Source: Planctomycetota bacterium (GTDB lineage: Bacteria > Planctomycetota > UBA11346). From it: a stretch of 64,000 nt of DNA. Numbering within the stretch: the first letter of the stretch is position 1; the number at the start of each line of letters is the position of its first letter. Below, piece by piece: positions 1 to 64,000 of the stretch. A program made the translations under genes and the position numbers. Below the pieces are notes generated by a model that saw nothing but the letters and a program-made list of their open reading frames with translations, made no database searches and was not told the origin of the DNA. The stretch covers positions 160,322 to 224,321 of the forward strand of contig JACDEI010000002.1 in the NCBI GenBank assembly GCA_013816485.1, in the 5' to 3' direction.

Positions 1-557
1 TCGAGCAGGCGGTCACGTGGATGATCGCTCAACTCGTTGGCGAGATCCGTCACCAACGCGTCCGGCAGGCTGGCAAGCACGGCTGGATCGTCGGGCCAGC
101 GTTCCTGCGGGATCCGACCGAGCGGCCCCTCACACGTGCGCTCTGGTAGACGCAATTCGGCCATACGGCGCATGACGGCGTTGGCGACGCCCGTCAGTCC
201 TCGTGCACCGTGGTGGTGCAACAGATCGACGGTGGTGGCGCAGGCGGCATGCGGCGGAATCTGATCGAGTGCAAAGAGCTGGTGGGCACCAAGCGCCAAC
301 GCACGCAACAATTCCTCGGCCTGACGCCCTGGTTTCAGGTAGCTGCGTGCCAGGTGTTCGTAGAGCCGATGATTGCGCGCCACGCCCAACGCCAGTTCAC
401 GTGCCAAGGCGGAATCACGTGCGTCCAGGCCGCAGGCGTCGAGTACCTCCGCCAGGCGCTCGGACTTACCGCACGCCACGCGCTCCAGGGCCAACCACGC
501 GGCGCCGCGCGCGTCGACAACGGCCCCACCTCTTTTGCCGGCTGACGTCCTGTTCAC
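1..557 (-). CDS. rsmB: RsmB, 16S rRNA m5C967 methyltransferase, N-terminal part (runs off left edge)
   Basis: About 185 N-terminal residues of a minus-strand gene whose 3' end lies outside the window. The translation has the NusB-like RNA-binding domain that precedes the methyltransferase domain in RsmB/Sun proteins: an ARGAAWLALERV helix near residue 18, then LARELALGVARN, LLRALALGAHQLFALDQIPPHAA and LTGVANAVMRR, corresponding to the family pattern of reading-frame-conserved REL-GV, LLRLGAYQL-PxHAA and G-VNAVLRR. The family methylates C967 of 16S rRNA with S-adenosylmethionine; that catalytic domain is not visible here. I chose the GTG at 555-557 because AGGGGA precedes it at SD distance; an in-frame stop lies further upstream at 600-602. 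It follows the zinc-ribbon gene by about 40 nt on the same strand, so it may be the last gene of the lepB-lptB-holA cluster. Confidence 0.78.
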   Translation of the reverse strand, partial: MNRTSAGKRGGAVVDARGAAWLALERVACGKSERLAEVLDACGLDARDSALARELALGVARNHRLYEHLARSYLKPGRQAEELLRALALGAHQLFALDQIPPHAACATTVDLLHHHGARGLTGVANAVMRRMAELRLPERTCEGPLGRIPQERWPDDPAVLASLPDALVTDLANELSDHPRDRLL

Positions 558-599
558 TGATCCCCTGCTCGCGCTGACGTACCCCGACGGTGTGAACTG

Positions 600-1838
600 C
601 TAATTCTCGACGCCAGGGGCTCGCAAGCGCGCGATCTTCTGATTGATGGGGATGACCAAGGAAAAGAGGTCATTCCAGCCGATGTTTTGCAGGTACTGGC
701 CCATGTCTTCCTGCGACCAGGGCGGATTCTGACTGGTCGCGGCCTTCTCGAAAATGCTGATCTCGGGCATGATCGCCTGGATCTGAGTGCGTGCCGCTTC
801 GAGTTCCTTGAGCCCGCCGGCATTGATCGCCTGGGTCGCCTTGAACTTCGCATCCTTGATCGCGGTCTTCACGTTCTGGCTCAGATCAACCTCGATGCGC
901 TCCTGCTCCTTCTTTGGCTTCTTCAACGACTTGATGGTGATCAGCAGCAACATCGAGAGGATGCCGATCGACAGCGCCGTCAGCATCAGGATGTTCTTAT
1001 TCTTGTTGGCCTTCTTGGCCGGGGACTTGCCCGAACGTCCCGCCTTGCCGCCGGACTTGCCATTGGTGCTGCTGGTCTTGTTGGACGTGCCGGACTTCTT
1101 GAACGAGGCGCTGCCAGAAGAGGACTTTTTCTTGTCACCGTTGGCCTTGTCGCTGACCAGCGGTTCGCGATCGTCGGGCAGGGTCTCATCCTTCTGCGAC
1201 GTGGTGTCCTTGTGGTCGTCCTTGAAGCCGAAGGGTGATTCGCCGCCGTCCTCGCCCGCCGTCGCATCCTCGCCCTGCTTGTCGGCGAGGATGGGGGCAG
1301 CGGTGCTTTCATCGCTGAGGCCTTCGCCTCGATCGGAGCCTTCTTCGACATCGGCGGCGGCATCGACCTTTTTGGGCGACGCGGCCAAGGCCGAGAAGCT
1401 GCTGGCAGCGGCGGCGAACTGATTGTTCGCCTGCTGCTTGCCGGCCTGCTCGGCGACTTCCTCGGCGACGTCCTCGTTCAGCAGTTCGCTGGTGGCAACG
1501 CCATCGTCGGATTCGTCGGCGGACAATACCTGAGGCGCGACCGCGGGTGAGTCGTCGCCCTCCTCCAGGGTCTGCACACGATCACGCGCGAGCGTGACTA
1601 TCGGGGCCTGCTTGTTGCTGGTGTTCGCCGCGAGCGCGGCTGCTGCGGGTTGGGCTGCCGGTTGTGATGCGGCGGTGGCGACCTTGCCACGCTGATGGCT
1701 GGCCAGCCATTCCTTGCCGTGACCAAGTTCCAGGCAGGTGGCACAGATCACGTCGTACTGCTTGCGGATGCCGTGGCCGCCGCGCAGGTCGACATCGGTC
1801 ACACGCACGCCGCAGAGGTCGCAGAAATGGATATCCAT
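600..1838 (-). CDS. Hypothetical protein: N-terminal zinc ribbon, low-complexity linker, one membrane helix
   Basis: A 412-residue protein not recognised as a named family. Residues 6-9 (CDLC) and 33-36 (CATC) form a two-CxxC zinc-ribbon-like module at the N-terminus. A long acidic, Ala/Ser/Asp-rich linker (about 55-220) is followed by a Lys/Ser/Gly-rich basic stretch (about 230-285), one hydrophobic helix (NILMLTALSIGILSMLLLITI, about 285-305) and a charged helical tail of about 100 residues. This suggests a protein with a cytoplasmic zinc module and a C-terminal domain across the membrane, with the basic stretch as the inside-positive flank. No catalytic motif is visible. It lies 62 nt downstream of holA on the same strand, but nothing in the sequence links it to replication. 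Confidence 0.7.
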   Translation of the reverse strand: MDIHFCDLCGVRVTDVDLRGGHGIRKQYDVICATCLELGHGKEWLASHQRGKVATAASQPAAQPAAAALAANTSNKQAPIVTLARDRVQTLEEGDDSPAVAPQVLSADESDDGVATSELLNEDVAEEVAEQAGKQQANNQFAAAASSFSALAASPKKVDAAADVEEGSDRGEGLSDESTAAPILADKQGEDATAGEDGGESPFGFKDDHKDTTSQKDETLPDDREPLVSDKANGDKKKSSSGSASFKKSGTSNKTSSTNGKSGGKAGRSGKSPAKKANKNKNILMLTALSIGILSMLLLITIKSLKKPKKEQERIEVDLSQNVKTAIKDAKFKATQAINAGGLKELEAARTQIQAIMPEISIFEKAATSQNPPWSQEDMGQYLQNIGWNDLFSLVIPINQKIARLRAPGVEN

Positions 1839-1900
1839 GGGATGCCGATCCTCGTCGTACGCAGGGGCGGCGGCAGCCTAGGTGCTTGGCCCAAGGCCAG

Positions 1901-2872
1901 CTATCGCCCAGCGGGACGGATGACCCGCTGTGCGTGAAGCACCAGGGTCTCCAGCGCCAGCTCTGCGTCGGTACCGCTTTGGCGCAATTGACGCTGGGTC
2001 TGGAGGCAACCGGTGAGCAGACGCACCAGCGTCGCCTTGCCAAGATTACGAGCGCGTTGCCTCGCGTAGTAAAGGTTCGGCCGGCCGCGGGCGAGCGTCC
2101 AGGCCGCGACCTCGCTATCGTCACTGGTATCGCAGCAGGCGATCAACTTACGGATCTCGCCGGCCAACGAGGACAAAGCGAGCTGGGCCGCCAAGCCGTC
2201 GCCGGCGTGCAACAGTTCGATCGCTCGCCGGGCGTTGCCGTCCAGGACCGCTCCGGTGAACTCCCAGATCGGCCGACCCGCCTGACCGGCCACCAGCGCA
2301 TCGACCCCCTCGGCGGTCAGCGGTCCGAGATCGGCGTGGACGGCGACCACCGTGACCGCGGCGAGCAACGCATCGAGGTTGTCACCGAGATGTTCGACCA
2401 GGGCCTCCGCCACCCGACGCGGATGCGTGACGCCCTGCGGATGACGGTCAAGGCGGGTGGTCAGCCAGCCGACGATCTCCTTCTCGTCGGGGACCTCGGC
2501 TTGGTGGATGGCGTCAGCAGCGGTGAGCGCCTTCATCAGCTTCGCCACGGCGTCGCCAGCCTTGCCCTTGTCCGGTCCATCCAGGCTCATCACCACCACG
2601 CCAGCGACCGCAGGAACCCCGGCGAGCGGTAGCAGGGCCTCTGCGTGTTTGCGCAGGTAACGGCCATCACAACGCACCAGCCACAGCGCCGGATCCTCGA
2701 ACAACGACGGCGTATCGAGATCGAGCACGAGACGTCCCATGTCTGCCGGTTCGACCACGCGTTTCACCGGTCCGGTCCAGCCGGCGAGCACCTGCGGCAT
2801 GAATTCATCGCGCAGCACCAAGCTATCGCCGGTGATCAGGTGCAGCCGTGACGTGGTGAGCGCGGTGGTCAT
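1901..2872 (-). CDS. holA: DNA polymerase III, delta subunit (HolA)
   Basis: A 323-residue protein matching the clamp-loader delta subunit, which opens the beta sliding clamp during replication. It begins LHLITGDSLVLRDEF, the family's N-terminal strand and lid region without a Walker A motif, and ends with the family's helical C-terminal domain: LYYARQRARNLGKATLVRLLTGCLQTQRQLRQSGTDAELALETLVL resembles the usual R-x-x-x-LG...LLxxDxxLKxG...LE-LVL. Length is typical of the family. I use the ATG at 2870-2872; the same frame stays open up to 2998 but the extra 42 residues show no homology and would run through a hairpin and a possible promoter. Neighbours are lptB upstream and the zinc-ribbon gene downstream. 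Confidence 0.85.
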   Translation of the reverse strand: MTTALTTSRLHLITGDSLVLRDEFMPQVLAGWTGPVKRVVEPADMGRLVLDLDTPSLFEDPALWLVRCDGRYLRKHAEALLPLAGVPAVAGVVVMSLDGPDKGKAGDAVAKLMKALTAADAIHQAEVPDEKEIVGWLTTRLDRHPQGVTHPRRVAEALVEHLGDNLDALLAAVTVVAVHADLGPLTAEGVDALVAGQAGRPIWEFTGAVLDGNARRAIELLHAGDGLAAQLALSSLAGEIRKLIACCDTSDDSEVAAWTLARGRPNLYYARQRARNLGKATLVRLLTGCLQTQRQLRQSGTDAELALETLVLHAQRVIRPAGR

Positions 2873-2886
2873 GGCCTTGGGACGAA

Positions 2887-2914
2887 GAGCTAGGCTCTCC
2901 CACCCACGAGTCAA
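2887..2914 (-). promoter_or_regulatory. Possible promoter upstream of holA
   Basis: On the minus strand TTGACT (2909-2914) and TAGCTC (2887-2892) are separated by 16 nt. TTGACT is a good -35; TAGCTC is a poor match to TATAAT, but the same hexamer follows a perfect TTGACA upstream of the kinase gene at 62109-62137. The predicted leader would be only about 8 nt. Confidence 0.25.
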
Positions 2915-2948
2915 ATCACACCGTCGATAACCAAGAGGCCGTGCGGGT

Positions 2949-2969
2949 CCAGGGCCGGCGAGGCCCTGG
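2949..2969 (-). terminator. Hairpin between lptB and holA
   Basis: Perfect 8-bp stem CCAGGGCC/GGCCCTGG with a 5-nt loop, about 30 nt downstream of the lptB stop codon. There is no T-tract, so it may be a weak or factor-dependent terminator or an RNA-stability element. Confidence 0.35.
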
Positions 2970-3000
2970 CAGGCGTAGCGGACAGAGTCCGCAAACATCG

Positions 3001-3720
3001 CTAAAGCGTAAAGTCGTCGCCCAAATAGGCCCGGCGCACGTCAACGTTGTCGACGATCTCCTGCGGCGTGCCCTCAGCCATGATGGTGCCGGCATCCATG
3101 ACGTAGAGCCGGTCGACCATGCCGAGGATCGCTTCGGCATGATGGTCGGTGATCAGCACCGCCACGCCACGGCGTTTCAGTTCGTGGGTGATGCCGGTGA
3201 TGTCGCCGCGACTGCGCGGATCGACGCCGGCAAACGGCTCATCGAAGAACACCAGCTTGGGCTCGACCACTAGGGCGCGGGTGATCTCCAGGCGCCGGCG
3301 TTCACCACCCGACAGACTGCGTGCGAGGCTTTTGGCCAAGTGGGTCAGGTGCAGTTCTTCAAGCAACGCCGCCAGACGGGGTTCGTGTTCCGCCTTGGGA
3401 TAGTGCTGTTCGAGCACGATGCGCACGTTGTCGGAGACGCTCAACTGCGCGAACACCGTCGGTTCCTGCGCCAGGTAGCCCATGCCCAGGCGTGCGCGCG
3501 CATCCATCGGCAGCTTGGTGATCTCGCGATCGCGGAAGGTGATGGTGCCAGCCTCGGGCTTGAGCAGACCGACGACCATGCGGAAGGTGGTGCTTTTGCC
3601 CGCGCCATTGGCGCCCAGCAGGCCGACGACCTCGCCGGATTCGACCCGCAGATTCACGCCCGACACCACCTGACGGCGACCAAAACGCTTGCTCAAGCCA
3701 GCAACCGAAAAAAGGCTCAT
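3001..3720 (-). CDS. lptB: LPS export ABC transporter ATP-binding protein LptB
   Basis: A 239-residue ABC ATPase of the LptB/LivG type, which powers extraction of lipopolysaccharide from the inner membrane together with LptF and LptG. Visible motifs are Walker A GANGAGKST, a Q-loop in GYLAQEPTVF, signature LSGGERRRLEI, Walker B LVFFDEPFAGVDP and the H-loop in TDHH. The FDEPFAGVDP and LAQEP sequences are characteristic of LptB. I start at the ATG at 3718-3720 (MSLFSVAGL), which gives the usual length; the frame is open to 3792. Its likely permease partners, lptF and lptG, are at 58358-60546 in this same window. It lies between lepB and holA on the minus strand, separated from lepB by a 261-nt gap that contains a hairpin. 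Confidence 0.93.
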   Translation of the reverse strand: MSLFSVAGLSKRFGRRQVVSGVNLRVESGEVVGLLGANGAGKSTTFRMVVGLLKPEAGTITFRDREITKLPMDARARLGMGYLAQEPTVFAQLSVSDNVRIVLEQHYPKAEHEPRLAALLEELHLTHLAKSLARSLSGGERRRLEITRALVVEPKLVFFDEPFAGVDPRSRGDITGITHELKRRGVAVLITDHHAEAILGMVDRLYVMDAGTIMAEGTPQEIVDNVDVRRAYLGDDFTL

Positions 3721-3819
3721 TGTGGAGAACCGCCGGGTGAGCGCAGGGGCTTCGACCGGCTTCCCAGCGAAAGTACTGTGGCGTTCATCCAATCCTCCCC
3801 ATCCAATGCCTACAGAGAA

Positions 3820-3835
3820 AACCGCTTAGGCGGTT
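3820..3835 (-). terminator. Possible rho-independent terminator after lepB
   Basis: On the minus strand AACCGC-CTAA-GCGGTT is followed by TTTTCTC. It lies about 150 nt beyond the lepB stop and about 100 nt before the lptB start, in a 261-nt intergenic region (3721-3981) in which I see no gene. Confidence 0.4.
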
Positions 3836-3981
3836 CTTCACGTGCGCTTGATGTGCGCTTGTTGGCGCCTGAAGAGAAACTTGATGAACAACACAAGTCC
3901 CCAGTCCTGTGGAGAATTTGGCCAAAACCGCGCTACCGCCAGCAACTGGAGCCACGTCAGGAACCGCGCGCAGCTTTAAAC

Positions 3982-5646
3982 TCACCGGACCACCCGCCAG
4001 CGACTGAAGGGCAACACCACCGCCAGCACCCGGCCGCGGAGGTTTTCCTCCGCCACGTAACCCCAGCAGCGGCTGTCCCAGCTCTGCGGGCTGTTGTCGC
4101 CCAACATCAAGTAGGCTCCGGGTGGTGCCGTCAGCGCGGTTTCTGGCGACAGTCCCATCTCGCCGAACTGCTCCTTGCCCTGCAATTGCTCGACCGGTTT
4201 GCCAAGCATCTGCGCGCGGACCGTCATGAGGTCACGCAAGCTCTTCATGCTGAGGTCGCGATCGAAGGCCGACATGTACGGCGAATTGAGGGCGACCTCG
4301 GCCTGCGCCTTGATCGCGCCGAAGATGTCCGACTCGTTGCGCAGGAAGCTGCCATCATTGCCGAGGGAGTAGTGCACATCGCGGTCCATCGCCAAGCGTG
4401 AGAACGTGATCGTGCCGGCACCACTCCACCGCGCACCAAGACGATGCCGAGCGGGATCATTGGCGGCCACATCGTGGCGCGCGAGTTCCTTGCCACCCAG
4501 ACTGAAGAACACCTGATCATCGAGTAGGCCGAATTCCATATCGGTCACCAGTGGTGATTCCTGACCGGCAGCGACCTGTTTGCCATCAATCAGCACCGCC
4601 CAGCCTGCGCTGGACAACTGCAAGCGGAAGACGTGCTGGGTACCTTGCGTCAGATCGAGTGCGACGGTGCCGGTCAGTTCGGCGATGCGAGTACGAAAAC
4701 GAACATCGCCGACCCATTCATCCATGGTCCGGTTGAGCAAGGTGCCGGCATCGACATCACCGCGATCGAGATGGTCCAGATCCGCGCTGTTCATGCGTCG
4801 GACCTCCCAGGTGCTCAGGTCCCAGGCGACGCCTTTACGATTCGTCGCCCGGTAGGTGAATTGTGGACTGGTCATCGATAGTTCGATCAGTTCGTTGCCC
4901 CCGCCGGTTTTTGGCCGTACCTGGAACTGTCCGGGCTTGAGGTAGAGGTTGCGGAACTGCTGGGGAATTAGGCTGATGCCGCCCCCATCCGCGACGATCA
5001 TACGCGTGGCACCATCAACCAATGACGCTGTGGAGCCGTTCTCGCCCACCCACGGCTGGTACTCCGGCTGGACGCCGAAGCGGTAGACTTCCTGCCACAA
5101 TTCGTTCTGCACCGACGGCGGTTTGCGCGACACCTGGAAGGAGCCATCCGGCTGCTTGAGGTAGATGTTGCCGCCGGCGATGTAGTAGACGTCACCCGGT
5201 AGGATCACGGCTCGTTTGACGAAGTTGCGGTACATCAGCGGACGGATCAGCACCTGATCCAGCCGGGAACCATCGGCGGCGATGGCGGTGCGGGCATCGA
5301 TCTGCTCACCCTTGCGCGGCTCGACTTCAGGCTGCGGAAACTGGAATACCGTCACGTCCCAGCGCGAGGTGCCGGTGAAGCGGTAGAAAAACTTGTCGAC
5401 CACCACGTGGTCGGCCTTGGAGAAGGCCGGGTCGCCATAGAGCATCGGCTCCATCGACGCCGTCGGGATGCGGAAGGCTTCGAGACAGAAGTGCCGGATC
5501 GCCATCGCCACGATGAAGGCGAAGATCCAGTTTTCGCAGAAGCCGTTGATCCACTGCTGCCAGCCGGGCAGGCGGTCCTCGTACGTGGGTACCGGCGCGG
5601 GCACGGTGGCGGGTTGGGCGGCAGGGCTGGGGGCGGGGTCCGACAT
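3982..5646 (-). CDS. lepB: Signal peptidase I with a very large insertion
   Basis: A 554-residue type I signal peptidase, the membrane serine protease that removes signal peptides on the periplasmic face. A Pro/Ala-rich N-terminus precedes one membrane helix (about 37-55). The nucleophile is Ser64 in the box PTASMEPML. The general base is Lys144 in FVKRAVILPGD. The C-terminal box GDNSPQSWDSRCWGYV is near 517-533. Ordinary LepB proteins are roughly 250-350 residues. Here about 360 residues lie between the Lys box and the GDNS box, including a stretch (about 320-430) with strand-rich, jelly-roll-like character. That insert is probably a separate beta-sandwich domain; its role is unknown. Start chosen at the first ATG, preceded by a G-rich region with no clear SD. 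Upstream is the 522-nt gene-free region shared with the divergent pilin operon. Confidence 0.9.
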   Translation of the reverse strand: MSDPAPSPAAQPATVPAPVPTYEDRLPGWQQWINGFCENWIFAFIVAMAIRHFCLEAFRIPTASMEPMLYGDPAFSKADHVVVDKFFYRFTGTSRWDVTVFQFPQPEVEPRKGEQIDARTAIAADGSRLDQVLIRPLMYRNFVKRAVILPGDVYYIAGGNIYLKQPDGSFQVSRKPPSVQNELWQEVYRFGVQPEYQPWVGENGSTASLVDGATRMIVADGGGISLIPQQFRNLYLKPGQFQVRPKTGGGNELIELSMTSPQFTYRATNRKGVAWDLSTWEVRRMNSADLDHLDRGDVDAGTLLNRTMDEWVGDVRFRTRIAELTGTVALDLTQGTQHVFRLQLSSAGWAVLIDGKQVAAGQESPLVTDMEFGLLDDQVFFSLGGKELARHDVAANDPARHRLGARWSGAGTITFSRLAMDRDVHYSLGNDGSFLRNESDIFGAIKAQAEVALNSPYMSAFDRDLSMKSLRDLMTVRAQMLGKPVEQLQGKEQFGEMGLSPETALTAPPGAYLMLGDNSPQSWDSRCWGYVAEENLRGRVLAVVLPFSRWRVVR

Positions 5647-6168
5647 GGGCGGGCGGATTATTGACCGGTCCCCCAGGCCACAACAGGGAGCCGGTTAGCA
5701 GGTCGACAGGTGCCCACCGCCGGGCGGATCACGCGCACTGGACCTTTCTAGGGGCGCTCGGCTGACCACTGACGCCAGCGGTCCTGCCAAAGTGCTCGAT
5801 CCCGCACGGCGACGAGCGCAGTGACCGATGTCACGTTCTCAGATGAAACGGAGCTTCTTATGCGACGACTCGTGTGCATCGATCGGACACGCTCTGCGAC
5901 GTCAACGCCATGCGTTTCAGCGCCTTTTTCCCATGCCCATACGCACGTGGATGGCGCGAGAAAACCGCATAAACGCAAGCTCGACAGCGCGTCTCCTGCT
6001 CGATCCGATCCGGTACTGGCCACCAGTAATCACGTGGCTCAATACGTCCGATCAAGCACGTCGATCGTCCTCGCGAATTGTTGTCCGGTTGAGGCAGATA
6101 GTGCGGTCCACGCAGCAAGAGGTCGGCTGTCAGCCACCGGCATAAAACGAGTTAACACAGGAAATCAG
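5647..6168. other. 522-nt gene-free region between lepB and the pilin operon
   Basis: Divergent intergenic region. A plus-strand frame is open from 5821 into the pilin gene, but its translation has no pilin-leader character and is Ser/Arg-rich, so I treat it as non-coding. I found no tRNA, known riboswitch or strong promoter by eye. It must hold promoters for lepB (minus) and the pilin operon (plus), or a long 5' leader for the latter. Confidence 0.5.
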
Positions 6169-7977
6169 GTGCAACTCACTCCCCCGAACCCACGCCAGGC
6201 GTTCACCCTCTTCGAGATCTCGATCTCGTTGGCGCTGGTGTCGTTCGGGGTCATCAGCGTACTCATGCTGCTGCCCGCCGGCATCAAGGCGCAGCAGATG
6301 GCGCGCTACCAGATCCTGGCCTCGGCCAAGGCCCTCGAACTGGTCGAGGCCTACAACGCCACCCACAACGGCAACCCGGCGATCGACGTGGAAGCGAATG
6401 CGCCGTGGAACGTGCACATCAACGCCAAGAACCTCCACCCGGATCTGGAATCACGGGTGTCGAGCTACCGCTACGGCATGTTCCCCCTCCCCAATGACAT
6501 CGCCAAACGCCTCGACAGCGACGGCGATGAGATTCAACGGGTGATCGCCGATGGCGCCCAACTGTATTATTCGCAGCCGCTCGCGACCACCGGCTTCCAG
6601 GAGAACGGTTTCGCTCCGACCGCCCCGCCCAACGAGGCGCAGCGGATGATCATGGCCGTGGTTGGCTACCCGCAGAACAACGCCCTGCTCCATCTGCCGG
6701 AGAAGGCGTGGCCGTACTACGCGGCCTATCCCTCGCCACCGATGCACATCATCCACCGCAACAATTCCGACGTCGATACCGCCGACGTGAAACCGATGGG
6801 GAGCTGGCAGTCGATGTTGTGGGAGGACCTCAATCTCGGGCCGTACGGTCTGCAACTGCGCCCGGTCTATCTCGCCTATTACGACTACTCGCGCATCGAT
6901 CCGACCCTAGCGCTGGGAAGCCAGCCGCTGGTGGACGCGGCGCAGATCTACGCCGACCGACTGGTCGCCTGGTGTCAGGGGCTGGGACTGCCGGCGGCGT
7001 GTTACGACGGGCAATCCCTGCTTACCGATTTCCCCAGCGCCACCGACCGGCACCTGCAAGTGGTCGCCGCCCGCATCATGGGTCACGCTGGCCCAGTGAT
7101 GCTCGCCCAGGGTGTGACCGCTGCGGGAACCGTGACGTTCACCGCCACCACCGTCGCGCGCATGCATGAGAACGCCCTATTCCTGGGAAATCAGTTCGCG
7201 GCGCGTTATCCCTACGACTGGGGTGCGCCCCGCCCGCTCCAACGCGCGATCATGATGGATACCCCCCTGATCGAATATGACCAGCTGCGTCTGCCACGCA
7301 GCGGCACCATCTTCGGCACCACCAAGGCCGCCTCCCAGTGGTACCCGGTCACGCCGCATCCGGTGATCAATGCCGGGGTCAGCATGACCTACCCCAAGGC
7401 CGCCACGCCGACGTCCTGGGCCGCGCTGTGGAGCCCGTCGGTGAATTCGACGCTCACCGCCCCGTTCGAACCTGCGGAACGGTGCCGCCAGATCGTCTTC
7501 TGGGCAGTCGATTGGCAGTCGTACGAAGACTTCGAGACCGCGCCGAGCGCTCCGGTCGACGCCGGACGCCTCCCCAAATACGCACCTTCCCCAAATAAAA
7601 ATTTTACCGATCTCATCAAACGTTCAGGCGATGGTGGATTAGGTACTTGGATGGATCACCACCAGTTCGGCTACCGCAACCCGGAGAAGATGATCCTCTT
7701 CAATGGCGACATGGGCCTGGTCCAGACCGGGACAGCGACCCCACCAGGCAAGAGCAATAATCCCGGCGTGCATGGCCCCGACCAATTCGGTGGCCAGACC
7801 AACGATCAGGGCCTGGGCACGGCTGAGATGAGCCGCTTCATCGGTCGCTGGGGTGCCGACCGCAACGCCAACCAGCAGTTGGATCGTGGGCAGGTGCCGC
7901 GTTCCACCCGCATGCGGGCGGTCACCGTCGCACGCTTCAACTACTACGACCTGCGGGTCCCCGCGGTGATCCGATGA
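6169..7977 (+). CDS. Type IV pilin-like (pseudopilin) protein, large
   Basis: A 602-residue protein with a class III (prepilin) leader: short basic start, then RQA-FTLFEISISLALVSFGVISVLMLLPAG, where Phe+1 and Glu+5 are in their canonical places but the residue before the cleavage site is Ala rather than Gly. The hydrophobic helix is followed by a long exported domain with no recognised fold, rich in Pro, Asn and aromatic residues. I chose the GTG at 6169-6171 because AGGA lies 6 nt upstream and the leader then has the expected length of about 11 residues. It overlaps the next pilin frame region and forms an operon with two more pilin-like genes. The role is probably as a minor pilin of a type II secretion or type IV pilus machine; the machine's ATPase and peptidase are not in this window. 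Confidence 0.75.
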   Translation: MQLTPPNPRQAFTLFEISISLALVSFGVISVLMLLPAGIKAQQMARYQILASAKALELVEAYNATHNGNPAIDVEANAPWNVHINAKNLHPDLESRVSSYRYGMFPLPNDIAKRLDSDGDEIQRVIADGAQLYYSQPLATTGFQENGFAPTAPPNEAQRMIMAVVGYPQNNALLHLPEKAWPYYAAYPSPPMHIIHRNNSDVDTADVKPMGSWQSMLWEDLNLGPYGLQLRPVYLAYYDYSRIDPTLALGSQPLVDAAQIYADRLVAWCQGLGLPAACYDGQSLLTDFPSATDRHLQVVAARIMGHAGPVMLAQGVTAAGTVTFTATTVARMHENALFLGNQFAARYPYDWGAPRPLQRAIMMDTPLIEYDQLRLPRSGTIFGTTKAASQWYPVTPHPVINAGVSMTYPKAATPTSWAALWSPSVNSTLTAPFEPAERCRQIVFWAVDWQSYEDFETAPSAPVDAGRLPKYAPSPNKNFTDLIKRSGDGGLGTWMDHHQFGYRNPEKMILFNGDMGLVQTGTATPPGKSNNPGVHGPDQFGGQTNDQGLGTAEMSRFIGRWGADRNANQQLDRGQVPRSTRMRAVTVARFNYYDLRVPAVIR

Positions 7978-7997
7978 ACCACCGGAAGGAGCAACGT

Positions 7998-9140
7998 ATG
8001 CCTGCTGTACAGTCCATCCGTCCCCGTCGCGATGACGGCTTTTCACTCATCGAGCTGATGATCGCCATCACGCTCGGCATGCTGCTGGTCTACGCTGCGA
8101 TGGCCGGCTTCCGCGTTGCGAGCCAGAGCATCACCAGCGCCAACCGCCTCGCGATGGAGAACAGCCTGCTGCGAGCCGGTTTCCACGAGGCGCTCAACGA
8201 GATCGATATGTGGACCGCCTACGACGATCCCGAATCGACCATCGCCGCCGATCAGGCCCTGCGTCGGGCGCAGATGCCGTTCTCGCAGTTGCCGACCACG
8301 CCGATCATCATGGCGTCCTCGACGGCAACCGCATACGTCTACTCCGAGTCGGAGGCCGATACCGGTTGGGATCCCACCTATCCCTGGCCCGCAAGCTCGC
8401 CCCGTACGTGGTGGCGGGCGAATGCGGCGGAGTGGCACAACTCCGTCGGACGCAGCGGCGATTACACCCAGTTCGCCACCATCGGCGGCTCGACCCATCC
8501 CTGGCTCTTCAACCAGATGGACATGCTGCACAAGGGCCTCGGTTATTACGGCTTCTGCGACTACCTGCCGCCATCGATGCTGTATGCCTACATCGGACCG
8601 GATCCGAACCAGAACAACAAGATCGACATGGTCCGTGATTTTGTGAATGCGGGCACGTCCTTCCGCAATGGCGATGGCGGGACTTCGTTCGCCCAGGGCC
8701 GTTACCGCTGTACCAAGGACACCAGCTACCTGCTGGTGCCGCTCAAGCCGCTGGGCGGAACCGGCCAGATCACCACCGGCAACATCCGCAACATCTACTC
8801 CACCGGCGTCGGCACCAATGAAGGCGCGATCAAAGGATTCATGGATCGCAGCCTGTCGTCACGCAGCCAACTCACGCAGAAGCCCCTCCACTGGCCCGAG
8901 ATCAAGGTGCAGGTCGCGCGCTACGTCTCGTACAACCGCTTCGTGACGCTGAGCAAGATCGGCTTCACCAACAGCATCTCCGGCCAACCGCTGGAGCTGA
9001 GCTTCACCGCCATTGGCACCACCCTGCGTGGGGCGCGGCAACAACGCAAACCAGGTGCCCAGGGATCCGGCGCAGGGTGGGCGAAGTGGTGGGGACCCAA
9101 CGAAATCGACAACGACCGCCACCTCGACTACAATCCGTGA
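7998..9140 (+). CDS. Type IV pilin-like protein (PilW/GspJ-like)
   Basis: A 380-residue protein with a textbook prepilin leader and N-methylation motif: RRDDG-FSLIELMIAITLGMLLVYAAMAGFRV, Gly at -1 and Glu at +5. The remainder is exported, about 350 residues, without a recognised domain; its length and position resemble PilW or GspJ minor pilins. The start at 7998 is set by GGAAGGAG about 6 nt upstream; the frame also has an ATG at 7974 that overlaps the preceding stop. It sits between the other two pilin-like genes with only 20 nt and 7 nt gaps, so the three are very likely co-transcribed and act together at the tip of a pilus or pseudopilus. Confidence 0.8.
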   Translation: MPAVQSIRPRRDDGFSLIELMIAITLGMLLVYAAMAGFRVASQSITSANRLAMENSLLRAGFHEALNEIDMWTAYDDPESTIAADQALRRAQMPFSQLPTTPIIMASSTATAYVYSESEADTGWDPTYPWPASSPRTWWRANAAEWHNSVGRSGDYTQFATIGGSTHPWLFNQMDMLHKGLGYYGFCDYLPPSMLYAYIGPDPNQNNKIDMVRDFVNAGTSFRNGDGGTSFAQGRYRCTKDTSYLLVPLKPLGGTGQITTGNIRNIYSTGVGTNEGAIKGFMDRSLSSRSQLTQKPLHWPEIKVQVARYVSYNRFVTLSKIGFTNSISGQPLELSFTAIGTTLRGARQQRKPGAQGSGAGWAKWWGPNEIDNDRHLDYNP

Positions 9141-9147
9141 TGCACCC

Positions 9148-10161
9148 ATGACCTCTGCTCATCGTCAAGGGACCGTCCTGATCATCGTCGCGGGGATCTC
9201 GTCATTGATGGCGGCGATGGCGCTGACCTTCCTGGTGCGCATGCGTAGCGATGTCGAGGAGTCCCAAGCATTGGTGCGTGAGGCACAGGCCCACATCATG
9301 AAGGTGGCGGCCTGCAATTTCATCATGGAGGCGGCCCGGTTGGGCTGGGATCCCAAGCTGCCGGATGGCAGTCGTTCGCCGATCCGGCGTGAGGGCTTCG
9401 GTTGGATCGATGTGCGTGATGGCCAGCCCGGACCACGCGGCGAGGACGGCAAACGTCTCGGGCCGGTCGATGCCAGCGGCTCACCCGTGCTCGGCAGCGA
9501 TGGACAGCCGAAATGGGACCAGTGGGTGGATCTGACCCTGCCGGATTCGACGCGTCCGGCCAAACGCTGCCTGATGTACGTCATGCAACGGCCGCCGTTC
9601 GCCGTCTCGCCCAAGGTCGCGGTCAATGCCATCCCGACCGAAGGCCCCGATGTGCTCAAGCCCTACCTGAGCCTGCCCGATCCGCAGCCGTTCCAGAGCG
9701 GCATGCCCAGCGCTGAATTCGCGCAGGCCTACATCTCCGGCAATCCGCAGATCGACAACGCGCGCTACCTCCCGTCGTGGTTCCGCGTCTGGCGGGCCAC
9801 ACCGGCCTCCTTCGTGATCACGTGTGGAGTCGGCGAGACGCTGGGTTACCGCAACTGGGATGAAGTGGTGGCGGCGAACGAGACCGGGCGCTTCGGCGGT
9901 CCGACTCCGGAAGGCCGCGAGATGTTCTATTTCCACCAGCAGCAGGAGGTGCGTCTGTGGTACTTGGTGGAATGGAGTGGTCACGTGGCGAGCAGCGATT
10001 ACCAGAACCTCCAGAACGAGTTCGGACCCAAGACCGTCGAGACCTACATGCAACGGCCGATCAACACCTCGCAGGAAAGCCGTTCCCAGGGCAAAATGGT
10101 AAATCCCGTCGGCACCATCCGCATGATCCAGCGTTTACTCAACGAGCCGCGTTTCTGGTAG
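9148..10161 (+). CDS. Pilin-operon protein, PilX/GspK-like
   Basis: A 337-residue protein starting MTSAHRQG-TVLIIVAGISSLMAAMALTFLVRMRSD. The hydrophobic helix after a short basic start, and the GTVLIIVAGISSLMA sequence, resemble GspK and PilX proteins, which often lack Glu+5 as this one does. The exported part is about 300 residues with no recognised motif. Third gene of the pilin operon, 7 nt after the preceding stop. In type II secretion systems the GspI-J-K group forms the pseudopilus tip; a comparable role here is inference. Its stop codon is only 5 nt from the convergent plsC stop, with no visible terminator between. Confidence 0.65.
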   Translation: MTSAHRQGTVLIIVAGISSLMAAMALTFLVRMRSDVEESQALVREAQAHIMKVAACNFIMEAARLGWDPKLPDGSRSPIRREGFGWIDVRDGQPGPRGEDGKRLGPVDASGSPVLGSDGQPKWDQWVDLTLPDSTRPAKRCLMYVMQRPPFAVSPKVAVNAIPTEGPDVLKPYLSLPDPQPFQSGMPSAEFAQAYISGNPQIDNARYLPSWFRVWRATPASFVITCGVGETLGYRNWDEVVAANETGRFGGPTPEGREMFYFHQQQEVRLWYLVEWSGHVASSDYQNLQNEFGPKTVETYMQRPINTSQESRSQGKMVNPVGTIRMIQRLLNEPRFW

Positions 10162-10166
10162 ACCGC

Positions 10167-10844
10167 TCAGCGGCGTCCGAGCAACCGGCGCTCCTGCGCC
10201 TCCATCCATAGCTGGAGGCGTCGGCTGATCCACGCGTCCTGCGCCCGTGGTTCGAGATCCGGCGGCGGAACCAGCGGCGTACCGAAACGCACCTCGACAC
10301 CGTTGGCGAGGAAACGCGGGAGTTTCTTGCCGCGGGGCCAGAGCACTTCGCTGCGTACTAGGTACACCGGCACGATCGGCACCCCGGCGCGGCGGGCGAA
10401 CAGCGCCGGGCCTTCGCGCATGGTGCCCAGCCGTCCGTCCTTGGAGCGCGTGCCTTCGGGAAACACCAGCACCGCAATGCCGCGACGCAGGCGTTCCACG
10501 GCTCCCTTCATGCTCGACAGACCGGGATTCTCGCGATCGACCGGAATGCCAAACATGGCGTTGAGAAAGAAGGCGATGACCGGGAACTGCCACAGATCCG
10601 CCCGCGCGAAGTAGGCGATCGGCCGATGCATGAACATGCCGACCAAGCCAGGATCGGCATAACTGCGGTGGTTGCACGCCAGCACGCAAGGACCATCGGG
10701 CATCGTGCGCGAGCGCCGCACCCGGCCACGCAGGCAAAATGCCACCCACGGACGGAGCACCAAATAGCCGAGCAACACTTGCAGGGCGTTGGGCAGGAAA
10801 TTCGCCGGCGGCGGTGGCGTCGAGCGCAACAAATCGCGCGTCAC
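10167..10844 (-). CDS. plsC: 1-acyl-sn-glycerol-3-phosphate acyltransferase family protein (PlsC-like)
   Basis: A 225-residue lysophospholipid acyltransferase, the enzyme class that adds the second acyl chain to make phosphatidic acid at the membrane. The catalytic NHxxxxD motif is NHRSYAD (near residue 58) and the glycerol-phosphate-binding motif is FPEGTRS (near 130); both are intact. A hydrophobic N-terminal segment (about 18-38) is the expected membrane contact. The start overlaps the end of the HAD gene by 4 nt (ATGA), so the two are translationally coupled. The HAD partner could act on a phosphate ester in the same lipid pathway, but this is only context. Confidence 0.87.
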   Translation of the reverse strand: MTRDLLRSTPPPPANFLPNALQVLLGYLVLRPWVAFCLRGRVRRSRTMPDGPCVLACNHRSYADPGLVGMFMHRPIAYFARADLWQFPVIAFFLNAMFGIPVDRENPGLSSMKGAVERLRRGIAVLVFPEGTRSKDGRLGTMREGPALFARRAGVPIVPVYLVRSEVLWPRGKKLPRFLANGVEVRFGTPLVPPPDLEPRAQDAWISRRLQLWMEAQERRLLGRR

Positions 10845-11374
10845 GGACGCTTGTCCTTCTTGTCGTAGCGATCCAGGAAGGTGACGTTGAACTCCTGGCT
10901 GCGGTAACCGCTCGGACCACTGATGAGGCTGGCGAAGCTGAAACCGCGGTCCTCGCTGCGCGGCACGCGGATGAATTGGACGCCATGGTGCTGCGCTGCT
11001 TCGGCATCAAGCGGGCTGTCGCCGATGAACACCACCTGCGTCGGCTTGATCTTGAAGTCAGCCAATGGCACGGCGAGATCCTTGCGCATGCGCCCGTTGG
11101 CGAGTTTCTCCGCGGCATTGTCCACGTGGTAGATCTTCACCACGAAGGTCCCCAGGCGGGCCTGGGCGAGGGCGGTCTCTACCTCCGTCTTCTTCGCATC
11201 GCTGATCACCGCGATGGGGATGCCGACGCGGGCACCAAAGTGGGTGAGGAACTCGATCATGCCCAGTCGGGGCCGGTAGGACGTGCCATCCAGCTCGACC
11301 ATGGTCTCGAAACAATCGAGCAGCATCAGGCGGACGTCGGGTCCTATGGTCGTGGCGCCACCGAATTGGGACAT
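10841..11374 (-). CDS. HAD-superfamily hydrolase
   Basis: A 177-residue small HAD protein. Motif I is LLDCFETMV, so the nucleophile Asp is present but the usual second Asp (DxD) is Phe. Motif II is the Ser of VISDAKK. Motif IV is FIGDSPLDAEAA. A DxF or DxY motif I is seen in haloacid-dehalogenase-like members rather than standard phosphatases, so the chemistry may not be phosphate hydrolysis. The cap is very small. It is the first gene of a two-gene minus-strand unit with plsC. Start chosen at the first ATG, MSQFGG. Confidence 0.75.
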   Translation of the reverse strand: MSQFGGATTIGPDVRLMLLDCFETMVELDGTSYRPRLGMIEFLTHFGARVGIPIAVISDAKKTEVETALAQARLGTFVVKIYHVDNAAEKLANGRMRKDLAVPLADFKIKPTQVVFIGDSPLDAEAAQHHGVQFIRVPRSEDRGFSFASLISGPSGYRSQEFNVTFLDRYDKKDKRP

Positions 11375-11496
11375 GGGCGCGCATGATCGAAGGGCTGCCC
11401 CCCTGACAAGGGTCGACCCTCGCTGTCCAGCTGTGTGGCAGCTGCCGTCCTGCTACTGGCCCCTTGCGGTGCCCGTTCTATAACGCCGAGGTGTCC

Positions 11497-14400
11497 ATGC
11501 GCCGCCTGATGCCCCTGGCTGCCTCTTTGCTCGCCATCGCCCTCGCCCAGGGCGTCGAGCCGGTGGTCGCCACGCCGTTCGACATCCGTCACGACGCCAG
11601 CGAACTGCTCGACGATCTCAAGTCCCGTCGCGGCGAACCTGGAGCCTTGCTGGAGCGGGTGCAAAACCTCGTGGCCCGGCACGGCGATCGCATGATCACC
11701 GATGGCGAGCTGTGCGCTCCGCTCGCCGAACTGTTTGCCATCCGCCTCGCCGATATGGGCTTGGCCGAGACCTTCGCCCGCACCTACGACGGCACCGCGG
11801 AACGTCGTCTGCGTGATGCCATCCGTGCCCGGGCGAACGAGGCCGATCTGCGCACCCTGGCGCTGTCGTATCCCGGCACCGCGGCCGCTAAGCAGGCGTG
11901 GCGGCACCTGGCCGATCAGGCGTGGGACTCGGGTCGCCTCGGCCAGTACCTCGACTACGCCCGTCGGGCGGGCGAAAGCGGCGACAAGCAGCGCAGTCAG
12001 CGTGTCACCGCCGCCAGCACGCTGCTGACGCCCGATCACACCGTCGACCTGCCAGAATCGCTCGATGGCCTGGAAGAAATGTGGCGTATCGAACTGAGCG
12101 ATGCCATCGATGCCGCGGCATCGCCAGCCGTGCCGGCGCCCGACCGGCGTCTGCGGCGCATGCGGCGACAGATCAACACGCCGGCGCGATTCATCCTCGC
12201 CTCCGCTCCTGGGGAACTGACTGCGGCCAGCGACGGGCAGAAGATCTTCCTCTACGATCACCTGATCGGTCGACTGGTCGGCGAGGTCCGCACGCTCGGC
12301 AACGTCCCGCTCGGACAGTCCAAGGCGCGTCCTGCGGTCACCCGCAATGGCTTCATCGGAATGGGCTGGGTCGAGGACCATGCCGTGCTGATGTCGCTCG
12401 ATCAGCTCGGCGAGGTGAAGTGGCGTTGGAACTCGCCGTCGCTCGGACCGATCGAAGCGCTGTCGGCACCGGTAGTACTCGACAACTTGGTGGTGTTCTC
12501 GGCCCTGGTGCTGGGCAACCAGGAAGGTGCGGAGCTGCGCGCACTGGCCTTCCGCGTCGATACCGGACGTCCGGTATGGAACACCCTGATCGCCCGCATC
12601 CCGCTGCCGCGGCAGCAGATGATCTTCGCCAGCAACGACGTCGGCCTGTCCTCGCCTACGCTGGCAGTGCACGGCGGCTCGCTGGTGGTGTTGTCCAACA
12701 ACGGGCTGATCGCACGCCTCGGTATCGATGGCAACGTCAACCGCCTGTGGACCTACCCGAGCATCGGTGACGAGTTCGACAACGGCTTTGGGGGCACGAC
12801 CGTGCCGACGCGTCAGGGCGCCCTCGCCAGCGACGGCACCTTCCTGGTCGCCAGTCCGAGCGACAGTCCTGGGACGATTTTCTACCTGGGGCCGAACGAC
12901 CACGCGCCGCGCCGTTTCCAGGGCGATGGCGCGAATGGCGAGGTGCTCGATGTGGTCGGTGGCCTCGCGCTGCTGGCCGGACCACGCAACCTCGCGTTGT
13001 TCGACATCGCTGGTGGCAAGGTCCGCTGGGCCATCCCCTTCGCCGGGCGTGACGGCGTGCAGGGACGCATCGGCAAGGATCGCGTGCTGCTGAGCACCAA
13101 CGAGCAGCTCGCTCTGATCGACAGCACCAGCGGACGGGTGACCGGATCGCGCGGCCTGGCCAAGGGCATCTCGTTGGCCATCACCGCCGACCTGGTGATG
13201 GCGGCGAACAATCAGCACGTGATCGGCTGGGGTCGTGGCGCTTCGTTTCTCGAACGGCTGACCAAGGCCGCGGCGGCGGATCCCACAGACTTCAGGCCGT
13301 GGGGCACGCTGGCGTCTTTTCATGAGTCACGTGATGACCGCGAAAAGGCCTTCGCCTGCTTGATCGAAGCGCTCACCCGCGGCGCACCGGTGGAATACGC
13401 CGAACGTGCGGCGCGTCTGGTGCGCGGACAACTCGAACTCGGCGTCGGCGATGACAAGGCCTTCGTCGCGCCGTTGGCCAAGCTCCAGTCGTTGACCATG
13501 CATGACGACCGCCTGAAGGGCGAGATCGCCTTGTGGCGCGGTCGCCACGCCGAACTGCGCGGCGATGCCGCGGGCGCGATCTCGTCCTTCAAGACCGCCA
13601 CGACCTTCCCTGATCACCGCATGCTGCTGAAGGATCGTCTGGAGGCGCGCGTGCATGTCTTGGCGCGCAATGGTCTGGTGCGTCTGAAGGCTACGCCGGA
13701 AATCTCGCTGCCGCCGGTCAGCCGACGCCCGCTGCCGAAAGCCAACAGCGCGTGGAACATCCCTGGCCGACGTGGTGACACCATGCTGGTGGCGGGCGAG
13801 GTCGCGGTCGGTTTCAGCGATGGTTTCCTCAGCGCGACCAAGGTTGCCGACGGCACCATGCTCTGGCGTCGCCAACCGGTGCGGCAGTTGCTCGGCGTGC
13901 GCACCACGCTCAATCCCAACCTCGACAACACCGAGGGCATCCCCATCCAGGAGGTTGTCCCTGGGTCGAGCGCGGACGGTGCCGGCATGCGCAACGGCGA
14001 CGTGCTGCTGACCTTCCAGGGCCGCAAGACCACCAATTTCGATCGTGATCTGCGCGCGGTGGTGGCGACCATGGTGCCACGCACGCCGTTCACCATGACC
14101 GTGTTGCGGGGCGGCGCCGAGATCGAACTGAAGGGCCTGCTCGGTGGCGAGCCGGTCGAACCACTGGCAGCCAACGACAAAACGCTGCTGCTGTGGCTCA
14201 CCACGCCGCTGGGTGCCGCTGTGCAGCCGGGCCGTCAGCAGAGCGTACCGGAAGGCATGTGGTTCGCCGCGGTCGACCTCGCCACCGGCACCGAACTGTT
14301 CCGTTATGCGCTGCGCCCGACCAATGAGACCGGCGAACCCCCGCCGCAACCGCTGCTCACTGCCAACGATCTGGTGCTGACGCAGGACGGCAGCGACCTC

Positions 14401-15645
14401 GTGTGCCTGCAAGCGCACGGTGGCAAGGCCGGCGAAGCGCCCGCGCCATTGTGGCGCATGCCGCTGGGCGAGGAGGGCATGGACCGCGTGCGCGTGTTGT
14501 CGCCCGAGTTGCTGTGGCTGCCCGAAGAAGGACGCAAACGCGTACACCTGATCGATCTGCTGACCGGCACCACCCGCTTCGTGCTGCCCGAAGATCTGGC
14601 GGCGGATCCCATCCTGATCGGCAACACCTGTTTCTGCCTGGGGCGCGAGGGACGCATCACCTGCTGGGATCTCGGTATCGGTCGCCAGCGCTGGCGCTCG
14701 ACCAAGGTCTATGGCCGGCTACACGCGATGAGTGGTGATGGTCTCTACGCCACCGATGAGAACAACCAGTTGGTGGTGCTCGACGCCTTCAGTGGCGAGG
14801 TGCGCCGTCGTTTCGGTGAATGGGCCGCGATCGAATCCGTCAGCGCTGGCAGCGATGTGCTGTCGGTGTTCGTCCGTCGCGCCGATCGCTCGCAGGCCCT
14901 GGCCCGCATCAGTCTCGCCGGTGGCAACGTACAGTGGGAGCAGGTGCTGCCACACGGGGTCGAGGTCAGTAAACTGATCGACGCACCCGAGGCCTTCGGC
15001 GCCCAGCTCTTCGAAGGCGGCGATCGTCGTGCGGTGACCGTGATGATGGTCGGCAAGGACGGCGCCATCCGTTCAGCCCAGTCGTTGTCCGTGGAGGAGA
15101 AGGTCGTGCCGATTGACGGCGGGCTGTTGGCCTACGGCCCTGCCGGATTGCGCGTGTTGCCCAACGTCCTGCCAACGCCACCGCCGGCGATCGCCTGCAC
15201 CGAAGTGCAGGCCGATGGCGACCTCACCGCGGTGGCGCAGGCGGCCCTGCCCAAGGCCAATTGGCAGATGGTCGGCAGCGCGTCCTATGCAGTGGCCCGT
15301 CATCGCGGCGGCCTCCTGCTGTTCGCCCGCCTCGGTGCCGATTCCAAACCGCTCAGCCTGCGCCTGGGTGATGGCGAGCAGGCGATCGATGGCGCCGGGC
15401 TGATGGCGATCTTCTCCGTCACCAGTCCGCAATTCATCGGTACCGGGTCGTGGGTGGTCGATGGTGCCAAGCGCCTCTCTGCCGAGGGCGAACAACCGTT
15501 GTTGGTGCTGCGCCTGCAAGCGGCACCGGACCGTGTGCCCGGGACGGCCTTGTCGCTGCGCGCCGACTGCGGTGACACCACTGACGCCGCCAATGCACCG
15601 TGGTGGCTGCGCCGGGCCTGGCGGCCGGTGACGGGCGGGCCGTGA
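11497..15645 (+). CDS. Giant exported PQQ-like beta-propeller protein with internal TPR-like segment and PDZ domain
   Basis: A 1382-residue protein with a Sec signal peptide (MRRLMPLAASLLAIALAQG). Repeated strands of the BamB/PQQ type (for example EWRWNSPS-like, GKVRWAIPFAGRDG, CWDLGIGRQRWRS) occur in two blocks, roughly residues 240-590 and 890-1380. Between them is a helical, TPR-like stretch (about 595-740) and a PDZ domain (about 810-885, with GIPIQEVVPGSSADGAGMRNGDVLLTF). The organisation propeller-TPR-PDZ-propeller suggests a periplasmic scaffold. I use the ATG at 11497 because it gives a clean signal peptide; an ATG at 11464 would spoil it. A TATAAC at 11479-11484 could be a -10 element. 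The stop overlaps the acpS GTG. Confidence 0.75.
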   Translation: MRRLMPLAASLLAIALAQGVEPVVATPFDIRHDASELLDDLKSRRGEPGALLERVQNLVARHGDRMITDGELCAPLAELFAIRLADMGLAETFARTYDGTAERRLRDAIRARANEADLRTLALSYPGTAAAKQAWRHLADQAWDSGRLGQYLDYARRAGESGDKQRSQRVTAASTLLTPDHTVDLPESLDGLEEMWRIELSDAIDAAASPAVPAPDRRLRRMRRQINTPARFILASAPGELTAASDGQKIFLYDHLIGRLVGEVRTLGNVPLGQSKARPAVTRNGFIGMGWVEDHAVLMSLDQLGEVKWRWNSPSLGPIEALSAPVVLDNLVVFSALVLGNQEGAELRALAFRVDTGRPVWNTLIARIPLPRQQMIFASNDVGLSSPTLAVHGGSLVVLSNNGLIARLGIDGNVNRLWTYPSIGDEFDNGFGGTTVPTRQGALASDGTFLVASPSDSPGTIFYLGPNDHAPRRFQGDGANGEVLDVVGGLALLAGPRNLALFDIAGGKVRWAIPFAGRDGVQGRIGKDRVLLSTNEQLALIDSTSGRVTGSRGLAKGISLAITADLVMAANNQHVIGWGRGASFLERLTKAAAADPTDFRPWGTLASFHESRDDREKAFACLIEALTRGAPVEYAERAARLVRGQLELGVGDDKAFVAPLAKLQSLTMHDDRLKGEIALWRGRHAELRGDAAGAISSFKTATTFPDHRMLLKDRLEARVHVLARNGLVRLKATPEISLPPVSRRPLPKANSAWNIPGRRGDTMLVAGEVAVGFSDGFLSATKVADGTMLWRRQPVRQLLGVRTTLNPNLDNTEGIPIQEVVPGSSADGAGMRNGDVLLTFQGRKTTNFDRDLRAVVATMVPRTPFTMTVLRGGAEIELKGLLGGEPVEPLAANDKTLLLWLTTPLGAAVQPGRQQSVPEGMWFAAVDLATGTELFRYALRPTNETGEPPPQPLLTANDLVLTQDGSDLVCLQAHGGKAGEAPAPLWRMPLGEEGMDRVRVLSPELLWLPEEGRKRVHLIDLLTGTTRFVLPEDLAADPILIGNTCFCLGREGRITCWDLGIGRQRWRSTKVYGRLHAMSGDGLYATDENNQLVVLDAFSGEVRRRFGEWAAIESVSAGSDVLSVFVRRADRSQALARISLAGGNVQWEQVLPHGVEVSKLIDAPEAFGAQLFEGGDRRAVTVMMVGKDGAIRSAQSLSVEEKVVPIDGGLLAYGPAGLRVLPNVLPTPPPAIACTEVQADGDLTAVAQAALPKANWQMVGSASYAVARHRGGLLLFARLGADSKPLSLRLGDGEQAIDGAGLMAIFSVTSPQFIGTGSWVVDGAKRLSAEGEQPLLVLRLQAAPDRVPGTALSLRADCGDTTDAANAPWWLRRAWRPVTGGP

Positions 15646-16025
15646 TCGTCGGACTCGGCACCGATCTCATCTCGCTCAAACGCATCGCCGACGTCCATCA
15701 GCGGCAGGGCCAGCGCTTTCTTGACCGGGTCTACACCCAGGACGAGCAGCGTTACGCCCTGGAACTGCGTGATCCAAGCGAACGTTTGGCCTCGCGCTGG
15801 GCCGCGAAGGAAGCCTGCATGAAGGCGCTGGGTACCGGCTGGGCCAAGGGCGTCACCTTCACCCACATCGCTCTGTTGCCCGGTGCGGATCGTGGCGCAC
15901 CACGCCTCGTGCTCAGCGACGAGGCGCTCGCCGTCGCCACCCGCCTCGGTGCCACTCGCTGGCATTGTTCGGTCAGTCACAGCGATGGGTTCGCCATCGC
16001 CACCGTCATCCTCGAAGCGACATGA
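15642..16025 (+). CDS. acpS: Holo-[acyl-carrier-protein] synthase
   Basis: A 127-residue AcpS, which transfers 4'-phosphopantetheine from CoA to the serine of acyl carrier protein. It has GLGTDLISLKRI, containing the metal-binding Asp of the GxDxxxxxR motif, and RWAAKEACMKALGTG with the catalytic Lys-Glu. It ends with VSHSDGFAIATVIL, the usual HxxxxA strand. Length is normal. The start is the GTG at 15642, overlapping the TGA of the giant propeller gene by GTGA, which implies translational coupling. The aminotransferase follows 10 nt later. Confidence 0.93.
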   Translation: MIVGLGTDLISLKRIADVHQRQGQRFLDRVYTQDEQRYALELRDPSERLASRWAAKEACMKALGTGWAKGVTFTHIALLPGADRGAPRLVLSDEALAVATRLGATRWHCSVSHSDGFAIATVILEAT

Positions 16026-16035
16026 AACTGCTGCC

Positions 16036-17178
16036 ATGAATCCTGCGTTGCGCGCCCTCAAACCCTACCCGATGGCTGAACTGCAACGCCGCAAGACAGA
16101 GCTCGCCGCCAGTGGCAAAACGGTGTTCGACTTCGGTACTGGTGATCCGATCGAACCGACACCTGCGTTCATCGCACACGCACTGCGCAATGCTGTGCCG
16201 GAAATCAGCCAGTACCCTTCCGTCGCCGGTACGCCGACGCTGCGCACTGCCGCGGCCGGGTATCTCAAGCGACGCTTCGGGGTCACGGTCGATGGCACGA
16301 AGCAGGTCTTGCCCGCCGCCGGCAGCAAAGAAGCGATCTTCCACCTGCCGCTCGCCTTCATCGATCCTGCCACCACCAAGGACACAGTGATCTACGGCAC
16401 ACCGGGATATCCAGTTTATCAGGCGGGCACGTTGTTCGCCGGCGCCAAAGAATATCCGGTGGTGCTGACGCGTGAGCGCGGCTACCGCCTCGATCTCGCT
16501 TCTGTGCCGGTGGACGTACTGAAGCGCACCGCCATCGCCTGGATCAATTATCCGCACAATCCCACCGGTGCATGCGTCGACCTGGCGTATTATCGAGCGC
16601 AGATCGCGGTCTGCGCTGCGCACGGAATTCTGCTCGCCTCCGACGAGTGCTACCAGGATATGTGGTTCGACGAGTCGGCGACGCCGCCCCCCTCGCTGCT
16701 GGAGGTCGCCACTACCGGCGTGCTGGCATTCCACTCGTGCTCCAAGCGCTCAGGTATGACCGGCTATCGCAGCGGCTTCATCGCTGGTGACGCGGCGCTG
16801 ATCGGTGCCTACCGTGGCTGGCGCGCCGCGATGGGCGTCGGCAGCCCAGCCTTCATCGAACAGGCCGCCGCCGCCGCGTGGAACGACGATGCACATGTCG
16901 TCGAGCGCCGCCGCATCTTCGCGGCGAAATACCAACTGCTGTCCGATGGTCTGGCGGCGAAAGGCATCGAGATCCTGCCGAGCGCGGCGGGACTCTACCT
17001 GTGGGCACGTGTCCCGAGCAACGGTGACGCAGATGCCTACACCGCGCGTTGTCTCGACGCTGGACTCGTCATCAGCCCAGGCGGTTTCTTCGGCGATGGC
17101 GGTGCCGGCTGGTTCCGCCTCGCGCTGGTGCCGAGCCTGGACGACTGCCGCAAGGCGTTGGCCGTTTGGCCGCGGTAG
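16036..17178 (+). CDS. Pyridoxal-phosphate aminotransferase class I/II (DapC-like)
   Basis: A 380-residue fold-type I aminotransferase. The PLP-binding lysine is in SCSKRSGMTGYRSGF (near residue 240), the NYPHNPTG motif is near 178, SDECYQDMW near 216, and the C-terminal substrate-carboxylate Arg is in GWFRLALVP. The SKRS-GMTGYR-GF context and the N-terminal PYPMAELQRRK are like N-succinyldiaminopimelate aminotransferase (DapC), which acts in lysine and peptidoglycan-precursor synthesis; aspartate or alanine transaminase activity cannot be excluded. The frame is open from 15883, but that part overlaps acpS, so I start at the ATG at 16036. Confidence 0.82.
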   Translation: MNPALRALKPYPMAELQRRKTELAASGKTVFDFGTGDPIEPTPAFIAHALRNAVPEISQYPSVAGTPTLRTAAAGYLKRRFGVTVDGTKQVLPAAGSKEAIFHLPLAFIDPATTKDTVIYGTPGYPVYQAGTLFAGAKEYPVVLTRERGYRLDLASVPVDVLKRTAIAWINYPHNPTGACVDLAYYRAQIAVCAAHGILLASDECYQDMWFDESATPPPSLLEVATTGVLAFHSCSKRSGMTGYRSGFIAGDAALIGAYRGWRAAMGVGSPAFIEQAAAAAWNDDAHVVERRRIFAAKYQLLSDGLAAKGIEILPSAAGLYLWARVPSNGDADAYTARCLDAGLVISPGGFFGDGGAGWFRLALVPSLDDCRKALAVWPR

Positions 17179-17180
17179 AT

Positions 17181-17234
17181 CCCAGCCCGGCGGAGCCGGA
17201 ACCAAAAGTTCATTATCGACTCCGTCGGGCTGGG
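17181..17234. repeat. Inverted repeat after the aminotransferase gene
   Basis: Arms of 15 nt, CCCAGCCCGGCGGAG (17181-17195) and CTCCGTCGGGCTGGG (17220-17234), pair with one G-U. It starts 2 nt after the aminotransferase stop. It could serve as a bidirectional terminator between convergent genes, though no T-tract follows. Confidence 0.6.
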
Positions 17235-17269
17235 TGCTGTTGTTGCAGGGCTTCGCCCCGCACCCCACG

Positions 17270-17320
17270 CACTACACGCCGAAATTCCTTCGTGTGACAG
17301 GAGAATTTTGGCGCGTAGTG
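17270..17320. repeat. Inverted repeat abutting the putA stop codon
   Basis: Arms of 18 nt at 17270-17287 (CACTACACGCCGAAATTC) and 17303-17320 (GAATTTTGGCGCGTAGTG) with a 15-nt loop. The two differences from perfect pairing are G-U compatible. It ends directly against the putA stop codon (17321-17323). A small GGGC-TTCG-CCCC-type hairpin lies just before it. Confidence 0.6.
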
Positions 17321-20300
17321 CTACAGGTCCGGCGTGAAGCCGTGGCGCAGGGTGTTCTCGCTCACGCAACGTGGGACAAGAAATTGCAGGAGGTAATCTG
17401 GCCCGCCGGCCTTCGAGCCGATGCCGGACAGTTTGAAGCCGCCGAATGGCTGGATGTCCACGAGAGCACCCGTGATCTTGCGATTGATGTAGAGGTTACC
17501 GACGCGGAACTCGCGCGTGACGCGGGTGATCGCTGACGGACTGCGGGAGTAGAAACCACCGGTCAGGGCGAATCGTGTGCCGTTGGCGATCCTGAGCGCG
17601 CCGTCCAGATCATGTGCCGGGATCACGGCGAGTACCGGGCCGAATATCTCGTCCTGCGCCAGCGATGACGACGGATCGACGTTGATGAAGATATGGGGTG
17701 CGACATAGGAGCCGGCAGCGTCGACTTCCGGCGGAACGATCCCGGCATAGGCCAGGGTCGCTGCATGTTTCGCATCGGCGATGCGCGCAAGGATACGCTG
17801 CCTGGCTTCGTCATCGATCACCGGACCTATCGCGGATGCGGGATCATCCGCCGGACCGATGGTCAGGCTGGCGGTGGCCTGGACTAGGCGTTCGATGAAC
17901 GCCGTGCTGTCGCCGATGACGATGGCACGCGAACACGCCGAACACTTCTGTCCCTGGTAACCGAAGGCGCTGTGCATGACGCCGAGGACCGCCTCGTCGA
18001 GATCGGCATCGGCGTCGACGATGATGGCGTTTTTACCCCCCATCTCGCACACCACGCGTTTGACTTCGCTCGTCCGGCTGCGCGCGGCCTGCTCGTTGAT
18101 GGCGAGACCGACGGCGACCGACCCGGTGAAGGTGATGAGCGAAACCTCGGGGTGGCCGACCAATACCGGGCCGACCACCTCGCCTACACCTGGAAGCAGG
18201 TTCACCACGCCTGGAGGGAAACCAGCCGTCTGCATCGCCACCATCAGCGCGGACGCGATGGCCGGCGTCTGCTCCGCCGGCTTCATGATCACGGTGTTAC
18301 CGGCTACCAATGCCGCGGTGGCCATGCCGCAGAGGATGGCGAGCGGGAAGTTCCAGGGTGCGATCACCACGGCGACACCGCGCGGTTCATAGAACATGCG
18401 GTTGTGTTCGCCTGGGAGGTCGCGCTGGTGACCCGCGTCGAGTCGCCGCATCTCCAGCGCGTAGTAGCGGCAGAAGTCGATCGCCTCGCACACGTCGGCA
18501 TCGGCTTCGGGCATACTCTTGCCCGACTCTAGGACCATGAGTGCGATCAGGTCGTGGCGCCGGCGCAGCAGTTCCTCCGCCAAGCGTTCGAGCAAGACGG
18601 CGCGTTCCTCCACTGGACAGTCGCGCCAACCCAGGAAGGCCTTGGCGGCGGCGGCGACGACCGCGTCGACCTCTGCCGCGCCGGTGGTGGCGACCGTGGC
18701 GACGAGCTCGCGGTGTTGGCCCGGATTGCAGGAACGGATGCGCTCATCCGCAGGGATGGTGGTGGCACCGATCACTGCCGGGCAGGCAAGTGGCAGACGA
18801 CGGCGCAGGTGATCGATGGCCTGGACACACGCCGCGCGGGACGAGGCCTGGCTGAAGTCGAGCAGCGGCTGGTTGGCAAATCCTCCTGGCCGGACAACGG
18901 CGACGCGGGCGGTTCCACCGGGTTGGGGTTTCATCAGCAAGCCCTCCTCATCGCCATGTTCAAGAAATCCGACGCGGACAAACGACTGGTTCGAGGTGTT
19001 CTCAAGCAGACGCCGCACCAAGTAGGCCATCCCTGGCAGCAGGCGACCGTACGGCGCGTACACCCGCACACGTTCGCCGCGCTCCACCAGGGTCGCCTTC
19101 AGCGGCTCGGCCATGCCGTAGAGCATCTGGAACTCAATCGCACGTTGTGGCAGCCGGCGCTGGGCGACACCCGCCAGGATATGCGCGATGGAACGCACGT
19201 TGTGGCTGGCGAAGGCGGGCCGCAGGACCGCATGACGGTCGAGCAGCCAATCGCTGAGCGCCTCATAGTTGGCGTCGGTGGCCGCTTTATCAGTGAACAC
19301 CGGAACCGCCCACCCCTGTTGGGCCGCCACCACCCGCTCGTGGTCATGGTAGGCGCCTTTGACCAGTCGGATCCAGAATGGTGTGCCGCGCCGTTCGCTC
19401 CAGGTCAGCAGGCGTTCGAGATCCTGTTTGGCGCAGCGCAGGTAGGCCTGGATCGCCACGCCGACATCGCGCCAGCCGCGGAACTCCTCGCTGTCGAGCA
19501 CCTCGGTGATGAGGTCGAGCGTGAGTGGACGCACCGCGTTGTGCTCCATGTCGATATTGACGAACACCCCACGCCGGCGGGCGGCACGCAGGATCGGTTC
19601 CAGTCTGGTGCGTACCGCGCGGATGCTGCCGCCCGGATCCACGGGATCGAAGCGGTTGACCAAGGCCGAAACTTTCAGTGAGATGTTTACCGCTGGCAGC
19701 GGTTTCGAGCGATCGCCATCGATCTGGGGATCGTGCGGCCATCCGACTGCCGCATCCGCCAGACCAGCGATGAGATGGAGGTAGGCATCGCGGTAGGCAT
19801 CCGCTTCCTGGGAAGAGATCACTGCTTCGCCGAGCAGATCGACGGTGAATGCCAGGTGGCGACGACGCAGGCGGGCGACCTCGGAGATGATGCGAGGCAG
19901 ATCATCGCCGGCGATGAACTTGCGTGCCAGTTGACGCACCCCGACGGTGGCAGCACCAGCCGTAAGTCGCATCAGCCAGGCAGAATCACGCACGTGGTCG
20001 AGCAACCACGCCGCCGGGAACGGCAGACGTGCGGCCACCGGCCGCAAGTACTCCACCAAATGTTCGGCGATGTCGCGCGGTGTGCGCAAGCCCGGCAAGG
20101 CGTCGACAAAACGGAAAAGTTGGATCTTCAACTGCTCATCACGCATGGACCAAGCCATGGCAAGATCATCGATCCAGGCGCGGGTTCCCGGAACAGGACG
20201 GCGACGACGTACGCCGGCAAACAGCGCCCGGCCGTATTCATGCGCCAGCATTTCTCCGTCGCGCTGCACGCTGCAAGCGTACGTCACCAGACGAAGTCCT

Positions 20301-20335
20301 GCAATGCGACCGCCGGTGAAGCAGCCACAGTTCAC
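17321..20335 (-). CDS. putA: Bifunctional proline dehydrogenase / 1-pyrroline-5-carboxylate dehydrogenase
   Basis: A 1004-residue enzyme that oxidises proline to glutamate in two steps. The FAD-dependent proline dehydrogenase barrel occupies about 1-480, with RFVDALP, NISLKVSAL, IRLVKGAYHDHE, EFQMLYGMAEPL and YAPYGRLLPGMAYLVRRLLENT. The aldehyde dehydrogenase half occupies about 520-1000, with WNFPLAI, KPAEQTP, FTGSVAVG, the catalytic Glu in VCEMGGKNAII and catalytic Cys in GYQGQKCSACSR. There is no N-terminal DNA-binding domain, so it is not the autoregulating enterobacterial type. The start is uncertain: a second ATG at 20251 removes 28 residues that look unlike the family. Monocistronic, convergent with the aminotransferase. 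Confidence 0.92.
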   Translation of the reverse strand: MNCGCFTGGRIAGLRLVTYACSVQRDGEMLAHEYGRALFAGVRRRRPVPGTRAWIDDLAMAWSMRDEQLKIQLFRFVDALPGLRTPRDIAEHLVEYLRPVAARLPFPAAWLLDHVRDSAWLMRLTAGAATVGVRQLARKFIAGDDLPRIISEVARLRRRHLAFTVDLLGEAVISSQEADAYRDAYLHLIAGLADAAVGWPHDPQIDGDRSKPLPAVNISLKVSALVNRFDPVDPGGSIRAVRTRLEPILRAARRRGVFVNIDMEHNAVRPLTLDLITEVLDSEEFRGWRDVGVAIQAYLRCAKQDLERLLTWSERRGTPFWIRLVKGAYHDHERVVAAQQGWAVPVFTDKAATDANYEALSDWLLDRHAVLRPAFASHNVRSIAHILAGVAQRRLPQRAIEFQMLYGMAEPLKATLVERGERVRVYAPYGRLLPGMAYLVRRLLENTSNQSFVRVGFLEHGDEEGLLMKPQPGGTARVAVVRPGGFANQPLLDFSQASSRAACVQAIDHLRRRLPLACPAVIGATTIPADERIRSCNPGQHRELVATVATTGAAEVDAVVAAAAKAFLGWRDCPVEERAVLLERLAEELLRRRHDLIALMVLESGKSMPEADADVCEAIDFCRYYALEMRRLDAGHQRDLPGEHNRMFYEPRGVAVVIAPWNFPLAILCGMATAALVAGNTVIMKPAEQTPAIASALMVAMQTAGFPPGVVNLLPGVGEVVGPVLVGHPEVSLITFTGSVAVGLAINEQAARSRTSEVKRVVCEMGGKNAIIVDADADLDEAVLGVMHSAFGYQGQKCSACSRAIVIGDSTAFIERLVQATASLTIGPADDPASAIGPVIDDEARQRILARIADAKHAATLAYAGIVPPEVDAAGSYVAPHIFINVDPSSSLAQDEIFGPVLAVIPAHDLDGALRIANGTRFALTGGFYSRSPSAITRVTREFRVGNLYINRKITGALVDIQPFGGFKLSGIGSKAGGPDYLLQFLVPRCVSENTLRHGFTPDL

Positions 20336-20400
20336 GAGCCAGCCGTCATCCCCGTGCTGCTGAGTGGGACTGGTGTCCGCTAGCCCGGGGCGTTACCACC

Positions 20401-23400
20401 TCAGGGCTCGTAGAAACGGACCATGCCATCCTGGGTGCAGACCGCCAATTGCTGGCCAACGATCGCGGGAGCTAGGAATTCGCTGCCGCCTGGGACGACG
20501 AAACCTTTCGGTCCGACCACCAACAACTGTTTGCCGATCGGCAACACTGCATGCCCGGACCACACCAGCGGCACCGCGGTCGGACGACCATCGAAACGGC
20601 CGACATCCTGCCACGACGCATCGCTCAGGATCCACGCGTGATTGTCCGGGGTGATCAGCACGCCCTTGCCGGCGGAACGGATCTCCTGCGGCAGGGGCGC
20701 ACGGGTTGGCGGATTCTCTCCCTGGCACACCCAATGGCTGATACGGGTGACGCAGTGCACGCCATCGGCGGCCTTCCAGGCACTCAGGACCTCTCCGTCC
20801 AGCCTGTGACGGGTCACCAGTTTACCATCATCTGGCAGATGAATGTCGATCGAACCATCGACGCGGACCGCCAGCACACGGTCATCATGCAGGATCGGGC
20901 CGTGGACGAAGGTTGCCCCCGGCTGGCCGTGCCAAGCGGCCAACGGCGTGCGGTCATCACTGGCATGCAACGCACCGTCGATGCCTGCGAGGATGATGAA
21001 CCGGCGACCGACGATCAGTTCACTCGCATAATCGACGAGCGGCAGGTCTGTGCGCCCGGCGATCGCCAGGCGTTCGATGCCGTTCTTGCCGACCCGGATG
21101 GCGATGGCCTCGCGCGTCGGATACCAGACGCCATCGGTTGTACCCAGAGCGCCGGCATACAGGGGTTGGCCGATTACATCACCGGTGCCGGGATTCTCGA
21201 AAGCGAAACGCTGGACCGGCTGACCGGGCGCGATGGAGGCCGCCCCCTGACGGCTCGCAATCCACAAACGGTCATTGATGGCTGTGGGGCGTGCGGTGAC
21301 GGTCATCTTCAGATCGAAGCGACCGGTGGCGGTGCGTTCGAGACCTACGGGGAGGAACCAGCCACCTTCCGCGGCGCTGCCCTGCACCTCGACCACATCG
21401 AAGCCCGCCCGCTGCACCCGCAGGGTCACAGCAGCACGCTCGCCTGCCGGCATATCAAGGATGAGCGGCGTGGTGCCGATCGATTTGCCATCGCGCAGCA
21501 CATCCGCTCCACTGGGCTGGCTGTGCACCACCAACGGCAGGTAACGCAGCCCCATCTTCTGGGCGATCGCCAGGCTGGTCGTGGTGTCGCCAGCCAGCAT
21601 CGCCTTGCGCAGTTCCTCCTGCCATGCCTGCTGCTGGCCACGGATTGATGCGATCGAGTCGAGATCCTGTTGCGCCAGGGTGCGCGCCGACGTGCGTTGC
21701 CATTGCGGACGGGCGAGTAATTCCTTCAACATGCGTTCGTTGGCTTCCCAGTCATTCTGGCGGGCAAAGCCCCTGGCGGTTTCAAGCGCCAGGGTCGCCG
21801 CCGATTCTATCCCACGCAGACGTGCGCTGCGACCAGCCACCAGGGTCGCGATGTTCGCCGGCGGTTGACGCTCCAGGATCCACGCATCGAGCGCCGTGGC
21901 TTCATCGCCCGCCTTGCGTTCACTCCCCAGACCGCTGAGTTCGTTGAGCAGTTGCGCCAACGAACGCAGGCTCTCGGCATTGGACGCTTGCGGCCATTTG
22001 CCCGTGGCCTGTTGCACCCGGGTGGCGAACGAGCCCATCACCTTGACGTCATCGCTGTCCTGGATGAGCGACAGCCCCTCGGCTTCCAGGGCGCGCATCT
22101 CCTTGGCGATCTGATCGTTCAGGCGTTTGAGCTCATCTCCTTCGCCAGCCAGCGGAGTGCCGCGCAACTGATCGCCGAGACGTGACTGTTCCCAGGCGGC
22201 TTCGACCTCGACGAAGGCGCCCTGCTCGGCCTGCTTGCGCAAAGTCTTGACCTGTTCCGAGGTGCGTTGTTGCAAGCGGGCGAAATCGCCGCGGATGCGC
22301 TCGATCTGCTCGCGTTGCCGGGCATCGGGGTCGGTGGCCAGGATCTGATTGACTAGGGCGGTGCGCTGGCTGAGTGCCAACGACGATGAACCTGCGCGTT
22401 CCAGGCTCGACAGACGCCAGCGCGCCAGGTAGTCGCTCGCCGTCTCGCTTTCACGCCCCTTCGCCGTCGAGATCAGATGCATGGCCTGCGCCGCCTGACC
22501 ACCCTCCAAGGCGGCTGTCACCTGGGCCAGCAAGCGGTCCGAGCGCGCCTTGAAGGTGTTCTGTCCGCTTTGCAGTGCGGTGCGCAAGTCGAGTGGCTGG
22601 GCAGACAACGGCAGGTTGTTCAGCCGTTCCTGGGCCGTGGGATAATTCTGTTCTTCCACCAGTTTGGTGATGGCGGCGGTTTCGGTCGCCAGGGCTTCGT
22701 TGAGTTGCTGGCGCAGCGCCTTCACCCGATCAAGCGCTTGCAGATCGTTGCCCGCTTCGGCTTCGGCCGTCTCGACTTGCGTCATCGCTTCATCCCAGCG
22801 ACCGGCCGTCATGCTGTCGATCAGCGCCTGCGACGTACTGTCGAGCGCAACGCTACGCCGTTGGGCCATGATCGTCAGGTAGCCGATCGCGCACACCAAA
22901 AGGAGCGCGGCGACCAGCATCACGCGCAACGCCGAGTTGCTGCCCGCGGGCTGCTGCTGGGCACGGTGCGGCACGAAATCGGCGAGCGGTTCGACCGCGG
23001 TGATTTGCCCTACGCTTGGTGGAGCCGGTGCTTCCTGCGTCGGCTGGACCGCGGTGCGCAAACGCGAGACCCCGCCGGCCGCTGCGGTGCGGCGCACCAC
23101 GCCCTTGGCGGCCATGCCGTAGAGCAGGCGCGACATGTTGAGCGTGCTCTCGCGGAAGGCGATGGCGATCTCTTCGACGGTTTTGCGTCCGTCGGTGAAA
23201 TTGAGGACATGTTTTTCGAAGTCGGACAAGACCACGGAACCGGACTCGTTCTCGGACAACGTGAACACTGAATCGGGGCCCCCGACCTCGTTCATCACCT
23301 TGTCGATCTCGGCGACCCGGGACTGCACGGTGTTGAGCAGCACGGAGGTGCCGATGCGCAAGCGGATGGCGCTGTTGTCGAAGTCGAACGTGCTGGCGTC

Positions 23401-23778
23401 GTCCTGTTCGTCGAACACCATTTCTTGATGGGTGGTGCTGAAGCACTTTACCAGGGTGTCCTCGACCATCGAGCGGGTGACCTGCGCCACCTCTTCATCG
23501 CTCACCACCTGCTGACGACGGAGGAGGTCCGCGACTGACCCTTTGCCGAGTCGCCGCGACTCGACCACCATCTGATACATTTCCTGGCCGAGCTTATGGA
23601 AATCGAGCAGCGCCTGGGCCAGCACCAGATCCTTGTCGGCGCAGAAATCGAGACCGACCGGATCACCTTCCTCAAGACAAAAGCGCAGCCGGTAACTAGG
23701 TCCGACGACCGTCAGCACGCCGGATTTCTTCTGCCGGTTGATGCTCGCGAACTGTTCGATCAGGATCGAATTCAGCAT
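20401..23778 (-). CDS. PATAN (DUF4388)-type membrane protein with coiled coil, PEGA domain and C-terminal beta-propeller
   Basis: A 1125-residue protein. The cytoplasmic N-terminus (about 1-250) resembles PATAN/DUF4388 domains, found in regulators of gliding and signalling proteins (KKSGVLTVVG, GDPVGLDF, VADLLRRQQVVSDEEV). One membrane helix lies at about 283-305 (LRVMLVAALLLVCAIGYLTIM). A long, charged helical region (about 310-740) follows. A PEGA domain is near 749-815 (VHSQPSGADVLRDGKSIGTTPL). Strand-rich repeats to the end look like a PQQ-type propeller. Sensing outside and signalling inside is a plausible reading but is inference. It is downstream of, and co-directional with, a paralogue-like 1354-residue protein, 58 nt apart; AGGGA precedes the ATG. 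Confidence 0.72.
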   Translation of the reverse strand: MLNSILIEQFASINRQKKSGVLTVVGPSYRLRFCLEEGDPVGLDFCADKDLVLAQALLDFHKLGQEMYQMVVESRRLGKGSVADLLRRQQVVSDEEVAQVTRSMVEDTLVKCFSTTHQEMVFDEQDDASTFDFDNSAIRLRIGTSVLLNTVQSRVAEIDKVMNEVGGPDSVFTLSENESGSVVLSDFEKHVLNFTDGRKTVEEIAIAFRESTLNMSRLLYGMAAKGVVRRTAAAGGVSRLRTAVQPTQEAPAPPSVGQITAVEPLADFVPHRAQQQPAGSNSALRVMLVAALLLVCAIGYLTIMAQRRSVALDSTSQALIDSMTAGRWDEAMTQVETAEAEAGNDLQALDRVKALRQQLNEALATETAAITKLVEEQNYPTAQERLNNLPLSAQPLDLRTALQSGQNTFKARSDRLLAQVTAALEGGQAAQAMHLISTAKGRESETASDYLARWRLSSLERAGSSSLALSQRTALVNQILATDPDARQREQIERIRGDFARLQQRTSEQVKTLRKQAEQGAFVEVEAAWEQSRLGDQLRGTPLAGEGDELKRLNDQIAKEMRALEAEGLSLIQDSDDVKVMGSFATRVQQATGKWPQASNAESLRSLAQLLNELSGLGSERKAGDEATALDAWILERQPPANIATLVAGRSARLRGIESAATLALETARGFARQNDWEANERMLKELLARPQWQRTSARTLAQQDLDSIASIRGQQQAWQEELRKAMLAGDTTTSLAIAQKMGLRYLPLVVHSQPSGADVLRDGKSIGTTPLILDMPAGERAAVTLRVQRAGFDVVEVQGSAAEGGWFLPVGLERTATGRFDLKMTVTARPTAINDRLWIASRQGAASIAPGQPVQRFAFENPGTGDVIGQPLYAGALGTTDGVWYPTREAIAIRVGKNGIERLAIAGRTDLPLVDYASELIVGRRFIILAGIDGALHASDDRTPLAAWHGQPGATFVHGPILHDDRVLAVRVDGSIDIHLPDDGKLVTRHRLDGEVLSAWKAADGVHCVTRISHWVCQGENPPTRAPLPQEIRSAGKGVLITPDNHAWILSDASWQDVGRFDGRPTAVPLVWSGHAVLPIGKQLLVVGPKGFVVPGGSEFLAPAIVGQQLAVCTQDGMVRFYEP

Positions 23779-23836
23779 GGTGATCCCTGGTGTCTGATGT
23801 GTCGTCCGACGCGTAGTCTGATGAAACGTGCGTTCA

Positions 23837-26800
23837 TCACGGAGAATACGTTGCGAGCGTACCGTCGCTCATACCGACCACAACCATGTCGCCGGAACAC
23901 GCGACCGCCGAAGGGGCGGTCGGACAACTGGTCATCCACAACAATACTCCATGCCGGTAGACCAGGACCAGCCCTGAACGCACGCCGACGGCGACGAGGT
24001 CACCACCAGCGGCCGCCGGCGTGATGGCGGCCGCCGGCAGCGCCAAGGTCGAAGCCACCCCGTCCTGTGACAGACGCATCAGGGCGTTGCCGGCAGCGAC
24101 CCAGATGACATTGGCCGCGGTCACCGCCGGTTCGCCCACGGCCGGTCCGGGCAGGGCGGTGTTCCACCGCAGGGTCGCACCGGTGGCCGAGATGCCCCAC
24201 GACGCCACCCGGCTGCCATCGAGGATGCCGACTGCCGCATCGTTCCCGAGGTGCATGAGCTGACCGATTTCGGTGGCCTTGAGATCGAATTGCCACAGGC
24301 GTTGCTTGGACGATTCCTCGAAGGCGAGCAGTTGGCCCTGGATGGTTGCAACCACCAGCAGACGGTCCGGTCCTTTGGCAAAGCTGAGTGGACCCGCCAG
24401 CGCCGGGCTGGGCAACGGTACACGTGTCATCTCTGAACCCAAGTCGCCGATGTACAGCGCTTCGGCGGCATAGGCCAACCGCTGTTGACCACCCAGCAGA
24501 TCGTTGCTGTGGATCAACGGTTTGCCGCGCACTAGGTCGGTCGACGCCATGCGCGCTTCGATGGTCCCCTTGGGCGAGATCAGGGCCACGTCCTTGTTCG
24601 GCAGGCCCAGCACCAGGGAACCTTCGGGCTGGACGAGCGGCAGGTGGTTGAGGCGGAACCGTTCCAGGTCGGAGAGATCATCGACTGTGGCGATGCTGGT
24701 GCGCCATTGCGGCTTGCCGTCCGCCGACAGGCGGTGCAGCACTTCGCCCGACAACGCCAGCACGCCACCGTCGGGCAGCGCCATCACGGTATTGATCGGC
24801 TTGCCGAGATTGACCTGCCAACGCGTGGCTCGCGCCATCGCGGCCTGCCAACGCCATTCGCCTGCGATCTCGCCGACTTTGCGGATGGTGGGCTGCCAGC
24901 CGTCCATGGTCACGCGGACCTCGTGGGTGGTCTGTTCAGGACGGAAGCCGATGACGCAGGGAGTGGTTCCGACCACCACCTGGTTGACCAGCACCTGGGC
25001 TCCGGGCGGTGTGGTTTCGATGCGGATCGGTAACTTCAGTTCCGCAGGGAGTTGACCGCCACCGGCAAACAGGTTGCGGGCCAAGCGCCATGCCTGTTCG
25101 GTCTGCTCGGCCTGCATCGCCGTACGCCAGAGCCCCATCTGCTCTTCGCGTGAACGCTGGGCCTGCGCGACAAGATCGAGACGCGCCTTCGCTTGGTTCG
25201 CCTGGGGCGCCGACGGATGCGTGGCGATGAAGGCGTTTAAGGCCTCCACGGTCGGATTGGTGCCCAGTTGCTGGTAGGCTGCGGCAGCCAGCTGGATGCG
25301 TTTGGCGATGTCGCCACGGGCGGCGGTCAGGTCGCTGGTCCGTCCCCAGGCTTTTGCGGCCCCCTCCAACGCCAGGAGTTCTGCATTGGCCTTGCCGAGG
25401 TCCTGGCCCGCCTTCGCCTGCGCGGTGCCCAATGCGGCGACGAATTGCTGCTCCTGCGGTTCGAGCCGGGCAACGCCTTCCTTCGCCAGCGGTGAAACGG
25501 TCTCATGACCGATGGTGGCGAGCTGGCGATATCCGGCGAGCGCTCCCGCGAGATTGCCCGCCTTTTCCAGGCCTTGGAGCTCATCCATCCGTTCCGGTGC
25601 CTGTATCCGCTGCTGGGCGACATCGCTCTGCCGACGGCGGGCTTCGGTGACTGCATCCTCCGCCGACTTCAGGCGCATGCCGACCGAATCGTGGAACTCG
25701 GGCTTGCGCAGTTGTTGCAGCAGTTGGTCGGCCCGCACGACGTCGCCGTTACCGGCCGAGGCACTGATCTCCTTAAGTGCAGTCTGCGCGAGGTTGATCC
25801 GGACCGTGACCAGGCGGCCATCGAACTCGTTGAGTGCGATCTGCGCTTCCAGGGCGGTATTGGTCCCCCCCATGCGCTTGACCTGTTCTCCGAGTTTGTC
25901 CGATTCTTGAGCCACCTGGCTCAGCGCGGTGAAGGTCGCTTGGTTCGTTCCTGGCGGAACACTGTCCAACAGCCGGGACGCGGTTGCCAGATCGCTGCGG
26001 AAGGAATGCAGGAGCAGGTACGGACGGGCCACCAGCCAGCCGAACACGCCGATGGCGATGAAGGCGGTGGCGTAGATCACCATGATGCGCTGATGGTGTT
26101 TCTTGGTCGACGCCAGGATCTCCTGCAGGCGTGGGATGCGCGGATCGCCTTCGCGGATGACGCGGATCGCTGCGCGGTAGGATTGCATCGCGGCGTAGAA
26201 ACGGCGCACACGGCGCAGTTGATGACCGCGATCGATCAGGCGCTCGGCCGCATCATCGCTGACCCGGCTTTCGAGTTCGCGGATGTGGGTCTGGAGCTCC
26301 TTGTTGTCGGAATTGAGCTTGGCGATTTCACGCCATTCGCTCAGCGCCCCGGAATAGTTGCTCGATTCCTCCAGCGCACGGGCGTTCTTGACCGACGATT
26401 CCAGTTTGTTGGCCCAGAACTCGGACCCCTTGCCGTCCTTGGTCGCGGCTTGCTTGGCCCCCTTGCTAACGATGCGGGTGGTGGTCGGGCTGGCGAGCAT
26501 CTTGCGCTTGTGGCCAGCGACGTGCGGGTTGGCACCGCAAAAGATGCACAGGCGGTCGGACACCGCGATCGTGCGGTTGCACGATTGGCAGGACAGACGC
26601 AGCGGTGCTTCGCATTCGGTGCAGACCTTGGCCTCACGATGGTTCACGTGACCGCACTGGACGCAGATGACGACGTCCTCGTTGTCCTTGTCGCGTTCCG
26701 CGCTGGCGAAGATGCGCGCCATCTCGCGGCGTACGTCCTCGTTTTTGGGGTCGAGTTCGAGGATCTTCAGGCAGGTGCCGCGGGCGTCCTCCAGGCGACC

Positions 26801-27901
26801 GAGTTCGAGGAACTGCGCCACCACTGCGCGCAATTCGGCGACCGCCTCGGCATTCTTGCCGGAATCGAGCAGGCAGCGCACCAGGATCAGGCGCAGATTG
26901 GGATCGCGCTTGTCGAGGCGCACTGCCCGGTGGGCCGATAACAACGCATCATCCGGCGCACCCTTGTCCAGGTAACTCAACGCCAGTTGGCTGTGGCAAT
27001 TGGCCGCTTCCGGGGCCTCGTCGAGCAGTTCCAGGCAGTCGGCGAGTTTTGCCGTGGTCGTCTGGTCGTCCGCATTCTCGACCAGCGCCCGGCGGTAGAG
27101 TTGCGCCGCCTTGATGTATTCCCGCTGCGAGAACTGGTGATCCGCATGCGACAAAATGTCGACGCGGGTAAGCACCGCGACCATGTTGTTTTTCAGTAGT
27201 TCCGCCAAGACGCCGTAGACATCCAGGCGGGTCGCCACCGAGCTCTTGATGATGTCCTCAATCGTGCGCACCGCATCGATGAGCGGTACCACGGCAGCGC
27301 CAGGATATTCCTTGCTGGCGGCGAGCAGATCCTGCTCGCGTCCCTCCGCCTGTCCCAGAACCGTATCTTCCGAGGTGATGACCTTACGTAGGTTGTTCCA
27401 TTCGTCGATGCGGCGAGCGGCCTCCATCAGCATGGAATTGATGTTGATCTGCAGCGGGCGGGTCCGGCACTGCTCTACCTGACGCTGGGTGACCGCATCC
27501 TCGGGCGTGGCATCCTGGAAAACGAAGTCGGCGAAATCCCAGGTGCAAATGTTGTAGAGTTCGTCTTCTGCTTGGCGGTGGAGCGCATCAAGCACCTCGC
27601 TCTCGGAGATCTTGCCGCTCTGGAGGAGCCCTTCGAGCACGACCGCACTATCCTGCGTCGACGAACTGATCGCCGCGGCGGTCTCGGCGTTGAGGCGTCC
27701 CTCCAGGATCAAGCGACGCAGCAGGCCGAGTTTCTCCTCGCCCGCCCGAAAGCCGACACCGATGACCTCACCGTTGGCGAACACCACATCACGACCCGAA
27801 TCCGCTGCGGCTAAGCGCAGGACCCCGTTAGCGCGGATGCGATTAATCGTCTGGAACACCTCGACCAGGGACAATGTATTGAGGTTGCCGGCGAAACCCA
27901 T
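23837..27901 (-). CDS. PATAN (DUF4388)-type membrane protein with TPRs, double zinc ribbon, PEGA domain and propeller
   Basis: A 1354-residue protein with the same plan as its neighbour but more parts. The N-terminal DUF4388 domain (about 1-190) begins GNLNTLSLVEVFQTINRIRANGVLRL, the typical form. TPR-like helices lie at about 255-400. A double zinc ribbon lies at about 413-455, with four CxxC pairs (CVQC, CTEC, CQSC, CIFC). A second helical block leads to one membrane helix near 605-630. An extracytoplasmic coiled-coil region runs to about 950. A PEGA domain is near 957-1002 (IRIETTPPGAQVLVNQVVVGTTP), and a propeller ends the protein. Likely co-transcribed with the 1125-residue gene. Function unknown; membrane-spanning signalling is inferred from domain order. 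Confidence 0.74.
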   Translation of the reverse strand: MGFAGNLNTLSLVEVFQTINRIRANGVLRLAAADSGRDVVFANGEVIGVGFRAGEEKLGLLRRLILEGRLNAETAAAISSSTQDSAVVLEGLLQSGKISESEVLDALHRQAEDELYNICTWDFADFVFQDATPEDAVTQRQVEQCRTRPLQININSMLMEAARRIDEWNNLRKVITSEDTVLGQAEGREQDLLAASKEYPGAAVVPLIDAVRTIEDIIKSSVATRLDVYGVLAELLKNNMVAVLTRVDILSHADHQFSQREYIKAAQLYRRALVENADDQTTTAKLADCLELLDEAPEAANCHSQLALSYLDKGAPDDALLSAHRAVRLDKRDPNLRLILVRCLLDSGKNAEAVAELRAVVAQFLELGRLEDARGTCLKILELDPKNEDVRREMARIFASAERDKDNEDVVICVQCGHVNHREAKVCTECEAPLRLSCQSCNRTIAVSDRLCIFCGANPHVAGHKRKMLASPTTTRIVSKGAKQAATKDGKGSEFWANKLESSVKNARALEESSNYSGALSEWREIAKLNSDNKELQTHIRELESRVSDDAAERLIDRGHQLRRVRRFYAAMQSYRAAIRVIREGDPRIPRLQEILASTKKHHQRIMVIYATAFIAIGVFGWLVARPYLLLHSFRSDLATASRLLDSVPPGTNQATFTALSQVAQESDKLGEQVKRMGGTNTALEAQIALNEFDGRLVTVRINLAQTALKEISASAGNGDVVRADQLLQQLRKPEFHDSVGMRLKSAEDAVTEARRRQSDVAQQRIQAPERMDELQGLEKAGNLAGALAGYRQLATIGHETVSPLAKEGVARLEPQEQQFVAALGTAQAKAGQDLGKANAELLALEGAAKAWGRTSDLTAARGDIAKRIQLAAAAYQQLGTNPTVEALNAFIATHPSAPQANQAKARLDLVAQAQRSREEQMGLWRTAMQAEQTEQAWRLARNLFAGGGQLPAELKLPIRIETTPPGAQVLVNQVVVGTTPCVIGFRPEQTTHEVRVTMDGWQPTIRKVGEIAGEWRWQAAMARATRWQVNLGKPINTVMALPDGGVLALSGEVLHRLSADGKPQWRTSIATVDDLSDLERFRLNHLPLVQPEGSLVLGLPNKDVALISPKGTIEARMASTDLVRGKPLIHSNDLLGGQQRLAYAAEALYIGDLGSEMTRVPLPSPALAGPLSFAKGPDRLLVVATIQGQLLAFEESSKQRLWQFDLKATEIGQLMHLGNDAAVGILDGSRVASWGISATGATLRWNTALPGPAVGEPAVTAANVIWVAAGNALMRLSQDGVASTLALPAAAITPAAAGGDLVAVGVRSGLVLVYRHGVLLWMTSCPTAPSAVACSGDMVVVGMSDGTLATYSP

Positions 27902-28019
27902 GCGCCCACCGTAGGTTGCAACTACTTGCCGTCAACGCGGCCGACCACAGATGTACGGTTGGTGCCAGTGCTACACGTGAACCGGTTGCGGCACCCTCGG
28001 TCTGGCCCACGGTGCCGGA

Positions 28020-28901
28020 ATGCCCACGTCGGTCGCGCTCTGGTGTCCCGCCTATCCCCTGCCGCCAGCCCGTCAGTCGGCGGCGCTCGCGGCGGCGACC
28101 GCATTTGTGCACGGAATCGCCGGTGAACTGACAGTTTCAGCCGGCAATTCCCCGTGGTTGGGTGACGGTGCCTGGGCTCCCGCCCCGCAACGGCGGAGCG
28201 CTTTCCGCCACGTGCTCGGCCACGATCTCCTGCTCGCCGGTCGGGGCGGTTATGGCTGTCTGGACCTGCTGGATGAGGTCGCCGGTCATAGCGGCCCCCT
28301 GCCTGGGCTGATTGGATACTCGGACCTCACCGTGCTGCACGCCGCCTGGGCGGTGCGCGGCGGCCCCGAGACCCTTTACGGGTTCATGCCCGGCGTCGCG
28401 CATGGTGACCGCGCACTGGCCTCGGCCATCGCCTTGGCCTTGGGTAAGGAACAACACTGGGACAACACTGTGTTGCCGGAAGCCCGCGTGCTGCGTCAGG
28501 GTGAAGCACGGGGGCCGTTGTTCGCCGGATGCCTGCGGGTGCTGGCGGGCCTGATCGGAACGAAGTGGATGCCTGACCTGCGGGGTCGCATCCTGGCAAT
28601 CGAGGACATCGACGAGCGACCCTACCGCATCGATCGCGATCTCCAGCAGCTCCACCTGGCTGGCTGTCTCGCTGGCGTGCTCGCCGTGGTCGCCAATGCC
28701 TTCCCGGCCACGCTGCCGGAGGGTTATCGCGGACCGTCGGGTGCGGACATTGTTAGCGCCTGGGCGGAGCGGTTGGCGGTTCCAGCGATCATGGACCTGC
28801 CGTTCGGCCACCATGCGGATCCGCTGACCTTGGCCTGCGGTCGTGCGACGACGCTGCGCGCTGGTCAAAACACCTGGAGCCTGGAGCAGGCTGTTCGCTG
28901 A
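28020..28901 (+). CDS. LD-carboxypeptidase, family S66
   Basis: A 293-residue serine peptidase of the LdcA/MccF type, which cleaves between L- and D-amino acids, usually in recycled murein peptides. RGGYG and the nucleophile Ser in GYSDLTVLHAA (near residue 100), the Glu in AIEDIDERPYRIDR (near 198) and His in PFGHHADPLTLACG (near 262) form the Ser-Glu-His triad. No signal peptide is visible, so it is probably cytoplasmic. It is divergent from the 1354-residue gene, sharing a 118-nt intergenic region. Its stop codon lies within the first copy of a 14-nt tandem repeat, convergent with rbsK. Confidence 0.87.
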   Translation: MPTSVALWCPAYPLPPARQSAALAAATAFVHGIAGELTVSAGNSPWLGDGAWAPAPQRRSAFRHVLGHDLLLAGRGGYGCLDLLDEVAGHSGPLPGLIGYSDLTVLHAAWAVRGGPETLYGFMPGVAHGDRALASAIALALGKEQHWDNTVLPEARVLRQGEARGPLFAGCLRVLAGLIGTKWMPDLRGRILAIEDIDERPYRIDRDLQQLHLAGCLAGVLAVVANAFPATLPEGYRGPSGADIVSAWAERLAVPAIMDLPFGHHADPLTLACGRATTLRAGQNTWSLEQAVR

Positions 28902-28946
28902 CACCTGTTCGCTGACACCTGTTCGCTGACACCTGTTCGCTGACAC
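28891..28946. repeat. Four tandem copies of a 14-bp unit across a convergent gene junction
   Basis: The unit CTGTTCGCTGACAC occurs four times without change. The first copy includes the last codons and TGA stop of the LD-carboxypeptidase gene; the last ends immediately before the rbsK stop (28947-28949). The array thus fills the whole gap between the two stop codons. Confidence 0.95.
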
Positions 28947-29897
28947 CTATTCGTAAGCGGCGAGATCGGTCTCGTGGTTGTTGTTCATGAGGAAGCGTTT
29001 GACCGCCTCGCGATTGGGCATGCTCGGGATCGCGCCTTTGCGCATCACGCTGAGCGCTGAGGCGGCGCAGGCGAAGCGCAGGCGCGCTTGTGGCTGCATG
29101 CCGCCAACGGTGGCGACCGCATACGCTGCGGTGAAGCAGTCGCCGGCACCAGTGGTGTCAACGACGTTGACCTGAAAGGCGCTGTGGATCACCGGCTTGC
29201 CCTGCTCGGGAACTAACATCGCACCACGCGCACCGAGTTTGACCAGCAACGTGTGCGCACCGCGCGCCTGAAGCGCACGGGCCGCAGCCACGACCTCCTC
29301 ATTGGTGGTGGTCGGCAGGCTGGTGAGGACTGACAGTTCATGTTCGTTGGGGCTGAGGATGTCCACCAACGGGAACAGGGCCGGCAGCACCGCCCCACCG
29401 GATCCACCGGCATCAAGGATCACCGGCACACCAAGGGCGCGGGCTGCGTGCGCCGCTTCCAGATTGATGGCGTCGGGGATCTCGCATTGCAGCAGCACCG
29501 CGCCGACTTCGCGCAGGCGGGCATGGACCCGTTCGTCGAGTTCGACCCATTCACGGTTCGCGCCACCAACAACGATGATGGAGTTGTCGCCGCCCGATTG
29601 CAGCAGGATGACCGCCTGCCCCGTCGGACCATCGACTTGTTCGATCAGATCGGTTTCGACCCCGGCCCCTTCGAGGGCCAAACGCAACGGTGGCGCATAG
29701 GCATCACTGCCGAGTTTGCCCGCGAACCACGTCTCGACTCCCAGGCGTGAAGCCGCGACCGCCTGATTGGCGCCTTTGCCACCCGGGCGGACCGCAGCGT
29801 CGATGCCGGCGATGGTTTCACCCGGCCCAGGCAACCTGGGAACTTCGACGTAGAGATCGGCATTTATCGAGCCGATGACCAACAACGATCTGTTCAT
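28947..29897 (-). CDS. rbsK: Ribokinase (PfkB family)
   Basis: A 316-residue sugar kinase that phosphorylates ribose to ribose-5-phosphate or a closely related reaction. N-terminal GSINADLYVEVPRLPGPGET and RPGGKGANQAVAASRLG are the ribokinase substrate/lid signatures; the C-terminal VVDTTGAGDCFTAAYAVA has the anion hole and catalytic Asp. Length is typical. Single gene; the 161-nt region upstream is shared with divergent uvrA. No ribose transporter or regulator is nearby, so the substrate is not confirmed by context. Confidence 0.9.
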   Translation of the reverse strand: MNRSLLVIGSINADLYVEVPRLPGPGETIAGIDAAVRPGGKGANQAVAASRLGVETWFAGKLGSDAYAPPLRLALEGAGVETDLIEQVDGPTGQAVILLQSGGDNSIIVVGGANREWVELDERVHARLREVGAVLLQCEIPDAINLEAAHAARALGVPVILDAGGSGGAVLPALFPLVDILSPNEHELSVLTSLPTTTNEEVVAAARALQARGAHTLLVKLGARGAMLVPEQGKPVIHSAFQVNVVDTTGAGDCFTAAYAVATVGGMQPQARLRFACAASALSVMRKGAIPSMPNREAVKRFLMNNNHETDLAAYE

Positions 29898-30058
29898 GGC
29901 GTGACTATGCGAGGTCCCGCGGGCGTCGCCAAGCGTTCAATGGCGCACGACGCACCGCAGCGTATGTGGCACTGCCTCGGGAATGAGCCTTGCGCCGCTG
30001 GCTGGCCGTGTTGGCTTGCGGCCCCGCGCCGCCCAGGACGCGGTGAACCAAGGCATCC

Positions 30059-33052
30059 ATGAGCGAACTCGATCATATCGCCGTACGCGGCGCTGAAGAA
30101 CACAACCTCAAGCGCGTCGACCTCGACCTGCCGAAGAAGAAACTGGTGGTGTTCACCGGTCCGTCGGGCAGCGGCAAGTCGTCGATGGCGTTCGACACCA
30201 TCTATGCCGAGGGCCAACGTCGCTACGTCGAGTCGTTGTCGGCCTACGCCCGCCAGTTCCTCGGCCAGTTGGAGAAACCCAAATTCGAGTCGATCCGTGG
30301 GCTGTCACCGACCATCGCCATTGAGCAGAAATCGGCGTCGAAGAACCCGCGTTCCACCGTCGGCACCATCACCGAGATCCTCGACTACCTGCGCGTGTTG
30401 TGGGCGCGCATCGGCATCCAGCACTGTCATCAATGCAGCCGCGAGGTCGGCAAGCGTAGCCAGGACGAAATCGTCGACGGCATCATGGCCCTGCCAGCGG
30501 ACAGCCGCATCCTGCTGCTGGCGCCCAAGGTCAGCGACCGCAAGGGCGAGCACCAGGACATCCTCGACAAGGCCAAGAAGGCCGGTTTCACCCGCGTACG
30601 CGTCGACGGCAAAGAATTCCTGCTCGACCAACCGAGCGCTGCACCAGTGCTGAACAAGAAGGTCAAACACCGCATTGAGATCGTGGTCGATCGTCTGGTG
30701 ATCAAAGACGGCATCAGACAACGCCTCGCCGACAGCGTGGAGACGGCGCTCAGGGAAGGTGACGGGAAACTCCTTGTCGCTTTTGCTGATGACACGTCCG
30801 GGGTCCGGGGTCCGGGGTCCGGGGTCTCGTCATCCGTACGCGGATCGACGAGCACGAAATCCCTGACCACCAAGAAAACCACGGTTGCCGAACGTAACGC
30901 TGACCAGGAGACCCCGGACCCCGGACCCCGGACCCCGGACCTGTTTTTCTCCGAACACCTCTATTGCCACCACTGCGACCTATCCTTCCCCGACCTCGAA
31001 CCCAACAGCTTCTCCTTCAACTCCCCCCTCGGTGCTTGTCCGGAGTGCAACGGTCTCGGCGTGAAGACCTCGGTCGATCTCGACAAACTCATCGCGACGG
31101 ATCTGTCGATCAACAACGGTGCGATCGCGGCCTGGGGTGCGCTTGGCGATGAAGATCGTCAGGCTTGGCACGTCGAGTACCGCCGTGATCTGCTCGACAA
31201 GCTCAAGGTCGATCTCGACACGCCGTGGAAGAAACTGTCGGAGAAGCAGCGTCAACTGGTGCTCTACGGCCACACCGAACGCGTAGCGGTGAACTGGTCA
31301 ACCACCAACGGCACCGGCACGTTCAACACCAAGTTCGACGGTGTGATCCCGTGGCTCGAACGCACGCTCAAGGAATCCGACAGCGACTGGCGGCGCGACA
31401 AACTCGGCCAGTACTTCTCCTCCGACATCTGCACCGTGTGCAAAGGCTCACGTATCAAGCCGGCCTCCGCCGCGGTGAAACTCGGCGGTCAATCGCTGAC
31501 TGAAGTCTGCCACCTGACCATCGGCCAAGCGGGAACGTTCTTCAAAGAACTGAAACTCACCGGTGGGGCCGCCAAGGTCGCCGTCGGCGTTTTGAAAGAG
31601 GTCCAAGCGCGGTTGACGTTCCTCATCAACGTCGGCCTCGACTACCTGACCCTCGATCGTTCTGGTCCGACCTTGTCCGGCGGTGAAGCCCAACGCATCC
31701 GTCTTGCCAGCCAGATCGGTTCGGAGCTAACCGGTGTGCTCTACGTGCTCGACGAGCCGAGTATCGGTCTGCACCAACGCGACAACGTGCGTCTGATCGA
31801 AACGCTGAAACATCTGCGTGATATCGGCAACAGTGTGGTCGTGGTTGAACACGATGAGGACACCATCCGCGCCGCTGATCACGTGGTCGATTTCGGACCG
31901 GGTGCCGGCGAACTTGGTGGACAAGTGGTCTACAGTGGTGCCGTCGATGGCGTCCTAAAGGCCAAGAACTCCATCACCGGCGATTACCTCAGCGGACGCA
32001 AACGTATCGAAGTCCCAGGCGAACGCCGCAGCGGCAACGGCAAACGCCTAGTCGTCGAAGGTGCCAAGGCCAACAACCTGCGCGACCTGACGCTCGGCAT
32101 CCCGCTCGGCACCTTCACCTGCATCACCGGCGTCAGCGGTGCGGGTAAATCATCGTTCCTCAACCACATCCTCTACCCGGCGTTGGGCAACCATTTCAAT
32201 GGGTCGACCGAGGATGTCGGCGCGCACAAGAAGATCACCGGCCTCAACCACCTCGACAAGGTCATCGCCATCGACCAGCAGCCGATCGGGCGCACGCCGC
32301 GTTCGAACCCGGCGACCTACACCAAGGTCTGGGATCACATCCGCTCGATCTTCGCCGAAACGCGTGAGTCAAAATTGTTCGGCTACACCGCGTCACGTTT
32401 CAGCTTCAACGTCAAGGGCGGTCGCTGCGAGGCCTGCGAAGGCGACGGCGTCAAGAAAGTCGAGATGCACTTCCTCGCCGACGTCTACGTCCCCTGCGAG
32501 GTTTGCCACGGCAAACGTTTCAACGAGCAGACGCTGCGGGTGATGTACAAGCACAAGAACATCGCCGATGTGCTGAGCATGTCGGTACGCGAGGCCATCG
32601 CCCACTTCGCCGTCCACCAGCCGGTGGCGCGCGTGTTGCAGACCATGGTCGATGTCGGTCTGGACTACATCCGTCTCGGTCAGCCCGCGACCACGTTGTC
32701 CGGCGGTGAGGCCCAGCGCATCAAGCTGTCGCGCGAACTCGCCAAACGCGGCACCGGTAACACGCTCTACATCCTCGACGAACCGTCGACGGGTCTGCAT
32801 TTCGAAGACGTGCGCAAACTCCTCGAAGTGCTCGCCCGCCTGGTGGAGGCCGGCAACACCGTGGTCGTGATCGAGCACAACCTCGACATCATCAAGACCG
32901 CCGACTGGATCCTCGACCTGGGGCCCGAAGGCGGCATGCGTGGCGGGCAGTTGATCGCTGAAGGCACGCCGGAACAGGTCGCCAAGGTGAAAGGCAGCTA
33001 CACCGGGCAGTTCCTCAAGGGCATGCTGAGCGCGCACGCGGTGAAGCGCTGA
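30059..33052 (+). CDS. uvrA: Excinuclease ABC subunit UvrA with an in-frame repeat-element insertion
   Basis: A 997-residue UvrA, the damage-recognition ATPase of nucleotide excision repair; usual length is about 940. It has Walker A GPSGSGKS at 34-41, YAEGQRRYVESLSAYARQFLGQ, two signature motifs (TLSGGEAQRI, both halves), a second Walker A in GVSGAGKSS, zinc modules CHHC...CPEC and CEAC...CEVC, and YILDEPSTGLHFED. Residues about 246-294 have no counterpart in the family: they are encoded by a 145-nt inverted-repeat element and read GVRGPGSGV, a Thr/Lys-rich stretch and TPDPGPRTPD. The insertion falls just before FFSEHLYCHHC, between the UvrB-binding region and the first zinc module, where a loop could be tolerated. 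Flanking motifs are intact, so the protein is probably functional. The stop lies in a small 8-nt tandem repeat. Confidence 0.95.
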   Translation: MSELDHIAVRGAEEHNLKRVDLDLPKKKLVVFTGPSGSGKSSMAFDTIYAEGQRRYVESLSAYARQFLGQLEKPKFESIRGLSPTIAIEQKSASKNPRSTVGTITEILDYLRVLWARIGIQHCHQCSREVGKRSQDEIVDGIMALPADSRILLLAPKVSDRKGEHQDILDKAKKAGFTRVRVDGKEFLLDQPSAAPVLNKKVKHRIEIVVDRLVIKDGIRQRLADSVETALREGDGKLLVAFADDTSGVRGPGSGVSSSVRGSTSTKSLTTKKTTVAERNADQETPDPGPRTPDLFFSEHLYCHHCDLSFPDLEPNSFSFNSPLGACPECNGLGVKTSVDLDKLIATDLSINNGAIAAWGALGDEDRQAWHVEYRRDLLDKLKVDLDTPWKKLSEKQRQLVLYGHTERVAVNWSTTNGTGTFNTKFDGVIPWLERTLKESDSDWRRDKLGQYFSSDICTVCKGSRIKPASAAVKLGGQSLTEVCHLTIGQAGTFFKELKLTGGAAKVAVGVLKEVQARLTFLINVGLDYLTLDRSGPTLSGGEAQRIRLASQIGSELTGVLYVLDEPSIGLHQRDNVRLIETLKHLRDIGNSVVVVEHDEDTIRAADHVVDFGPGAGELGGQVVYSGAVDGVLKAKNSITGDYLSGRKRIEVPGERRSGNGKRLVVEGAKANNLRDLTLGIPLGTFTCITGVSGAGKSSFLNHILYPALGNHFNGSTEDVGAHKKITGLNHLDKVIAIDQQPIGRTPRSNPATYTKVWDHIRSIFAETRESKLFGYTASRFSFNVKGGRCEACEGDGVKKVEMHFLADVYVPCEVCHGKRFNEQTLRVMYKHKNIADVLSMSVREAIAHFAVHQPVARVLQTMVDVGLDYIRLGQPATTLSGGEAQRIKLSRELAKRGTGNTLYILDEPSTGLHFEDVRKLLEVLARLVEAGNTVVVIEHNLDIIKTADWILDLGPEGGMRGGQLIAEGTPEQVAKVKGSYTGQFLKGMLSAHAVKR
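30796..30940. repeat. Heptamer-array inverted-repeat element, type A copy 1, inside uvrA
   Basis: Two perfectly complementary 33-nt arms at 30796-30828 and 30908-30940, each made of tandem GTCCGGG heptamers, flank a 79-nt spacer. The frame is maintained through it, so it encodes about 49 UvrA residues. Unlike other type A copies it lacks the terminal ATTGCCACG on both sides. Confidence 0.95.
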
Positions 33053-33066
33053 AGCGCTGAAGCGAT
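33043..33066. repeat. 8-bp tandem repeat over the uvrA stop codon
   Basis: GAAGCGCT twice and GAAGCGAT once; the uvrA stop TGA (33050-33052) is formed at the unit junction. It resembles a small slippage duplication. Confidence 0.8.
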
Positions 33067-33101
33067 GGACACACACGCGGCTGGTTCGACCATCCGCGCC
33101 C

Positions 33102-33917
33102 ATGCCGTACTCCGCTGACCTCGCCTTCGTCATCGCCACCGCCCGCGCCGCCGGAGCGCTCATTCGTGAGCACTACGGTCGTGTCGAACGCCAGACCAAA
33201 CGCGGCGAAGAAGCCGTCACCGACGCCGACCGTGCCAGCCAACGGCTGATCATCGAACGTCTTGCCGCGCATTTCCCCGACGATGGTTTCATCGGCGAGG
33301 AGAACGACGACGGCTCCGCCATCACCAACCGTCCGCCCACACGCGGTAACCGTGTGTGGGTGATCGATCCCATCGACGGCACCAACAACTTCGTCGCGCG
33401 CTTGGGTAACTTCGCGGTGTGCATCGGTCTGCTCGACGCCGGCATGCCGGTGCTCGGCGTGGTCTACGATGTCTGTCGCGATGAAGTCTATGCCGCTGAA
33501 CGCGGCTACGGCGCGTGGCTGAACGACCGTGCGATCACGGCGCCGACGACGCCGTTGTCCGAACGCTGCCTGCTCATGCTCACCAGCAACCTGCTCGATG
33601 CCCAGGGGCGCATGCCGACGTGGGCCGCGGCGTTCCACGCCCAGACACGCTTGAAGGTCCGCGTGCTCGGCAGCGCGGCGCTCGAAGCGGTCCAGGTCGC
33701 AGCCGGAGTGGCGCACGGCTCGATCACGGTGAACGGCAAGCTGTGGGACATCGCTGCCGCTGCGGCCGTCGTGCTAGTTGCAGGCGGAGAGGTTCTGCCC
33801 CCGGCTGGGGATGCGCTCTTCCCCGTCGACCTGCATGGGTACAGCGGCGCCAAGACGCCCTATCTGGCTGTCAGTACAGGCGCTAAGGGCGAATTGCTGG
33901 CGGCAATCCAAGGCTGA
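33102..33917 (+). CDS. Inositol monophosphatase family protein (SuhB-like)
   Basis: A 271-residue Mg-dependent phosphatase of the IMPase/FBPase superfamily. Metal-binding motifs are intact: GEEN (near 66), WVIDPIDGTNNFV (near 84) and WDIAAAAAVV (near 214). Substrates in the family include inositol-1-phosphate, histidinol phosphate and 3'-phosphoadenosine 5'-phosphate; the sequence alone does not choose among them. It starts 49 nt after uvrA, on the same strand, and precedes the Fur-box region of feoAB. Confidence 0.9.
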   Translation: MPYSADLAFVIATARAAGALIREHYGRVERQTKRGEEAVTDADRASQRLIIERLAAHFPDDGFIGEENDDGSAITNRPPTRGNRVWVIDPIDGTNNFVARLGNFAVCIGLLDAGMPVLGVVYDVCRDEVYAAERGYGAWLNDRAITAPTTPLSERCLLMLTSNLLDAQGRMPTWAAAFHAQTRLKVRVLGSAALEAVQVAAGVAHGSITVNGKLWDIAAAAAVVLVAGGEVLPPAGDALFPVDLHGYSGAKTPYLAVSTGAKGELLAAIQG

Positions 33918-33962
33918 ATCCGCTGGCATTCTTGGTCATTCCAGGTTCGCTCCTCCTCTAAT

Positions 33963-33977
33963 TGCTATCCATTATCA
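33963..33977. promoter_or_regulatory. Putative Fur box upstream of feoA
   Basis: TGCTATC-C-ATTATCA matches the 7-1-7 Fur inverted repeat TGATAAT-N-ATTATCA at 11 of 14 positions, with one half-site perfect. It lies 23 nt before the feoA start in a locally AT-rich stretch. Repression of ferrous-iron uptake by Fur with iron is the known arrangement for feo operons. Confidence 0.55.
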
Positions 33978-33999
33978 ATTGCCATAGTCTCCCCCAGCC

Positions 34000-34305
34000 A
34001 TGAACGCACCCCTGCCGCCACCGCCCGGAACCCAGACGCTCGACCGCCTTCCGGCGGGCACGCAGGTGCAGGTACTCGCGGTTGGTGGTGCACTGCCCGT
34101 GCGTCGTCGCTTGTTGGAAATGGGCCTCTGCCCTGGTGTCGCGGTCGACGTGATCCGTCGCGCGCCGCTTGGTGATCCGCTCGAAGTGCGCGTGCGCGGC
34201 TACCTACTCAGCCTGCGTCTTGATCAGGCGGCGCAGGTGAGTGTCGCCGCTGTATCTTCCGCTGTCTCTTCCACTGTTTCGGCTTCCGTCGCCGCCGTCT
34301 CTTGA
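34000..34305 (+). CDS. feoA: Ferrous iron transport protein A
   Basis: A 101-residue SH3-like cytoplasmic protein that assists the FeoB transporter. VRRRLLEMGLCPGVAVDVIRRAPLGDPLEVRVRGYLLSLR is the FeoA core, including the MG-PG turn and the RGYLLSLR strand. A Ser/Val/Ala-rich tail of about 25 residues follows and is not part of the family. It is the first gene of feoA-feoB-small Cys-rich protein; feoB starts 7 nt after its stop. Confidence 0.92.
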   Translation: MNAPLPPPPGTQTLDRLPAGTQVQVLAVGGALPVRRRLLEMGLCPGVAVDVIRRAPLGDPLEVRVRGYLLSLRLDQAAQVSVAAVSSAVSSTVSASVAAVS

Positions 34306-34312
34306 GCCGGCC

Positions 34313-36544
34313 ATGACCAGCGCAGCACCCGCGGCTCCGGCCGCCCTTCGCACCATCGCCCTCGGTGGCAATCCCAACTGCGGCAAGACCACGCTGTTCA
34401 ATGCGCTTACCGGGCTGCGGCAGAAGGTCGCCAACTACCCAGGCATCACGGTCGAGAAGAAGACTGGTCGCTGCACGCTGCCGGATGGCCACGTCATCGA
34501 CGTGCTCGACCTGCCTGGGACCTACAGCCTGGTGCCGAACTCGCCCGACGAACAGGTGGCGATGGAGATCCTACGTGGACTCCGTCCCGATACGCCTCCG
34601 CCGGATGTGATCGTGGCAGTGGTCGATGCCAGCAACCTCGCGCGCAATCTCTACCTCGTCAGCCAGCTCATCGAATTGCGCCAGCCCATGGTTGTCGCGC
34701 TCAACATGAGCGACATCGCCAGCCGTCGTGGCCAACCGGTCGATGCTGCCGCACTGGCGCGCGAGCTGGGCGTGCCGGTGGTTCCAGTCATCGGCCACAA
34801 ACGCCATGGCGTCGAGGCGTTGAAGGACGCGCTTGCACAGGCGACGGTTCCGCCGTTGCCGGCCTGGCCATTGCCGGAGGCATTCGCCACCGCAATCACC
34901 ACCGTGGGGTCGGCGCTGGCGGCACTGCCAACGCCAGAACGCGAACGCTTCGCGCGCCGGTTGCTGGCACAGGAGACCGCCGCTGATCTGGCCGCGGTAC
35001 GTGCCGATCCGGCGGTGGCCCAGGCACTGGCTGCCACCAACGTAGATCCCGCCGCGGTGATGCAGGCCGACATCGAAGCGCGTTACCGCTGGATCGATAC
35101 CATCGTCGCCCGCGTGGTCCAACCGGGCTCATTCAAGCCGGGCACGACCATGACGGACCGTGTTGACGCCGTGCTGGTGCATCCGGTGCTCGGACTTGGT
35201 ATCTTTGGCCTGATCATGGCGACGTTGTTCGTCACCCTCTTCCTGGTCGCCGACCCGTTGATGGGCATGTGCGAAGCCGCGGTCTCCTGGCTCGGCGAAC
35301 TCGTCACCGGCAACATGGATGGCGGTACGCTCAAATCGCTGCTCGCCGATGGTGTGTTTGCTGGCGTGGGCGGCGTGGTGGTGTTCGTGCCGCAAATTGC
35401 GCTGCTGTTCCTCTTCCTCGCCATCCTGGAAGACAGCGGCTACCTCGCCCGCGCAGCGTTCCTGATGGACAAGCTGCTGTCCAAGGTCGGTCTGCACGGG
35501 CGCAGCTTCATCCCGATGTTGTCATCGTTTGCCTGCGCCATCCCAGGCATCATGGCGACGCGTACCATCGAGTCGCGCAATGAACGTCTGGCGACCATCC
35601 TGGTGGCGCCCTTCATGTCGTGCTCCGCACGTCTGCCGGTGTATGGCCTGCTGATCGGTGCGTTCTTCGGTTCGGCGATGTTTGCCGGCACGCCGTATGA
35701 GCCCTACATCTGGCTGATCCAGGGCGGCATCATGCTCGCCTGTTACGTGCTCGGCATCCTTGCCGCCGTCGTCACCGCGTACGGCTGCAAACTGTTCCTT
35801 GGCAAAGGCGCGGTAACCCCGTTCATCCTCGAACTGCCGACCTACAAGTTCCCGCAGCTTGGCGAGATCCTGCGCCACATGTGGACCAACACCGCCAAGT
35901 TCCTGACCAAAGCCGGTACCATCATCTTTTGCTTGAGCATCCTGCTGTGGGCGATGGCGTATTTCCCGCGTCTGCCCAACGAACGCATCGTCGAGGTCAC
36001 CAGCAGGATCAACGCCACGCCGGTGGTGATTCCAACCGATGCCACTATCGAACAAGAAGCCGAGATCCGCGATGCTCGTGCGAGCGAGATCGATTCCGCC
36101 GTCGCCGGTGCTCAGCTCGAATACAGCATCAGCGGCCGCATCGGCCACGTGATCGAACCGGTCATCGCCCCGCTCGGCTACGACTGGAAGATCGGCGTCG
36201 GCCTGATCGCCGCCTTTGCCGCGCGCGAAGTGTTCGTCGGCCACATGGGCATCGTCTACAGCCTGGGCGATCCCGAGGATGACGCGGACAAAGTCGGAAA
36301 ACTCGAGGAGACCATCCGCGCCGATACCTACTCGGATGGACGCCCAGTGTGGACGCCGATGGTCGCGGTCAGCCTGCTGGTGTGGTTCGTGCTGGCGATG
36401 CAGTGCATCAGCACCACCGCGGTGGTGCGCCGCGAAACCGGCGGCTGGAAATGGCCGTTGTTCCAGATGGCCTACATGAACGTAGTCGCCTACGTCGCCG
36501 CACTCGTCACCTATCAGGTCGGTTCACGCTTGTTCGGAGGCTGA
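34313..36544 (+). CDS. feoB: Ferrous iron transporter B
   Basis: A 743-residue inner-membrane Fe(II) transporter with an N-terminal G domain. Motifs: G1 GNPNCGKTT, G2-region NYPGITVEKK, G3 DLPGTYSL, G4 NMSD. The membrane part has the gate motifs SFACAIPGIMATR and FMSCSARLPVY, each containing the conserved Cys. Upstream ATG at 34241 would overlap feoA and add 24 residues not seen in the family, so the ATG at 34313 is chosen. It is followed 3 nt later by the small Cys-rich membrane gene. Confidence 0.96.
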   Translation: MTSAAPAAPAALRTIALGGNPNCGKTTLFNALTGLRQKVANYPGITVEKKTGRCTLPDGHVIDVLDLPGTYSLVPNSPDEQVAMEILRGLRPDTPPPDVIVAVVDASNLARNLYLVSQLIELRQPMVVALNMSDIASRRGQPVDAAALARELGVPVVPVIGHKRHGVEALKDALAQATVPPLPAWPLPEAFATAITTVGSALAALPTPERERFARRLLAQETAADLAAVRADPAVAQALAATNVDPAAVMQADIEARYRWIDTIVARVVQPGSFKPGTTMTDRVDAVLVHPVLGLGIFGLIMATLFVTLFLVADPLMGMCEAAVSWLGELVTGNMDGGTLKSLLADGVFAGVGGVVVFVPQIALLFLFLAILEDSGYLARAAFLMDKLLSKVGLHGRSFIPMLSSFACAIPGIMATRTIESRNERLATILVAPFMSCSARLPVYGLLIGAFFGSAMFAGTPYEPYIWLIQGGIMLACYVLGILAAVVTAYGCKLFLGKGAVTPFILELPTYKFPQLGEILRHMWTNTAKFLTKAGTIIFCLSILLWAMAYFPRLPNERIVEVTSRINATPVVIPTDATIEQEAEIRDARASEIDSAVAGAQLEYSISGRIGHVIEPVIAPLGYDWKIGVGLIAAFAAREVFVGHMGIVYSLGDPEDDADKVGKLEETIRADTYSDGRPVWTPMVAVSLLVWFVLAMQCISTTAVVRRETGGWKWPLFQMAYMNVVAYVAALVTYQVGSRLFGG

Positions 36545-36547
36545 CGC

Positions 36548-36706
36548 ATGGATGCCACGACCCAGAACATCATCACTGCTGTGGTTCTGCTGCTGGCAGC
36601 GAGCTACCTGGGCTGGCGCGCATGGTCGACGCTGCGCGGGAAGAAAACCGGCTGCGGCTGTGACACGTGTCCGGCGGTGAAAAGCGAAGTGAAAAAGACG
36701 GAGTAG
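36548..36706 (+). CDS. FeoB-associated Cys-rich membrane protein
   Basis: A 52-residue protein: one membrane helix (IITAVVLLLAASYLGWRAW), then a basic turn and the cysteine cluster CGCDTC (residues 36-41), and a Lys/Glu tail. This is the architecture of the small Cys-rich proteins encoded directly after feoB in many bacteria. The cysteines probably bind iron or an Fe-S cluster. The ATG is 3 nt after the feoB stop, so it is translated in the same operon. Confidence 0.85.
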   Translation: MDATTQNIITAVVLLLAASYLGWRAWSTLRGKKTGCGCDTCPAVKSEVKKTE

Positions 36707-36729
36707 GCGTAGAGCGCCGGCGCTCCATT

Positions 36730-37599
36730 TCATCCCGGTCCGTAGTACGCCTCCGCCGGGATGCCCAACGCGCGAACTTGTCCGGTGATGGCATCGACCT
36801 CGTTCTTGGTCAGCGGCGTCGCTTCCGCTTCCGCGGTCGCGCGCGCGACGGTGTAAACCTGCACCAAGCTAATCTGACAGCCACCGGCGATGAGTTCGCG
36901 CAGCCGTCCGAGATACGCCTCGATCTCCGCCGTCGACGGGGCTTCACCGCGGTAGCGCAGGAACATCGATTGGATGGTGATCGGGCGTTGCCGACCCGTC
37001 AGCAGCAGGTTGTCGAGCACACGGCTAAGCGGGATCTTGGTGCGCTCGATGAGCGCGTAGTAGTCCTGCGTGCCGGCGTCGAGCTTGGCCCATACCTGAC
37101 TCGGAACCGTGTCGAGAAACGCGAGCGCCGCCTGGACCTCGGGACGATTCAGCAACGTGGCGTTGGTGATGACCACGATCTTGGCCGGAGCGTTGTGCCA
37201 GCGGATGAGTTCGGCGGCCAAGCGGCACACATCCCCGAACCCGGTGTAGCTCGTCGGCTCGCCATCCCCACTGAAGGCCACGTCGTTCAGCCGCCGCAGT
37301 TCCGGCGGCGTGCGATCGAATGGCGCTTCATTCCAGATCGCGCCAGAAACCGCCAGCCCCAGCAGGTGATCCAGTTCTGTCCGCACCCCCGCCAGGTCCA
37401 CCGACCGAACAGTCGGTGCTGACGCTGGGTTGGTGCGGTCAACCGAGCAGTAGACGCAGTCAAAATTGCAGGCCTGGTCGGGGTTCAGATTCACCCCGAT
37501 CGACAGCCCTTTCGACCGCCGGCTGATCACCGGATAGACGAAACGATTGTCGCGCCAGGAGCGCGAGTGCTGGGTGAACAGAGGCGTAGAAATGGTCAT
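36730..37599 (-). CDS. Radical SAM protein (COG0731-like)
   Basis: A 289-residue radical SAM enzyme. The [4Fe-4S] motif is ACNFDCVYCSVD (CxxxCxxC, near residues 43-50), followed by VAFSGDGEPTSY, the glycine-rich SAM contact. This GDGEPT form, with ITNATLL and the downstream KLDAG motif, is typical of COG0731-like Fe-S oxidoreductases, most without known substrate. The frame is open to 37683, but the first 28 residues of that version are translated from an inverted-repeat element; I therefore start at the ATG at 37597-37599 (MTISTPLF). It is downstream of ffh and separated from it by that element. Confidence 0.82.
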   Translation of the reverse strand: MTISTPLFTQHSRSWRDNRFVYPVISRRSKGLSIGVNLNPDQACNFDCVYCSVDRTNPASAPTVRSVDLAGVRTELDHLLGLAVSGAIWNEAPFDRTPPELRRLNDVAFSGDGEPTSYTGFGDVCRLAAELIRWHNAPAKIVVITNATLLNRPEVQAALAFLDTVPSQVWAKLDAGTQDYYALIERTKIPLSRVLDNLLLTGRQRPITIQSMFLRYRGEAPSTAEIEAYLGRLRELIAGGCQISLVQVYTVARATAEAEATPLTKNEVDAITGQVRALGIPAEAYYGPG

Positions 37600-37605
37600 C
37601 GGGAG

Positions 37606-37787
37606 GGTCCGGGGTCCGGGGTCCGGGGTCCGGGGTCCGGAGTCCCGATGGCGTTGGCGCACCGTGCTGAGGAGTGCCAGCACAACACGCGCTGGCCGCC
37701 GTCAATCGCTGAAGATCAAAGATGTCCGCAGAAACGTCGGAATCGAGGCCCCGGACTCCGGACCCCGGACTTCCAGACCGTGGCAAT
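37606..37787. repeat. Heptamer-array inverted-repeat element, type A copy 2
   Basis: GTCCGGG arrays at 37606-37645 face an inverted, shorter array at 37748-37770, with a 102-nt spacer unrelated to that of other copies. The right end carries ATTGCCACGGTC (37776-37787, minus strand), which begins 2 nt beyond the ffh stop codon. It occupies nearly all of the gap between ffh and the radical SAM gene. Confidence 0.92.
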
Positions 37788-37789
37788 TT

Positions 37790-39253
37790 CTACCGATTTT
37801 TCTTTTTCAGCTTCTTCTGCTTCTTGCGCTCTTTGCGGTAGCGATCCAACGCGTCCTTGTCCTCGCGCTTGGCGAACAGGCGGTTGGGGTTGGGCATGAA
37901 GGCCTGGGGATTCGCCAACTTTTCCGGCGTCAGTTCACCCTCATCGGGCAGGCGGTCGGCCATCTCTTTGATGTCGCCGAACTTGCCCATCACTTTCTTC
38001 ATGGTGGTGAAGTGTTTGAGCAGCGCCTGCACATCGTTGGTGCTAGTGCCTGAGCCATGCGCGACGCGGCGGCGGCGGCTCATGTCGATCAGGTCGGGGC
38101 GGGCGCGTTCGCTCGCCGTCATCGAACTGATCATCGCGCCGTATTTGCGGAAGATGCTCTCATCCACATTCAATCCGCTGAACTTGGCGCCGATGCCCGG
38201 AATCATGCCGAGCAGATCCTTGATCGAGCCCATCTTCTGGATGGCGGCAAGTTGCTGGCGGAAATCTTCGAGGTCGAACTTGTTCTTGAGGATGCGCTCT
38301 TCGAGTTTCTTCGCTTCCTTCTCGTCGACGGCACCCTGCGCCTTTTCGACAAACGAGAGGATGTCGCCCATCCCCAGGATGCGGCGGGCGTAGCGGTCGG
38401 GATAGAATGGTTGGAGCGCGTCGAGTTTCTCACCCACACCGACGAATTTGATCGGCTTGCCGATCACCGTGCGCAGCGAGACGATCGCGCCGCCGCGGGC
38501 GTCGCCATCGAGCTTGGTGAAGATCACGCCGTCGAGCGCCAGACGATCGTTGAAGGCCTTGGCGGAATTGACCGCGTCCTGGCCGGTCATCGCGTCGATG
38601 ACCAAGTAAGTCTGGTGCGGCTTGGTCTGGCTGTGGATCCTGGCCACCTCGGCCATCAGTTCGTCATCGACGTGCAGACGACCGGCAGTGTCGAGGATGA
38701 CCACGTCGCGGTCGTCCTTGGTCGCCACGGCCACGGCTTTGACGCACAGGTCGGGCGCCGTGAGGCCCGCTTCATGGAACACCGGCACGCCGAGCTGTTT
38801 GCCCAGGACCTTGAGCTGGTCGATGGCGGCGGGGCGCTGCAAGTCGGCCGCGACCAACAGCGGACGTTTGCCGTTCTCGGTCAGCAGCTTGGCCAACTTG
38901 CCGCAGGTGGTGGTCTTGCCCGCACCCTGCAGACCGGCCATCAGGATGATGGTGGGGCCGTGTTTAGCGTAGGGGATCTCGGCGTCGGGCTCGCCCATCA
39001 GCGCGATCAGTTCGTCATGGACGATCTGGACCACCTGCTGACCAGGCTGCACACCTTTGATGACGTCTTCGCCGATGGCTTTGGCGGTGACCTTGTCGAG
39101 GAAGTCGCGCGCCACCTGGACGTTGACGTCGGCTTCGAGCAAGGCGCGGCGCACGTCGCGCAGGCCCTCGCGGATGTTCTCTTCCGTCAGCTTCCCGCCG
39201 AAGCGCAGCTTGTCGAAGATGGAACCGAAACGTTCAGAGATGTGTTCGAACAT
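37790..39253 (-). CDS. ffh: Signal recognition particle protein Ffh
   Basis: A 487-residue SRP GTPase, which binds signal sequences and delivers ribosomes to FtsY. N domain, then G domain motifs GLQGAGKTTT, DTAGRLHVD and TKLDGDARGG; GVGEKLDALQPF closes the G domain. The M domain (about 325-440) has the RxxRVAxGSG-type RNA-binding helix (SRRRRVAHGSGTS) and Met-rich segments. A Lys/Arg-rich tail of about 20 residues is added. Start at ATG 39251-39253 (MFEHISERF); upstream in-frame GTG at 39271 is less likely. Confidence 0.96.
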   Translation of the reverse strand: MFEHISERFGSIFDKLRFGGKLTEENIREGLRDVRRALLEADVNVQVARDFLDKVTAKAIGEDVIKGVQPGQQVVQIVHDELIALMGEPDAEIPYAKHGPTIILMAGLQGAGKTTTCGKLAKLLTENGKRPLLVAADLQRPAAIDQLKVLGKQLGVPVFHEAGLTAPDLCVKAVAVATKDDRDVVILDTAGRLHVDDELMAEVARIHSQTKPHQTYLVIDAMTGQDAVNSAKAFNDRLALDGVIFTKLDGDARGGAIVSLRTVIGKPIKFVGVGEKLDALQPFYPDRYARRILGMGDILSFVEKAQGAVDEKEAKKLEERILKNKFDLEDFRQQLAAIQKMGSIKDLLGMIPGIGAKFSGLNVDESIFRKYGAMISSMTASERARPDLIDMSRRRRVAHGSGTSTNDVQALLKHFTTMKKVMGKFGDIKEMADRLPDEGELTPEKLANPQAFMPNPNRLFAKREDKDALDRYRKERKKQKKLKKKNR

Positions 39254-39398
39254 GGACGACCTCGATACCAAAGAGCCAGGCCTGACGGGAGCCGGGCGGG
39301 ATCATGGGCCGCCTGGATAGTCCGCAAGGTGCGCCCGTCGTCCGGGCTATCGCGCGTCCTGCGAGCACAACGAAACCACCGCCCAAACGCCGCGCAGC

Positions 39399-39518
39399 GG
39401 CCACCGGAGCGCGGACCTCCAGGTCCGCCTGACGTCAGTGGTAAATGAACGACCGAGGAACTGAAACCACCGCGGCGTTCAACGTCAGGCGGACCTGGAG
39501 GTCCGCGCTCCGGTGGCC
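39399..39518. repeat. REP-doublet-like (REPIN-like) inverted repeat, type D
   Basis: Perfect 37-nt inverted arms at 39399-39435 and 39482-39518, 46-nt spacer. Each arm itself contains the near-palindrome GCGGACCTCCAGGTCCGC (8-bp stem), so the element can form either two small hairpins or one long one. It lies in the 284-nt gap (39254-39537) between folK and ffh, in which I see no gene. Confidence 0.93.
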
Positions 39519-39537
39519 GGCCTCGTTGGGCCAGCGT

Positions 39538-39981
39538 TTAGGATGGGCGTACTGGGAGGGGCCAGTTGGGTGCCACTAGGGACAACGGCACGAGCACGAA
39601 CGGACGTTCTTGGATGCGCGGATGTGGCAGGGTCAACACCGCCGACGACACTACCAGTCCGTCATCACGCAGCAGCAGATCGAGGTCGAGGGTGCGCGGT
39701 CCCCAGTGCACGGTGCGTACGCGACCACAGGCGGCTTCGATGCGTTGCAGTTCCGCCAGCACCTGATGCGGACCGAAACCACTGGCGACAATCCACACGC
39801 CGTTGAGGAACGCCCCCTGTCCGGATGGCCCGCCGACCGGCGCGGTCTCGATCAGGTCGGAGGATTCGACCACGCGAGCGACGCCACCGGCATCAAGCAG
39901 GTCACGTCCGCGGGCGATGATCTCACGACGCTCACCGAGGTTCGACCCGACGCCCACCGCATAACGCCAACCCTCAGGCAT
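39538..39981 (-). CDS. folK: 2-amino-4-hydroxy-6-hydroxymethyldihydropteridine pyrophosphokinase
   Basis: A 147-residue HPPK, which pyrophosphorylates the pterin precursor of folate. It has GVGSNLGERREI, ETAPVGGPSGQGAFLNGVW, the catalytic loop GPRTLDLDLLL and LPHPRIQERPFVLVPL. The start at 39981 is fixed by CCAGGGAG about 6 nt upstream; it overlaps the release-factor-like gene's end by 8 nt. Together with queD it makes a small pterin-related cluster. Confidence 0.93.
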   Translation of the reverse strand: MPEGWRYAVGVGSNLGERREIIARGRDLLDAGGVARVVESSDLIETAPVGGPSGQGAFLNGVWIVASGFGPHQVLAELQRIEAACGRVRTVHWGPRTLDLDLLLRDDGLVVSSAVLTLPHPRIQERPFVLVPLSLVAPNWPLPVRPS

Positions 39982-40465
39982 GGATCGCTCCCTGGCCATG
40001 ACGGGCACGCAGCTCGTTCGCTGCCACGTGGACTTCCTTGTCCGCGGTCAGCAGTTTCGCCACTTGGCTGGACGACACCGCGAGATCCTCGGCCGTGGCG
40101 CTGAGGACCCCGGCATGACGCTCGAGCGCATCAAGGACCACCGCCACCACCAGGTGGTATTCCTGCGCATTGGCGCCGAGCTTGAGCTGACGTCCGCGCC
40201 GGTGTTTCTCCAGCCAGGTGATCTCCGCGACACCGCGCATGGTTGACGCTAGGCGCAGCCGTAGGCGATGCAGGGCATCGACCTGATTGCGCAGACGGTC
40301 ACGTTCGTTCTGCGACTGCACCACAGTGCCGCTGGCCACGTGCGTCAGGCGCACCGCACTCGCGGTCTTGTTGGTGTGCTGCCCGCCAGGTCCACCCGCG
40401 CGGAAGAGATCGACGCGGCACTGCGCCAACAACGCGGCATCAGGTAGAGCATAGGGTGCCGTCAT
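39974..40465 (-). CDS. Peptide chain release factor-like (GGQ) protein
   Basis: A 163-residue protein with the peptidyl-tRNA hydrolysis motif in FRAGGPGGQHTNKTASAVRLTH. It contains the class I release-factor catalytic domain but no codon-recognition domain, followed by a helical/basic C-terminus. This size and layout match ribosome-rescue or release-factor-like proteins (ArfB, PrfH-like group). The C-terminal half has no typical ArfB Lys/Arg tail, so the exact class is uncertain. Start at ATG 40465 (MTAPYALPD); the frame is open to 40516. Its end overlaps folK by 8 nt, implying coupling. Confidence 0.82.
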   Translation of the reverse strand: MTAPYALPDAALLAQCRVDLFRAGGPGGQHTNKTASAVRLTHVASGTVVQSQNERDRLRNQVDALHRLRLRLASTMRGVAEITWLEKHRRGRQLKLGANAQEYHLVVAVVLDALERHAGVLSATAEDLAVSSSQVAKLLTADKEVHVAANELRARHGQGAIHA

Positions 40466-40512
40466 CGTCAGCGATCCTGTGGTGCCTAGCGCTGCCTGCC
40501 AGTGCACCGCGC

Positions 40513-40917
40513 TCACTCGGCGCGGATGCGTGCCCAGTGTTCGTCGGTCTCGGCGACCAGCACCTCGCTGAGCGACATGCCGCGTTTTTTCAACTCTGGT
40601 TCAATCGCGCCCCAGATGCGACTGGCGATGTTTTCCATGGTGGTGATCACACCGTGAAAAAGAGGCAGATCGTTGAGGTAGTGGTGATCGCAGGGATCGA
40701 CCACTAAGCGTTTCACTACCTCAGTCAGATCCATGACGTTGCAGAAGAATCCGGTCTTGGGATCGATCGCGCCACGCACCGTCACTTCCAGACGATAATT
40801 GTGGCCGTGGATGTTCTCGCACAGGCCGTAGGTGCAGGCGTTGGCCTTGGCGTCGAGCGCGGTGCTGTTCAGGCGATGGCTGGCGCTGAAGGAGAAGCGG
40901 CGGGTGAGGTAGTGCAT
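40513..40917 (-). CDS. queD: 6-carboxy-tetrahydropterin synthase / PTPS family protein
   Basis: A 134-residue PTPS-family enzyme. Zinc-binding histidines lie in SFSASHRL and ENIHGHNYRLEV; the catalytic Cys is in CTYGLCENIHGH, and the family's VMDLTEVVKRLV and DHHYLND motifs are present. QueD makes 6-carboxytetrahydropterin for queuosine and deazapurine synthesis; no queE or queC is in this window. Start chosen at ATG 40917 (MHYLTRRF), since upstream residues overlap the type C repeat region and look unlike the family. Confidence 0.88.
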   Translation of the reverse strand: MHYLTRRFSFSASHRLNSTALDAKANACTYGLCENIHGHNYRLEVTVRGAIDPKTGFFCNVMDLTEVVKRLVVDPCDHHYLNDLPLFHGVITTMENIASRIWGAIEPELKKRGMSLSEVLVAETDEHWARIRAE

Positions 40918-40973
40918 GTACGACTCAGGGTCGGGGAAAATCGGGGGACGCAATCGGTGGACCGGAAAGGGCA

Positions 40974-41051
40974 CAGGCTACGGGCTACGGACTACGGGAC
41001 CCCACCACGGACGTCGGTACCTGTGGCCTGTAGCCCGTAGCCTGTAGTCCG
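40974..41051. repeat. Heptamer-array inverted-repeat element, type C
   Basis: Left arm (40974-40998) is made of units GGCTACG, GGCTACG and GACTACG; right arm (41027-41051) reads, inverted, as GGACTAC-AGGCTAC-GGGCTAC. Spacer about 28 nt. The 7-bp period and inverted layout match types A and B although the sequence differs. It ends 6 nt before the tolC stop, between queD and tolC. Confidence 0.8.
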
Positions 41052-41057
41052 CCCCAG

Positions 41058-42323
41058 TCACTCCGCCAACTTCTCCACCTCATGCGCCAACACCGCTTCC
41101 TGATACAGCAGCGACAGCAGGCGATAACGCGCCTCGCCCAGGCGGATGCTGGTGTCGCCCACCTGCGTCAGGGTCAGACGGCCCTCGCGGTACTGAGCGC
41201 GGGCATCCTCATAGGTGGTATTAGCCAACTCGACCACCCGCTGGGCCAGGCTGATGCGGCTGGCGAGGCTGGACGCTTCGACGCGTGCCTGTTCGAAGGC
41301 GATCTGACGGTCGCGGGTCACCGCGTCGCGCTGATGGGCAAGTTGACGGCTGCGCTGCGCCATACGTTCGGTGCGCGCGATGGTGCCGCCGCCGTCGTAG
41401 AGGTTCCAGGTCAGCGACAGCGCCGCGGTCCAGGTGTCCTCCAGGTCGTCGTATTCAGCGCCATCGGCACCATAAGTGGCACGGAAGCCGAGCATCGGGC
41501 GGTCTTCGCTGTCCTGCAGACGCGTGGTGGCTTCTTCGTAGCGACGAGCGAGGTCGAGACGCGCAGCTTCACCACCAGCATCGATGCGGGTGGTGGCGGT
41601 GGTCAGCAACGTATCGAGTTGGGGGCGTGGCAACGGTTCCTGCGCCACGATGGGCAAGGCGGTGGATGTGACTCCGATCAGCGCCGCCAAGCGGATACGT
41701 GCCGCGTCGAGCGCCGATTGTGCGGCGGCACGTTCGTCATCGCTCTGTGCCAGGGCGATCTCCGCCAACTGGGCATCGGTGGAGCGAGCACGGCCGACTT
41801 CTACCTGGGCCTTGGCGTCGTCGCGTTCCCCCTGCCGCTGGGCGACACGATCCTGCGCGATGGTCAGCCGCGCGCGGCCCAGGCGAACGTTTTCGAAAGC
41901 GACCCGCGCCGCGTAGGCCACATCGCGCTTCGACAACGTGAGGTCCTGCTCGGCCAGGCCCATCAGCGCGCGATCGGCATCACGCGCCGAACCCAGGCGG
42001 TCATAGGTGTAGAGGAACTGGTCGAGCACCACGCCGGCACGCCAGTCGTCTTCGCGGTTGAACGCGACTCGCCCAAACAATGGCAGTTCCTGGTAATCCA
42101 GACTCGCCCGCGTGTAGGCCGCTGACGCGCTCAGGTGCGGGTAGACGAAGGCGTATCCCGCGCGGACTTCGGCATGAGCGATGGCCTGACCGACGCGGGC
42201 CGCGGCGATTTCCGGAGCAACCGCGAGTGCGAGCTCGGCGGCGCGGTCAGCGGTAAGGGCCGCCTCCTCAGCAGCGATTCCACCCAGCAAGAACAGTAGG
42301 ACGAGCGTCGGGACGATCCTCAT
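41058..42323 (-). CDS. Outer membrane efflux protein (TolC family)
   Basis: A 421-residue TolC-like channel subunit. Signal peptide MRIVPTLVLLFLLGGIAA is followed by two TolC/OEP repeats rich in long heptad helices (ALTADRAAELALAVAPEIAAARV at the start, then two coiled-coil hairpins) and the beta segments LSASAAYTRA and FRATYGADG. Last gene of the tetR-MFP-RND-tolC operon; its start overlaps the RND stop by ATGA. A type C repeat sits just after its stop codon. Confidence 0.88.
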   Translation of the reverse strand: MRIVPTLVLLFLLGGIAAEEAALTADRAAELALAVAPEIAAARVGQAIAHAEVRAGYAFVYPHLSASAAYTRASLDYQELPLFGRVAFNREDDWRAGVVLDQFLYTYDRLGSARDADRALMGLAEQDLTLSKRDVAYAARVAFENVRLGRARLTIAQDRVAQRQGERDDAKAQVEVGRARSTDAQLAEIALAQSDDERAAAQSALDAARIRLAALIGVTSTALPIVAQEPLPRPQLDTLLTTATTRIDAGGEAARLDLARRYEEATTRLQDSEDRPMLGFRATYGADGAEYDDLEDTWTAALSLTWNLYDGGGTIARTERMAQRSRQLAHQRDAVTRDRQIAFEQARVEASSLASRISLAQRVVELANTTYEDARAQYREGRLTLTQVGDTSIRLGEARYRLLSLLYQEAVLAHEVEKLAE

Positions 42324-45300
42324 GGGTTCTCCGATTCCACCGATCGCCAACGCGTCGGGGTGAAACGATCCAACAGCAGGTACAACACCGGCACCACCAG
42401 CAGCGTCAGGAAGGTCGATGCCATGAGGCCAGCGATGAAACACGTCGCCAACGGACTCCAGGCGATGGAGAACTCAGGGATGCCGAGCGCCATGGTCAGC
42501 AGCCCGGCAATGGTGGTGATGCTGGTCAGCAGGATGGCGCGCATGCGCTGATGGCCGGCGGTCATCAGTGCTTCGATCAGCGGCAGGCCTTCCCGGCGGC
42601 GCGTGTTGATGAAGTCGACCAGCACGATCGCGTCGTTCACCACCACGCCGGTCAGGCCAACGATAGCGATGAAACTTTGCACTGTGAACATGCCGCGTTC
42701 GGGACGCACCACGCCTTCGGGAAAGGCCAGCAGGCAGATACCGACGATGCCGAGCACCAGGAAAACGCCGATGAAGGCGAACACCACGTTGCTAAGGATG
42801 ATCAGCGGTTGGGTGTAGCTACGGAACTGGGTCGCCAGCAACAGGAAGATCAGGAACACCGACAAGGCGAAGGCCTGCGCTAGGCTGCGGTAGCTTTTGT
42901 TCGTGCTCTCCGCCTCGCCGCCGAAGGCGATGGCAGCGCCCGCGTACTGCGCGGCACGCTCGCGATGCCATTCTTCCACCGCCCGCGTCACGTCGCTGGG
43001 GGCCAGCGATGAATCAGCGGTGAAGTTTCCAGTGATGGTCACCGCGCGCTGGTAGTCGCGCCGCACCAGTGCCGCTGGCGTCCAGCCGGCGTCGACGCTG
43101 GCGACATCGCCCACCGTCACCTGACGGCCGCCCGGTTCGTCGACGATCGCCAGTTGCAACAGCCGCGCCGGATCGTCGAGCAGGTCGCGTCCCACGCGCA
43201 CGCGCACTGGAATGTCCTCGTCGCTGCGGCGGAACTCTCCGACGTAGGCACCGTCCACCGCACCGGCGATAAAATCGAGCGCGGTACGTTGGGCCACACC
43301 ATGATTGGCCAAACGGTCCCAATGCGGATGGAACGATACCTGACGGATGCGCCGGCTGGAGTCATCATTGAGATCGATCAGGCCTTTTAGCCGCTCATCC
43401 GCCAGCGCATGCAGATGCGCTTTCAGATCATGCGCCAAGCGCTCGACCGCGTCGCTGTCGCGGCCAGCGACGCGGATCGTCACCGGCATGCCGATCGGCG
43501 GACCATCCATCTGCTGGGTGATCTCCAGGTCGACGCCCCCCTGCTCGAACTTGGTTTCCAGACGTGTGCGCACCTCTTCCAGGATGGTGGTGGCTTCGGC
43601 GGTGCGGCGCGCCAGTGGCGGCAGTTCGATGAAGACGAAGCCGTAGGCGTGGCTCCACACCGGCTTGTAGTACGCATCCATCAGCATGCCGGCGAAACCG
43701 GAGGCATTGTCGATCTTGCCCGGGCCCAGGGCCATGACTTCACTTTCAATCTCGCGCAGGAAGCGGCTGGTGCCGCTGAGCGTGGCGTCGCCGGGCAGGC
43801 GCACCGCGATGTTGAGGATCGACGCGTCGTTGGGGAAGAACGCCATGCGCAGGATAGGCCGCTGGCCCCAGGTGTTGGCCATCAGGCTCTGCACCAGGAT
43901 GCCGATAGTCAGCAGGAACATCACGCCGACGAAACCGATGCAGGTCCACGGATGGGCAAGGTTCCACGACAGCGCGCGGTCGTAACGCCGCGCCAACCAG
44001 CCGACCACGCCTGGGCGTTGCAGGTAGCCGGCGGTGCCGGATTCGCTGCGCGTGACGATTTTTTCCGGGCCCAGCAGTTTTTCCGCGGTTACCGCGTGCA
44101 GCGGCAGCATCAGCATGCACTCGATCAGGCTGGCGACGAGCGCGACGGTGACCGCCACCGGCAACAGGCCGAAGAAATCGCCCACCGAACCGGTCATCAA
44201 CAGCAGTGGCAAAAAGCTGGCGATGGTGGTCAACACCGAGTTCACCACCGGCCAGAAGACCTCGGTGGCGCCGTCGATGGCGGCGGTGGTGATGGGTTTC
44301 CCTTCTTCCAAATGGCGCTGGATGTTGTCGATCACCACCACCGCATCGCCCACCAGCATGCCCGACACCAGCACCAGGCCGACGACGGTCAGTTCGTTGA
44401 GGCTCGCACCGGTGAGCCAGAAGTAGAGGAACGAGGCGAACACGGCGAACGCCACGCCAGAAATCGTCAGCAGCGCCGAACGCCAGGTGAGGAAACACAG
44501 CAGCGCGATCACCACCAGCACCACGCCCCAGAACAAGTTTGATCCGAGCACGCCCAGGTAGTCCTGGATCCGCACCGCACTATCGACGGTGTAGACCAGC
44601 GCCACGCCATCATTCGCATGATCGGCGACGAACGCCGTGCCGGCGACAACCACTGCTTCTTTCACGCGGATGGCGTTGGCGGTTTTCTCCTTCAGCACCT
44701 TGCACAACACCGACTGCTGGCCGTTCACACTGATGAGCACGCCCTCGTCGAGCGCCCGTTCGCCGCTGGCATCGTGTCGGCAGAGATCGCCAACGGTGAT
44801 GCGCGCGCCGTCGCCCACGCGGCGCACCAGCACATCCATCACGTCTTGTCGTGAACGGTAGCGCGCGTCGACACGGAACAGGCGTTCGCCCTGTGCGGTG
44901 TCGATGGTGCCAGCGGGCGGGGCGACACCGGCCTGCATCAGCGCGCTGGCGACCTCGCCATAGGTGATCCGGTGGCGTTCGAGTGCGGCGGTGTCCAGTT
45001 CGACCACAAACTGCTCGCGCCGTTCGCCGACGACCTCGATGCGTTTCACATCCGGCAGCAACTCCAGACGGTTGCGCAGGTCCTTCGCCAACAGATCGAG
45101 CTGACGGGAAGCCAAGGGCTTGGCCGGATCCTTCGCCACTAGGCAGACCTGCATCACTGGCAACCAGGCATCGGTGTCGAGCTTGTTGAGGTACATGCCG
45201 AGCTGCTTGCCGTCGACGGTCGGCAACTGGTTCTGCACCGCGAGCAGGCGGATGCGCGCTTGGTCGTAGAGCCGGTCGTAATCGGTGTCGTCATCGAACT

Positions 45301-45583
45301 TGGCGAACAGCTCCGCCTGCCCAGGCGTCGAGGTCGCGCGCACGTACTCCACCGACTCCATGCCGCGCAGCGCGTCTTCGAGCTTCTGCGTCACCAGCCG
45401 CTCGACCTCCGACGCATCGGCACCTGGGTAACGGACGACGCAGTGCACTTCACCGAACGGCAGGTTCGGATAGCGATCCACCGGGATGTCCCGCATCGCC
45501 ACCACCGACGCCAGGATCAACCCGACGTAGAGCAGGTTCATCAGCACGTGTTGGCGGACGCCGAAGGCGATGAGGGGCTTCAT
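42320..45583 (-). CDS. RND efflux pump inner-membrane subunit (AcrB/MexB-like)
   Basis: A 1087-residue RND permease that exports substrates using the proton gradient. Typical features: a first helix MKPLIAFGVRQHVLMNLL, the porter signature SVEYVRATSTPGQAEL, helix-4 motif SGMLVGDAVVVIDNI, and helix-10 motif GLTGVVVNDAIVLVDFIN. In AcrB the helix-4 motif is VDD; here it is VGD, so one of the two proton-relay Asp residues is Gly. The start is ATG 45581-45583; a GTG three codons upstream lies in a repeat element. It is coupled to tolC by a 4-nt overlap and separated from MFP by the element. Confidence 0.93.
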   Translation of the reverse strand: MKPLIAFGVRQHVLMNLLYVGLILASVVAMRDIPVDRYPNLPFGEVHCVVRYPGADASEVERLVTQKLEDALRGMESVEYVRATSTPGQAELFAKFDDDTDYDRLYDQARIRLLAVQNQLPTVDGKQLGMYLNKLDTDAWLPVMQVCLVAKDPAKPLASRQLDLLAKDLRNRLELLPDVKRIEVVGERREQFVVELDTAALERHRITYGEVASALMQAGVAPPAGTIDTAQGERLFRVDARYRSRQDVMDVLVRRVGDGARITVGDLCRHDASGERALDEGVLISVNGQQSVLCKVLKEKTANAIRVKEAVVVAGTAFVADHANDGVALVYTVDSAVRIQDYLGVLGSNLFWGVVLVVIALLCFLTWRSALLTISGVAFAVFASFLYFWLTGASLNELTVVGLVLVSGMLVGDAVVVIDNIQRHLEEGKPITTAAIDGATEVFWPVVNSVLTTIASFLPLLLMTGSVGDFFGLLPVAVTVALVASLIECMLMLPLHAVTAEKLLGPEKIVTRSESGTAGYLQRPGVVGWLARRYDRALSWNLAHPWTCIGFVGVMFLLTIGILVQSLMANTWGQRPILRMAFFPNDASILNIAVRLPGDATLSGTSRFLREIESEVMALGPGKIDNASGFAGMLMDAYYKPVWSHAYGFVFIELPPLARRTAEATTILEEVRTRLETKFEQGGVDLEITQQMDGPPIGMPVTIRVAGRDSDAVERLAHDLKAHLHALADERLKGLIDLNDDSSRRIRQVSFHPHWDRLANHGVAQRTALDFIAGAVDGAYVGEFRRSDEDIPVRVRVGRDLLDDPARLLQLAIVDEPGGRQVTVGDVASVDAGWTPAALVRRDYQRAVTITGNFTADSSLAPSDVTRAVEEWHRERAAQYAGAAIAFGGEAESTNKSYRSLAQAFALSVFLIFLLLATQFRSYTQPLIILSNVVFAFIGVFLVLGIVGICLLAFPEGVVRPERGMFTVQSFIAIVGLTGVVVNDAIVLVDFINTRRREGLPLIEALMTAGHQRMRAILLTSITTIAGLLTMALGIPEFSIAWSPLATCFIAGLMASTFLTLLVVPVLYLLLDRFTPTRWRSVESENP

Positions 45584-45736
45584 GATTGCCACGGTCCGGG
45601 GTCCGGGGTCCGGAGTCCGGAGTCTTTCTGCACGGACGCCCCGCGCACTTCAGAACGATCATGTTGGGATGAAAGCATATCTTGGCGGCACACCAGACCC
45701 CGGACCCCGGACCCCGGACCCCGGACCGTGGCAATC
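45584..45736. repeat. Heptamer-array inverted-repeat element, type A copy 3
   Basis: GTCCGGG/GTCCGGA arrays on both sides, facing inwards, enclose about 70 nt of unshared spacer. Both outer ends carry GATTGCCACGGTCC. On the minus strand the element starts at the MFP stop (TGA-TTGCCACGG) and ends beside the RND start codon, so it fills the whole MFP-RND gap. Confidence 0.95.
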
Positions 45737-46838
45737 ATGGCTTCAATTCCACCCCGACCGGCAACGCCGACGGCAGCACCGCGACGTAGTCACCCGCTTG
45801 ACGGATGACCGTCACCACCAGTTCCTTGCCATCGCTGGTGCTGACTCGCTGGCGTTCGCCCACCGTGCGAATGAAGGACGCGGGGATCAGCAACGCGCCG
45901 CTTGGATCGGGAACCGGGAAGGACAGGGCGACCTCCAGGCCGCCGATGGGTTCCGGTGCGGCGTCGCCGGCCAGATCCAATTCGACGCGGTGTTTGCGCG
46001 TGAGCGGGTCGAACTCCGGATCGATGCGTGCGAGGGTCACGCTTGCACGACGATCGCCATGCCGCGGGAAACGCACGATCGGCATCGCCTGCGCCCGCAG
46101 CGCGGCGAGTTCATCGCTCGTCAGGTGCAGCTCCACCACCAGCGTGGTGGTGTCGATCACGCGCAGCAGCGGTGTTCCGGCGGCGACCATCGTTCCCGGT
46201 TCCACCAAGCGCTGCGCCACCAGCCAGCCGCCCGGTGCCGGGACACGGTGCCGCGACAGGTGATCGTTCGCGCGGGCAAGGTCGAGTCGCGCCTGGATCA
46301 CTGCGGTGCTCGCCTGGGATTCGGTGACCTTGGCCCGTTCCGCCTCGATACGCGCGAGTTCCGCGGCAGTGGCCGTGGTGTCCGCCTCCTCGACGCTGAG
46401 CTTGCCTTGATCCGCCAGATTCTTGGTGCGGGCGGCGGTACGTCCGCGCAAGCCGGCGTCGGCTTCCGCCGCTTGCCCTGCCAACGCTGCGGCTCGTGAT
46501 GCTTGTTCGCTGGCGGTCAGGGCCGCCACCGCTTGATCGCGGGCGATCACCGCCTGCGTATCGTCAATGGTGACGATCGCGGCGACCTGTTCCGGCCCGA
46601 CGCGCTGACCGACATCTAGCGCCACCGCGGTCACTCGACCTGGTACCTCCGCCGCCACCATCACCACACGCCGCGGACGGGTGAAGCCGGTGATGCTGCG
46701 CTCGATCGACGCCGGATGATCGTGCGGTTTCCAGGTCGCTGGCTGCTCAACCGCCGACAGCACGGGCACCAGCGACAACAGCACCAGCGTCGTCAAAGCG
46801 TGGGCAACCACGAATCCAGAGAACGGTATGCGAATCAC
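45735..46838 (-). CDS. RND efflux periplasmic adaptor (membrane fusion protein)
   Basis: A 367-residue MFP. Signal peptide ending near PVLSA (no lipobox cysteine), then the biotinyl-lipoyl halves GRVTAVALDVGQRV and VPAPGGWLVAQRLVEPGTMVAAG, which flank a helical hairpin of about 120 residues, and a beta-barrel domain with the GALLIPASFI strand. It links the RND pump to the TolC channel. It overlaps tetR by 4 nt and its stop codon lies against repeat element A3. Confidence 0.9.
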   Translation of the reverse strand: MIRIPFSGFVVAHALTTLVLLSLVPVLSAVEQPATWKPHDHPASIERSITGFTRPRRVVMVAAEVPGRVTAVALDVGQRVGPEQVAAIVTIDDTQAVIARDQAVAALTASEQASRAAALAGQAAEADAGLRGRTAARTKNLADQGKLSVEEADTTATAAELARIEAERAKVTESQASTAVIQARLDLARANDHLSRHRVPAPGGWLVAQRLVEPGTMVAAGTPLLRVIDTTTLVVELHLTSDELAALRAQAMPIVRFPRHGDRRASVTLARIDPEFDPLTRKHRVELDLAGDAAPEPIGGLEVALSFPVPDPSGALLIPASFIRTVGERQRVSTSDGKELVVTVIRQAGDYVAVLPSALPVGVELKP

Positions 46839-47503
46839 GCGAGTACCTCCGATGGACGCTGGGCGTCCTTCATGAGCAGGGTCAGCAAGGTATCCGACGC
46901 CGTGCGCGCGAGCGACTCCGCGGTACGGTCAGGGCGGAACGGCAACTGCCAGATCAGTCCATCGACGATGGCGGTGAACAACCGCGCGAACATCGCCGGA
47001 TCAGCGAGCGGCTTGAATACACCCTGCGCCAGACCAGCGCCGTAGAGGAACGTCAAGACGCCTTCCCACTGAGCGTACACTTCTCGCAAGCGTGCCTGCG
47101 CCTGCGCCAATACCTGCGGCTGGTCGGCCGCGACGGTCCACAGGTCGAGGAACAACCGCGTGTACGCCTGACTGCCGCTCGGGACGACGCTGAACACCGC
47201 GACCATCAGTTGATGCAGCGACTTCGCCGCGTCACCACCAGCGGCATGGACATTGGTGCCAGCACCGCCGAGCAGGTCATGCACCTGTGTCTGGTTGCGC
47301 TGGCAGCACCACAGGCAGGCGTCGAGGAGCAGGTCCTCCTTGGAGCGGAAGTATTCGTAGACCGTGCCTTTGCCGATGCCGGCCTGCTGCGCGACAGCCG
47401 CGATGGTGGTCCCGGCGAAACCATCGCGCGAGAAGCAGGTAACGGCAGCAGCGACGATGGCGTCGCGTTTGGACGGGGCGGGGGCAGGGGCGGGTTCGGC
47501 CAT
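46835..47503 (-). CDS. TetR-family transcriptional regulator
   Basis: A 222-residue regulator; N-terminal helix-turn-helix with the TetR signature GFAGTTIAAVAQQAGIGKGTVYEYFRSKEDLL and a variable ligand-binding C-terminus. First gene of the efflux operon. A palindromic operator lies 40-59 nt upstream, so it probably represses itself and the pump until a ligand binds, as in AcrR-like systems. Confidence 0.92.
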   Translation of the reverse strand: MAEPAPAPAPSKRDAIVAAAVTCFSRDGFAGTTIAAVAQQAGIGKGTVYEYFRSKEDLLLDACLWCCQRNQTQVHDLLGGAGTNVHAAGGDAAKSLHQLMVAVFSVVPSGSQAYTRLFLDLWTVAADQPQVLAQAQARLREVYAQWEGVLTFLYGAGLAQGVFKPLADPAMFARLFTAIVDGLIWQLPFRPDRTAESLARTASDTLLTLLMKDAQRPSEVLA

Positions 47504-47542
47504 GGGCGGCGGAGTGTGGCGCGTTCAGTCGTCGATCAATGA

Positions 47543-47562
47543 CCGACCGACTGGTCGGTCGG
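47543..47562. promoter_or_regulatory. Probable TetR operator
   Basis: CCGACCGAC-TG-GTCGGTCGG, two 9-nt complementary arms with a 2-nt centre, 40 nt upstream of the tetR start. Such palindromes of GACCGACC/GGTCGGTC are common for TetR regulators. GATCAATG occurs on each side as a direct repeat. Confidence 0.75.
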
Positions 47563-47611
47563 ATCAATGCGGGGCGCCAGGAACCAGACCAGCTCTGCAA
47601 AAGCACGAAGG

Positions 47612-47740
47612 CGACCCCCGGGATCGCCGGCGTCCCGCCGGCAGGGTCGACTTCCACAATCAACGACGGATTTCAGACCTGGAAATCAATGAAGGAACAA
47701 CGACCCGAGCCGGCGGGACGCCGGCGATCTCGGGAGGGTC
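47612..47740. repeat. REP-doublet-like (REPIN-like) inverted repeat, type E
   Basis: Arms at 47612-47649 and 47701-47740 share GCCGGCGTCCCGCCGGC, itself a nested hairpin (CGCCGGC/GCCGGCG). About 50 nt of spacer. It ends directly at the stop codon of the heparinase-like gene (47739-47741), in the 235-nt gap between that gene and tetR. Confidence 0.9.
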
Positions 47741-50700
47741 ACTTCTGCTGCGCTGCCGGGCTGGCGTCGTCGATCACGCGACCGCCAAAGGCAGGGATCT
47801 CCTCCTTCACCGCACCGAGCGCAGGCACCGCCTGCAGGCCGAGCACCACGGTGTCGACGCCCCCCTGCCGCACGACCACTTGGCCGGAGATGCCGGCAGC
47901 GGGCGAGGTGCCCAGGCGAATCTCGTCAGTGTGGCCAGCGACGCTGACCGACACGCCGGCGTCGTTGGGCAGGATGGTGAAAGTCGGCTCCGGTTCGCCG
48001 CGACGGCGAGCGTAGAGCACCCAGGTCAGCGCCTGCCCCGGCGCGGTGTCGATGCGAAGCCACTGCTGGTACTCGCCGACCTCCCATTTGCCTTGGTAGC
48101 CTTTCGGCGGGATCAGCGACTTGCCGTCGCTCTGGTGGATCCCGCTGATCCAGGCAGCGTTTTCTGCTTCGCTGGCTTTCTGTTTCTCCGGGTCGTTGCC
48201 CTTGCCCCCGAGTTTCCATTTTCCCGGGCCGCTCATGTATTCGTCGAAGTAGAACCAGCGACCGACTTCGATCTTCGGTGCGGTGGGCGTGGCGAGGAAC
48301 ACGTCGATGTCGGCCTCGCCCTGGCCCTCGGCACGGATGCGGTTGCCGTCGATCTTCACGTCGCGGCTGAGCAGGTGCAGGTTGGTGTGCTGCGCTTCGC
48401 GGCTGATGGTCTCATCGCGGATAACCAAGTAGTCGGACAGTGGTGAACCGGCGGAGTGTTTGACCAGCACCTGATAACGGCGATGTACCAGCCGTTCGAT
48501 CTTCCGCGTCGGGTAGGGATACTGGAATTTGGCGTGCTGCGGTTCGACTGGCGTCAACACCAGGGAATCGACCGCCATCTCGGCCACCGCCGCATCTGCC
48601 ACCGCCGTCGAGGCGAAGGCCGCCAGCTTGGCCGCGCCGAGCGCCTGTTCCATCGCCGGCACGGCATTGGTGTCGCCCTGGTGAGTGAAGGGACGCGCCT
48701 GCCCAAAAGTCATGGTGTTATGGAGCGCCGCGTGGTCACCCCGCGGATGGTAGGAACAGTTGTAGTCGAGCGACACCGGCAGGCCGGCGCCGTAGAAGTG
48801 GAAGCTGAGCTGCTCTGCATGCGCATGGCCGAGTGCCGATCCGGCCCGGAAGCTGGCGAAGGTCTCGCGTTCGGATCCGAAACGAGAACGCATGATCGCG
48901 CCGAAACCGAGGAACGAACGGCTGTTCCAATCGAGTTTTTCCAACGGTGTGATGGGGATCGACTGATCGACGTTGATCACATCGCTCAGTACCGTGCCGC
49001 GCATGCCCTGATCGCGGAACAATTTCCACACGCTCATCATTTCACTGGCGAAGGCTGGATCGGTGCTGCGGTAGAACCGCGCGAGCCCACCGAACATCTC
49101 GCCATCCTTTGCGCCCCAGCGATGGGTGTCGCCGATCGGCGCCTGATGACGGATGCCAATGCGCGCATCGTGCGGCGTCAGCAGGTGGCGGTGCCAGACG
49201 CCGGTCTTCTTGAACAACGGATTCTCCGCCACCGGATTGCCTTGGCCGCTGTTTTCAAAAATAGTCGCCAGTTCGAGCAGCAGGTTGAGGGCGTAGGTAC
49301 TGTAGCCTGGGCACTCGAAACCGACGCCGTCACCTGGCAGCAACACGCGGTAGACATCCATGTCGAACTCGTGACGCGCCCACGCCAACCAGTTCTTGGC
49401 ATGCGGATGATCGCGTAGCGCTGCGGCAGTGAACGCGGCGACCAGATACTTGTCAGTGTGGAAGTTCGGATTGCCCGGTCCCCAGCCGTTGTGGTAACCC
49501 GGCCACTGGTCGAGGTCGCTGAAGATGTAGCCGATGGCTGCCTGCCACGCGCCGCCCAGTGGTTTGCCATCGGCGACCAGATCGGCGCCCGGCCAACCGG
49601 ATTTCATGCGGCGGGTCTGACCGGTGGGATTCAGGAAATCGTCCTGATAACGGCGTTCCAACCACAGACCGGGCGACGGCAGGTTGGCCCCCTTCGGTTT
49701 GCCGCCGGTGATGAGTTCCACCAGATCACGATCGACGGCCTTGAGCTTGTCCTTCTCGGCGACGAACTCCTTGAGCACGACATTGGTCGGCGTGTCCGTG
49801 CCCGCCTGCCATTCGGCGCGCATGGCGGCCAGACGCTCGCGCGTCAGCAGGATGGTGGGGCCGGCCTTCGCCGGATCGCGGTCCCACTCCAATACGTACT
49901 CGTTGAGTTGTTTGTCGAGCGTCCAGTCGCTGTGGCGACGGACCACGCCGTTGAGCTTGCCGGTATCGTCAAAATTGCCGCGTCCTCCGACTAGCAGCGC
50001 CCATGTCCGTGAGCCCTGCGACCACGGGAACTTGGCGCGCGCGGTGTCCTTGTTCTCGGCGAACACGCTGATGGTCTGTGCATAGGGATCGACCCAGCGG
50101 CTGGCATGCGTCGCCACCAGACCGACGGCGGGTGTGTTTGGTTCAGCCTGCGTGCCACGCGTGGCGATGAAATCCTGACCGCCGCCCGGTGCTTGTGACC
50201 AGCGTGGACGCAGCGCCACGAACGGGCCGCGCTGTTTTGGTTGCGGTTCAAGCGGCACGGACTTGAGATCAGTATTGCCGCCGAAGGCCTCGTAACCGAA
50301 CCAACGGATCCACAGCGCGGTGTCGGGTTTCAGCCCTTCCTTCAGTTCCAGCCACGACGTCGCCGGTGCCGGCAGACGATGCTGATCCTCGACCTGAACC
50401 CACACCGAGCCGGCGACGATGCGCCAGGTGCTCTGGATAAAACAACCATCGCGGCGCGGCGGCCACGGAGCGCCTGGGGCAAGCGGTTCAATGTTCTGCG
50501 GACCTGCCGGCACGCTGCCGGCGACCTCGTAGGTGATGCGGATGGTGGTGAACACCGGACCGCTGGCGATGACCTCGGTGCGTGCGCCGGTGACGCTCAG
50601 GTCGCCTTCGAACCATGACCGTCCATACCACGCGGAGTCGCCTTCCACCTGGCAGGCGATCAGCGGTGGTGGCAGGTCGCTGAGTTTCTTCGCCGTCGGG

Positions 50701-51095
50701 AACGCACCGGTGAAACGAGCGAGCTTCAGACGCAGCACGCCATTGGCGATCTCCAGGTGATCGCCGCTTTCCTTCACGCTGAGCGTGGTGGTCGCTGCCG
50801 TGCCGGGCCTCAGCGTCACATCGGCGCGGCTGGGGACCTTGCTCTCCTTGTCCTTGTTGCGCGGAACCGTGGCGATGAACCACGCGCGCTGCTTACCATC
50901 CGGCAGCGACTCGACCTGTACCGGTCGTGGCTCACCCATGCCGGCGGCGACCGCATGCGCCGGCAAACTTCCCGCCGGCAGGTCACGATGCACCAACTCC
51001 CACGGCCAGTCGAGGTTGAGCGGGTTGGTGATGGGGACGGCGACCTCGCCAGCGGCGGCGAGGACGGACATGAACAGCAGGGCGGCGGTGCGCAT
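47739..51095 (-). CDS. Secreted heparinase II/III-like polysaccharide lyase
   Basis: An 1118-residue exported protein with signal peptide MRTAALLFMSVLAAAG. An N-terminal, strand-rich region of about 430 residues resembles exo-lyase beta domains. A middle helical region (about 450-750), with FECPGYSTYALNLLLELATIF and AWARHEF, fits an alpha/alpha toroid. A C-terminal heparinase II/III-type beta sandwich begins near residue 755 with GHAHAEQLSFHFYGAG, whose His and Tyr are candidate catalytic or metal residues. Substrate is unknown; heparin-like or other uronate polysaccharides are possible. Single gene. Start at ATG 51095 gives a clean signal peptide. Confidence 0.75.
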   Translation of the reverse strand: MRTAALLFMSVLAAAGEVAVPITNPLNLDWPWELVHRDLPAGSLPAHAVAAGMGEPRPVQVESLPDGKQRAWFIATVPRNKDKESKVPSRADVTLRPGTAATTTLSVKESGDHLEIANGVLRLKLARFTGAFPTAKKLSDLPPPLIACQVEGDSAWYGRSWFEGDLSVTGARTEVIASGPVFTTIRITYEVAGSVPAGPQNIEPLAPGAPWPPRRDGCFIQSTWRIVAGSVWVQVEDQHRLPAPATSWLELKEGLKPDTALWIRWFGYEAFGGNTDLKSVPLEPQPKQRGPFVALRPRWSQAPGGGQDFIATRGTQAEPNTPAVGLVATHASRWVDPYAQTISVFAENKDTARAKFPWSQGSRTWALLVGGRGNFDDTGKLNGVVRRHSDWTLDKQLNEYVLEWDRDPAKAGPTILLTRERLAAMRAEWQAGTDTPTNVVLKEFVAEKDKLKAVDRDLVELITGGKPKGANLPSPGLWLERRYQDDFLNPTGQTRRMKSGWPGADLVADGKPLGGAWQAAIGYIFSDLDQWPGYHNGWGPGNPNFHTDKYLVAAFTAAALRDHPHAKNWLAWARHEFDMDVYRVLLPGDGVGFECPGYSTYALNLLLELATIFENSGQGNPVAENPLFKKTGVWHRHLLTPHDARIGIRHQAPIGDTHRWGAKDGEMFGGLARFYRSTDPAFASEMMSVWKLFRDQGMRGTVLSDVINVDQSIPITPLEKLDWNSRSFLGFGAIMRSRFGSERETFASFRAGSALGHAHAEQLSFHFYGAGLPVSLDYNCSYHPRGDHAALHNTMTFGQARPFTHQGDTNAVPAMEQALGAAKLAAFASTAVADAAVAEMAVDSLVLTPVEPQHAKFQYPYPTRKIERLVHRRYQVLVKHSAGSPLSDYLVIRDETISREAQHTNLHLLSRDVKIDGNRIRAEGQGEADIDVFLATPTAPKIEVGRWFYFDEYMSGPGKWKLGGKGNDPEKQKASEAENAAWISGIHQSDGKSLIPPKGYQGKWEVGEYQQWLRIDTAPGQALTWVLYARRRGEPEPTFTILPNDAGVSVSVAGHTDEIRLGTSPAAGISGQVVVRQGGVDTVVLGLQAVPALGAVKEEIPAFGGRVIDDASPAAQQK

Positions 51096-51178
51096 GGTAG
51101 TGAGTCGATGCCTTCCCACCAATTATGCACCCAAAGAGGCAATCCCCTCCACCTGTGCGGGTTTGCCAGCAACGAACG

Positions 51179-52324
51179 TCACCCCAGTAGCTTGTGGTGC
51201 TCATCCATGGCAAAGCGATCCGTCATCCCCGCGATATAGTCGGCGACGGCACGGTACAGCCCGGCCCCCTCCGCCCGTGCGGCGTGTTCCGGCGGCATGC
51301 TGTCGGGGTGGGTGGTGAAGAAGGTGAACAGGTCGCTGAGGATGCGTCGCGCCTTGTGGAACACGCGATTGACGCGGTAGTCGCGGTAGAGGTTGGCGAA
51401 CAGCCAGGCCTCCAGCGATTCCTTGGCGTTCTTCAGGCTTGGGCTGATGCCGACCAGTTGGTGCGGACAGGCACGCAACGCGGCGAACGAATCGATACCG
51501 CGAGCGCGGATCTGCGACTCGGTGTGTTCCACCAGATCGCCCACCAAGCTGTCGAGCAGCAGACGCAGCGCGCGGTCGACGATCAGTTTGTCGCTGGTGC
51601 CACGTGGACTGGCAGCGACCGCTTCGCTCCAGGCACCCGTCCACAGCGGCACTTCGCGCAGTTGTTCGACACTGACGTAACCGCCACGCAGACCGTCGTC
51701 GATGTCGTGGCAGTCGTAGACGATCGAGTCGATCTCGTCGACGAGTTGGGCTTCGAGGAGCGGATTTTCCTCGGGCGCAAAACGCCGCGGCACCTTGGCG
51801 CGGTCGTAATGCGCCGAGTGTTTGATGATGCTCTCGCGCACTTCGTAGGTCAGGTTGAGGCCGGGGAACTCCGGGTAACGGATCTCCAGCTCCTCGACCA
51901 GACGCAAACCCTGACGGTTGTGCTCGAAACCGCCGTGGTCCTTCATCAATTCCGCAAGGAGGTCCTCGCCGCGATGACCGAACGGTGGATGACCGACGTC
52001 GTGAACCAACGCCACGCATTCGACCAGATCTTCATTCAAACGCAGTCGACGCGCAGCAACCCGCGCAACCTGCGCCACTTCGATGGTGTGGGTCAGGCGC
52101 GTACGAAAATGGTCGCCTTCATCGTTGGTGAAGACCTGAGTCTTGTACTGCAAACGTCGGAACGCGCGGCTGTGGACGATACGGTCACGGTCGCGCTGGA
52201 ATTCGCTGCGATAATTGTCCGCAATGCTGGTGTACTGACGCCCACGCGACTGCGCGGCACGCATGGCGTAGGGCGCGAGTGTGGCGTCTTCGCGGGCTTC
52301 GATGTCGGATCTGGTAAGCGTCAT
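51179..52324 (-). CDS. dgt: dGTP triphosphohydrolase-like protein (Dgt, HD domain)
   Basis: A 381-residue HD-domain enzyme; family members remove triphosphate from dGTP or other dNTPs. RDRDRIVHSRAFRRLQYKTQVF, TRLTHTIEVAQVAR, and the HD box ALVHDVGHPPFGHRGED supply the metal ligands; ESIIKHSAHYD continues the pattern. The start is the ATG at 52322-52324 (MTLTRSDIEARED). The frame is open 88 codons further upstream but that part is translated from a type B repeat element. Confidence 0.9.
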   Translation of the reverse strand: MTLTRSDIEAREDATLAPYAMRAAQSRGRQYTSIADNYRSEFQRDRDRIVHSRAFRRLQYKTQVFTNDEGDHFRTRLTHTIEVAQVARVAARRLRLNEDLVECVALVHDVGHPPFGHRGEDLLAELMKDHGGFEHNRQGLRLVEELEIRYPEFPGLNLTYEVRESIIKHSAHYDRAKVPRRFAPEENPLLEAQLVDEIDSIVYDCHDIDDGLRGGYVSVEQLREVPLWTGAWSEAVAASPRGTSDKLIVDRALRLLLDSLVGDLVEHTESQIRARGIDSFAALRACPHQLVGISPSLKNAKESLEAWLFANLYRDYRVNRVFHKARRILSDLFTFFTTHPDSMPPEHAARAEGAGLYRAVADYIAGMTDRFAMDEHHKLLG

Positions 52325-52333
52325 GGGGAAGAC

Positions 52334-52449
52334 GTCCGATGTCCGAGGTCCGAGGTCCGAGGTCTCGTGGACATGACGAAATGGGTGCCTGTCGATCCTG
52401 AGAACGACTTCGTCGGACGACATCGGACATCGGACATCGGACATCGGAC
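52334..52449. repeat. Heptamer-array inverted-repeat element, type B
   Basis: Left arm 52334-52365 consists of GTCCGAT then three GTCCGAG units; right arm 52412-52449, read inverted, is mostly GTCCGAT units. Spacer about 46 nt. Same 7-bp period and inverted plan as type A with a different base at positions 6 and 7. It lies between the rpe stop and dgt start. Confidence 0.9.
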
Positions 52450-52460
52450 TGCGTTCATCC

Positions 52461-53117
52461 TCACAGTCCTTCCGCCCATCTGATGAATCCCGCGCGGTCC
52501 TTGTCCTTGAAGTACGCACTGCCGCACACCAAGCGATTCGCGCCATCGGCGATGACCTGCGGAATGGTCTCGCGGGCGATGCCACCATCGACCTGGATGT
52601 CGAGCTTGGGGAACTTCGCGCGCGTGGCGCGGATGCGCGGGCGCACCTGCGGGATGAAAGCTTGGCCGCCGAAACCTGGGTAGACGGTCATGAACATCAC
52701 GAGGTCGACTTTTTCGAAGGCCCAGAACCACAGCTCGGGATCGGTGTCGGGATTGAGGGCTAGGCCGACCTTGGCGCCGCTGGCCTTTACCTGATCGATG
52801 GCGGCTTGGAGTGTGCGCTGGCCGACGGCTTCGACGTGGATGGTGATGGCATCGGAGCCGGCCTTACGGAAGTCGTCGATGTACTTCTGCGGGTCGGTCA
52901 TCATCAGGTGCACGTCGAGGTGCAGATCGGTCGAGCGGCGCATGGCCTCGACGATGAACGGACCGATGGTGAGGTTGGGGACGAAGTGGGCGTCCATCAC
53001 GTCGACGTGCAGGATGCTGGCACCGGCGGCCTTGCAGGCGGCGAGTTCCTCGGCCAGACGGGCGAAGTCGGCGGACAACAGGCTGGGTAGGACGCGGATC
53101 GGGGGCATGGCGGGCAT
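52461..53117 (-). CDS. rpe: Ribulose-phosphate 3-epimerase
   Basis: A 218-residue TIM-barrel enzyme that interconverts ribulose-5-phosphate and xylulose-5-phosphate. VLPSLLSADFARL, HVDVMDAHFVPNLTIGP, DVHLMM, the glycine-rich phosphate motif in VYPGFGGQAFIP and the catalytic VDGGI are all present. Start uses ATG 53117; a second ATG at 53108 is possible. The much longer open frame (to 54302) crosses the divergent permease gene and a repeat element and has no homology, so it is not used. Confidence 0.95.
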   Translation of the reverse strand: MPAMPPIRVLPSLLSADFARLAEELAACKAAGASILHVDVMDAHFVPNLTIGPFIVEAMRRSTDLHLDVHLMMTDPQKYIDDFRKAGSDAITIHVEAVGQRTLQAAIDQVKASGAKVGLALNPDTDPELWFWAFEKVDLVMFMTVYPGFGGQAFIPQVRPRIRATRAKFPKLDIQVDGGIARETIPQVIADGANRLVCGSAYFKDKDRAGFIRWAEGL

Positions 53118-53192
53118 GCTTGGGCGGGCGGCATGGGGCGCAAGGCGCTGGCGGCCTCTAGCGAGAGATGGACGCGGCTCTATCACCACACC

Positions 53193-54086
53193 ATGCGCAC
53201 GTGGTGGACCTCGACTGACTGGCCGGAACGTGCGGCGTGGCTGGTTCTGAGCGTCCTGCTGGTCGTCGGCCTGCTCGGCGGACGTTGGTGGCCGTCGCGT
53301 GACGCCCATGGCTTGGCGCAACATCGCAGCGTGTGGGAACTGGCGAGCGGCGGGAACGCCGACCACACCAGCCCGACCGATCGCCTGCTCGCACCGCTGT
53401 CGCGCACCAGCGGCGGCTCGCTCAGCCTGCTCGGCACCGACGAACTGGGACGGAGCATGGGACTGCGGCTGGCCGCGGCATTGTCGACCAGCGTGGTCGT
53501 GGCGGTCGCTGCAGCTTTGGTGGCGATCATCATCGGGACCATCTACGGCACTGCGGCGGCGTTGCTTGGCGGGCGCTGGGACGACGCCTTGATGCGGTTT
53601 GCCGAAGTCACCGCCGCGGTCCCCAACGTGGTGGTGATCATCGTGCTGGTGTCGGCGCTCCAGGCCTACGGCCCGGTGGTGATCTTCGGCGCGATGGGCC
53701 TGCTCTACTGGCAGCAGATCAGCCGCGTGGTGCGTGCCCGCGTGCTGCGACTGCGCAACGAACAATACGTCGAGGCCAGCCGCTCGCTCGGCGCTGGTGT
53801 GATCCATCGCCTCCGCTGGCACGTCTTGCCTGGGGTGGCACCGACGGTGCTGACCTACGGCGCGCTGCTGCTCCCCAGGCTGATCATGCTCGAAGGCCTG
53901 TTGTCGTTCCTGGGTGTCAGCGGCCACGCCAGCGCGGCGCACAGCTTCGGTCGCATCATCGCTGGGGTCACCGCCACGTTGTCGAACCTCTCGCTGAGCT
54001 GGTGGCCGGTGCTGATCGCCTGCCTTTGTATGGCCACGCTGCTGTTGGCGCTCAATCAGGTGCTCGACGCGCGGGCGGCGCGGTGA
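53193..54086 (+). CDS. ABC transporter permease (DppC/OppC-like)
   Basis: A 297-residue integral membrane protein with six predicted helices and the permease EAA loop, EASRSLGAGVIHRLRWHVLPGVAPTVL (near 205-230). LLGTDELGRSMGLRL near 78 and the loop are typical of dipeptide or oligopeptide DppC-type permeases. No second permease, ATPase or binding protein is adjacent. I start at ATG 53193 because the alternative ATG at 53133 is just 15 nt from the divergent rpe start; the alternative adds 20 residues. The stop codon forms the left end of repeat element A4. Confidence 0.82.
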   Translation: MRTWWTSTDWPERAAWLVLSVLLVVGLLGGRWWPSRDAHGLAQHRSVWELASGGNADHTSPTDRLLAPLSRTSGGSLSLLGTDELGRSMGLRLAAALSTSVVVAVAAALVAIIIGTIYGTAAALLGGRWDDALMRFAEVTAAVPNVVVIIVLVSALQAYGPVVIFGAMGLLYWQQISRVVRARVLRLRNEQYVEASRSLGAGVIHRLRWHVLPGVAPTVLTYGALLLPRLIMLEGLLSFLGVSGHASAAHSFGRIIAGVTATLSNLSLSWWPVLIACLCMATLLLALNQVLDARAAR

Positions 54087-54247
54087 TTGCCACGGTCCGG
54101 GGTCCGGGGTCCGGGGTCCGGGGTCTAGTGGACGTGAGTGCGTGGTAATCCTCGTTGGCCTTGCACTGACCCAAACCATAGGGCAGCACGCGACACGTTG
54201 CTGACGAGACTCCGGACCCCGGACCCCGGACTCCGCATCGTGGCAAT
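54085..54247. repeat. Heptamer-array inverted-repeat element, type A copy 4
   Basis: Left end GATTGCCACGGTCC followed by GTCCGGG units; right arm made of inverted units and ending ...GTGGCAAT. Spacer about 80 nt, unlike other copies. The left end overlaps the permease TGA stop exactly as copy 3 overlaps the MFP stop: more than 39 nt from TGA onward are identical between the two. Confidence 0.95.
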
Positions 54248-54319
54248 TCCCTTCCCCCACATTGCCTCCGTCACCCTCCCGGCTAACCTCCCGCCCACAC
54301 ACCCCTCAGGAATCCCGCC

Positions 54320-54634
54320 ATGGCCATTGAATTCACCGACGCCAATTTCGCTTCCGAAGTCATCAAGTCCGACAAGGCCGTGCTGGTCGACTTCTGGGCC
54401 CCGTGGTGCGGCCCGTGCAAGATGGTCGGCCCGATCATCGATAAGCTGTCGAAGGACCTGACCGATGTGAAGATCGGCAAGCTCAACGTCGACGACAATC
54501 CCAACGCGGCGCAGGAATACGGCATCACCAGCATCCCGGCGATGCTGATGTTCAAAGGCGGCAAGGTGGTCGGCACCGCCATGGGTTTCTCGCCTGAGCC
54601 GAAGCTGCGTGAGTTCATCAACGCGCATAAGTGA
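54320..54634 (+). CDS. trxA: Thioredoxin
   Basis: A 104-residue thioredoxin with the redox motif WCGPCK (VDFWAPWCGPCKMVGP), the cis-Pro in SIPAMLMFKGGK and a typical length. It reduces protein disulfides in the cytoplasm. AGGAA precedes the ATG by 7 nt. Followed by a strong hairpin at 54690-54716. Confidence 0.97.
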   Translation: MAIEFTDANFASEVIKSDKAVLVDFWAPWCGPCKMVGPIIDKLSKDLTDVKIGKLNVDDNPNAAQEYGITSIPAMLMFKGGKVVGTAMGFSPEPKLREFINAHK

Positions 54635-54689
54635 GCCATCCGTGATGGCGCAGGCCACCACGATGGAATCATCCAGGTCCTGATCCCTG

Positions 54690-54716
54690 CTGCCCGTCGC
54701 CTTCTGCGGCGGGCAG
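54690..54716 (+). terminator. Hairpin downstream of trxA
   Basis: CTGCCCGTCGC-CTTCT-GCGGCGGGCAG, an 11-bp stem with one G-T pair, followed by TGTCGTTTG. It is about 55 nt beyond the trxA stop, in a 254-nt gap (54635-54888) with no other recognised feature. Confidence 0.6.
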
Positions 54717-54888
54717 TGTCGTTTGAAATCGGTAGTGATTGATCCAGCCCGATCCGTTGACCCTGCCCCGCAGGACATGGAGCGGAACACCGGGTTGTGT
54801 GCTGACCTTGCGCGCCCTTCCATCCTCCTCCCCTTGTACAGGAGCACCAGCAACGGAGGCTCCGCGCCCTTTGCAGGAGCTTCCCATC

Positions 54889-56823
54889 ATGCGTTCCCAC
54901 CTGCTTGCTGTGCTTGCCATCTTTCTGCTCGGGCTCGGTCACGCGACCGCAGCCGAACGCACCTGGACAGGTGGTGGCGGAGTAGGTTCCACCGCTTGGT
55001 CGATGCAGATCAACTGGGGAGGAGCAACCGTTGGCTCCAGTGATTCGCTGGTCTTTCCGAACGTCACCAACAAGGCTGCTATGAACGACTTGGGTGGCCC
55101 GCCGACGATTGGTCCGCTGACCTTCAACGCCTCTGGCTACGTGTTGTCTGGAGACGCAATCGCCTTGGCGGGCGGCGTGTTCCATAACGGAACCGGTGAT
55201 AACACGATCGGCATTCCCTTGATCGTAGATTCTCCTGTCGCGTTTGCCGTCAGTAACGGGACCGGTCGTCTCATCGTGAACCAAGCGATCACCACCACCG
55301 GCGGCATAATCAAATCAGGGAACGGAACCCTGGTGCTCTCGGCCAGCAGCAACTACTCAGGTCCCACGATCGTTTCCGCTGGCACCTTGCAGGTCTCGAG
55401 CCAGATCACCAGCAACGTGCAATTGAGCGGCGGTGCATTGATGGGGACCGGGCCGGTACAAGGCATTACCGCACTGAATCAAGGCGCGGTCATTCTCTTT
55501 CCGGGTGCGAACGGAACCGTTGGCAACTTCGTCTCCAATGGCGCTGTGGTCTTCTATGCCAACGATGATTTGTACTTCGATATCGCTGCCGGCGGCAGCG
55601 ACAAACTGACCGTCACAGGTACCGTCGACTTGGGCGGTGCCGATGTAGTCATCAACGTGATCAGCGCCACGGCGCTGAACACCGACGTGGTTCTGATCGA
55701 AAACGACTCGACCGACCCGCTCGTTTTCAATGCTGCGAGCCCCAGCAGCTACCTGCGTTCGTTCACCAATGGGGGGAACCGCTACTCCGTGAGTTTCGTG
55801 GGCGGCACCTCACGTAATGACCTCGTGCTACGCCGGGTGCCAACAACCGTGCTGACCTCCATGACTCTCACCGCAGACGATAGCACCCCCATACCGTCAC
55901 AAGCGGTGCTCTTGACGGCAAATGCTACCGGGGCCTTCAATGGTACCAAAACCGGTCAGCAAGTATCGTTCTGGGATGGCAACCGACACCTGGGAATCGG
56001 TGCATTCATCAATGAAGTCTCGGCGCAATTCACCATCCCGGCGAATACCCTGCTTCCAGGCACCCATTTCATCACCGCCTACTATGAAGGCGATGGTAAC
56101 AATGCTCCGATCCAAAGTGCGGTTCAGGTTCTGAACGTCCTCGGAACGTTGACCACCACTTTGAGTGCCGCACCGACATCCACCTCCACCTCCGGACAAA
56201 CCGTGGCATTCACCATGACGGTGAATGCGTCCGCAGGAACCATCCGTCTTTACGATAGTATGACCGACCTCAGCGGACCTTTGGTTGTCACGGGTTCTCC
56301 GGTCGTCTTTAATTTCAGTGGGCTGAATGCCGGAGCGCATACGCTGCGTGCGCTTTACAGCTCCCCCGATGATCTCATTTACAGTCAATCCGCTGACGTG
56401 GCATACACGGTCACCGGTGGGCAGGACACAGCGACCACGATCACCACCAACGCGAGCCCAATCGTCGCCGGCACGCCTGTCACCTTCAACATCACCGTTA
56501 GCAACAATGCCCCTGGTCAAGTGACCCTTTATGATGGATCGGCTACCTTGGGAATCGCAACGCTGACCAGTGGTGCGGGGAGTTTCGTTATCAGCGGTCT
56601 GACTGCAGGTACGCATACCATTACCGCGGTCTATGCTGGTACGCCCACCCATGAACCGAGCAGCGCTTCAGTCGCTCAGACGATTACTTCCGCACCCGGC
56701 GGTGGCGGTTCTGGTGGCAACAACGTGGAGCTCGAAGGCGGAGGTTGCGGCCTGGGTTCGGGCACGGCGGCGCTGATCCTGGGAATGTTGCTGCTGGTCG
56801 GGCTGCGCTTGCGGCGGGAGTGA
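54889..56823 (+). CDS. Exported repeat-rich surface protein with a C-terminal sorting-like tail
   Basis: A 644-residue protein with signal peptide MRSHLLAVLAIFLLGLGHATA. N-terminal half (about 20-310) has autotransporter-associated beta-strand repeats, with GNGTLVLSASSNYSGPTIVSAGTLQVSSQ as the clearest. About 320-620 has three Ig-like repeats (TTLSAAPTSTSTSGQTVAFT, TATTITTNASPIVAGTPVTFN type, each ending in TAVYAG- or HFITAYYEG-like strands). The tail is a Gly-rich linker, then GGCGLGSGTAA, a hydrophobic helix and RLRRE. This resembles three-part C-terminal sorting signals that contain a Cys next to glycines. Start set by AGGAG upstream. Noticeably less GC-rich at third positions than neighbours. 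Confidence 0.75.
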   Translation: MRSHLLAVLAIFLLGLGHATAAERTWTGGGGVGSTAWSMQINWGGATVGSSDSLVFPNVTNKAAMNDLGGPPTIGPLTFNASGYVLSGDAIALAGGVFHNGTGDNTIGIPLIVDSPVAFAVSNGTGRLIVNQAITTTGGIIKSGNGTLVLSASSNYSGPTIVSAGTLQVSSQITSNVQLSGGALMGTGPVQGITALNQGAVILFPGANGTVGNFVSNGAVVFYANDDLYFDIAAGGSDKLTVTGTVDLGGADVVINVISATALNTDVVLIENDSTDPLVFNAASPSSYLRSFTNGGNRYSVSFVGGTSRNDLVLRRVPTTVLTSMTLTADDSTPIPSQAVLLTANATGAFNGTKTGQQVSFWDGNRHLGIGAFINEVSAQFTIPANTLLPGTHFITAYYEGDGNNAPIQSAVQVLNVLGTLTTTLSAAPTSTSTSGQTVAFTMTVNASAGTIRLYDSMTDLSGPLVVTGSPVVFNFSGLNAGAHTLRALYSSPDDLIYSQSADVAYTVTGGQDTATTITTNASPIVAGTPVTFNITVSNNAPGQVTLYDGSATLGIATLTSGAGSFVISGLTAGTHTITAVYAGTPTHEPSSASVAQTITSAPGGGGSGGNNVELEGGGCGLGSGTAALILGMLLLVGLRLRRE

Positions 56824-56857
56824 TTCGGTCTCCGCAGTCAGCGTTTAGCGGCGTAAT

Positions 56858-58210
56858 TCAGCGTTTCTCAGGCTCCACGGCCGGCACGAGGGCTCGGTCG
56901 AGTTCGCCGAGATCCTTGCCGTCGGCGTCACGCAGCAGCAGCACCAAGGTGCCGACGGTGGGCGACAGGGCGACTTCGACATCGAGCGTGACCGCTTCGC
57001 GCGGCGAGACGTAGTACGAGCCCAGCGACACCGGCTTAGTCCCGGCCTTGGCGTCCGCCGAGGGCAGGCCGAGCAGTTCGACCGTACCCAGGTGGAACAC
57101 GCCGAACATCCCCGTCACCCGTCCGCGTGCGCCGCTGCGGGCGAGCGATAGCCGCTGCTTGCAAACGCCGGCGGTGCCGGCCTTGAGGATCGGCCCATCG
57201 ATCCTGGTCGCATACCAGTCGACGATGAATGAAGTCTGTTGCTGCGGTTGCAGGTCGACCAGTGGGCTGAGTACTTCGATTTCGATGTAGGGTTCGGCAC
57301 CGTTGGTGTAGACCTGGACGGTCGAGCCACCATCCGGCCACGTCCCAGGAGCGGGGACGGCCGAGACCTCGAAGCGTTTGACGAAGGTGTAGCCATCGCG
57401 TTCGTCGACGTAGGCGACCCAGCCAGCGGTGACATCAGCACCGATTTTCCCCCCGCGCCGCAGGTACTGCACACCGGCGATGCCGTCGGACGCCCAGTTC
57501 TTCCACTGGCTGTCGGCACCATTGCGCCCGTCGCTGGCGAAAACGAAGAATCCACGCGGTCCGAACATGCTGCGTGGATTGACCGGGAAGTAGACCCAGA
57601 AGTTGTCGGGGTCGTTGGCCTTGGCGTGCACGCCGGGAACCTGCGTCACGTCCCAGTTGGCCACCACCTGCGGATGCGGGCTCTGGTTGATGATGCGTTG
57701 CTCGACGCGCACCTGGGTGCTGCGTGGACGCAGAGTGAAGCGCCGGGTGAGCGACAGGCCCTTGGCCTGCCAGCGCTCGAAGGTCTCCACCGGTCCGGTG
57801 GTGACGAGCGTGACCTGTCCCTGCTCGCCGTCCTCACGCGTGGCGGTGTATTCACCGTAGTCGAGCGTTGGTGGCGGAGGCCACCCACCGCCACCACGCA
57901 GCCACTGTCCCTGCGGTGCCACCCAGGATTTGTAGCCGCCGAAGTTGGGCCACGGCGCGTCGGCGGACGGTTCGTAGGTGCGGCCGATCTCCGCCGGGTT
58001 GACCCACAGAAAGGGATGGTCGCCCAGATCGTACTGCATCGCCCGACCACCGATGGCTGGCATCACCGCGAAGGTGATGAGGTCGTTGCGCATCACCTGC
58101 GCCTGCCAGCCCCACCCCAGGTGATCGTCGACCTGTGTGAGTTCGACCGCCTCACCCGCAGAGAGTACGAGTCCGGCGTGGACCATCCAAGGCAGTAACC
58201 AGCGTTTCAT
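56858..58210 (-). CDS. Exported DUF4380-like protein
   Basis: A 450-residue protein with signal peptide (MKRWLLPWMVHAGLVLSAGEA). The body is strand-rich and matches the DUF4380/aldose-mutarotase-like pattern: FAVMPAIGGRAMQYDLGDHPFLWVNP, GGYKSWVAPQ, LTRRFTLRPRSTQVRVEQRI and IEIEVLSPLVDLQPQQ. Such domains often bind sugars. Function unknown. Divergent from lptF with a 147-nt gap. Start at ATG 58210 gives the signal peptide. Confidence 0.72.
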   Translation of the reverse strand: MKRWLLPWMVHAGLVLSAGEAVELTQVDDHLGWGWQAQVMRNDLITFAVMPAIGGRAMQYDLGDHPFLWVNPAEIGRTYEPSADAPWPNFGGYKSWVAPQGQWLRGGGGWPPPPTLDYGEYTATREDGEQGQVTLVTTGPVETFERWQAKGLSLTRRFTLRPRSTQVRVEQRIINQSPHPQVVANWDVTQVPGVHAKANDPDNFWVYFPVNPRSMFGPRGFFVFASDGRNGADSQWKNWASDGIAGVQYLRRGGKIGADVTAGWVAYVDERDGYTFVKRFEVSAVPAPGTWPDGGSTVQVYTNGAEPYIEIEVLSPLVDLQPQQQTSFIVDWYATRIDGPILKAGTAGVCKQRLSLARSGARGRVTGMFGVFHLGTVELLGLPSADAKAGTKPVSLGSYYVSPREAVTLDVEVALSPTVGTLVLLLRDADGKDLGELDRALVPAVEPEKR

Positions 58211-58357
58211 GCGCAGGATGCTACTGCCGGCATCCGTGCGGCTAGGGTGCTTTGGGAGCGGACAGCAGCGCACTGGTGTGCGGAATGACGGGCCCGCCCC
58301 GGTGACGGTCCCCAGATGACCATCGGCCGGGACACGTCATCATGCCCAGCCGCGCCC

Positions 58358-59488
58358 ATGCTCGACACCCTGGCCCGTTACATCCTCAAGCGCACCACGC
58401 TGCGTTTCCTGCTGCTGTTCGCCGTGTTCATGGGCGTGCTGGTGGGCGGACAGGTGGCGCTGCTGCTGGGACGCGGCGTGCCGCCGGAAGCCTGCCTGCC
58501 GATGATCCAGGCGATGAGCCTGCTGTCGGTGCCAATCGCGCTCCCGGTTTCGCTGGCCACCGCCATCCTGGTGGTGCTCGGCGGCATGGTGCAGGATGGC
58601 GAGTTCCGCGCACTGGCGGCCAGCGGCGTCAGCCATCGTCGTGTGCTGGTACGACTCGTACCGCTGATCCTCGGCGCGATGCTGCTGTGCGGGCTGCTGA
58701 CCCATGTGGTCATGCCCATGGGCATCGCCGACATGCGGGCCAACAAGGGCAAACTACTCCAGACCGCCATCGCCAGCCGGGTCGCCGAGGGCGAGCCGAT
58801 GGTCGATCACAAGGGCATGAGCGTGTGGGTCGGATCCGCCGATGGTCCGCGTCTGCAGGATGTGCGCGCGCTGCTCAAACGTGGCGACGAGCAGATCGCG
58901 CTCTATGCCCCGGAAGCGCAATGGGTGCTGGCCGACCAGGGTGTGCACCTCGAATGCCGCAACGTGCAGATGATGGTGCGCCATCCGGGCAAACACCTGA
59001 TGACGATGGATACCGAGCGTTACGCCTACCTCTTCGACAGCGAACTGGCGAAGCGCGAGAAGATCAATCCGGACGCGCTCTCGACCACCGAGGTCCTCGC
59101 GCTGACCCGTGCCCTGCCCAAACCCGACGAGAGCCATGCGGTCTACAACAATGCGCGCCTCACCCTGCATTTCCGTTTCTTCCTGCCGTTGTCGTTGATC
59201 GCCTTTGGCCTGCTGGCAATGGGACTGGGGTTGGCGTTCGGCACCGATCAGAACCTGCCAGGGGTGATCATCATCGTGGTGATCGTGGCGGCAGTGGTGT
59301 ATCCGACCTTCGGCTACGTGAAGAACAACACCAGCAAACCGCAGATAGATCCGTCGTTCATCCTCTATCCCCCTGCCGTGCTGGTGGCGCTTATCGGCGG
59401 ATGGTTGGCGTGGCGACCGGAGCGGGCACGTGAAACGCTGGCGAAACCGTTGCTGTGGCTCGCCAGCCGCCGGGCAGGTCGCGCGTGA
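58358..59488 (+). CDS. lptF: LptF/LptG-family LPS export permease (first copy)
   Basis: A 376-residue inner-membrane permease that, with LptG and LptB, extracts LPS. Three N-terminal helices (LARYILKRTTLRFLLLFAVF; MIQAMSLLSVPIALPVSLATAILVVLGG; VLVRLVPLILGAMLLCGLLTHVVMP), GEFRALAASGVS (the coupling helix), a periplasmic jelly-roll domain and three C-terminal helices make up the family plan. Start at ATG 58358. It overlaps lptG by GTGA. lptB lies far away at 3001-3720. Confidence 0.9.
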   Translation: MLDTLARYILKRTTLRFLLLFAVFMGVLVGGQVALLLGRGVPPEACLPMIQAMSLLSVPIALPVSLATAILVVLGGMVQDGEFRALAASGVSHRRVLVRLVPLILGAMLLCGLLTHVVMPMGIADMRANKGKLLQTAIASRVAEGEPMVDHKGMSVWVGSADGPRLQDVRALLKRGDEQIALYAPEAQWVLADQGVHLECRNVQMMVRHPGKHLMTMDTERYAYLFDSELAKREKINPDALSTTEVLALTRALPKPDESHAVYNNARLTLHFRFFLPLSLIAFGLLAMGLGLAFGTDQNLPGVIIIVVIVAAVVYPTFGYVKNNTSKPQIDPSFILYPPAVLVALIGGWLAWRPERARETLAKPLLWLASRRAGRA

Positions 59489-60546
59489 CTATTCTGTATT
59501 CGCACACCCTGTCGTTGGCCTTCACCCGCTGGGCCATGCTGCTGTTCATCGGCCTCTTCCTTATCCACCTTGGCGATCTAATCGGAGCCAGCGGTGACTA
59601 CGTCGCCGCGATGGGCGCCGGACGTGGTGGCGAGGTCTTCAACTACCTCGCGCTGCGTTTCCCCTCCTTCCTCGCCGCGTGGTTGCCGGTGTCGGTTGCT
59701 GCCGCCGCACTGCTGACCGCGTGGCCACTGCTGCGCCAGGGCACGCTGGTGGCGCTGTGTGCCGCCGGCATCCCGGTACGCCGGGTGTTCTCATCCCTGC
59801 TGCTGCTGGCGTGCTTGGTCGGAGTGCTCGGCTTTGCCCTGCGCGATCAAGTGATCCCCCGTCTGGAGCCAGAAGTCAAATTCGCCAAGGCGCGCATGGA
59901 AGGGAAACTGCAACTCAATCAGAGCGTCGGACGCAGCGTCGGCTGGCATGACGGTGGGATGTTCTGGTGTGCACAGAGTGCGAAACCCGAAGACGGTCGC
60001 TACGATCAGGTGGCGGTGTTCGGCGATGGCGGCGCCCGCCATCGTGGGCTGCTGGTGATGGCCGAGGCGCTGCTGTGGCGTGATGGCACCTGGCGTCTGC
60101 AAAAACCGGTGGTGGTCACCAGCTACCAGACCCCGGTGCGGGTCGAACAGGAGGTCGCGCTTACCGACTTGGGCATGTCGCTCAGCGTCGACGCGCCGAC
60201 CCTGGTCGAACGGCTCAAACAGGATCGCAACCGTCCCAGCGACGAACTCTTCGCGGTCGGTTCAGAGAACGCCTGGGGCTACCTGATGCTGCGTATCTGC
60301 TTCGGGCTGATGCCACTGCTGTGCCTGATGTTCGCCCTTCCTGGCTTCATCCGCATGGAAGGGCGCAACCACCTGGGCATGCAGGTCATGCGAGCGATGG
60401 CCTGGATGGCGGTGCCACTGATCGGATATTGGGTGTTGTCGCGCATCCTGGTGTCGAACAGCACCCACGTCATCACCGGCACCGCGGTGGTGCTGGGCGG
60501 TCTCTCAAGCATCGCCGCGTGGCGCTGGTGGACGATGCGCGTGTGA
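59485..60546 (+). CDS. lptG: LptF/LptG-family LPS export permease (second copy)
   Basis: A 353-residue partner of the preceding permease with the same helix-jelly-roll-helix plan: TLSLAFTRWAMLLFIGLFLIHL, FPSFLAAWLPVSVAAAALLTAWPL, the coupling segment LVALCAAGIPVRRVF and C-terminal helices around MRICFGLMPLLCLMFALPGF. The start is the GTG at 59485, overlapping the lptF TGA. Whether this or its partner is LptF or LptG cannot be told from sequence order alone. Confidence 0.87.
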   Translation: MTILYSHTLSLAFTRWAMLLFIGLFLIHLGDLIGASGDYVAAMGAGRGGEVFNYLALRFPSFLAAWLPVSVAAAALLTAWPLLRQGTLVALCAAGIPVRRVFSSLLLLACLVGVLGFALRDQVIPRLEPEVKFAKARMEGKLQLNQSVGRSVGWHDGGMFWCAQSAKPEDGRYDQVAVFGDGGARHRGLLVMAEALLWRDGTWRLQKPVVVTSYQTPVRVEQEVALTDLGMSLSVDAPTLVERLKQDRNRPSDELFAVGSENAWGYLMLRICFGLMPLLCLMFALPGFIRMEGRNHLGMQVMRAMAWMAVPLIGYWVLSRILVSNSTHVITGTAVVLGGLSSIAAWRWWTMRV

Positions 60547-60565
60547 GCGCCATCATCCGCGCCCG

Positions 60566-61147
60566 ATGAACTCCCCCCACGCCGAGGCGATCGCCGACTG
60601 CATCCGTACCCGCCGTACGGTGAAGGCATACACCGGCGAAGCGGTGCCGCGTGCGCAGCTCGAACGCTGGCTCGACCTGGCCTGCTGGGCCCCGAGCCAT
60701 CGCCTGACGCAGCCGTGGCGTTTCGCAGTGTTGGATCAGCCGGCGATCGTGCGCCTGGCGGAGTTTCTGCGTGGTGAACCAACGATCGCCGCGGTGCCAG
60801 ACCCGGCCAAGGGCGCGGCCAAGCTCGCCAAGCTGCTCGATCGCCTGCCGGCCCTCGGAGCGATGATCCAGGTGACCTGGATGCGCGATGCCAATACCGC
60901 GATCGACCTAGAGGAACACGCCGCTGCCTCCGCCGCGATCCAGAATTTGCTGCTCGCCGCCCATGCCGACGGCTGGGCCGGGTTCTGGTCGACCACCGCC
61001 GCGCTCGGACAGGCGAAGACGCTGATGTGGTGCGGACTCGATCCGACCACGCAGGGATTCCTGGGTTCGGTGTGGCTCGGTCGTGCGGCGCAGGTGCCGC
61101 CACCACCACCCCGTATCGCGCTCGTCGACCGTGTCCGCTGGTTGTGA
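60566..61147 (+). CDS. Nitroreductase family protein
   Basis: A 193-residue FMN-dependent reductase. RRTVKAYTGEAVPRAQLERWLDLACWAPSHRLTQPWRFAVL is the family's N-terminal FMN motif, and the AAHADGWAGFWST segment the C-terminal one. Substrate unknown. It starts 19 nt after lptG on the same strand; a role in LPS export is not suggested. Confidence 0.85.
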   Translation: MNSPHAEAIADCIRTRRTVKAYTGEAVPRAQLERWLDLACWAPSHRLTQPWRFAVLDQPAIVRLAEFLRGEPTIAAVPDPAKGAAKLAKLLDRLPALGAMIQVTWMRDANTAIDLEEHAAASAAIQNLLLAAHADGWAGFWSTTAALGQAKTLMWCGLDPTTQGFLGSVWLGRAAQVPPPPPRIALVDRVRWL

Positions 61148-61177
61148 CCTCTTCCCCTTGATGTTCCGGATCATTCC

Positions 61178-62038
61178 ATGCCCACCCTCCTGATTGCCGC
61201 TCCACTCGCTCTTGATGATCTGCCGCAGGGCAAAGGACTGCTCGGTGGCGCCGGTGGCTATGCGGCGATAGCGGCGGCACCCTTGGCGCACACCCAGTTG
61301 TGGGCGCGTGGCGGCAAGGACATCACCCCGCAGGTACGCGGCATCCTCGAACACCGTCGTATCGATCTCACCGGGGTGGATTGGACTGGCGCAACCACGC
61401 GTGGTGGTCCCGGCGTCCCGCGGACCACGGGTTACGCGCTGCCGGAAGTCGAGCCGACGCAGGCGGAGGATCTCGGTGCGGTGCTGATCGCTGACCTCGC
61501 GCCCGACGAATGGCGCCGTGCCGTGCGCGTGGTGCAGGCGCTGCCCGGTGGCGAGACTCGCAGTCTGGTGGCGGCGCCCAATATCAACGACCTGGAGGAC
61601 GAACGTTTCCGCGCTGAGGTCTGCGCTGCGGCCGATGTGCTGATCGTGCCGGCGGCCCAGGCGGTGGCGCTGACCGTCACCATCGACGTGCTCGCCGCGG
61701 GCCGCGCCCTGGAGTCGCTGGGAGCCAAGTGCGTGATCCTGACCGCCGGACCACTCGGTGGATTGATCGTCTACCGCCAGAAGACCACCACCTACCCGGC
61801 GCTGCCGGTCGAGACCGTTGACGGCAACGGGGTCGGGGCGGCATTCGCCGGTGCCCTGGCTGCCTGGTTGACCGGTGCCGGAAAAGACGATTTCAAGGCG
61901 ATAAAACGCGGTTGTGCGGTGGCCAGCGGGGTCGCCAGCATCTGCGCCCAGGGTTTCGGACCGAAAAAGCTGCTGGGGGCGGATCGCAAGGAGTACCTGG
62001 AACGGTTCAATCGTCTTAGGCGCGCGGCCAAAGGCTGA
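61178..62038 (+). CDS. PfkB/ribokinase-family protein, probably without kinase activity
   Basis: A 286-residue protein with PfkB fold signatures: GGAGGYAAIAAAPLA near residue 23 and a final helix block VETVDGNGVGAAFAGALAAWL near 208-228. In active kinases that block is DTTGAGD, whose last Asp is the catalytic base; here it is GNGVGA, so the Asp is Ala and the anion-hole sequence is altered. Other kinases of the family in this window (rbsK) are intact. It may be a binding protein or regulator. 30 nt after the nitroreductase. Confidence 0.75.
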   Translation: MPTLLIAAPLALDDLPQGKGLLGGAGGYAAIAAAPLAHTQLWARGGKDITPQVRGILEHRRIDLTGVDWTGATTRGGPGVPRTTGYALPEVEPTQAEDLGAVLIADLAPDEWRRAVRVVQALPGGETRSLVAAPNINDLEDERFRAEVCAAADVLIVPAAQAVALTVTIDVLAAGRALESLGAKCVILTAGPLGGLIVYRQKTTTYPALPVETVDGNGVGAAFAGALAAWLTGAGKDDFKAIKRGCAVASGVASICAQGFGPKKLLGADRKEYLERFNRLRRAAKG

Positions 62039-62108
62039 GGTATGGTGCACCATCCGATTGCTTCAGGTTCCGGGCGACACGCCAAGAAACGAACGCTCGA
62101 ACCCTGCG

Positions 62109-62137
62109 TTGACACCTTCCCCTGGCACCATTAGCTC
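62109..62137 (+). promoter_or_regulatory. Possible promoter of the Ser/Thr kinase gene
   Basis: TTGACA (62109-62114) is a perfect -35, 17 nt before TAGCTC (62132-62137). The -10 is weak but the same hexamer follows TTGACT upstream of holA. The predicted leader is about 21 nt and includes the AGGAG ribosome site. Confidence 0.35.
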
Positions 62138-62164
62138 ACAACCGGTTGCTGTAGGAGCTTGGCG

Positions 62165-63157
62165 ATGCAAGAAATCCAATACGTCACGAACTACCAGATC
62201 CTGCGCAAGATCGCCACCGGCGGTATGGGCTCGGTCTACCTCGCGGAGCAGCTCGGCGCGGAGAGCTTCCGCAAAGTCGTGGCAATCAAGACCATCAAGA
62301 AGGAGTTCCTGAAGAACAAGGAGAACGTCGATCTCTTCGTCGGTGAAGCCAAACTGGTGGCCGACTTGATCCATGAGAACGTCCTTCAGGTCTACCAACT
62401 TGGCCAGACCAAGGGCATCTACTACATCGTGATGGAATACGCCCACGGCAAGAACCTCGCCGACGTCATCCGTTCACACAAGGATCGCCACAAGGTCACC
62501 AACGTCGAGATCGGCGCTTTCATCATCAGCCGTGTCTGCCGTGCACTGAACTACGCCCACGAAGCCAAGGACATGGCGGGCAAGCCGCAGAACATCGTCC
62601 ACCGCGACGTGACGCCCTCGAACATCATCATCACCTACGGCGGCGTGGTGAAGCTCACCGACTTCGGTATCGCCAAGGCCGTGATCATGAACACCCCGGA
62701 CGAAGCCGAAGTGATCATGGGCAAACTGCCGTACATGAGCCCGGAACAGGCCAAGTTCCAAGGCACCACGCGTCAGAGCGACGTGTTCAGCCTGGGCCTC
62801 GTCATGTACGAACTGCTTACCAACACCTCGGTCTACAACGTCAACGACATCGATGATCTGGTCGACAAGATGGACAACTACTCCATCAAGTCACCGCGCC
62901 GGTTGAATCCGCACATCCCGGAAAAACTTGAAGCGATCATGATGAAGTCGCTGGAAGTGAACCCGGCCAATCGCTACGCCACCGCGCGCGAGTTTTGCCA
63001 GGACCTCGAACACTACATGTATGACGGCGGCTACGGCCCAACCAACGAGAAGCTCGCTCGCTACCTTGGTCGCCTATTCCCCGAAGAGAGCGCCGCGCCG
63101 ATCACCGGCGTCGGCTCGCCAGCGACCAGCAGCCCCGCCGGCGCCACGCCGGCCTGA
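62165..63157 (+). CDS. Serine/threonine protein kinase
   Basis: A 330-residue Hanks-type kinase, cytoplasmic, with no membrane helix. Glycine loop GGMGSVYLAEQ, Lys in VVAIKTIKKEF, catalytic loop HRDVTPSNIII, DFGIAK, and LPYMSPEQAKFQG are intact, so it should be active. The HRDVTPSN form of the catalytic loop is common in myxobacteria and Planctomycetota. A short Ala/Pro/Gly-rich tail follows. Start at ATG 62165 with AGGAG 7 nt upstream; an upstream TTG (62159) is less likely. Confidence 0.93.
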   Translation: MQEIQYVTNYQILRKIATGGMGSVYLAEQLGAESFRKVVAIKTIKKEFLKNKENVDLFVGEAKLVADLIHENVLQVYQLGQTKGIYYIVMEYAHGKNLADVIRSHKDRHKVTNVEIGAFIISRVCRALNYAHEAKDMAGKPQNIVHRDVTPSNIIITYGGVVKLTDFGIAKAVIMNTPDEAEVIMGKLPYMSPEQAKFQGTTRQSDVFSLGLVMYELLTNTSVYNVNDIDDLVDKMDNYSIKSPRRLNPHIPEKLEAIMMKSLEVNPANRYATAREFCQDLEHYMYDGGYGPTNEKLARYLGRLFPEESAAPITGVGSPATSSPAGATPA

Positions 63158-63207
63158 CGCATCATGCACGACTTGCGTGACGCGCCGGCGATTCAGCATC
63201 GCCGGTC

Positions 63208-63930
63208 ATGCGTCGCGCCCTGATCATCCAACACCTCGCCTGCGAAGGCCCCGCCCGGCTCCGTCCCCTGCTGGAACGTCGCGGTTTCGCCATCGACACC
63301 GTCCATGCCTTCGATGGACAAACGGTGCCGACCGCACTCAGCCATGACTTGTTGGTGGTGATGGGTGGATCGATGGGCGTGGGCGATATCGGCGATCAAA
63401 AGTATCCGTTCCTGGCCGCTGAAGCGGGGTTACTGAAATCCGCGCTCGCACGCAACCAAGCGGTGCTCGGTATCTGTCTGGGAGCGCAACTGCTCGCGCA
63501 CGCCGCGGGCGCGGTGGTGCAGCCCAATCGCAAAGATGGCGTGGTCGTGCGCGAGGTCGGCTGGGCGCCGGTCGATTTCCTCGGTGCTGGTCTGCGCCCC
63601 GAACTCGCCGGGCTTGGCCCGCGTGAGACCATGCTGCACTGGCATGGCGATACTTTCGCCATGCCCAGCGGAGCGCTGCACTTGGCCTCGACGCCCGCAT
63701 GTGCGAATCAACTCTTCCGCCTGCCGCGCCAGGTCGGCATCCAGTTCCATCCCGAGATTGATGCTCAGTCGATCAGCGAATGGGTACGGCTGGATGGCGA
63801 CTACGTGACGCTGGCGAACGGCCCCGAGGGTGCGGCCCGCGTGTTGGCCGACACCGGAGAGTACCTGGAACAGCATCACCGGATCGGCGATCGCCTGCTC
63901 GACAACATCCTGGGAGAGATCACCCGCTGA
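63208..63930 (+). CDS. Class I glutamine amidotransferase-like protein
   Basis: A 240-residue GATase domain protein. The nucleophile is Cys in LGICLGAQLLAHAAG (near residue 89), with His-Glu in GIQFHPEID (near 177). VVMGGSMGVGD near the N-terminus is the oxyanion loop. It is free-standing, without a synthetase domain, like GuaA-related or gamma-glutamyl hydrolase-like members. Downstream 63931-64000 shows nothing I can call. Confidence 0.88.
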   Translation: MRRALIIQHLACEGPARLRPLLERRGFAIDTVHAFDGQTVPTALSHDLLVVMGGSMGVGDIGDQKYPFLAAEAGLLKSALARNQAVLGICLGAQLLAHAAGAVVQPNRKDGVVVREVGWAPVDFLGAGLRPELAGLGPRETMLHWHGDTFAMPSGALHLASTPACANQLFRLPRQVGIQFHPEIDAQSISEWVRLDGDYVTLANGPEGAARVLADTGEYLEQHHRIGDRLLDNILGEITR

Positions 63931-64000
63931 CGCCTCAGGTGGCGACAGCGTACGAACTGAGGATCATTTGCCGTCTTCGTGGGCGCTTGCCTTGGTGACG

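Follow-up and report, generated by a model that had tools for sequence, protein, structure and literature searches.

What is understood of the control of cell polarity by MglA and MglB comes largely from Myxococcus and Thermus. Genes encoding PATAN (DUF4388) proteins occur near mglA and mglB, as described in a survey of prokaryotic Ras-like GTPases in which the Planctomycetes go unmentioned (PMC4316618), and in Synechocystis the pilus ATPase PilB is a binding partner of PATAN response regulators (PMC10519157; PMC7690835). Among the open-licence papers searched, none was found to treat MglA and roadblock proteins in the Planctomycetes, and none to treat PATAN and PEGA domains together, in line with a preliminary description of the locus reported here, which knew of no characterized system of this composition.

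The window (the whole stretch of 64,000 nucleotides analyzed) derives from an uncultured planctomycete and encodes, head to tail on its minus strand, two neighboring giant proteins that we designate A and B. Their ORFs correspond exactly to the adjacent proteins of 1354 and 1125 residues initially noted, and are separated by a gap of 58 bp, within which no terminator-like site was found. The genes at this locus are:

23837..27901, minus strand: gene A, ORF of 1354 aa, arranged as PATAN, winged helix, TPR, double zinc ribbon, TPR, TM helix, helical stalk, PEGA and propeller
20401..23778, minus strand: gene B, ORF of 1125 aa, arranged as PATAN, winged helix, linker, TM helix, helical array, PEGA and propeller
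28020..28901, plus strand: LD-carboxypeptidase (Peptidase_S66, peptidoglycan recycling; Pfam), divergent from A, a conserved neighbor of uncertain membership

Within A, the following features were delineated:

27395..27892, minus strand: PATAN/DUF4388, residues 4-169 (Pfam PF14332, 71.5 bits, cut-off 25)
27122..27376, minus strand: winged-helix-like module, residues about 176-260 (strand-helices-strand order in AF2; 91.8% profile match to the module of B)
26699..27166, minus strand: TPR array, residues 246-401 (Pfam TPR families, above cut-off; Foldseek TPR matches)
26534..26665, minus strand: double zinc ribbon, residues 413-456 (Pfam DZR, 30.7 bits, above cut-off)
26159..26425, minus strand: second TPR-like helical block, residues 493-581 (AF2; conserved profile block A_TPR2)
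26030..26086, minus strand: membrane helix, residues about 606-624 (hydropathy 1.9-2.9 across 14/14 orthologues)
25067..26008, minus strand: helical stalk, residues 632-945 (homologous to the helical array of B, hhalign 92.5%)
24875..25027, minus strand: PEGA, residues 959-1009 (Pfam PF08308, 29.5 bits, cut-off 20.8)
23840..24844, minus strand: PQQ/BamB-type propeller, residues 1020-1354 (Pfam PQQ_2, 50.2 bits, above cut-off)

The AF2 model of residues 1-632 of A (mean pLDDT 82) comprises the PATAN domain, the winged-helix-like module, two helical-repeat blocks and the zinc-ribbon region, and its best Foldseek matches were TPR proteins only. The eight zinc-ribbon cysteines (C413, 416, 427, 430, 438, 441, 452 and 455) are invariant among the 14 A orthologues aligned. 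A profile built from several PATAN giants revealed that the helical insertion of the PATAN domain resembles the N-terminal domains of the pilus ATPases PilF/PilB (E 1.2e-12); phmmer searches of the PDB with the A and B sequences gave no significant match. The corresponding features of B are:

23284..23769, minus strand: PATAN/DUF4388, residues 4-165 (Pfam 27.2 bits, just above the cut-off of 25; hhalign 96.6% to the PATAN of A; AF2)
23086..23268, minus strand: winged-helix-like module, residues 171-231, approximate extent 166-235 (AF2 element order; hhalign to A)
22867..22923, minus strand: membrane helix, residues about 286-304 (hydropathy 2.1-3.5 in 16 orthologues)
21553..22797, minus strand: antiparallel helix array, not a single coiled coil, residues 328-742 (AF2 secondary structure)
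21400..21534, minus strand: PEGA, residues 749-793 (Pfam PF08308, 21.6 bits, cut-off 20.8; AF2)
20410..21357, minus strand: BamB-like beta-propeller, residues 808-1123 (Foldseek on the AF2 model)

The full-length AF2 model of B (16 sequences, mean pLDDT 85.6) runs from the PATAN domain through the winged-helix-like module, a disordered linker and the membrane helix to the helix array, PEGA and propeller, and its PATAN domain is modeled with the same order of elements as that of A. The propeller lies below Pfam detection yet is clear in the model, with Foldseek matches to the designed Cake8 (4.5e-13) and to BamB 3q54 (6.4e-12); against BamB structures generally, E values were about 1e-11 and TM-scores to the target about 0.6-0.67. 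The PATAN N-terminus (AF2 agreeing with Pfam), single membrane helix, PEGA and propeller that the preliminary description had assigned to both proteins, and the TPRs and double zinc ribbon assigned to one of them, were thus recovered. The exception is its "long coiled coil": since long and short antiparallel helices alternate in the model of B, this region is better named a helical array, a term that for A follows from homology.

A is encoded in 20 of the 23 genomes of the class, B in 21 and both in 20, and of the 19 assessable genomes, 14 have the two genes side by side on the same strand and the remaining five (G001, G006, G007, G008 and G009) have them apart; it should be noted that all genomes are drafts, several of them 60-80% complete. 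Orthologues of A (14) and of B (16) with identities of 23-49% retain the complete architecture, which is therefore not a product of chance. With PATAN, PEGA and propeller domains present and the pair conserved, the initial view of the locus survived the refutation test that it had set itself. Full-length A was found only in this class within a sample of 392 genomes of the phylum, a single-sequence search of 99 genomes detected no full-length B outside the class, and matching public records are nearly all from uncultured Planctomycetota. A and B are thus specific to this uncultured planctomycete class, and the architecture itself is phylum-wide. One genome (G018) encodes both as a single ORF of 2597 aa, joined by about 20 aa of translated spacer; this could be a true fusion, a lost stop codon or an assembly error, and we give it little weight. 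No PADLOC match pointed to anti-phage defense.

A single TM helix is conserved across every aligned A and B orthologue. Judging by domain content, both are likely trans-membrane proteins with a cytoplasmic PATAN head, the charge bias flanking the helix being weak. Pfam detected no REC domain in either protein, which places them outside the PATAN-REC response regulators.

The idea of a stand-alone pair was ruled out, as A and B are paralogous to giants found throughout the phylum and to a third protein, C, encoded in the same genome:

L061:7949-11566: paralogue C, 1205 aa

A profile of A retrieved PATAN-TPR proteins of 800-1300 aa from many further planctomycete families. Of 20 loci examined in these families, most encode a TM helix together with PATAN; Pfam scans, where run, added a PQQ-type propeller and several PEGA domains. 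The zinc-ribbon profile matches A alone. In a tree of the PATAN region, A, B and C form three supported groups. Two more PATAN proteins of the class (X_L075 and X_L076) fall inside the A group of this tree.

C is encoded in an operon with an MglA-like GTPase and roadblock/MglB genes, in the order TPR-roadblock, roadblock, MglA-like GTPase, MglB-like roadblock and C, which is conserved within the class. The GTPase carries the TVPGQ motif, given for group 1 MglA (PMC4316618), and its C-terminal half is predicted to contain a TM helix; by sequence it is a group-1-like MglA with a TM helix of its own. This GTPase and/or MglB also adjoins a PATAN giant at 10 of the 20 loci from other planctomycete families. 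To describe codistribution across the phylum, PATAN giants were called by profile at E <= 1e-12 and roadblock proteins by PF03259. Outside the class, 127 of 369 genomes encode both, 12 giants only, 25 roadblock only and 205 neither, for which a Fisher p value ignores phylogeny and should not be read literally; collapsed to 99 other families, the counts are 54, 2, 1 and 42 respectively, a comparison that is not fully corrected for phylogeny. Contrasts within families are concordant in f1 (genus g10), f8, f66 and f32, the last with one exception (G112). In the two genomes of g10 (G016 and G017), neither A, B and C nor roadblock genes could be detected and the GTPase is kept, which amounts to a single loss event in draft genomes. 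Within the class, A and B co-occur with roadblock genes: 18 of 21 genomes bearing PATAN giants have roadblock matches, the match being absent from G004, G013 and G020 (68-72% complete).

As PATAN giants almost always co-occur with, and often adjoin, genes for an MglA GTPase and roadblock proteins, they probably link this polarity switch to the envelope. GTPase or roadblock genes were never found beside A or B in the neighborhoods examined in the class, so we infer membership of these two proteins in the module from homology and co-occurrence. Together with the published PATAN precedents (PilB binding and the vicinity of mglA and mglB), the likeness to PilF/PilB leads us to propose that A and B are trans-envelope adaptor or effector proteins of an MglA-type small-GTPase polarity module, a proposal including putative binding, orientation and direction of signaling to which we give an even chance. 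The cytoplasmic head (PATAN and winged helix, in A also the TPRs and zinc ribbon) would read the state of the MglA-like GTPase and roadblock proteins, in some relatives possibly also CheA/CheW output, and would dock on a machine presumed to be of pilus or secretion type. The single membrane helix would relay this state to the periplasmic helical stalk, which might hold PEGA and the BamB-like propeller at a peptidoglycan or outer-membrane partner and so anchor to, or report on, the envelope. Alternatively, the function of the giants may lie in something else that happens to accompany the GTPase module. With somewhat less assurance, at a little under even, we suggest that the Planctomycetota possess a hitherto undescribed polarity system that spans the envelope. 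It would consist of a TM-anchored group-1-like MglA, its roadblock regulators and a set of giant single-pass effectors of PATAN-(TPR)-TM-PEGA-propeller layout; among these, A and B would be the pair particular to this class and capable of receiving chemosensory input.

The preliminary description had seen in the layout trans-membrane sensing of the cell wall with a cytoplasmic output. Its topological part is the likely one given above; sensing is supported only in part, by PEGA and by the LD-carboxypeptidase gene, which is divergent from A in 10 genomes and is the sole recurrent neighbor favoring the cell wall. Extended to a full alternative, A and B would be sensors of cell-wall or envelope state, with PEGA and propeller binding peptidoglycan or muropeptides, PATAN relaying the signal and the GTPase only distantly involved. 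The presence of PEGA in both proteins and a Mur ligase gene upstream of B in genus g3 are consistent with this, but wall binding by PEGA is itself putative, transcription of the LD-carboxypeptidase gene (ldcA) runs away from A, next to which the gene was not detected in G019-G022, and PATAN giants follow roadblock genes phylum-wide; we regard this alternative as unlikely.

An alternative that we hold equally doubtful places A and B in a type IV pilus or secretion (pseudopilus) machine, as scaffolds or regulators whose target would be the ATPase of that machine and not a GTPase. The binding of PilB1 by PATAN regulators in Synechocystis and the match of the PATAN profile to PilF/PilB N-domains speak for such a role, as do the pilin-like N_methyl genes located downstream of C and near A. 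Since DUF1559-type pilin-like genes abound in Planctomycetota, this adjacency is weak evidence, and the link to GTPase and roadblock genes is the stronger. The pilus-machine alternative overlaps with the adaptor proposal.

A chemosensory connection is seen downstream of B, where cheA-cheW follow in six genomes of three genera (G003, G009, G019, G020, G021 and G022), with cheB and cheR in addition, ahead of putA, in G003; in the window, putA lies directly downstream of B. An apparent lack of Hpt in the G003 CheA proved to be a frame-break artefact, Hpt being encoded in the preceding frame. In the genome of the window (87% complete), no match to MCP was found and CheA was matched only weakly, yet A and B are kept; the chemosensory link, though real, is therefore dispensable, and an obligate chemotaxis receptor is ruled out. 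That A and B stand in for MCP receptors, or work alongside them, in signaling to the adjacent CheA-CheW, as the six cheA-cheW neighborhoods might suggest, is highly improbable, since Pfam detected neither MCPsignal nor HAMP in them, so that they are not methyl-accepting chemoreceptors, the genome of the window retains both giants with so little chemotaxis machinery, and G003 has 12 MCP matches of its own. The links to GTPase and roadblock genes and to chemotaxis, absent from the preliminary description, are the stronger leads, and point to a polarity circuit of GTPase and chemosensory parts for which the envelope is the target or the anchor.

The co-occurrence of roadblock proteins and PATAN giants, seen by family across the phylum, would mean that planctomycetes have a candidate Ras-like polarity system into which contact with the envelope is built. 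It would also hint that PATAN (DUF4388) serves generally to connect GTPase or Che signaling to envelope machines. The individual domains are all familiar, and the proximity of PATAN to MglA is on record. The open-licence literature searched did not yield a TM-bearing MglA together with roadblock proteins and giants of the PATAN-PEGA-propeller kind, their near one-to-one co-occurrence by family in Planctomycetota, or the zinc-ribbon A/B pair.

With BamB, A and B have the propeller fold in common; BamB is a stand-alone lipoprotein of the outer membrane, whereas the propeller here is the C-terminal part of TM proteins of 1125-1354 aa, fused behind a membrane helix and cytoplasmic domains, so that neither protein qualifies as a BamB. 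PEGA is likewise shared with PEGA-domain surface proteins, but in A and B it is single and part of a multidomain signaling-type protein. The cyanobacterial PATAN-REC regulators (PixG, PixE, PilG and TaxP2) resemble A and B in their PATAN domain, there an output module to the pilus ATPase, and in a chemotaxis-like link (PMC10519157, PMC7690835); unlike A and B, they are soluble, carry REC, and are without TM helix, PEGA or propeller. The Myxococcus MglA/MglB system, with its TPR effector SgmX and Frz input (PMC7519303, PMC3441718), is similar in its group-1-like MglA, roadblock partners, TPR proteins and chemosensory wiring, whereas the planctomycete GTPase has a TM helix of its own and no known motility role, and the effectors attributed to it would be single-pass giants bearing PEGA and a propeller.

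When searched against the PDB, a profile of the PATAN (DUF4388) domains matched the N-terminal domains of the type IV pilus ATPases PilF and PilB (E-value of 1.2e-12 for PilF, 6f8l), and this match lies over the helical insertion of PATAN, the domain that occupies window positions 27395-27892 in protein A, one of the neighbouring pair of giant PATAN/PEGA/propeller membrane proteins. This match hints at a common origin of the PATAN helical insertion and the PilF/PilB N-terminal domains.

Two further proteins of the same genome carry this domain: a short one (L063:2717-3430, contig C26), in which DUF4388 is apparently joined to an N-terminus that looks FHA-like by eye, and one of 878 aa (L062:8181-10817, contig C13) that contains numerous TPRs and lacks a membrane helix. 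The third PATAN giant, paralogue C, is followed at L061:11629-19296 by two genes whose products bear a pilin-like methylation motif at the N-terminus and then by an 1886-aa ORF, which has no Pfam match and has relatives in three other genomes. Within the window, positions 11464-15645 encode a 1393-aa protein that has a PDZ domain as well as PQQ propeller repeats, and a relative is found in the neighbourhood of A in G001, a genome of the same class.

In a single 1459-aa ORF (L182:4207-8586, contig C27 of the same genome), an MglA-like GTPase domain with the TVPGQ motif is fused to a zinc ribbon as well as to a Ser/Thr kinase domain; comparable long ORFs bearing a GTPase domain of this type occur in several genomes of the class. 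The MglA-like GTPases at L061:6013-7437 and L175:8546-10072 have a predicted membrane helix in their C-terminal half, followed in the L061 protein by a Pro/Ala-rich tail, and a membrane helix is also predicted at the end of those of L139, L138, and L145; the known cases of MglA are soluble.

Follow-up and report, generated by a model that had tools for sequence, protein, structure and literature searches.

A predicted cysteine-containing C-terminal sorting signal on surface proteins of a Planctomycetota family

Introduction

Synerg-CTERM tails, like several other C-terminal sorting signals, are tripartite, and they contain a cysteine. The MYXO-CTERM signal (TIGR03901), paired with MrtX, combines a motif with Cys, a helix and Arg residues; each genome has many targets, which are repeat-rich or enzymatic surface proteins. 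According to the portions of PMC11980579 on which we draw, MYXO-CTERM is processed by a CPBP protease, and the conserved MYXO-CTERM Cys residues of Myxococcus xanthus are needed for cleavage. In the same portions, Guo, Haft and Wall treat Lgt as the leading candidate for an acyltransferase that acts before myxosortase, its identity not being established. MrtX also cleaves MYXO-CTERM in Escherichia coli, a host with only its own Lgt (PMC11980579, same portions); a dedicated Lgt therefore need not exist. The GlyGly-CTERM signal (TIGR03501), partner of rhombosortase (TIGR03902), has a Gly-rich motif, a helix and Arg residues. Cleavage by a rhomboid and transfer to lipid have been proposed for it, and under the curators' rule, as worded in the part of PMC3237569 used here, its motif never contains Cys.

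We analyzed a window of 64,000 nucleotides from a Planctomycetota genome, in which one gene encodes a protein whose tail has Cys within a Gly-rich motif. We found no published account of this tail in the literature on C-terminal sorting signals, myxosortases and planctomycete exosortase sorting. It is a known kind of sorting signal in a new form, for which we found no printed account in Planctomycetota.

The window gene and its protein

The gene begins with an ATG at 54889 and its stop codon ends at 56823. The features of the gene are as follows.

54889..56823, + strand: open reading frame of 644 aa, predicted to encode an exported protein with a Cys sorting tail; Pfam matches are PATR and three Big_3_5
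54889..54951, + strand: signal-peptide-like N-terminus of 21 aa, read by eye from the sequence
55309..55395, + strand: PATR/autotransporter repeat, residues 141-169 (PF12951, 41.6 bits; TIGR02601, 44.1 bits)
56443..56688, + strand: best of the three Big_3_5 Ig-like stretches, residues 519-600 (PF16640, 99.7 bits)
56746..56763, + strand: signature motif C-G-L-G-S-G, beginning with Cys620 (from the sequence; C-G-x-G is kept in the profile rows)
56764..56805, + strand: hydrophobic helix TAALILGMLLLVGL (from the sequence; hydropathy maximum)
56806..56820, + strand: basic end RLRRE (from the sequence)

By eye, the N-terminus is hydrophobic and signal-like (MRSHLLAVLAIFLLGLGHATA). The C-terminus reads GGGCGLGSG-TAALILGMLLLVGL-RLRRE-stop, exactly the Gly-Cys motif, membrane helix and Arg tail that a preliminary description of the window had reported. 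Cys620 is encoded at 56746-56748, and the hydrophobic run between GGGCGLGSG and RLRRE is about 14 residues long. Within the last 40 residues the highest 15-residue mean hydropathy is 2.37. Judged from its sequence, the product is a putative surface or exported protein with a tripartite C-terminus.

A family of tails within one genome

Six-frame profile searches identified the tail in at least 17 genes of the window's own genome, window gene included; the assembly has 101 contigs and is about 87% complete. As a lone query the window tail found five further C-terminal copies, and profiles A1, A2 and A3 (6, 14 and 38 rows) raised the total. These genes lie on contigs C5, C15 (two), C20, C38, C45 (two), C54, C59, C60, C69, C72, C89 (the window), C91, C96, C99 and C101. 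The searches set no requirement for a C-terminal position, and every match in the 16 non-window genes, when read out, lay 0-10 codons from the stop. Four further matches from the A1 stage, all with E > 0.4, were read out and rejected, as they are not tails. The preliminary description had likened the tail to the three-part design of sorting signals and had asked whether it is unique in the proteome: it is not, and tripartite tails are shared at C-termini across the genome.

The cargo of these proteins is varied. Among the 8 of 17 scanned with Pfam we identified Ig-like, PKD, PA14, GSDH, M11 peptidase-like, NPCBM-associated and PATR domains. By eye, 13 of the 16 non-window proteins have an evident N-terminal hydrophobic stretch; those on C15 (the 170-residue one), C54 and C99 have no clear one.

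The consensus of the motif is C-G-x-G-[SG]-G. C-G-x-G is present in all 14 rows of A2 and in all 38 rows of A3, which span 8 genera; because Cys tails served as the seeds, part of this Cys invariance is built in. Of the 29 loci read for the profile (L033-L061), 23 were read via a pattern requiring C[GA]xG and six without it. Excluded from A3 were L046 (no tail), L047 (outside the family) and the C91 tail of the own genome. The tail is more than chance, and many proteins per genome share one signal.

Distribution across genomes

At E<=0.02, A3 detected tails in 17 of the 23 genomes in the Planctomycetota family to which the window belongs (f1). This survey scored up to 20 candidates per genome, so per-genome tail counts are lower bounds, and a tail-negative genome is one with no match at E<=0.02. 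The highest count, obtained with A2, is at least 22 (G013). The weakest tail-positive genome, G022, is classed as such on two weak matches only (best E 0.0067), which weakens its use in the comparison of tails with Lgt2 below. G018, which is tail-negative, gave one match in an earlier profile search, and this is not a C-terminal tail.

Outside f1, 17 of 369 genomes matched at E<=0.02 (best E 3.4e-4), against about 7 expected by chance; among the matches listed, 16 of the 17 have a single one. Another Planctomycetota family, f22, has different Cys tails (GGCSAGQG, GGGCVAGGG, GGGCVSGG and SGCVVGAG), in which the motif is followed by a helix and Arg near the stop. They occur at five loci in four genomes: L047 and L246 (G067), L241 (G165), L242 (G235) and L243 (G215). 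Part of the matches outside f1 are real, but are Cys tails of another flavor.

These data bear on the simplest explanation of the tail, a plain stop-transfer anchor: a C-terminal membrane helix that is neither cleaved nor lipidated. The helix and Arg residues would hold the protein in the inner membrane with no enzyme involved, consistent with the finding, described below, that no processing enzyme tracks the tail. Such an anchor needs no Cys/Gly motif, yet C-G-x-G is kept across differing cargoes and 8 genera, and the helix sequence drifts. The weak f22 matches also keep Cys before the helix, with the profile seeding bias applying here too. We consider a plain anchor quite improbable.

Relation to named sorting signals

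For the window tail alone, the best sorting model is MYXO-CTERM (TIGR03901) at 15.9 bits, below the curated cut-off of 20. With the full-length protein, NCBIfam at E<=10 gave no MYXO-CTERM match, and the only sorting-signal model was T9SS (E 9.8), at residues 532-579, away from the tail. TIGR03901 is matched by 17 of 38 tails at E<=1. The best of these has E 0.00025 and by scaling may exceed 20 bits; some relatives of the window tail may thus pass the cut-off. The tails have the MYXO-CTERM layout of Cys in the signature, helix and Arg-rich C-terminal end, as seen with profiles that were Cys-seeded, and also resemble MYXO-CTERM in having many targets per genome on repeat-rich or enzymatic surface proteins. 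Unlike MYXO-CTERM, they occur in Planctomycetota and have the C-G-x-G-[SG]-G motif, and none of 13 scanned CPBP proteins reaches a myxosortase cut-off.

With GlyGly-CTERM the tails share a Gly-rich motif, a helix and Arg, and the genome has a related small rhomboid; 3 of 38 tails match the model at E<=1. However, the window tail has Cys in its motif, and the rhomboid, which falls short of the rhombosortase cut-off, shows no association with the tail. The Cys is thus a pointer to the MYXO-CTERM/myxosortase kind rather than to GlyGly-CTERM. Synerg-CTERM (enzyme MrtS) and JDVT-CTERM (enzyme MrtJ) were matched weakly by 3 and by 2 of the 38 tails, with best E values of only 0.0068 and 0.0055, and their motifs differ. 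MrtJ is the best NCBIfam match of one CPBP protein of the genome (L002), but at a score below its cut-off. By sequence, the tail is best described as a predicted Cys-containing C-terminal sorting signal with MYXO-CTERM as the nearest named kind, for which we use the working name CGxGSG-CTERM.

Candidate proteases

The preliminary description noted no sorting enzyme in the window, and indeed there is no CPBP, rhomboid or exosortase match on its contig, C89. It further suggested that a dedicated system may exist elsewhere in the genome, and it likened the tail to signals handled by rhombosortase- or exosortase-like enzymes. Any enzyme of the searched families does lie outside the window, and a rhombosortase-like rhomboid exists. 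The rest found no support as worded: no candidate protease (two CPBP types and the rhombosortase-like rhomboid) tracks the tail, and under the curators' rule the Cys speaks against GlyGly-CTERM. Exosortase (PF09721) was rejected as the tail enzyme, since it was not found in the own genome (about 87% complete) and was likewise not found in 19 of 23 f1 genomes (the own genome among them), the other 4 having it.

We identified three CPBP (PF02517) genes in the own genome, none above any Mrt cut-off. L001 encodes an ABC-permease/CPBP fusion that scores 369 bits for NF041647, below the cut-off of 435; L003 is a weak CPBP match. L002 (628-2244, - strand) encodes a CPBP protease with a C-terminal extension of about 290 residues, conserved in part of f1; its core scores 52.4 of 75 bits for MrtJ, 38 of 100 for Mrt_core and 34.7 of 195 for MrtC. 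With orthologs of the L002 type defined by E below 1e-25, the type occurs in 9 of 17 tail-positive vs 2 of 6 tail-negative genomes (Fisher p 0.64), and for want of association it was rejected as a dedicated tail enzyme. G005 and G007, both over 90% complete, are without it.

A myxosortase-like route, in which the L002-type CPBP or the fusion cleaves the tail and ordinary Lgt lipidates it, is a possibility that we take seriously but lean against. It draws on the resemblance of the L002 core to the Mrt models, all below cut-off, on the CPBP processing of MYXO-CTERM reported in the cited part of PMC11980579, and on the fusion type, seen in 9 of 10 tail-positive genomes more than 75% complete (six by scan, some partial; three judged by length and core). 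Against it are the distribution of the L002 type and the presence of the fusion type, judged by length and core, in tail-less genomes such as G008, G009, G014 and G018. G007 (94% complete, at least 9 tail matches) has the fusion type alone, and in G015 we saw the L002 type only. We rank CPBP ahead of rhomboid as the cleaving enzyme because those Cys signals for which an enzyme has been named (MYXO-, JDVT- and Synerg-CTERM) pair with CPBP, as far as the NCBIfam names and the part of PMC11980579 used here indicate.

Rhomboids offer another route, in which the rhombosortase-like protein of about 200 aa, or another rhomboid, cuts at the Gly-rich motif and hands the protein to lipid, the Cys being incidental. 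In a tree placing 49 of 53 rhomboid matches (four weak ones were left out), the small rhomboids form a clade with support 100/100, found in 19 of 23 f1 genomes with one row each. Rhombosortase is the best NCBIfam match of the two members scanned, at 46.2 bits (own genome, where one of three rhomboids was scanned against TIGR03902) and 37.3 bits (G007); these scores and the Gly-rich tail with its few GlyGly-CTERM matches fit this route, but the cut-off is 84. Moreover, the small rhomboid is present in 14 of 17 tail-positive and 5 of 6 tail-negative genomes, the three tail-positive genomes in which it was not found including G011 at 94% completeness. It was rejected as a dedicated tail enzyme, being near-universal in f1, and the proposed correlation of tails with rhomboid genes did not appear. 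Cys is present in all collected tails and, in the cited part of PMC3237569, never in GlyGly-CTERM.

In G013 (C54, L362) the gene directly 3' of a Cys-tail gene encodes a GlpG-like rhomboid, which scores 169 bits for TIGR04239. This arrangement would favor a rhomboid, but as the sole such neighbor in 53 rhomboid matches it could be chance, and we did not retain the gene as the tail enzyme. G011 (C32, L363:9137-11817) encodes a VWA protein ending in GGGG-helix-Arg, with no Cys, whose gene overlaps one for a rhombosortase-like protein (69.5 bits against the cut-off of 84); the pair lies 4 kb from a Cys-tail gene. It is apparently a dedicated GlyGly-type pair beside the Cys tails, and this separate Cys-free pair argues against the rhomboid route. 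The rhombosortase-like gene was rejected as a Cys-tail partner, as its partner is the Cys-free VWA protein. Overall, we regard rhomboid processing of the Cys tails as unlikely.

A second Lgt

The own genome has two Lgt genes, a canonical one on C58 (228.9 bits to TIGR00544) and Lgt2 on C45, 28% identical to it. Lgt2 scores 166.1 bits for PF01790, above cut-off, and 96 bits for TIGR00544, below the cut-off of 118.9. In a quick tree without bootstrap, 13 f1 Lgt2 sequences form one clade (support 100) and 20 canonical Lgts another; the split Lgt2 of G001 was left out of the tree and assigned by similarity. A third type of Lgt-like protein, shorter and with a GCxxAGCC-like motif, occurs in G021, G006, G007 and G017 (L358, L359, L360 and L361). 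G009 has two very similar canonical Lgt genes (L344 and L350) on different contigs, from duplication or as an assembly or binning effect.

Lgt2 occurs in 14 f1 genomes, 13 of 17 tail-positive vs 1 of 6 tail-negative. The exception, G004, has Lgt2 and no detected tail, which counts against a role for Lgt2 in tail processing. Lgt2 is present in 10 of 10 tail-positive genomes more than 75% complete and in 3 of 7 less complete ones, a split at 75% that was chosen after the data were seen; the four tail-positive genomes without it are 61-72% complete. The Fisher test of tail against Lgt2 gives p 0.018 if the diverged G011 copy is counted and 0.05 if it is not. However, in a two-marker-protein genome tree with weak deep support, five of six tail-negative genomes lie on one side of one split, which leaves 2 independent pairs, and the correlation is therefore not significant once relatedness is counted. 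It is largely one evolutionary split.

The structure model of Lgt2 (pLDDT 83.6) predicts the Lgt fold: it aligns to E. coli Lgt (5azb) with Z 19.8 and rmsd 3.4 over 241 residues, and the next row has Z 6.6. Counterparts of R143, G154, R239, E243 and R246 are kept, invariant in 10 aligned rows. In contrast to canonical Lgt, Cys occupies the N146 and E151 positions in 10 of 10 rows, and the H103 position is Y in 7, F in 2 and L in 1. Alanine variants of E. coli Lgt at H103, R143, N146, G154 and R239 fail to complement in the assays excerpted from PMC13251419; Lgt2 keeps three of these residues, with H103 and N146 replaced. H103A/N/Q/R/Y did not complement in the part of PMC4728403 considered here. 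For E151 the two sources, as excerpted, contrast: E151A complements in PMC13251419, and E151A/Q are inactive in PMC4728403. The same part of PMC13251419 describes divergent Lgts with N146C, E151C/D and Y/W/F at 103, notes that replacements of H103 and N146 occur elsewhere, and presumes low activity for one divergent Mycobacterium smegmatis enzyme. Lgt2 is thus of a known divergent type. Lgts carrying these Cys replacements are also common in genomes in which we detected no CGxGSG tail, which counts against the link between Lgt2 and the tail.

A conserved gene cluster

On C45 the order is tail gene, Ser/Thr kinase and FGE-sulfatase protein, outer-membrane barrel, FecR-like protein, second tail gene, Lgt2 and a gene that we take to be rplS. 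The FecR-like protein is presumably of that type by resemblance; Pfam gave no match. Lgt2 lies 39 bases from the second tail gene. It immediately follows a tail gene in G000 (the own genome), G001 and G003, all of one genus; the G003 tail came from a pattern search, not from the listed matches. In two other genera (G006 and G007) the C45 order is kept for the first tail gene and for the kinase/FGE, barrel, FecR-like and Lgt2 genes. The cluster is also present in G012 and G016, with no tail gene in the stretch examined, the G012 contig starting inside the cluster; the G013 contig ends within Lgt2. Against the linkage, in 6 of 14 genomes (G004, G005, G011, G015, G017 and G022) Lgt2 lies away from the cluster. 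Cluster loci are L310:366-8479 and L030:8048-12178 (G000 C45), L111, L116, L110 and L114, with rplS in most and tail genes in three genera.

The adjacency of tail genes and Lgt2 is one conserved block and so is a single item of evidence rather than five. A rough control used the 154 tail matches listed: 5 of 39 Lgt matches share a contig with a tail match, and all 5 are Lgt2 (of 14), at distances of 0.7, 0.9, 6.9, 6.9 and 24 kb. On the same listed matches, the counts are 1 of 50 for CPBP (23 kb apart) and 5 of 53 for rhomboids (two within 5 kb). Contigs are of unequal size, so no probability is attached to these counts.

The cluster outer-membrane protein, which has a GYDxN motif, is modeled by AlphaFold as a 14-stranded barrel (pLDDT 75.3). 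The structures nearest to the model are CymA (Z 22.8) and OmpG (Z 21.3), at rmsd 3.3-3.4 over 256-266 residues, for which reason a Slam-like identity was rejected. Pfam gave no match for the barrel at E<=0.001, and two weak ones at E<=1 over six members.

Proposed processing and implications

With moderate confidence, we favor the explanation that CGxGSG-CTERM is a MYXO-CTERM-like signal whose Cys is lipidated, possibly by Lgt2, before the helix is removed, and that family f1 uses it for large, repeat-rich surface proteins. A tail protein would first be exported by Sec via its N-terminal signal peptide. The C-terminal helix would then halt in the inner membrane, leaving the Arg end on the cytoplasmic side and exposing the Cys on the outer face, where the Cys would be lipidated, possibly by the Lgt paralog Lgt2. 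An intramembrane protease would next cut off the helix, so that the protein is held by its C-terminal lipid, and the lipid-anchored protein would finally move to the outer membrane. Of this scheme, lipidation of the Cys and removal of the helix probably occur, by analogy with MYXO-CTERM.

Lgt2 is the best lead for tail processing. A stronger form of this idea is that Lgt2 is a diacylglyceryl transferase dedicated to the C-terminal Cys, the missing acyltransferase of Cys-containing sorting signals, specialized in f1, and that its gene shares an operon-like cluster with those for substrates, outer-membrane barrel, FecR-like and kinase/FGE proteins. We offer it tentatively and think it rather doubtful.

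With a Cys tail family in another phylum, and an Lgt paralog encoded beside some of the substrates, the acyltransferase question becomes testable in a heterologous host. One clade among the divergent N146C/E151C Lgts also gains a suggested function. For the organisms themselves, the tail suggests a possible means of anchoring many large surface proteins in a planctomycete family.
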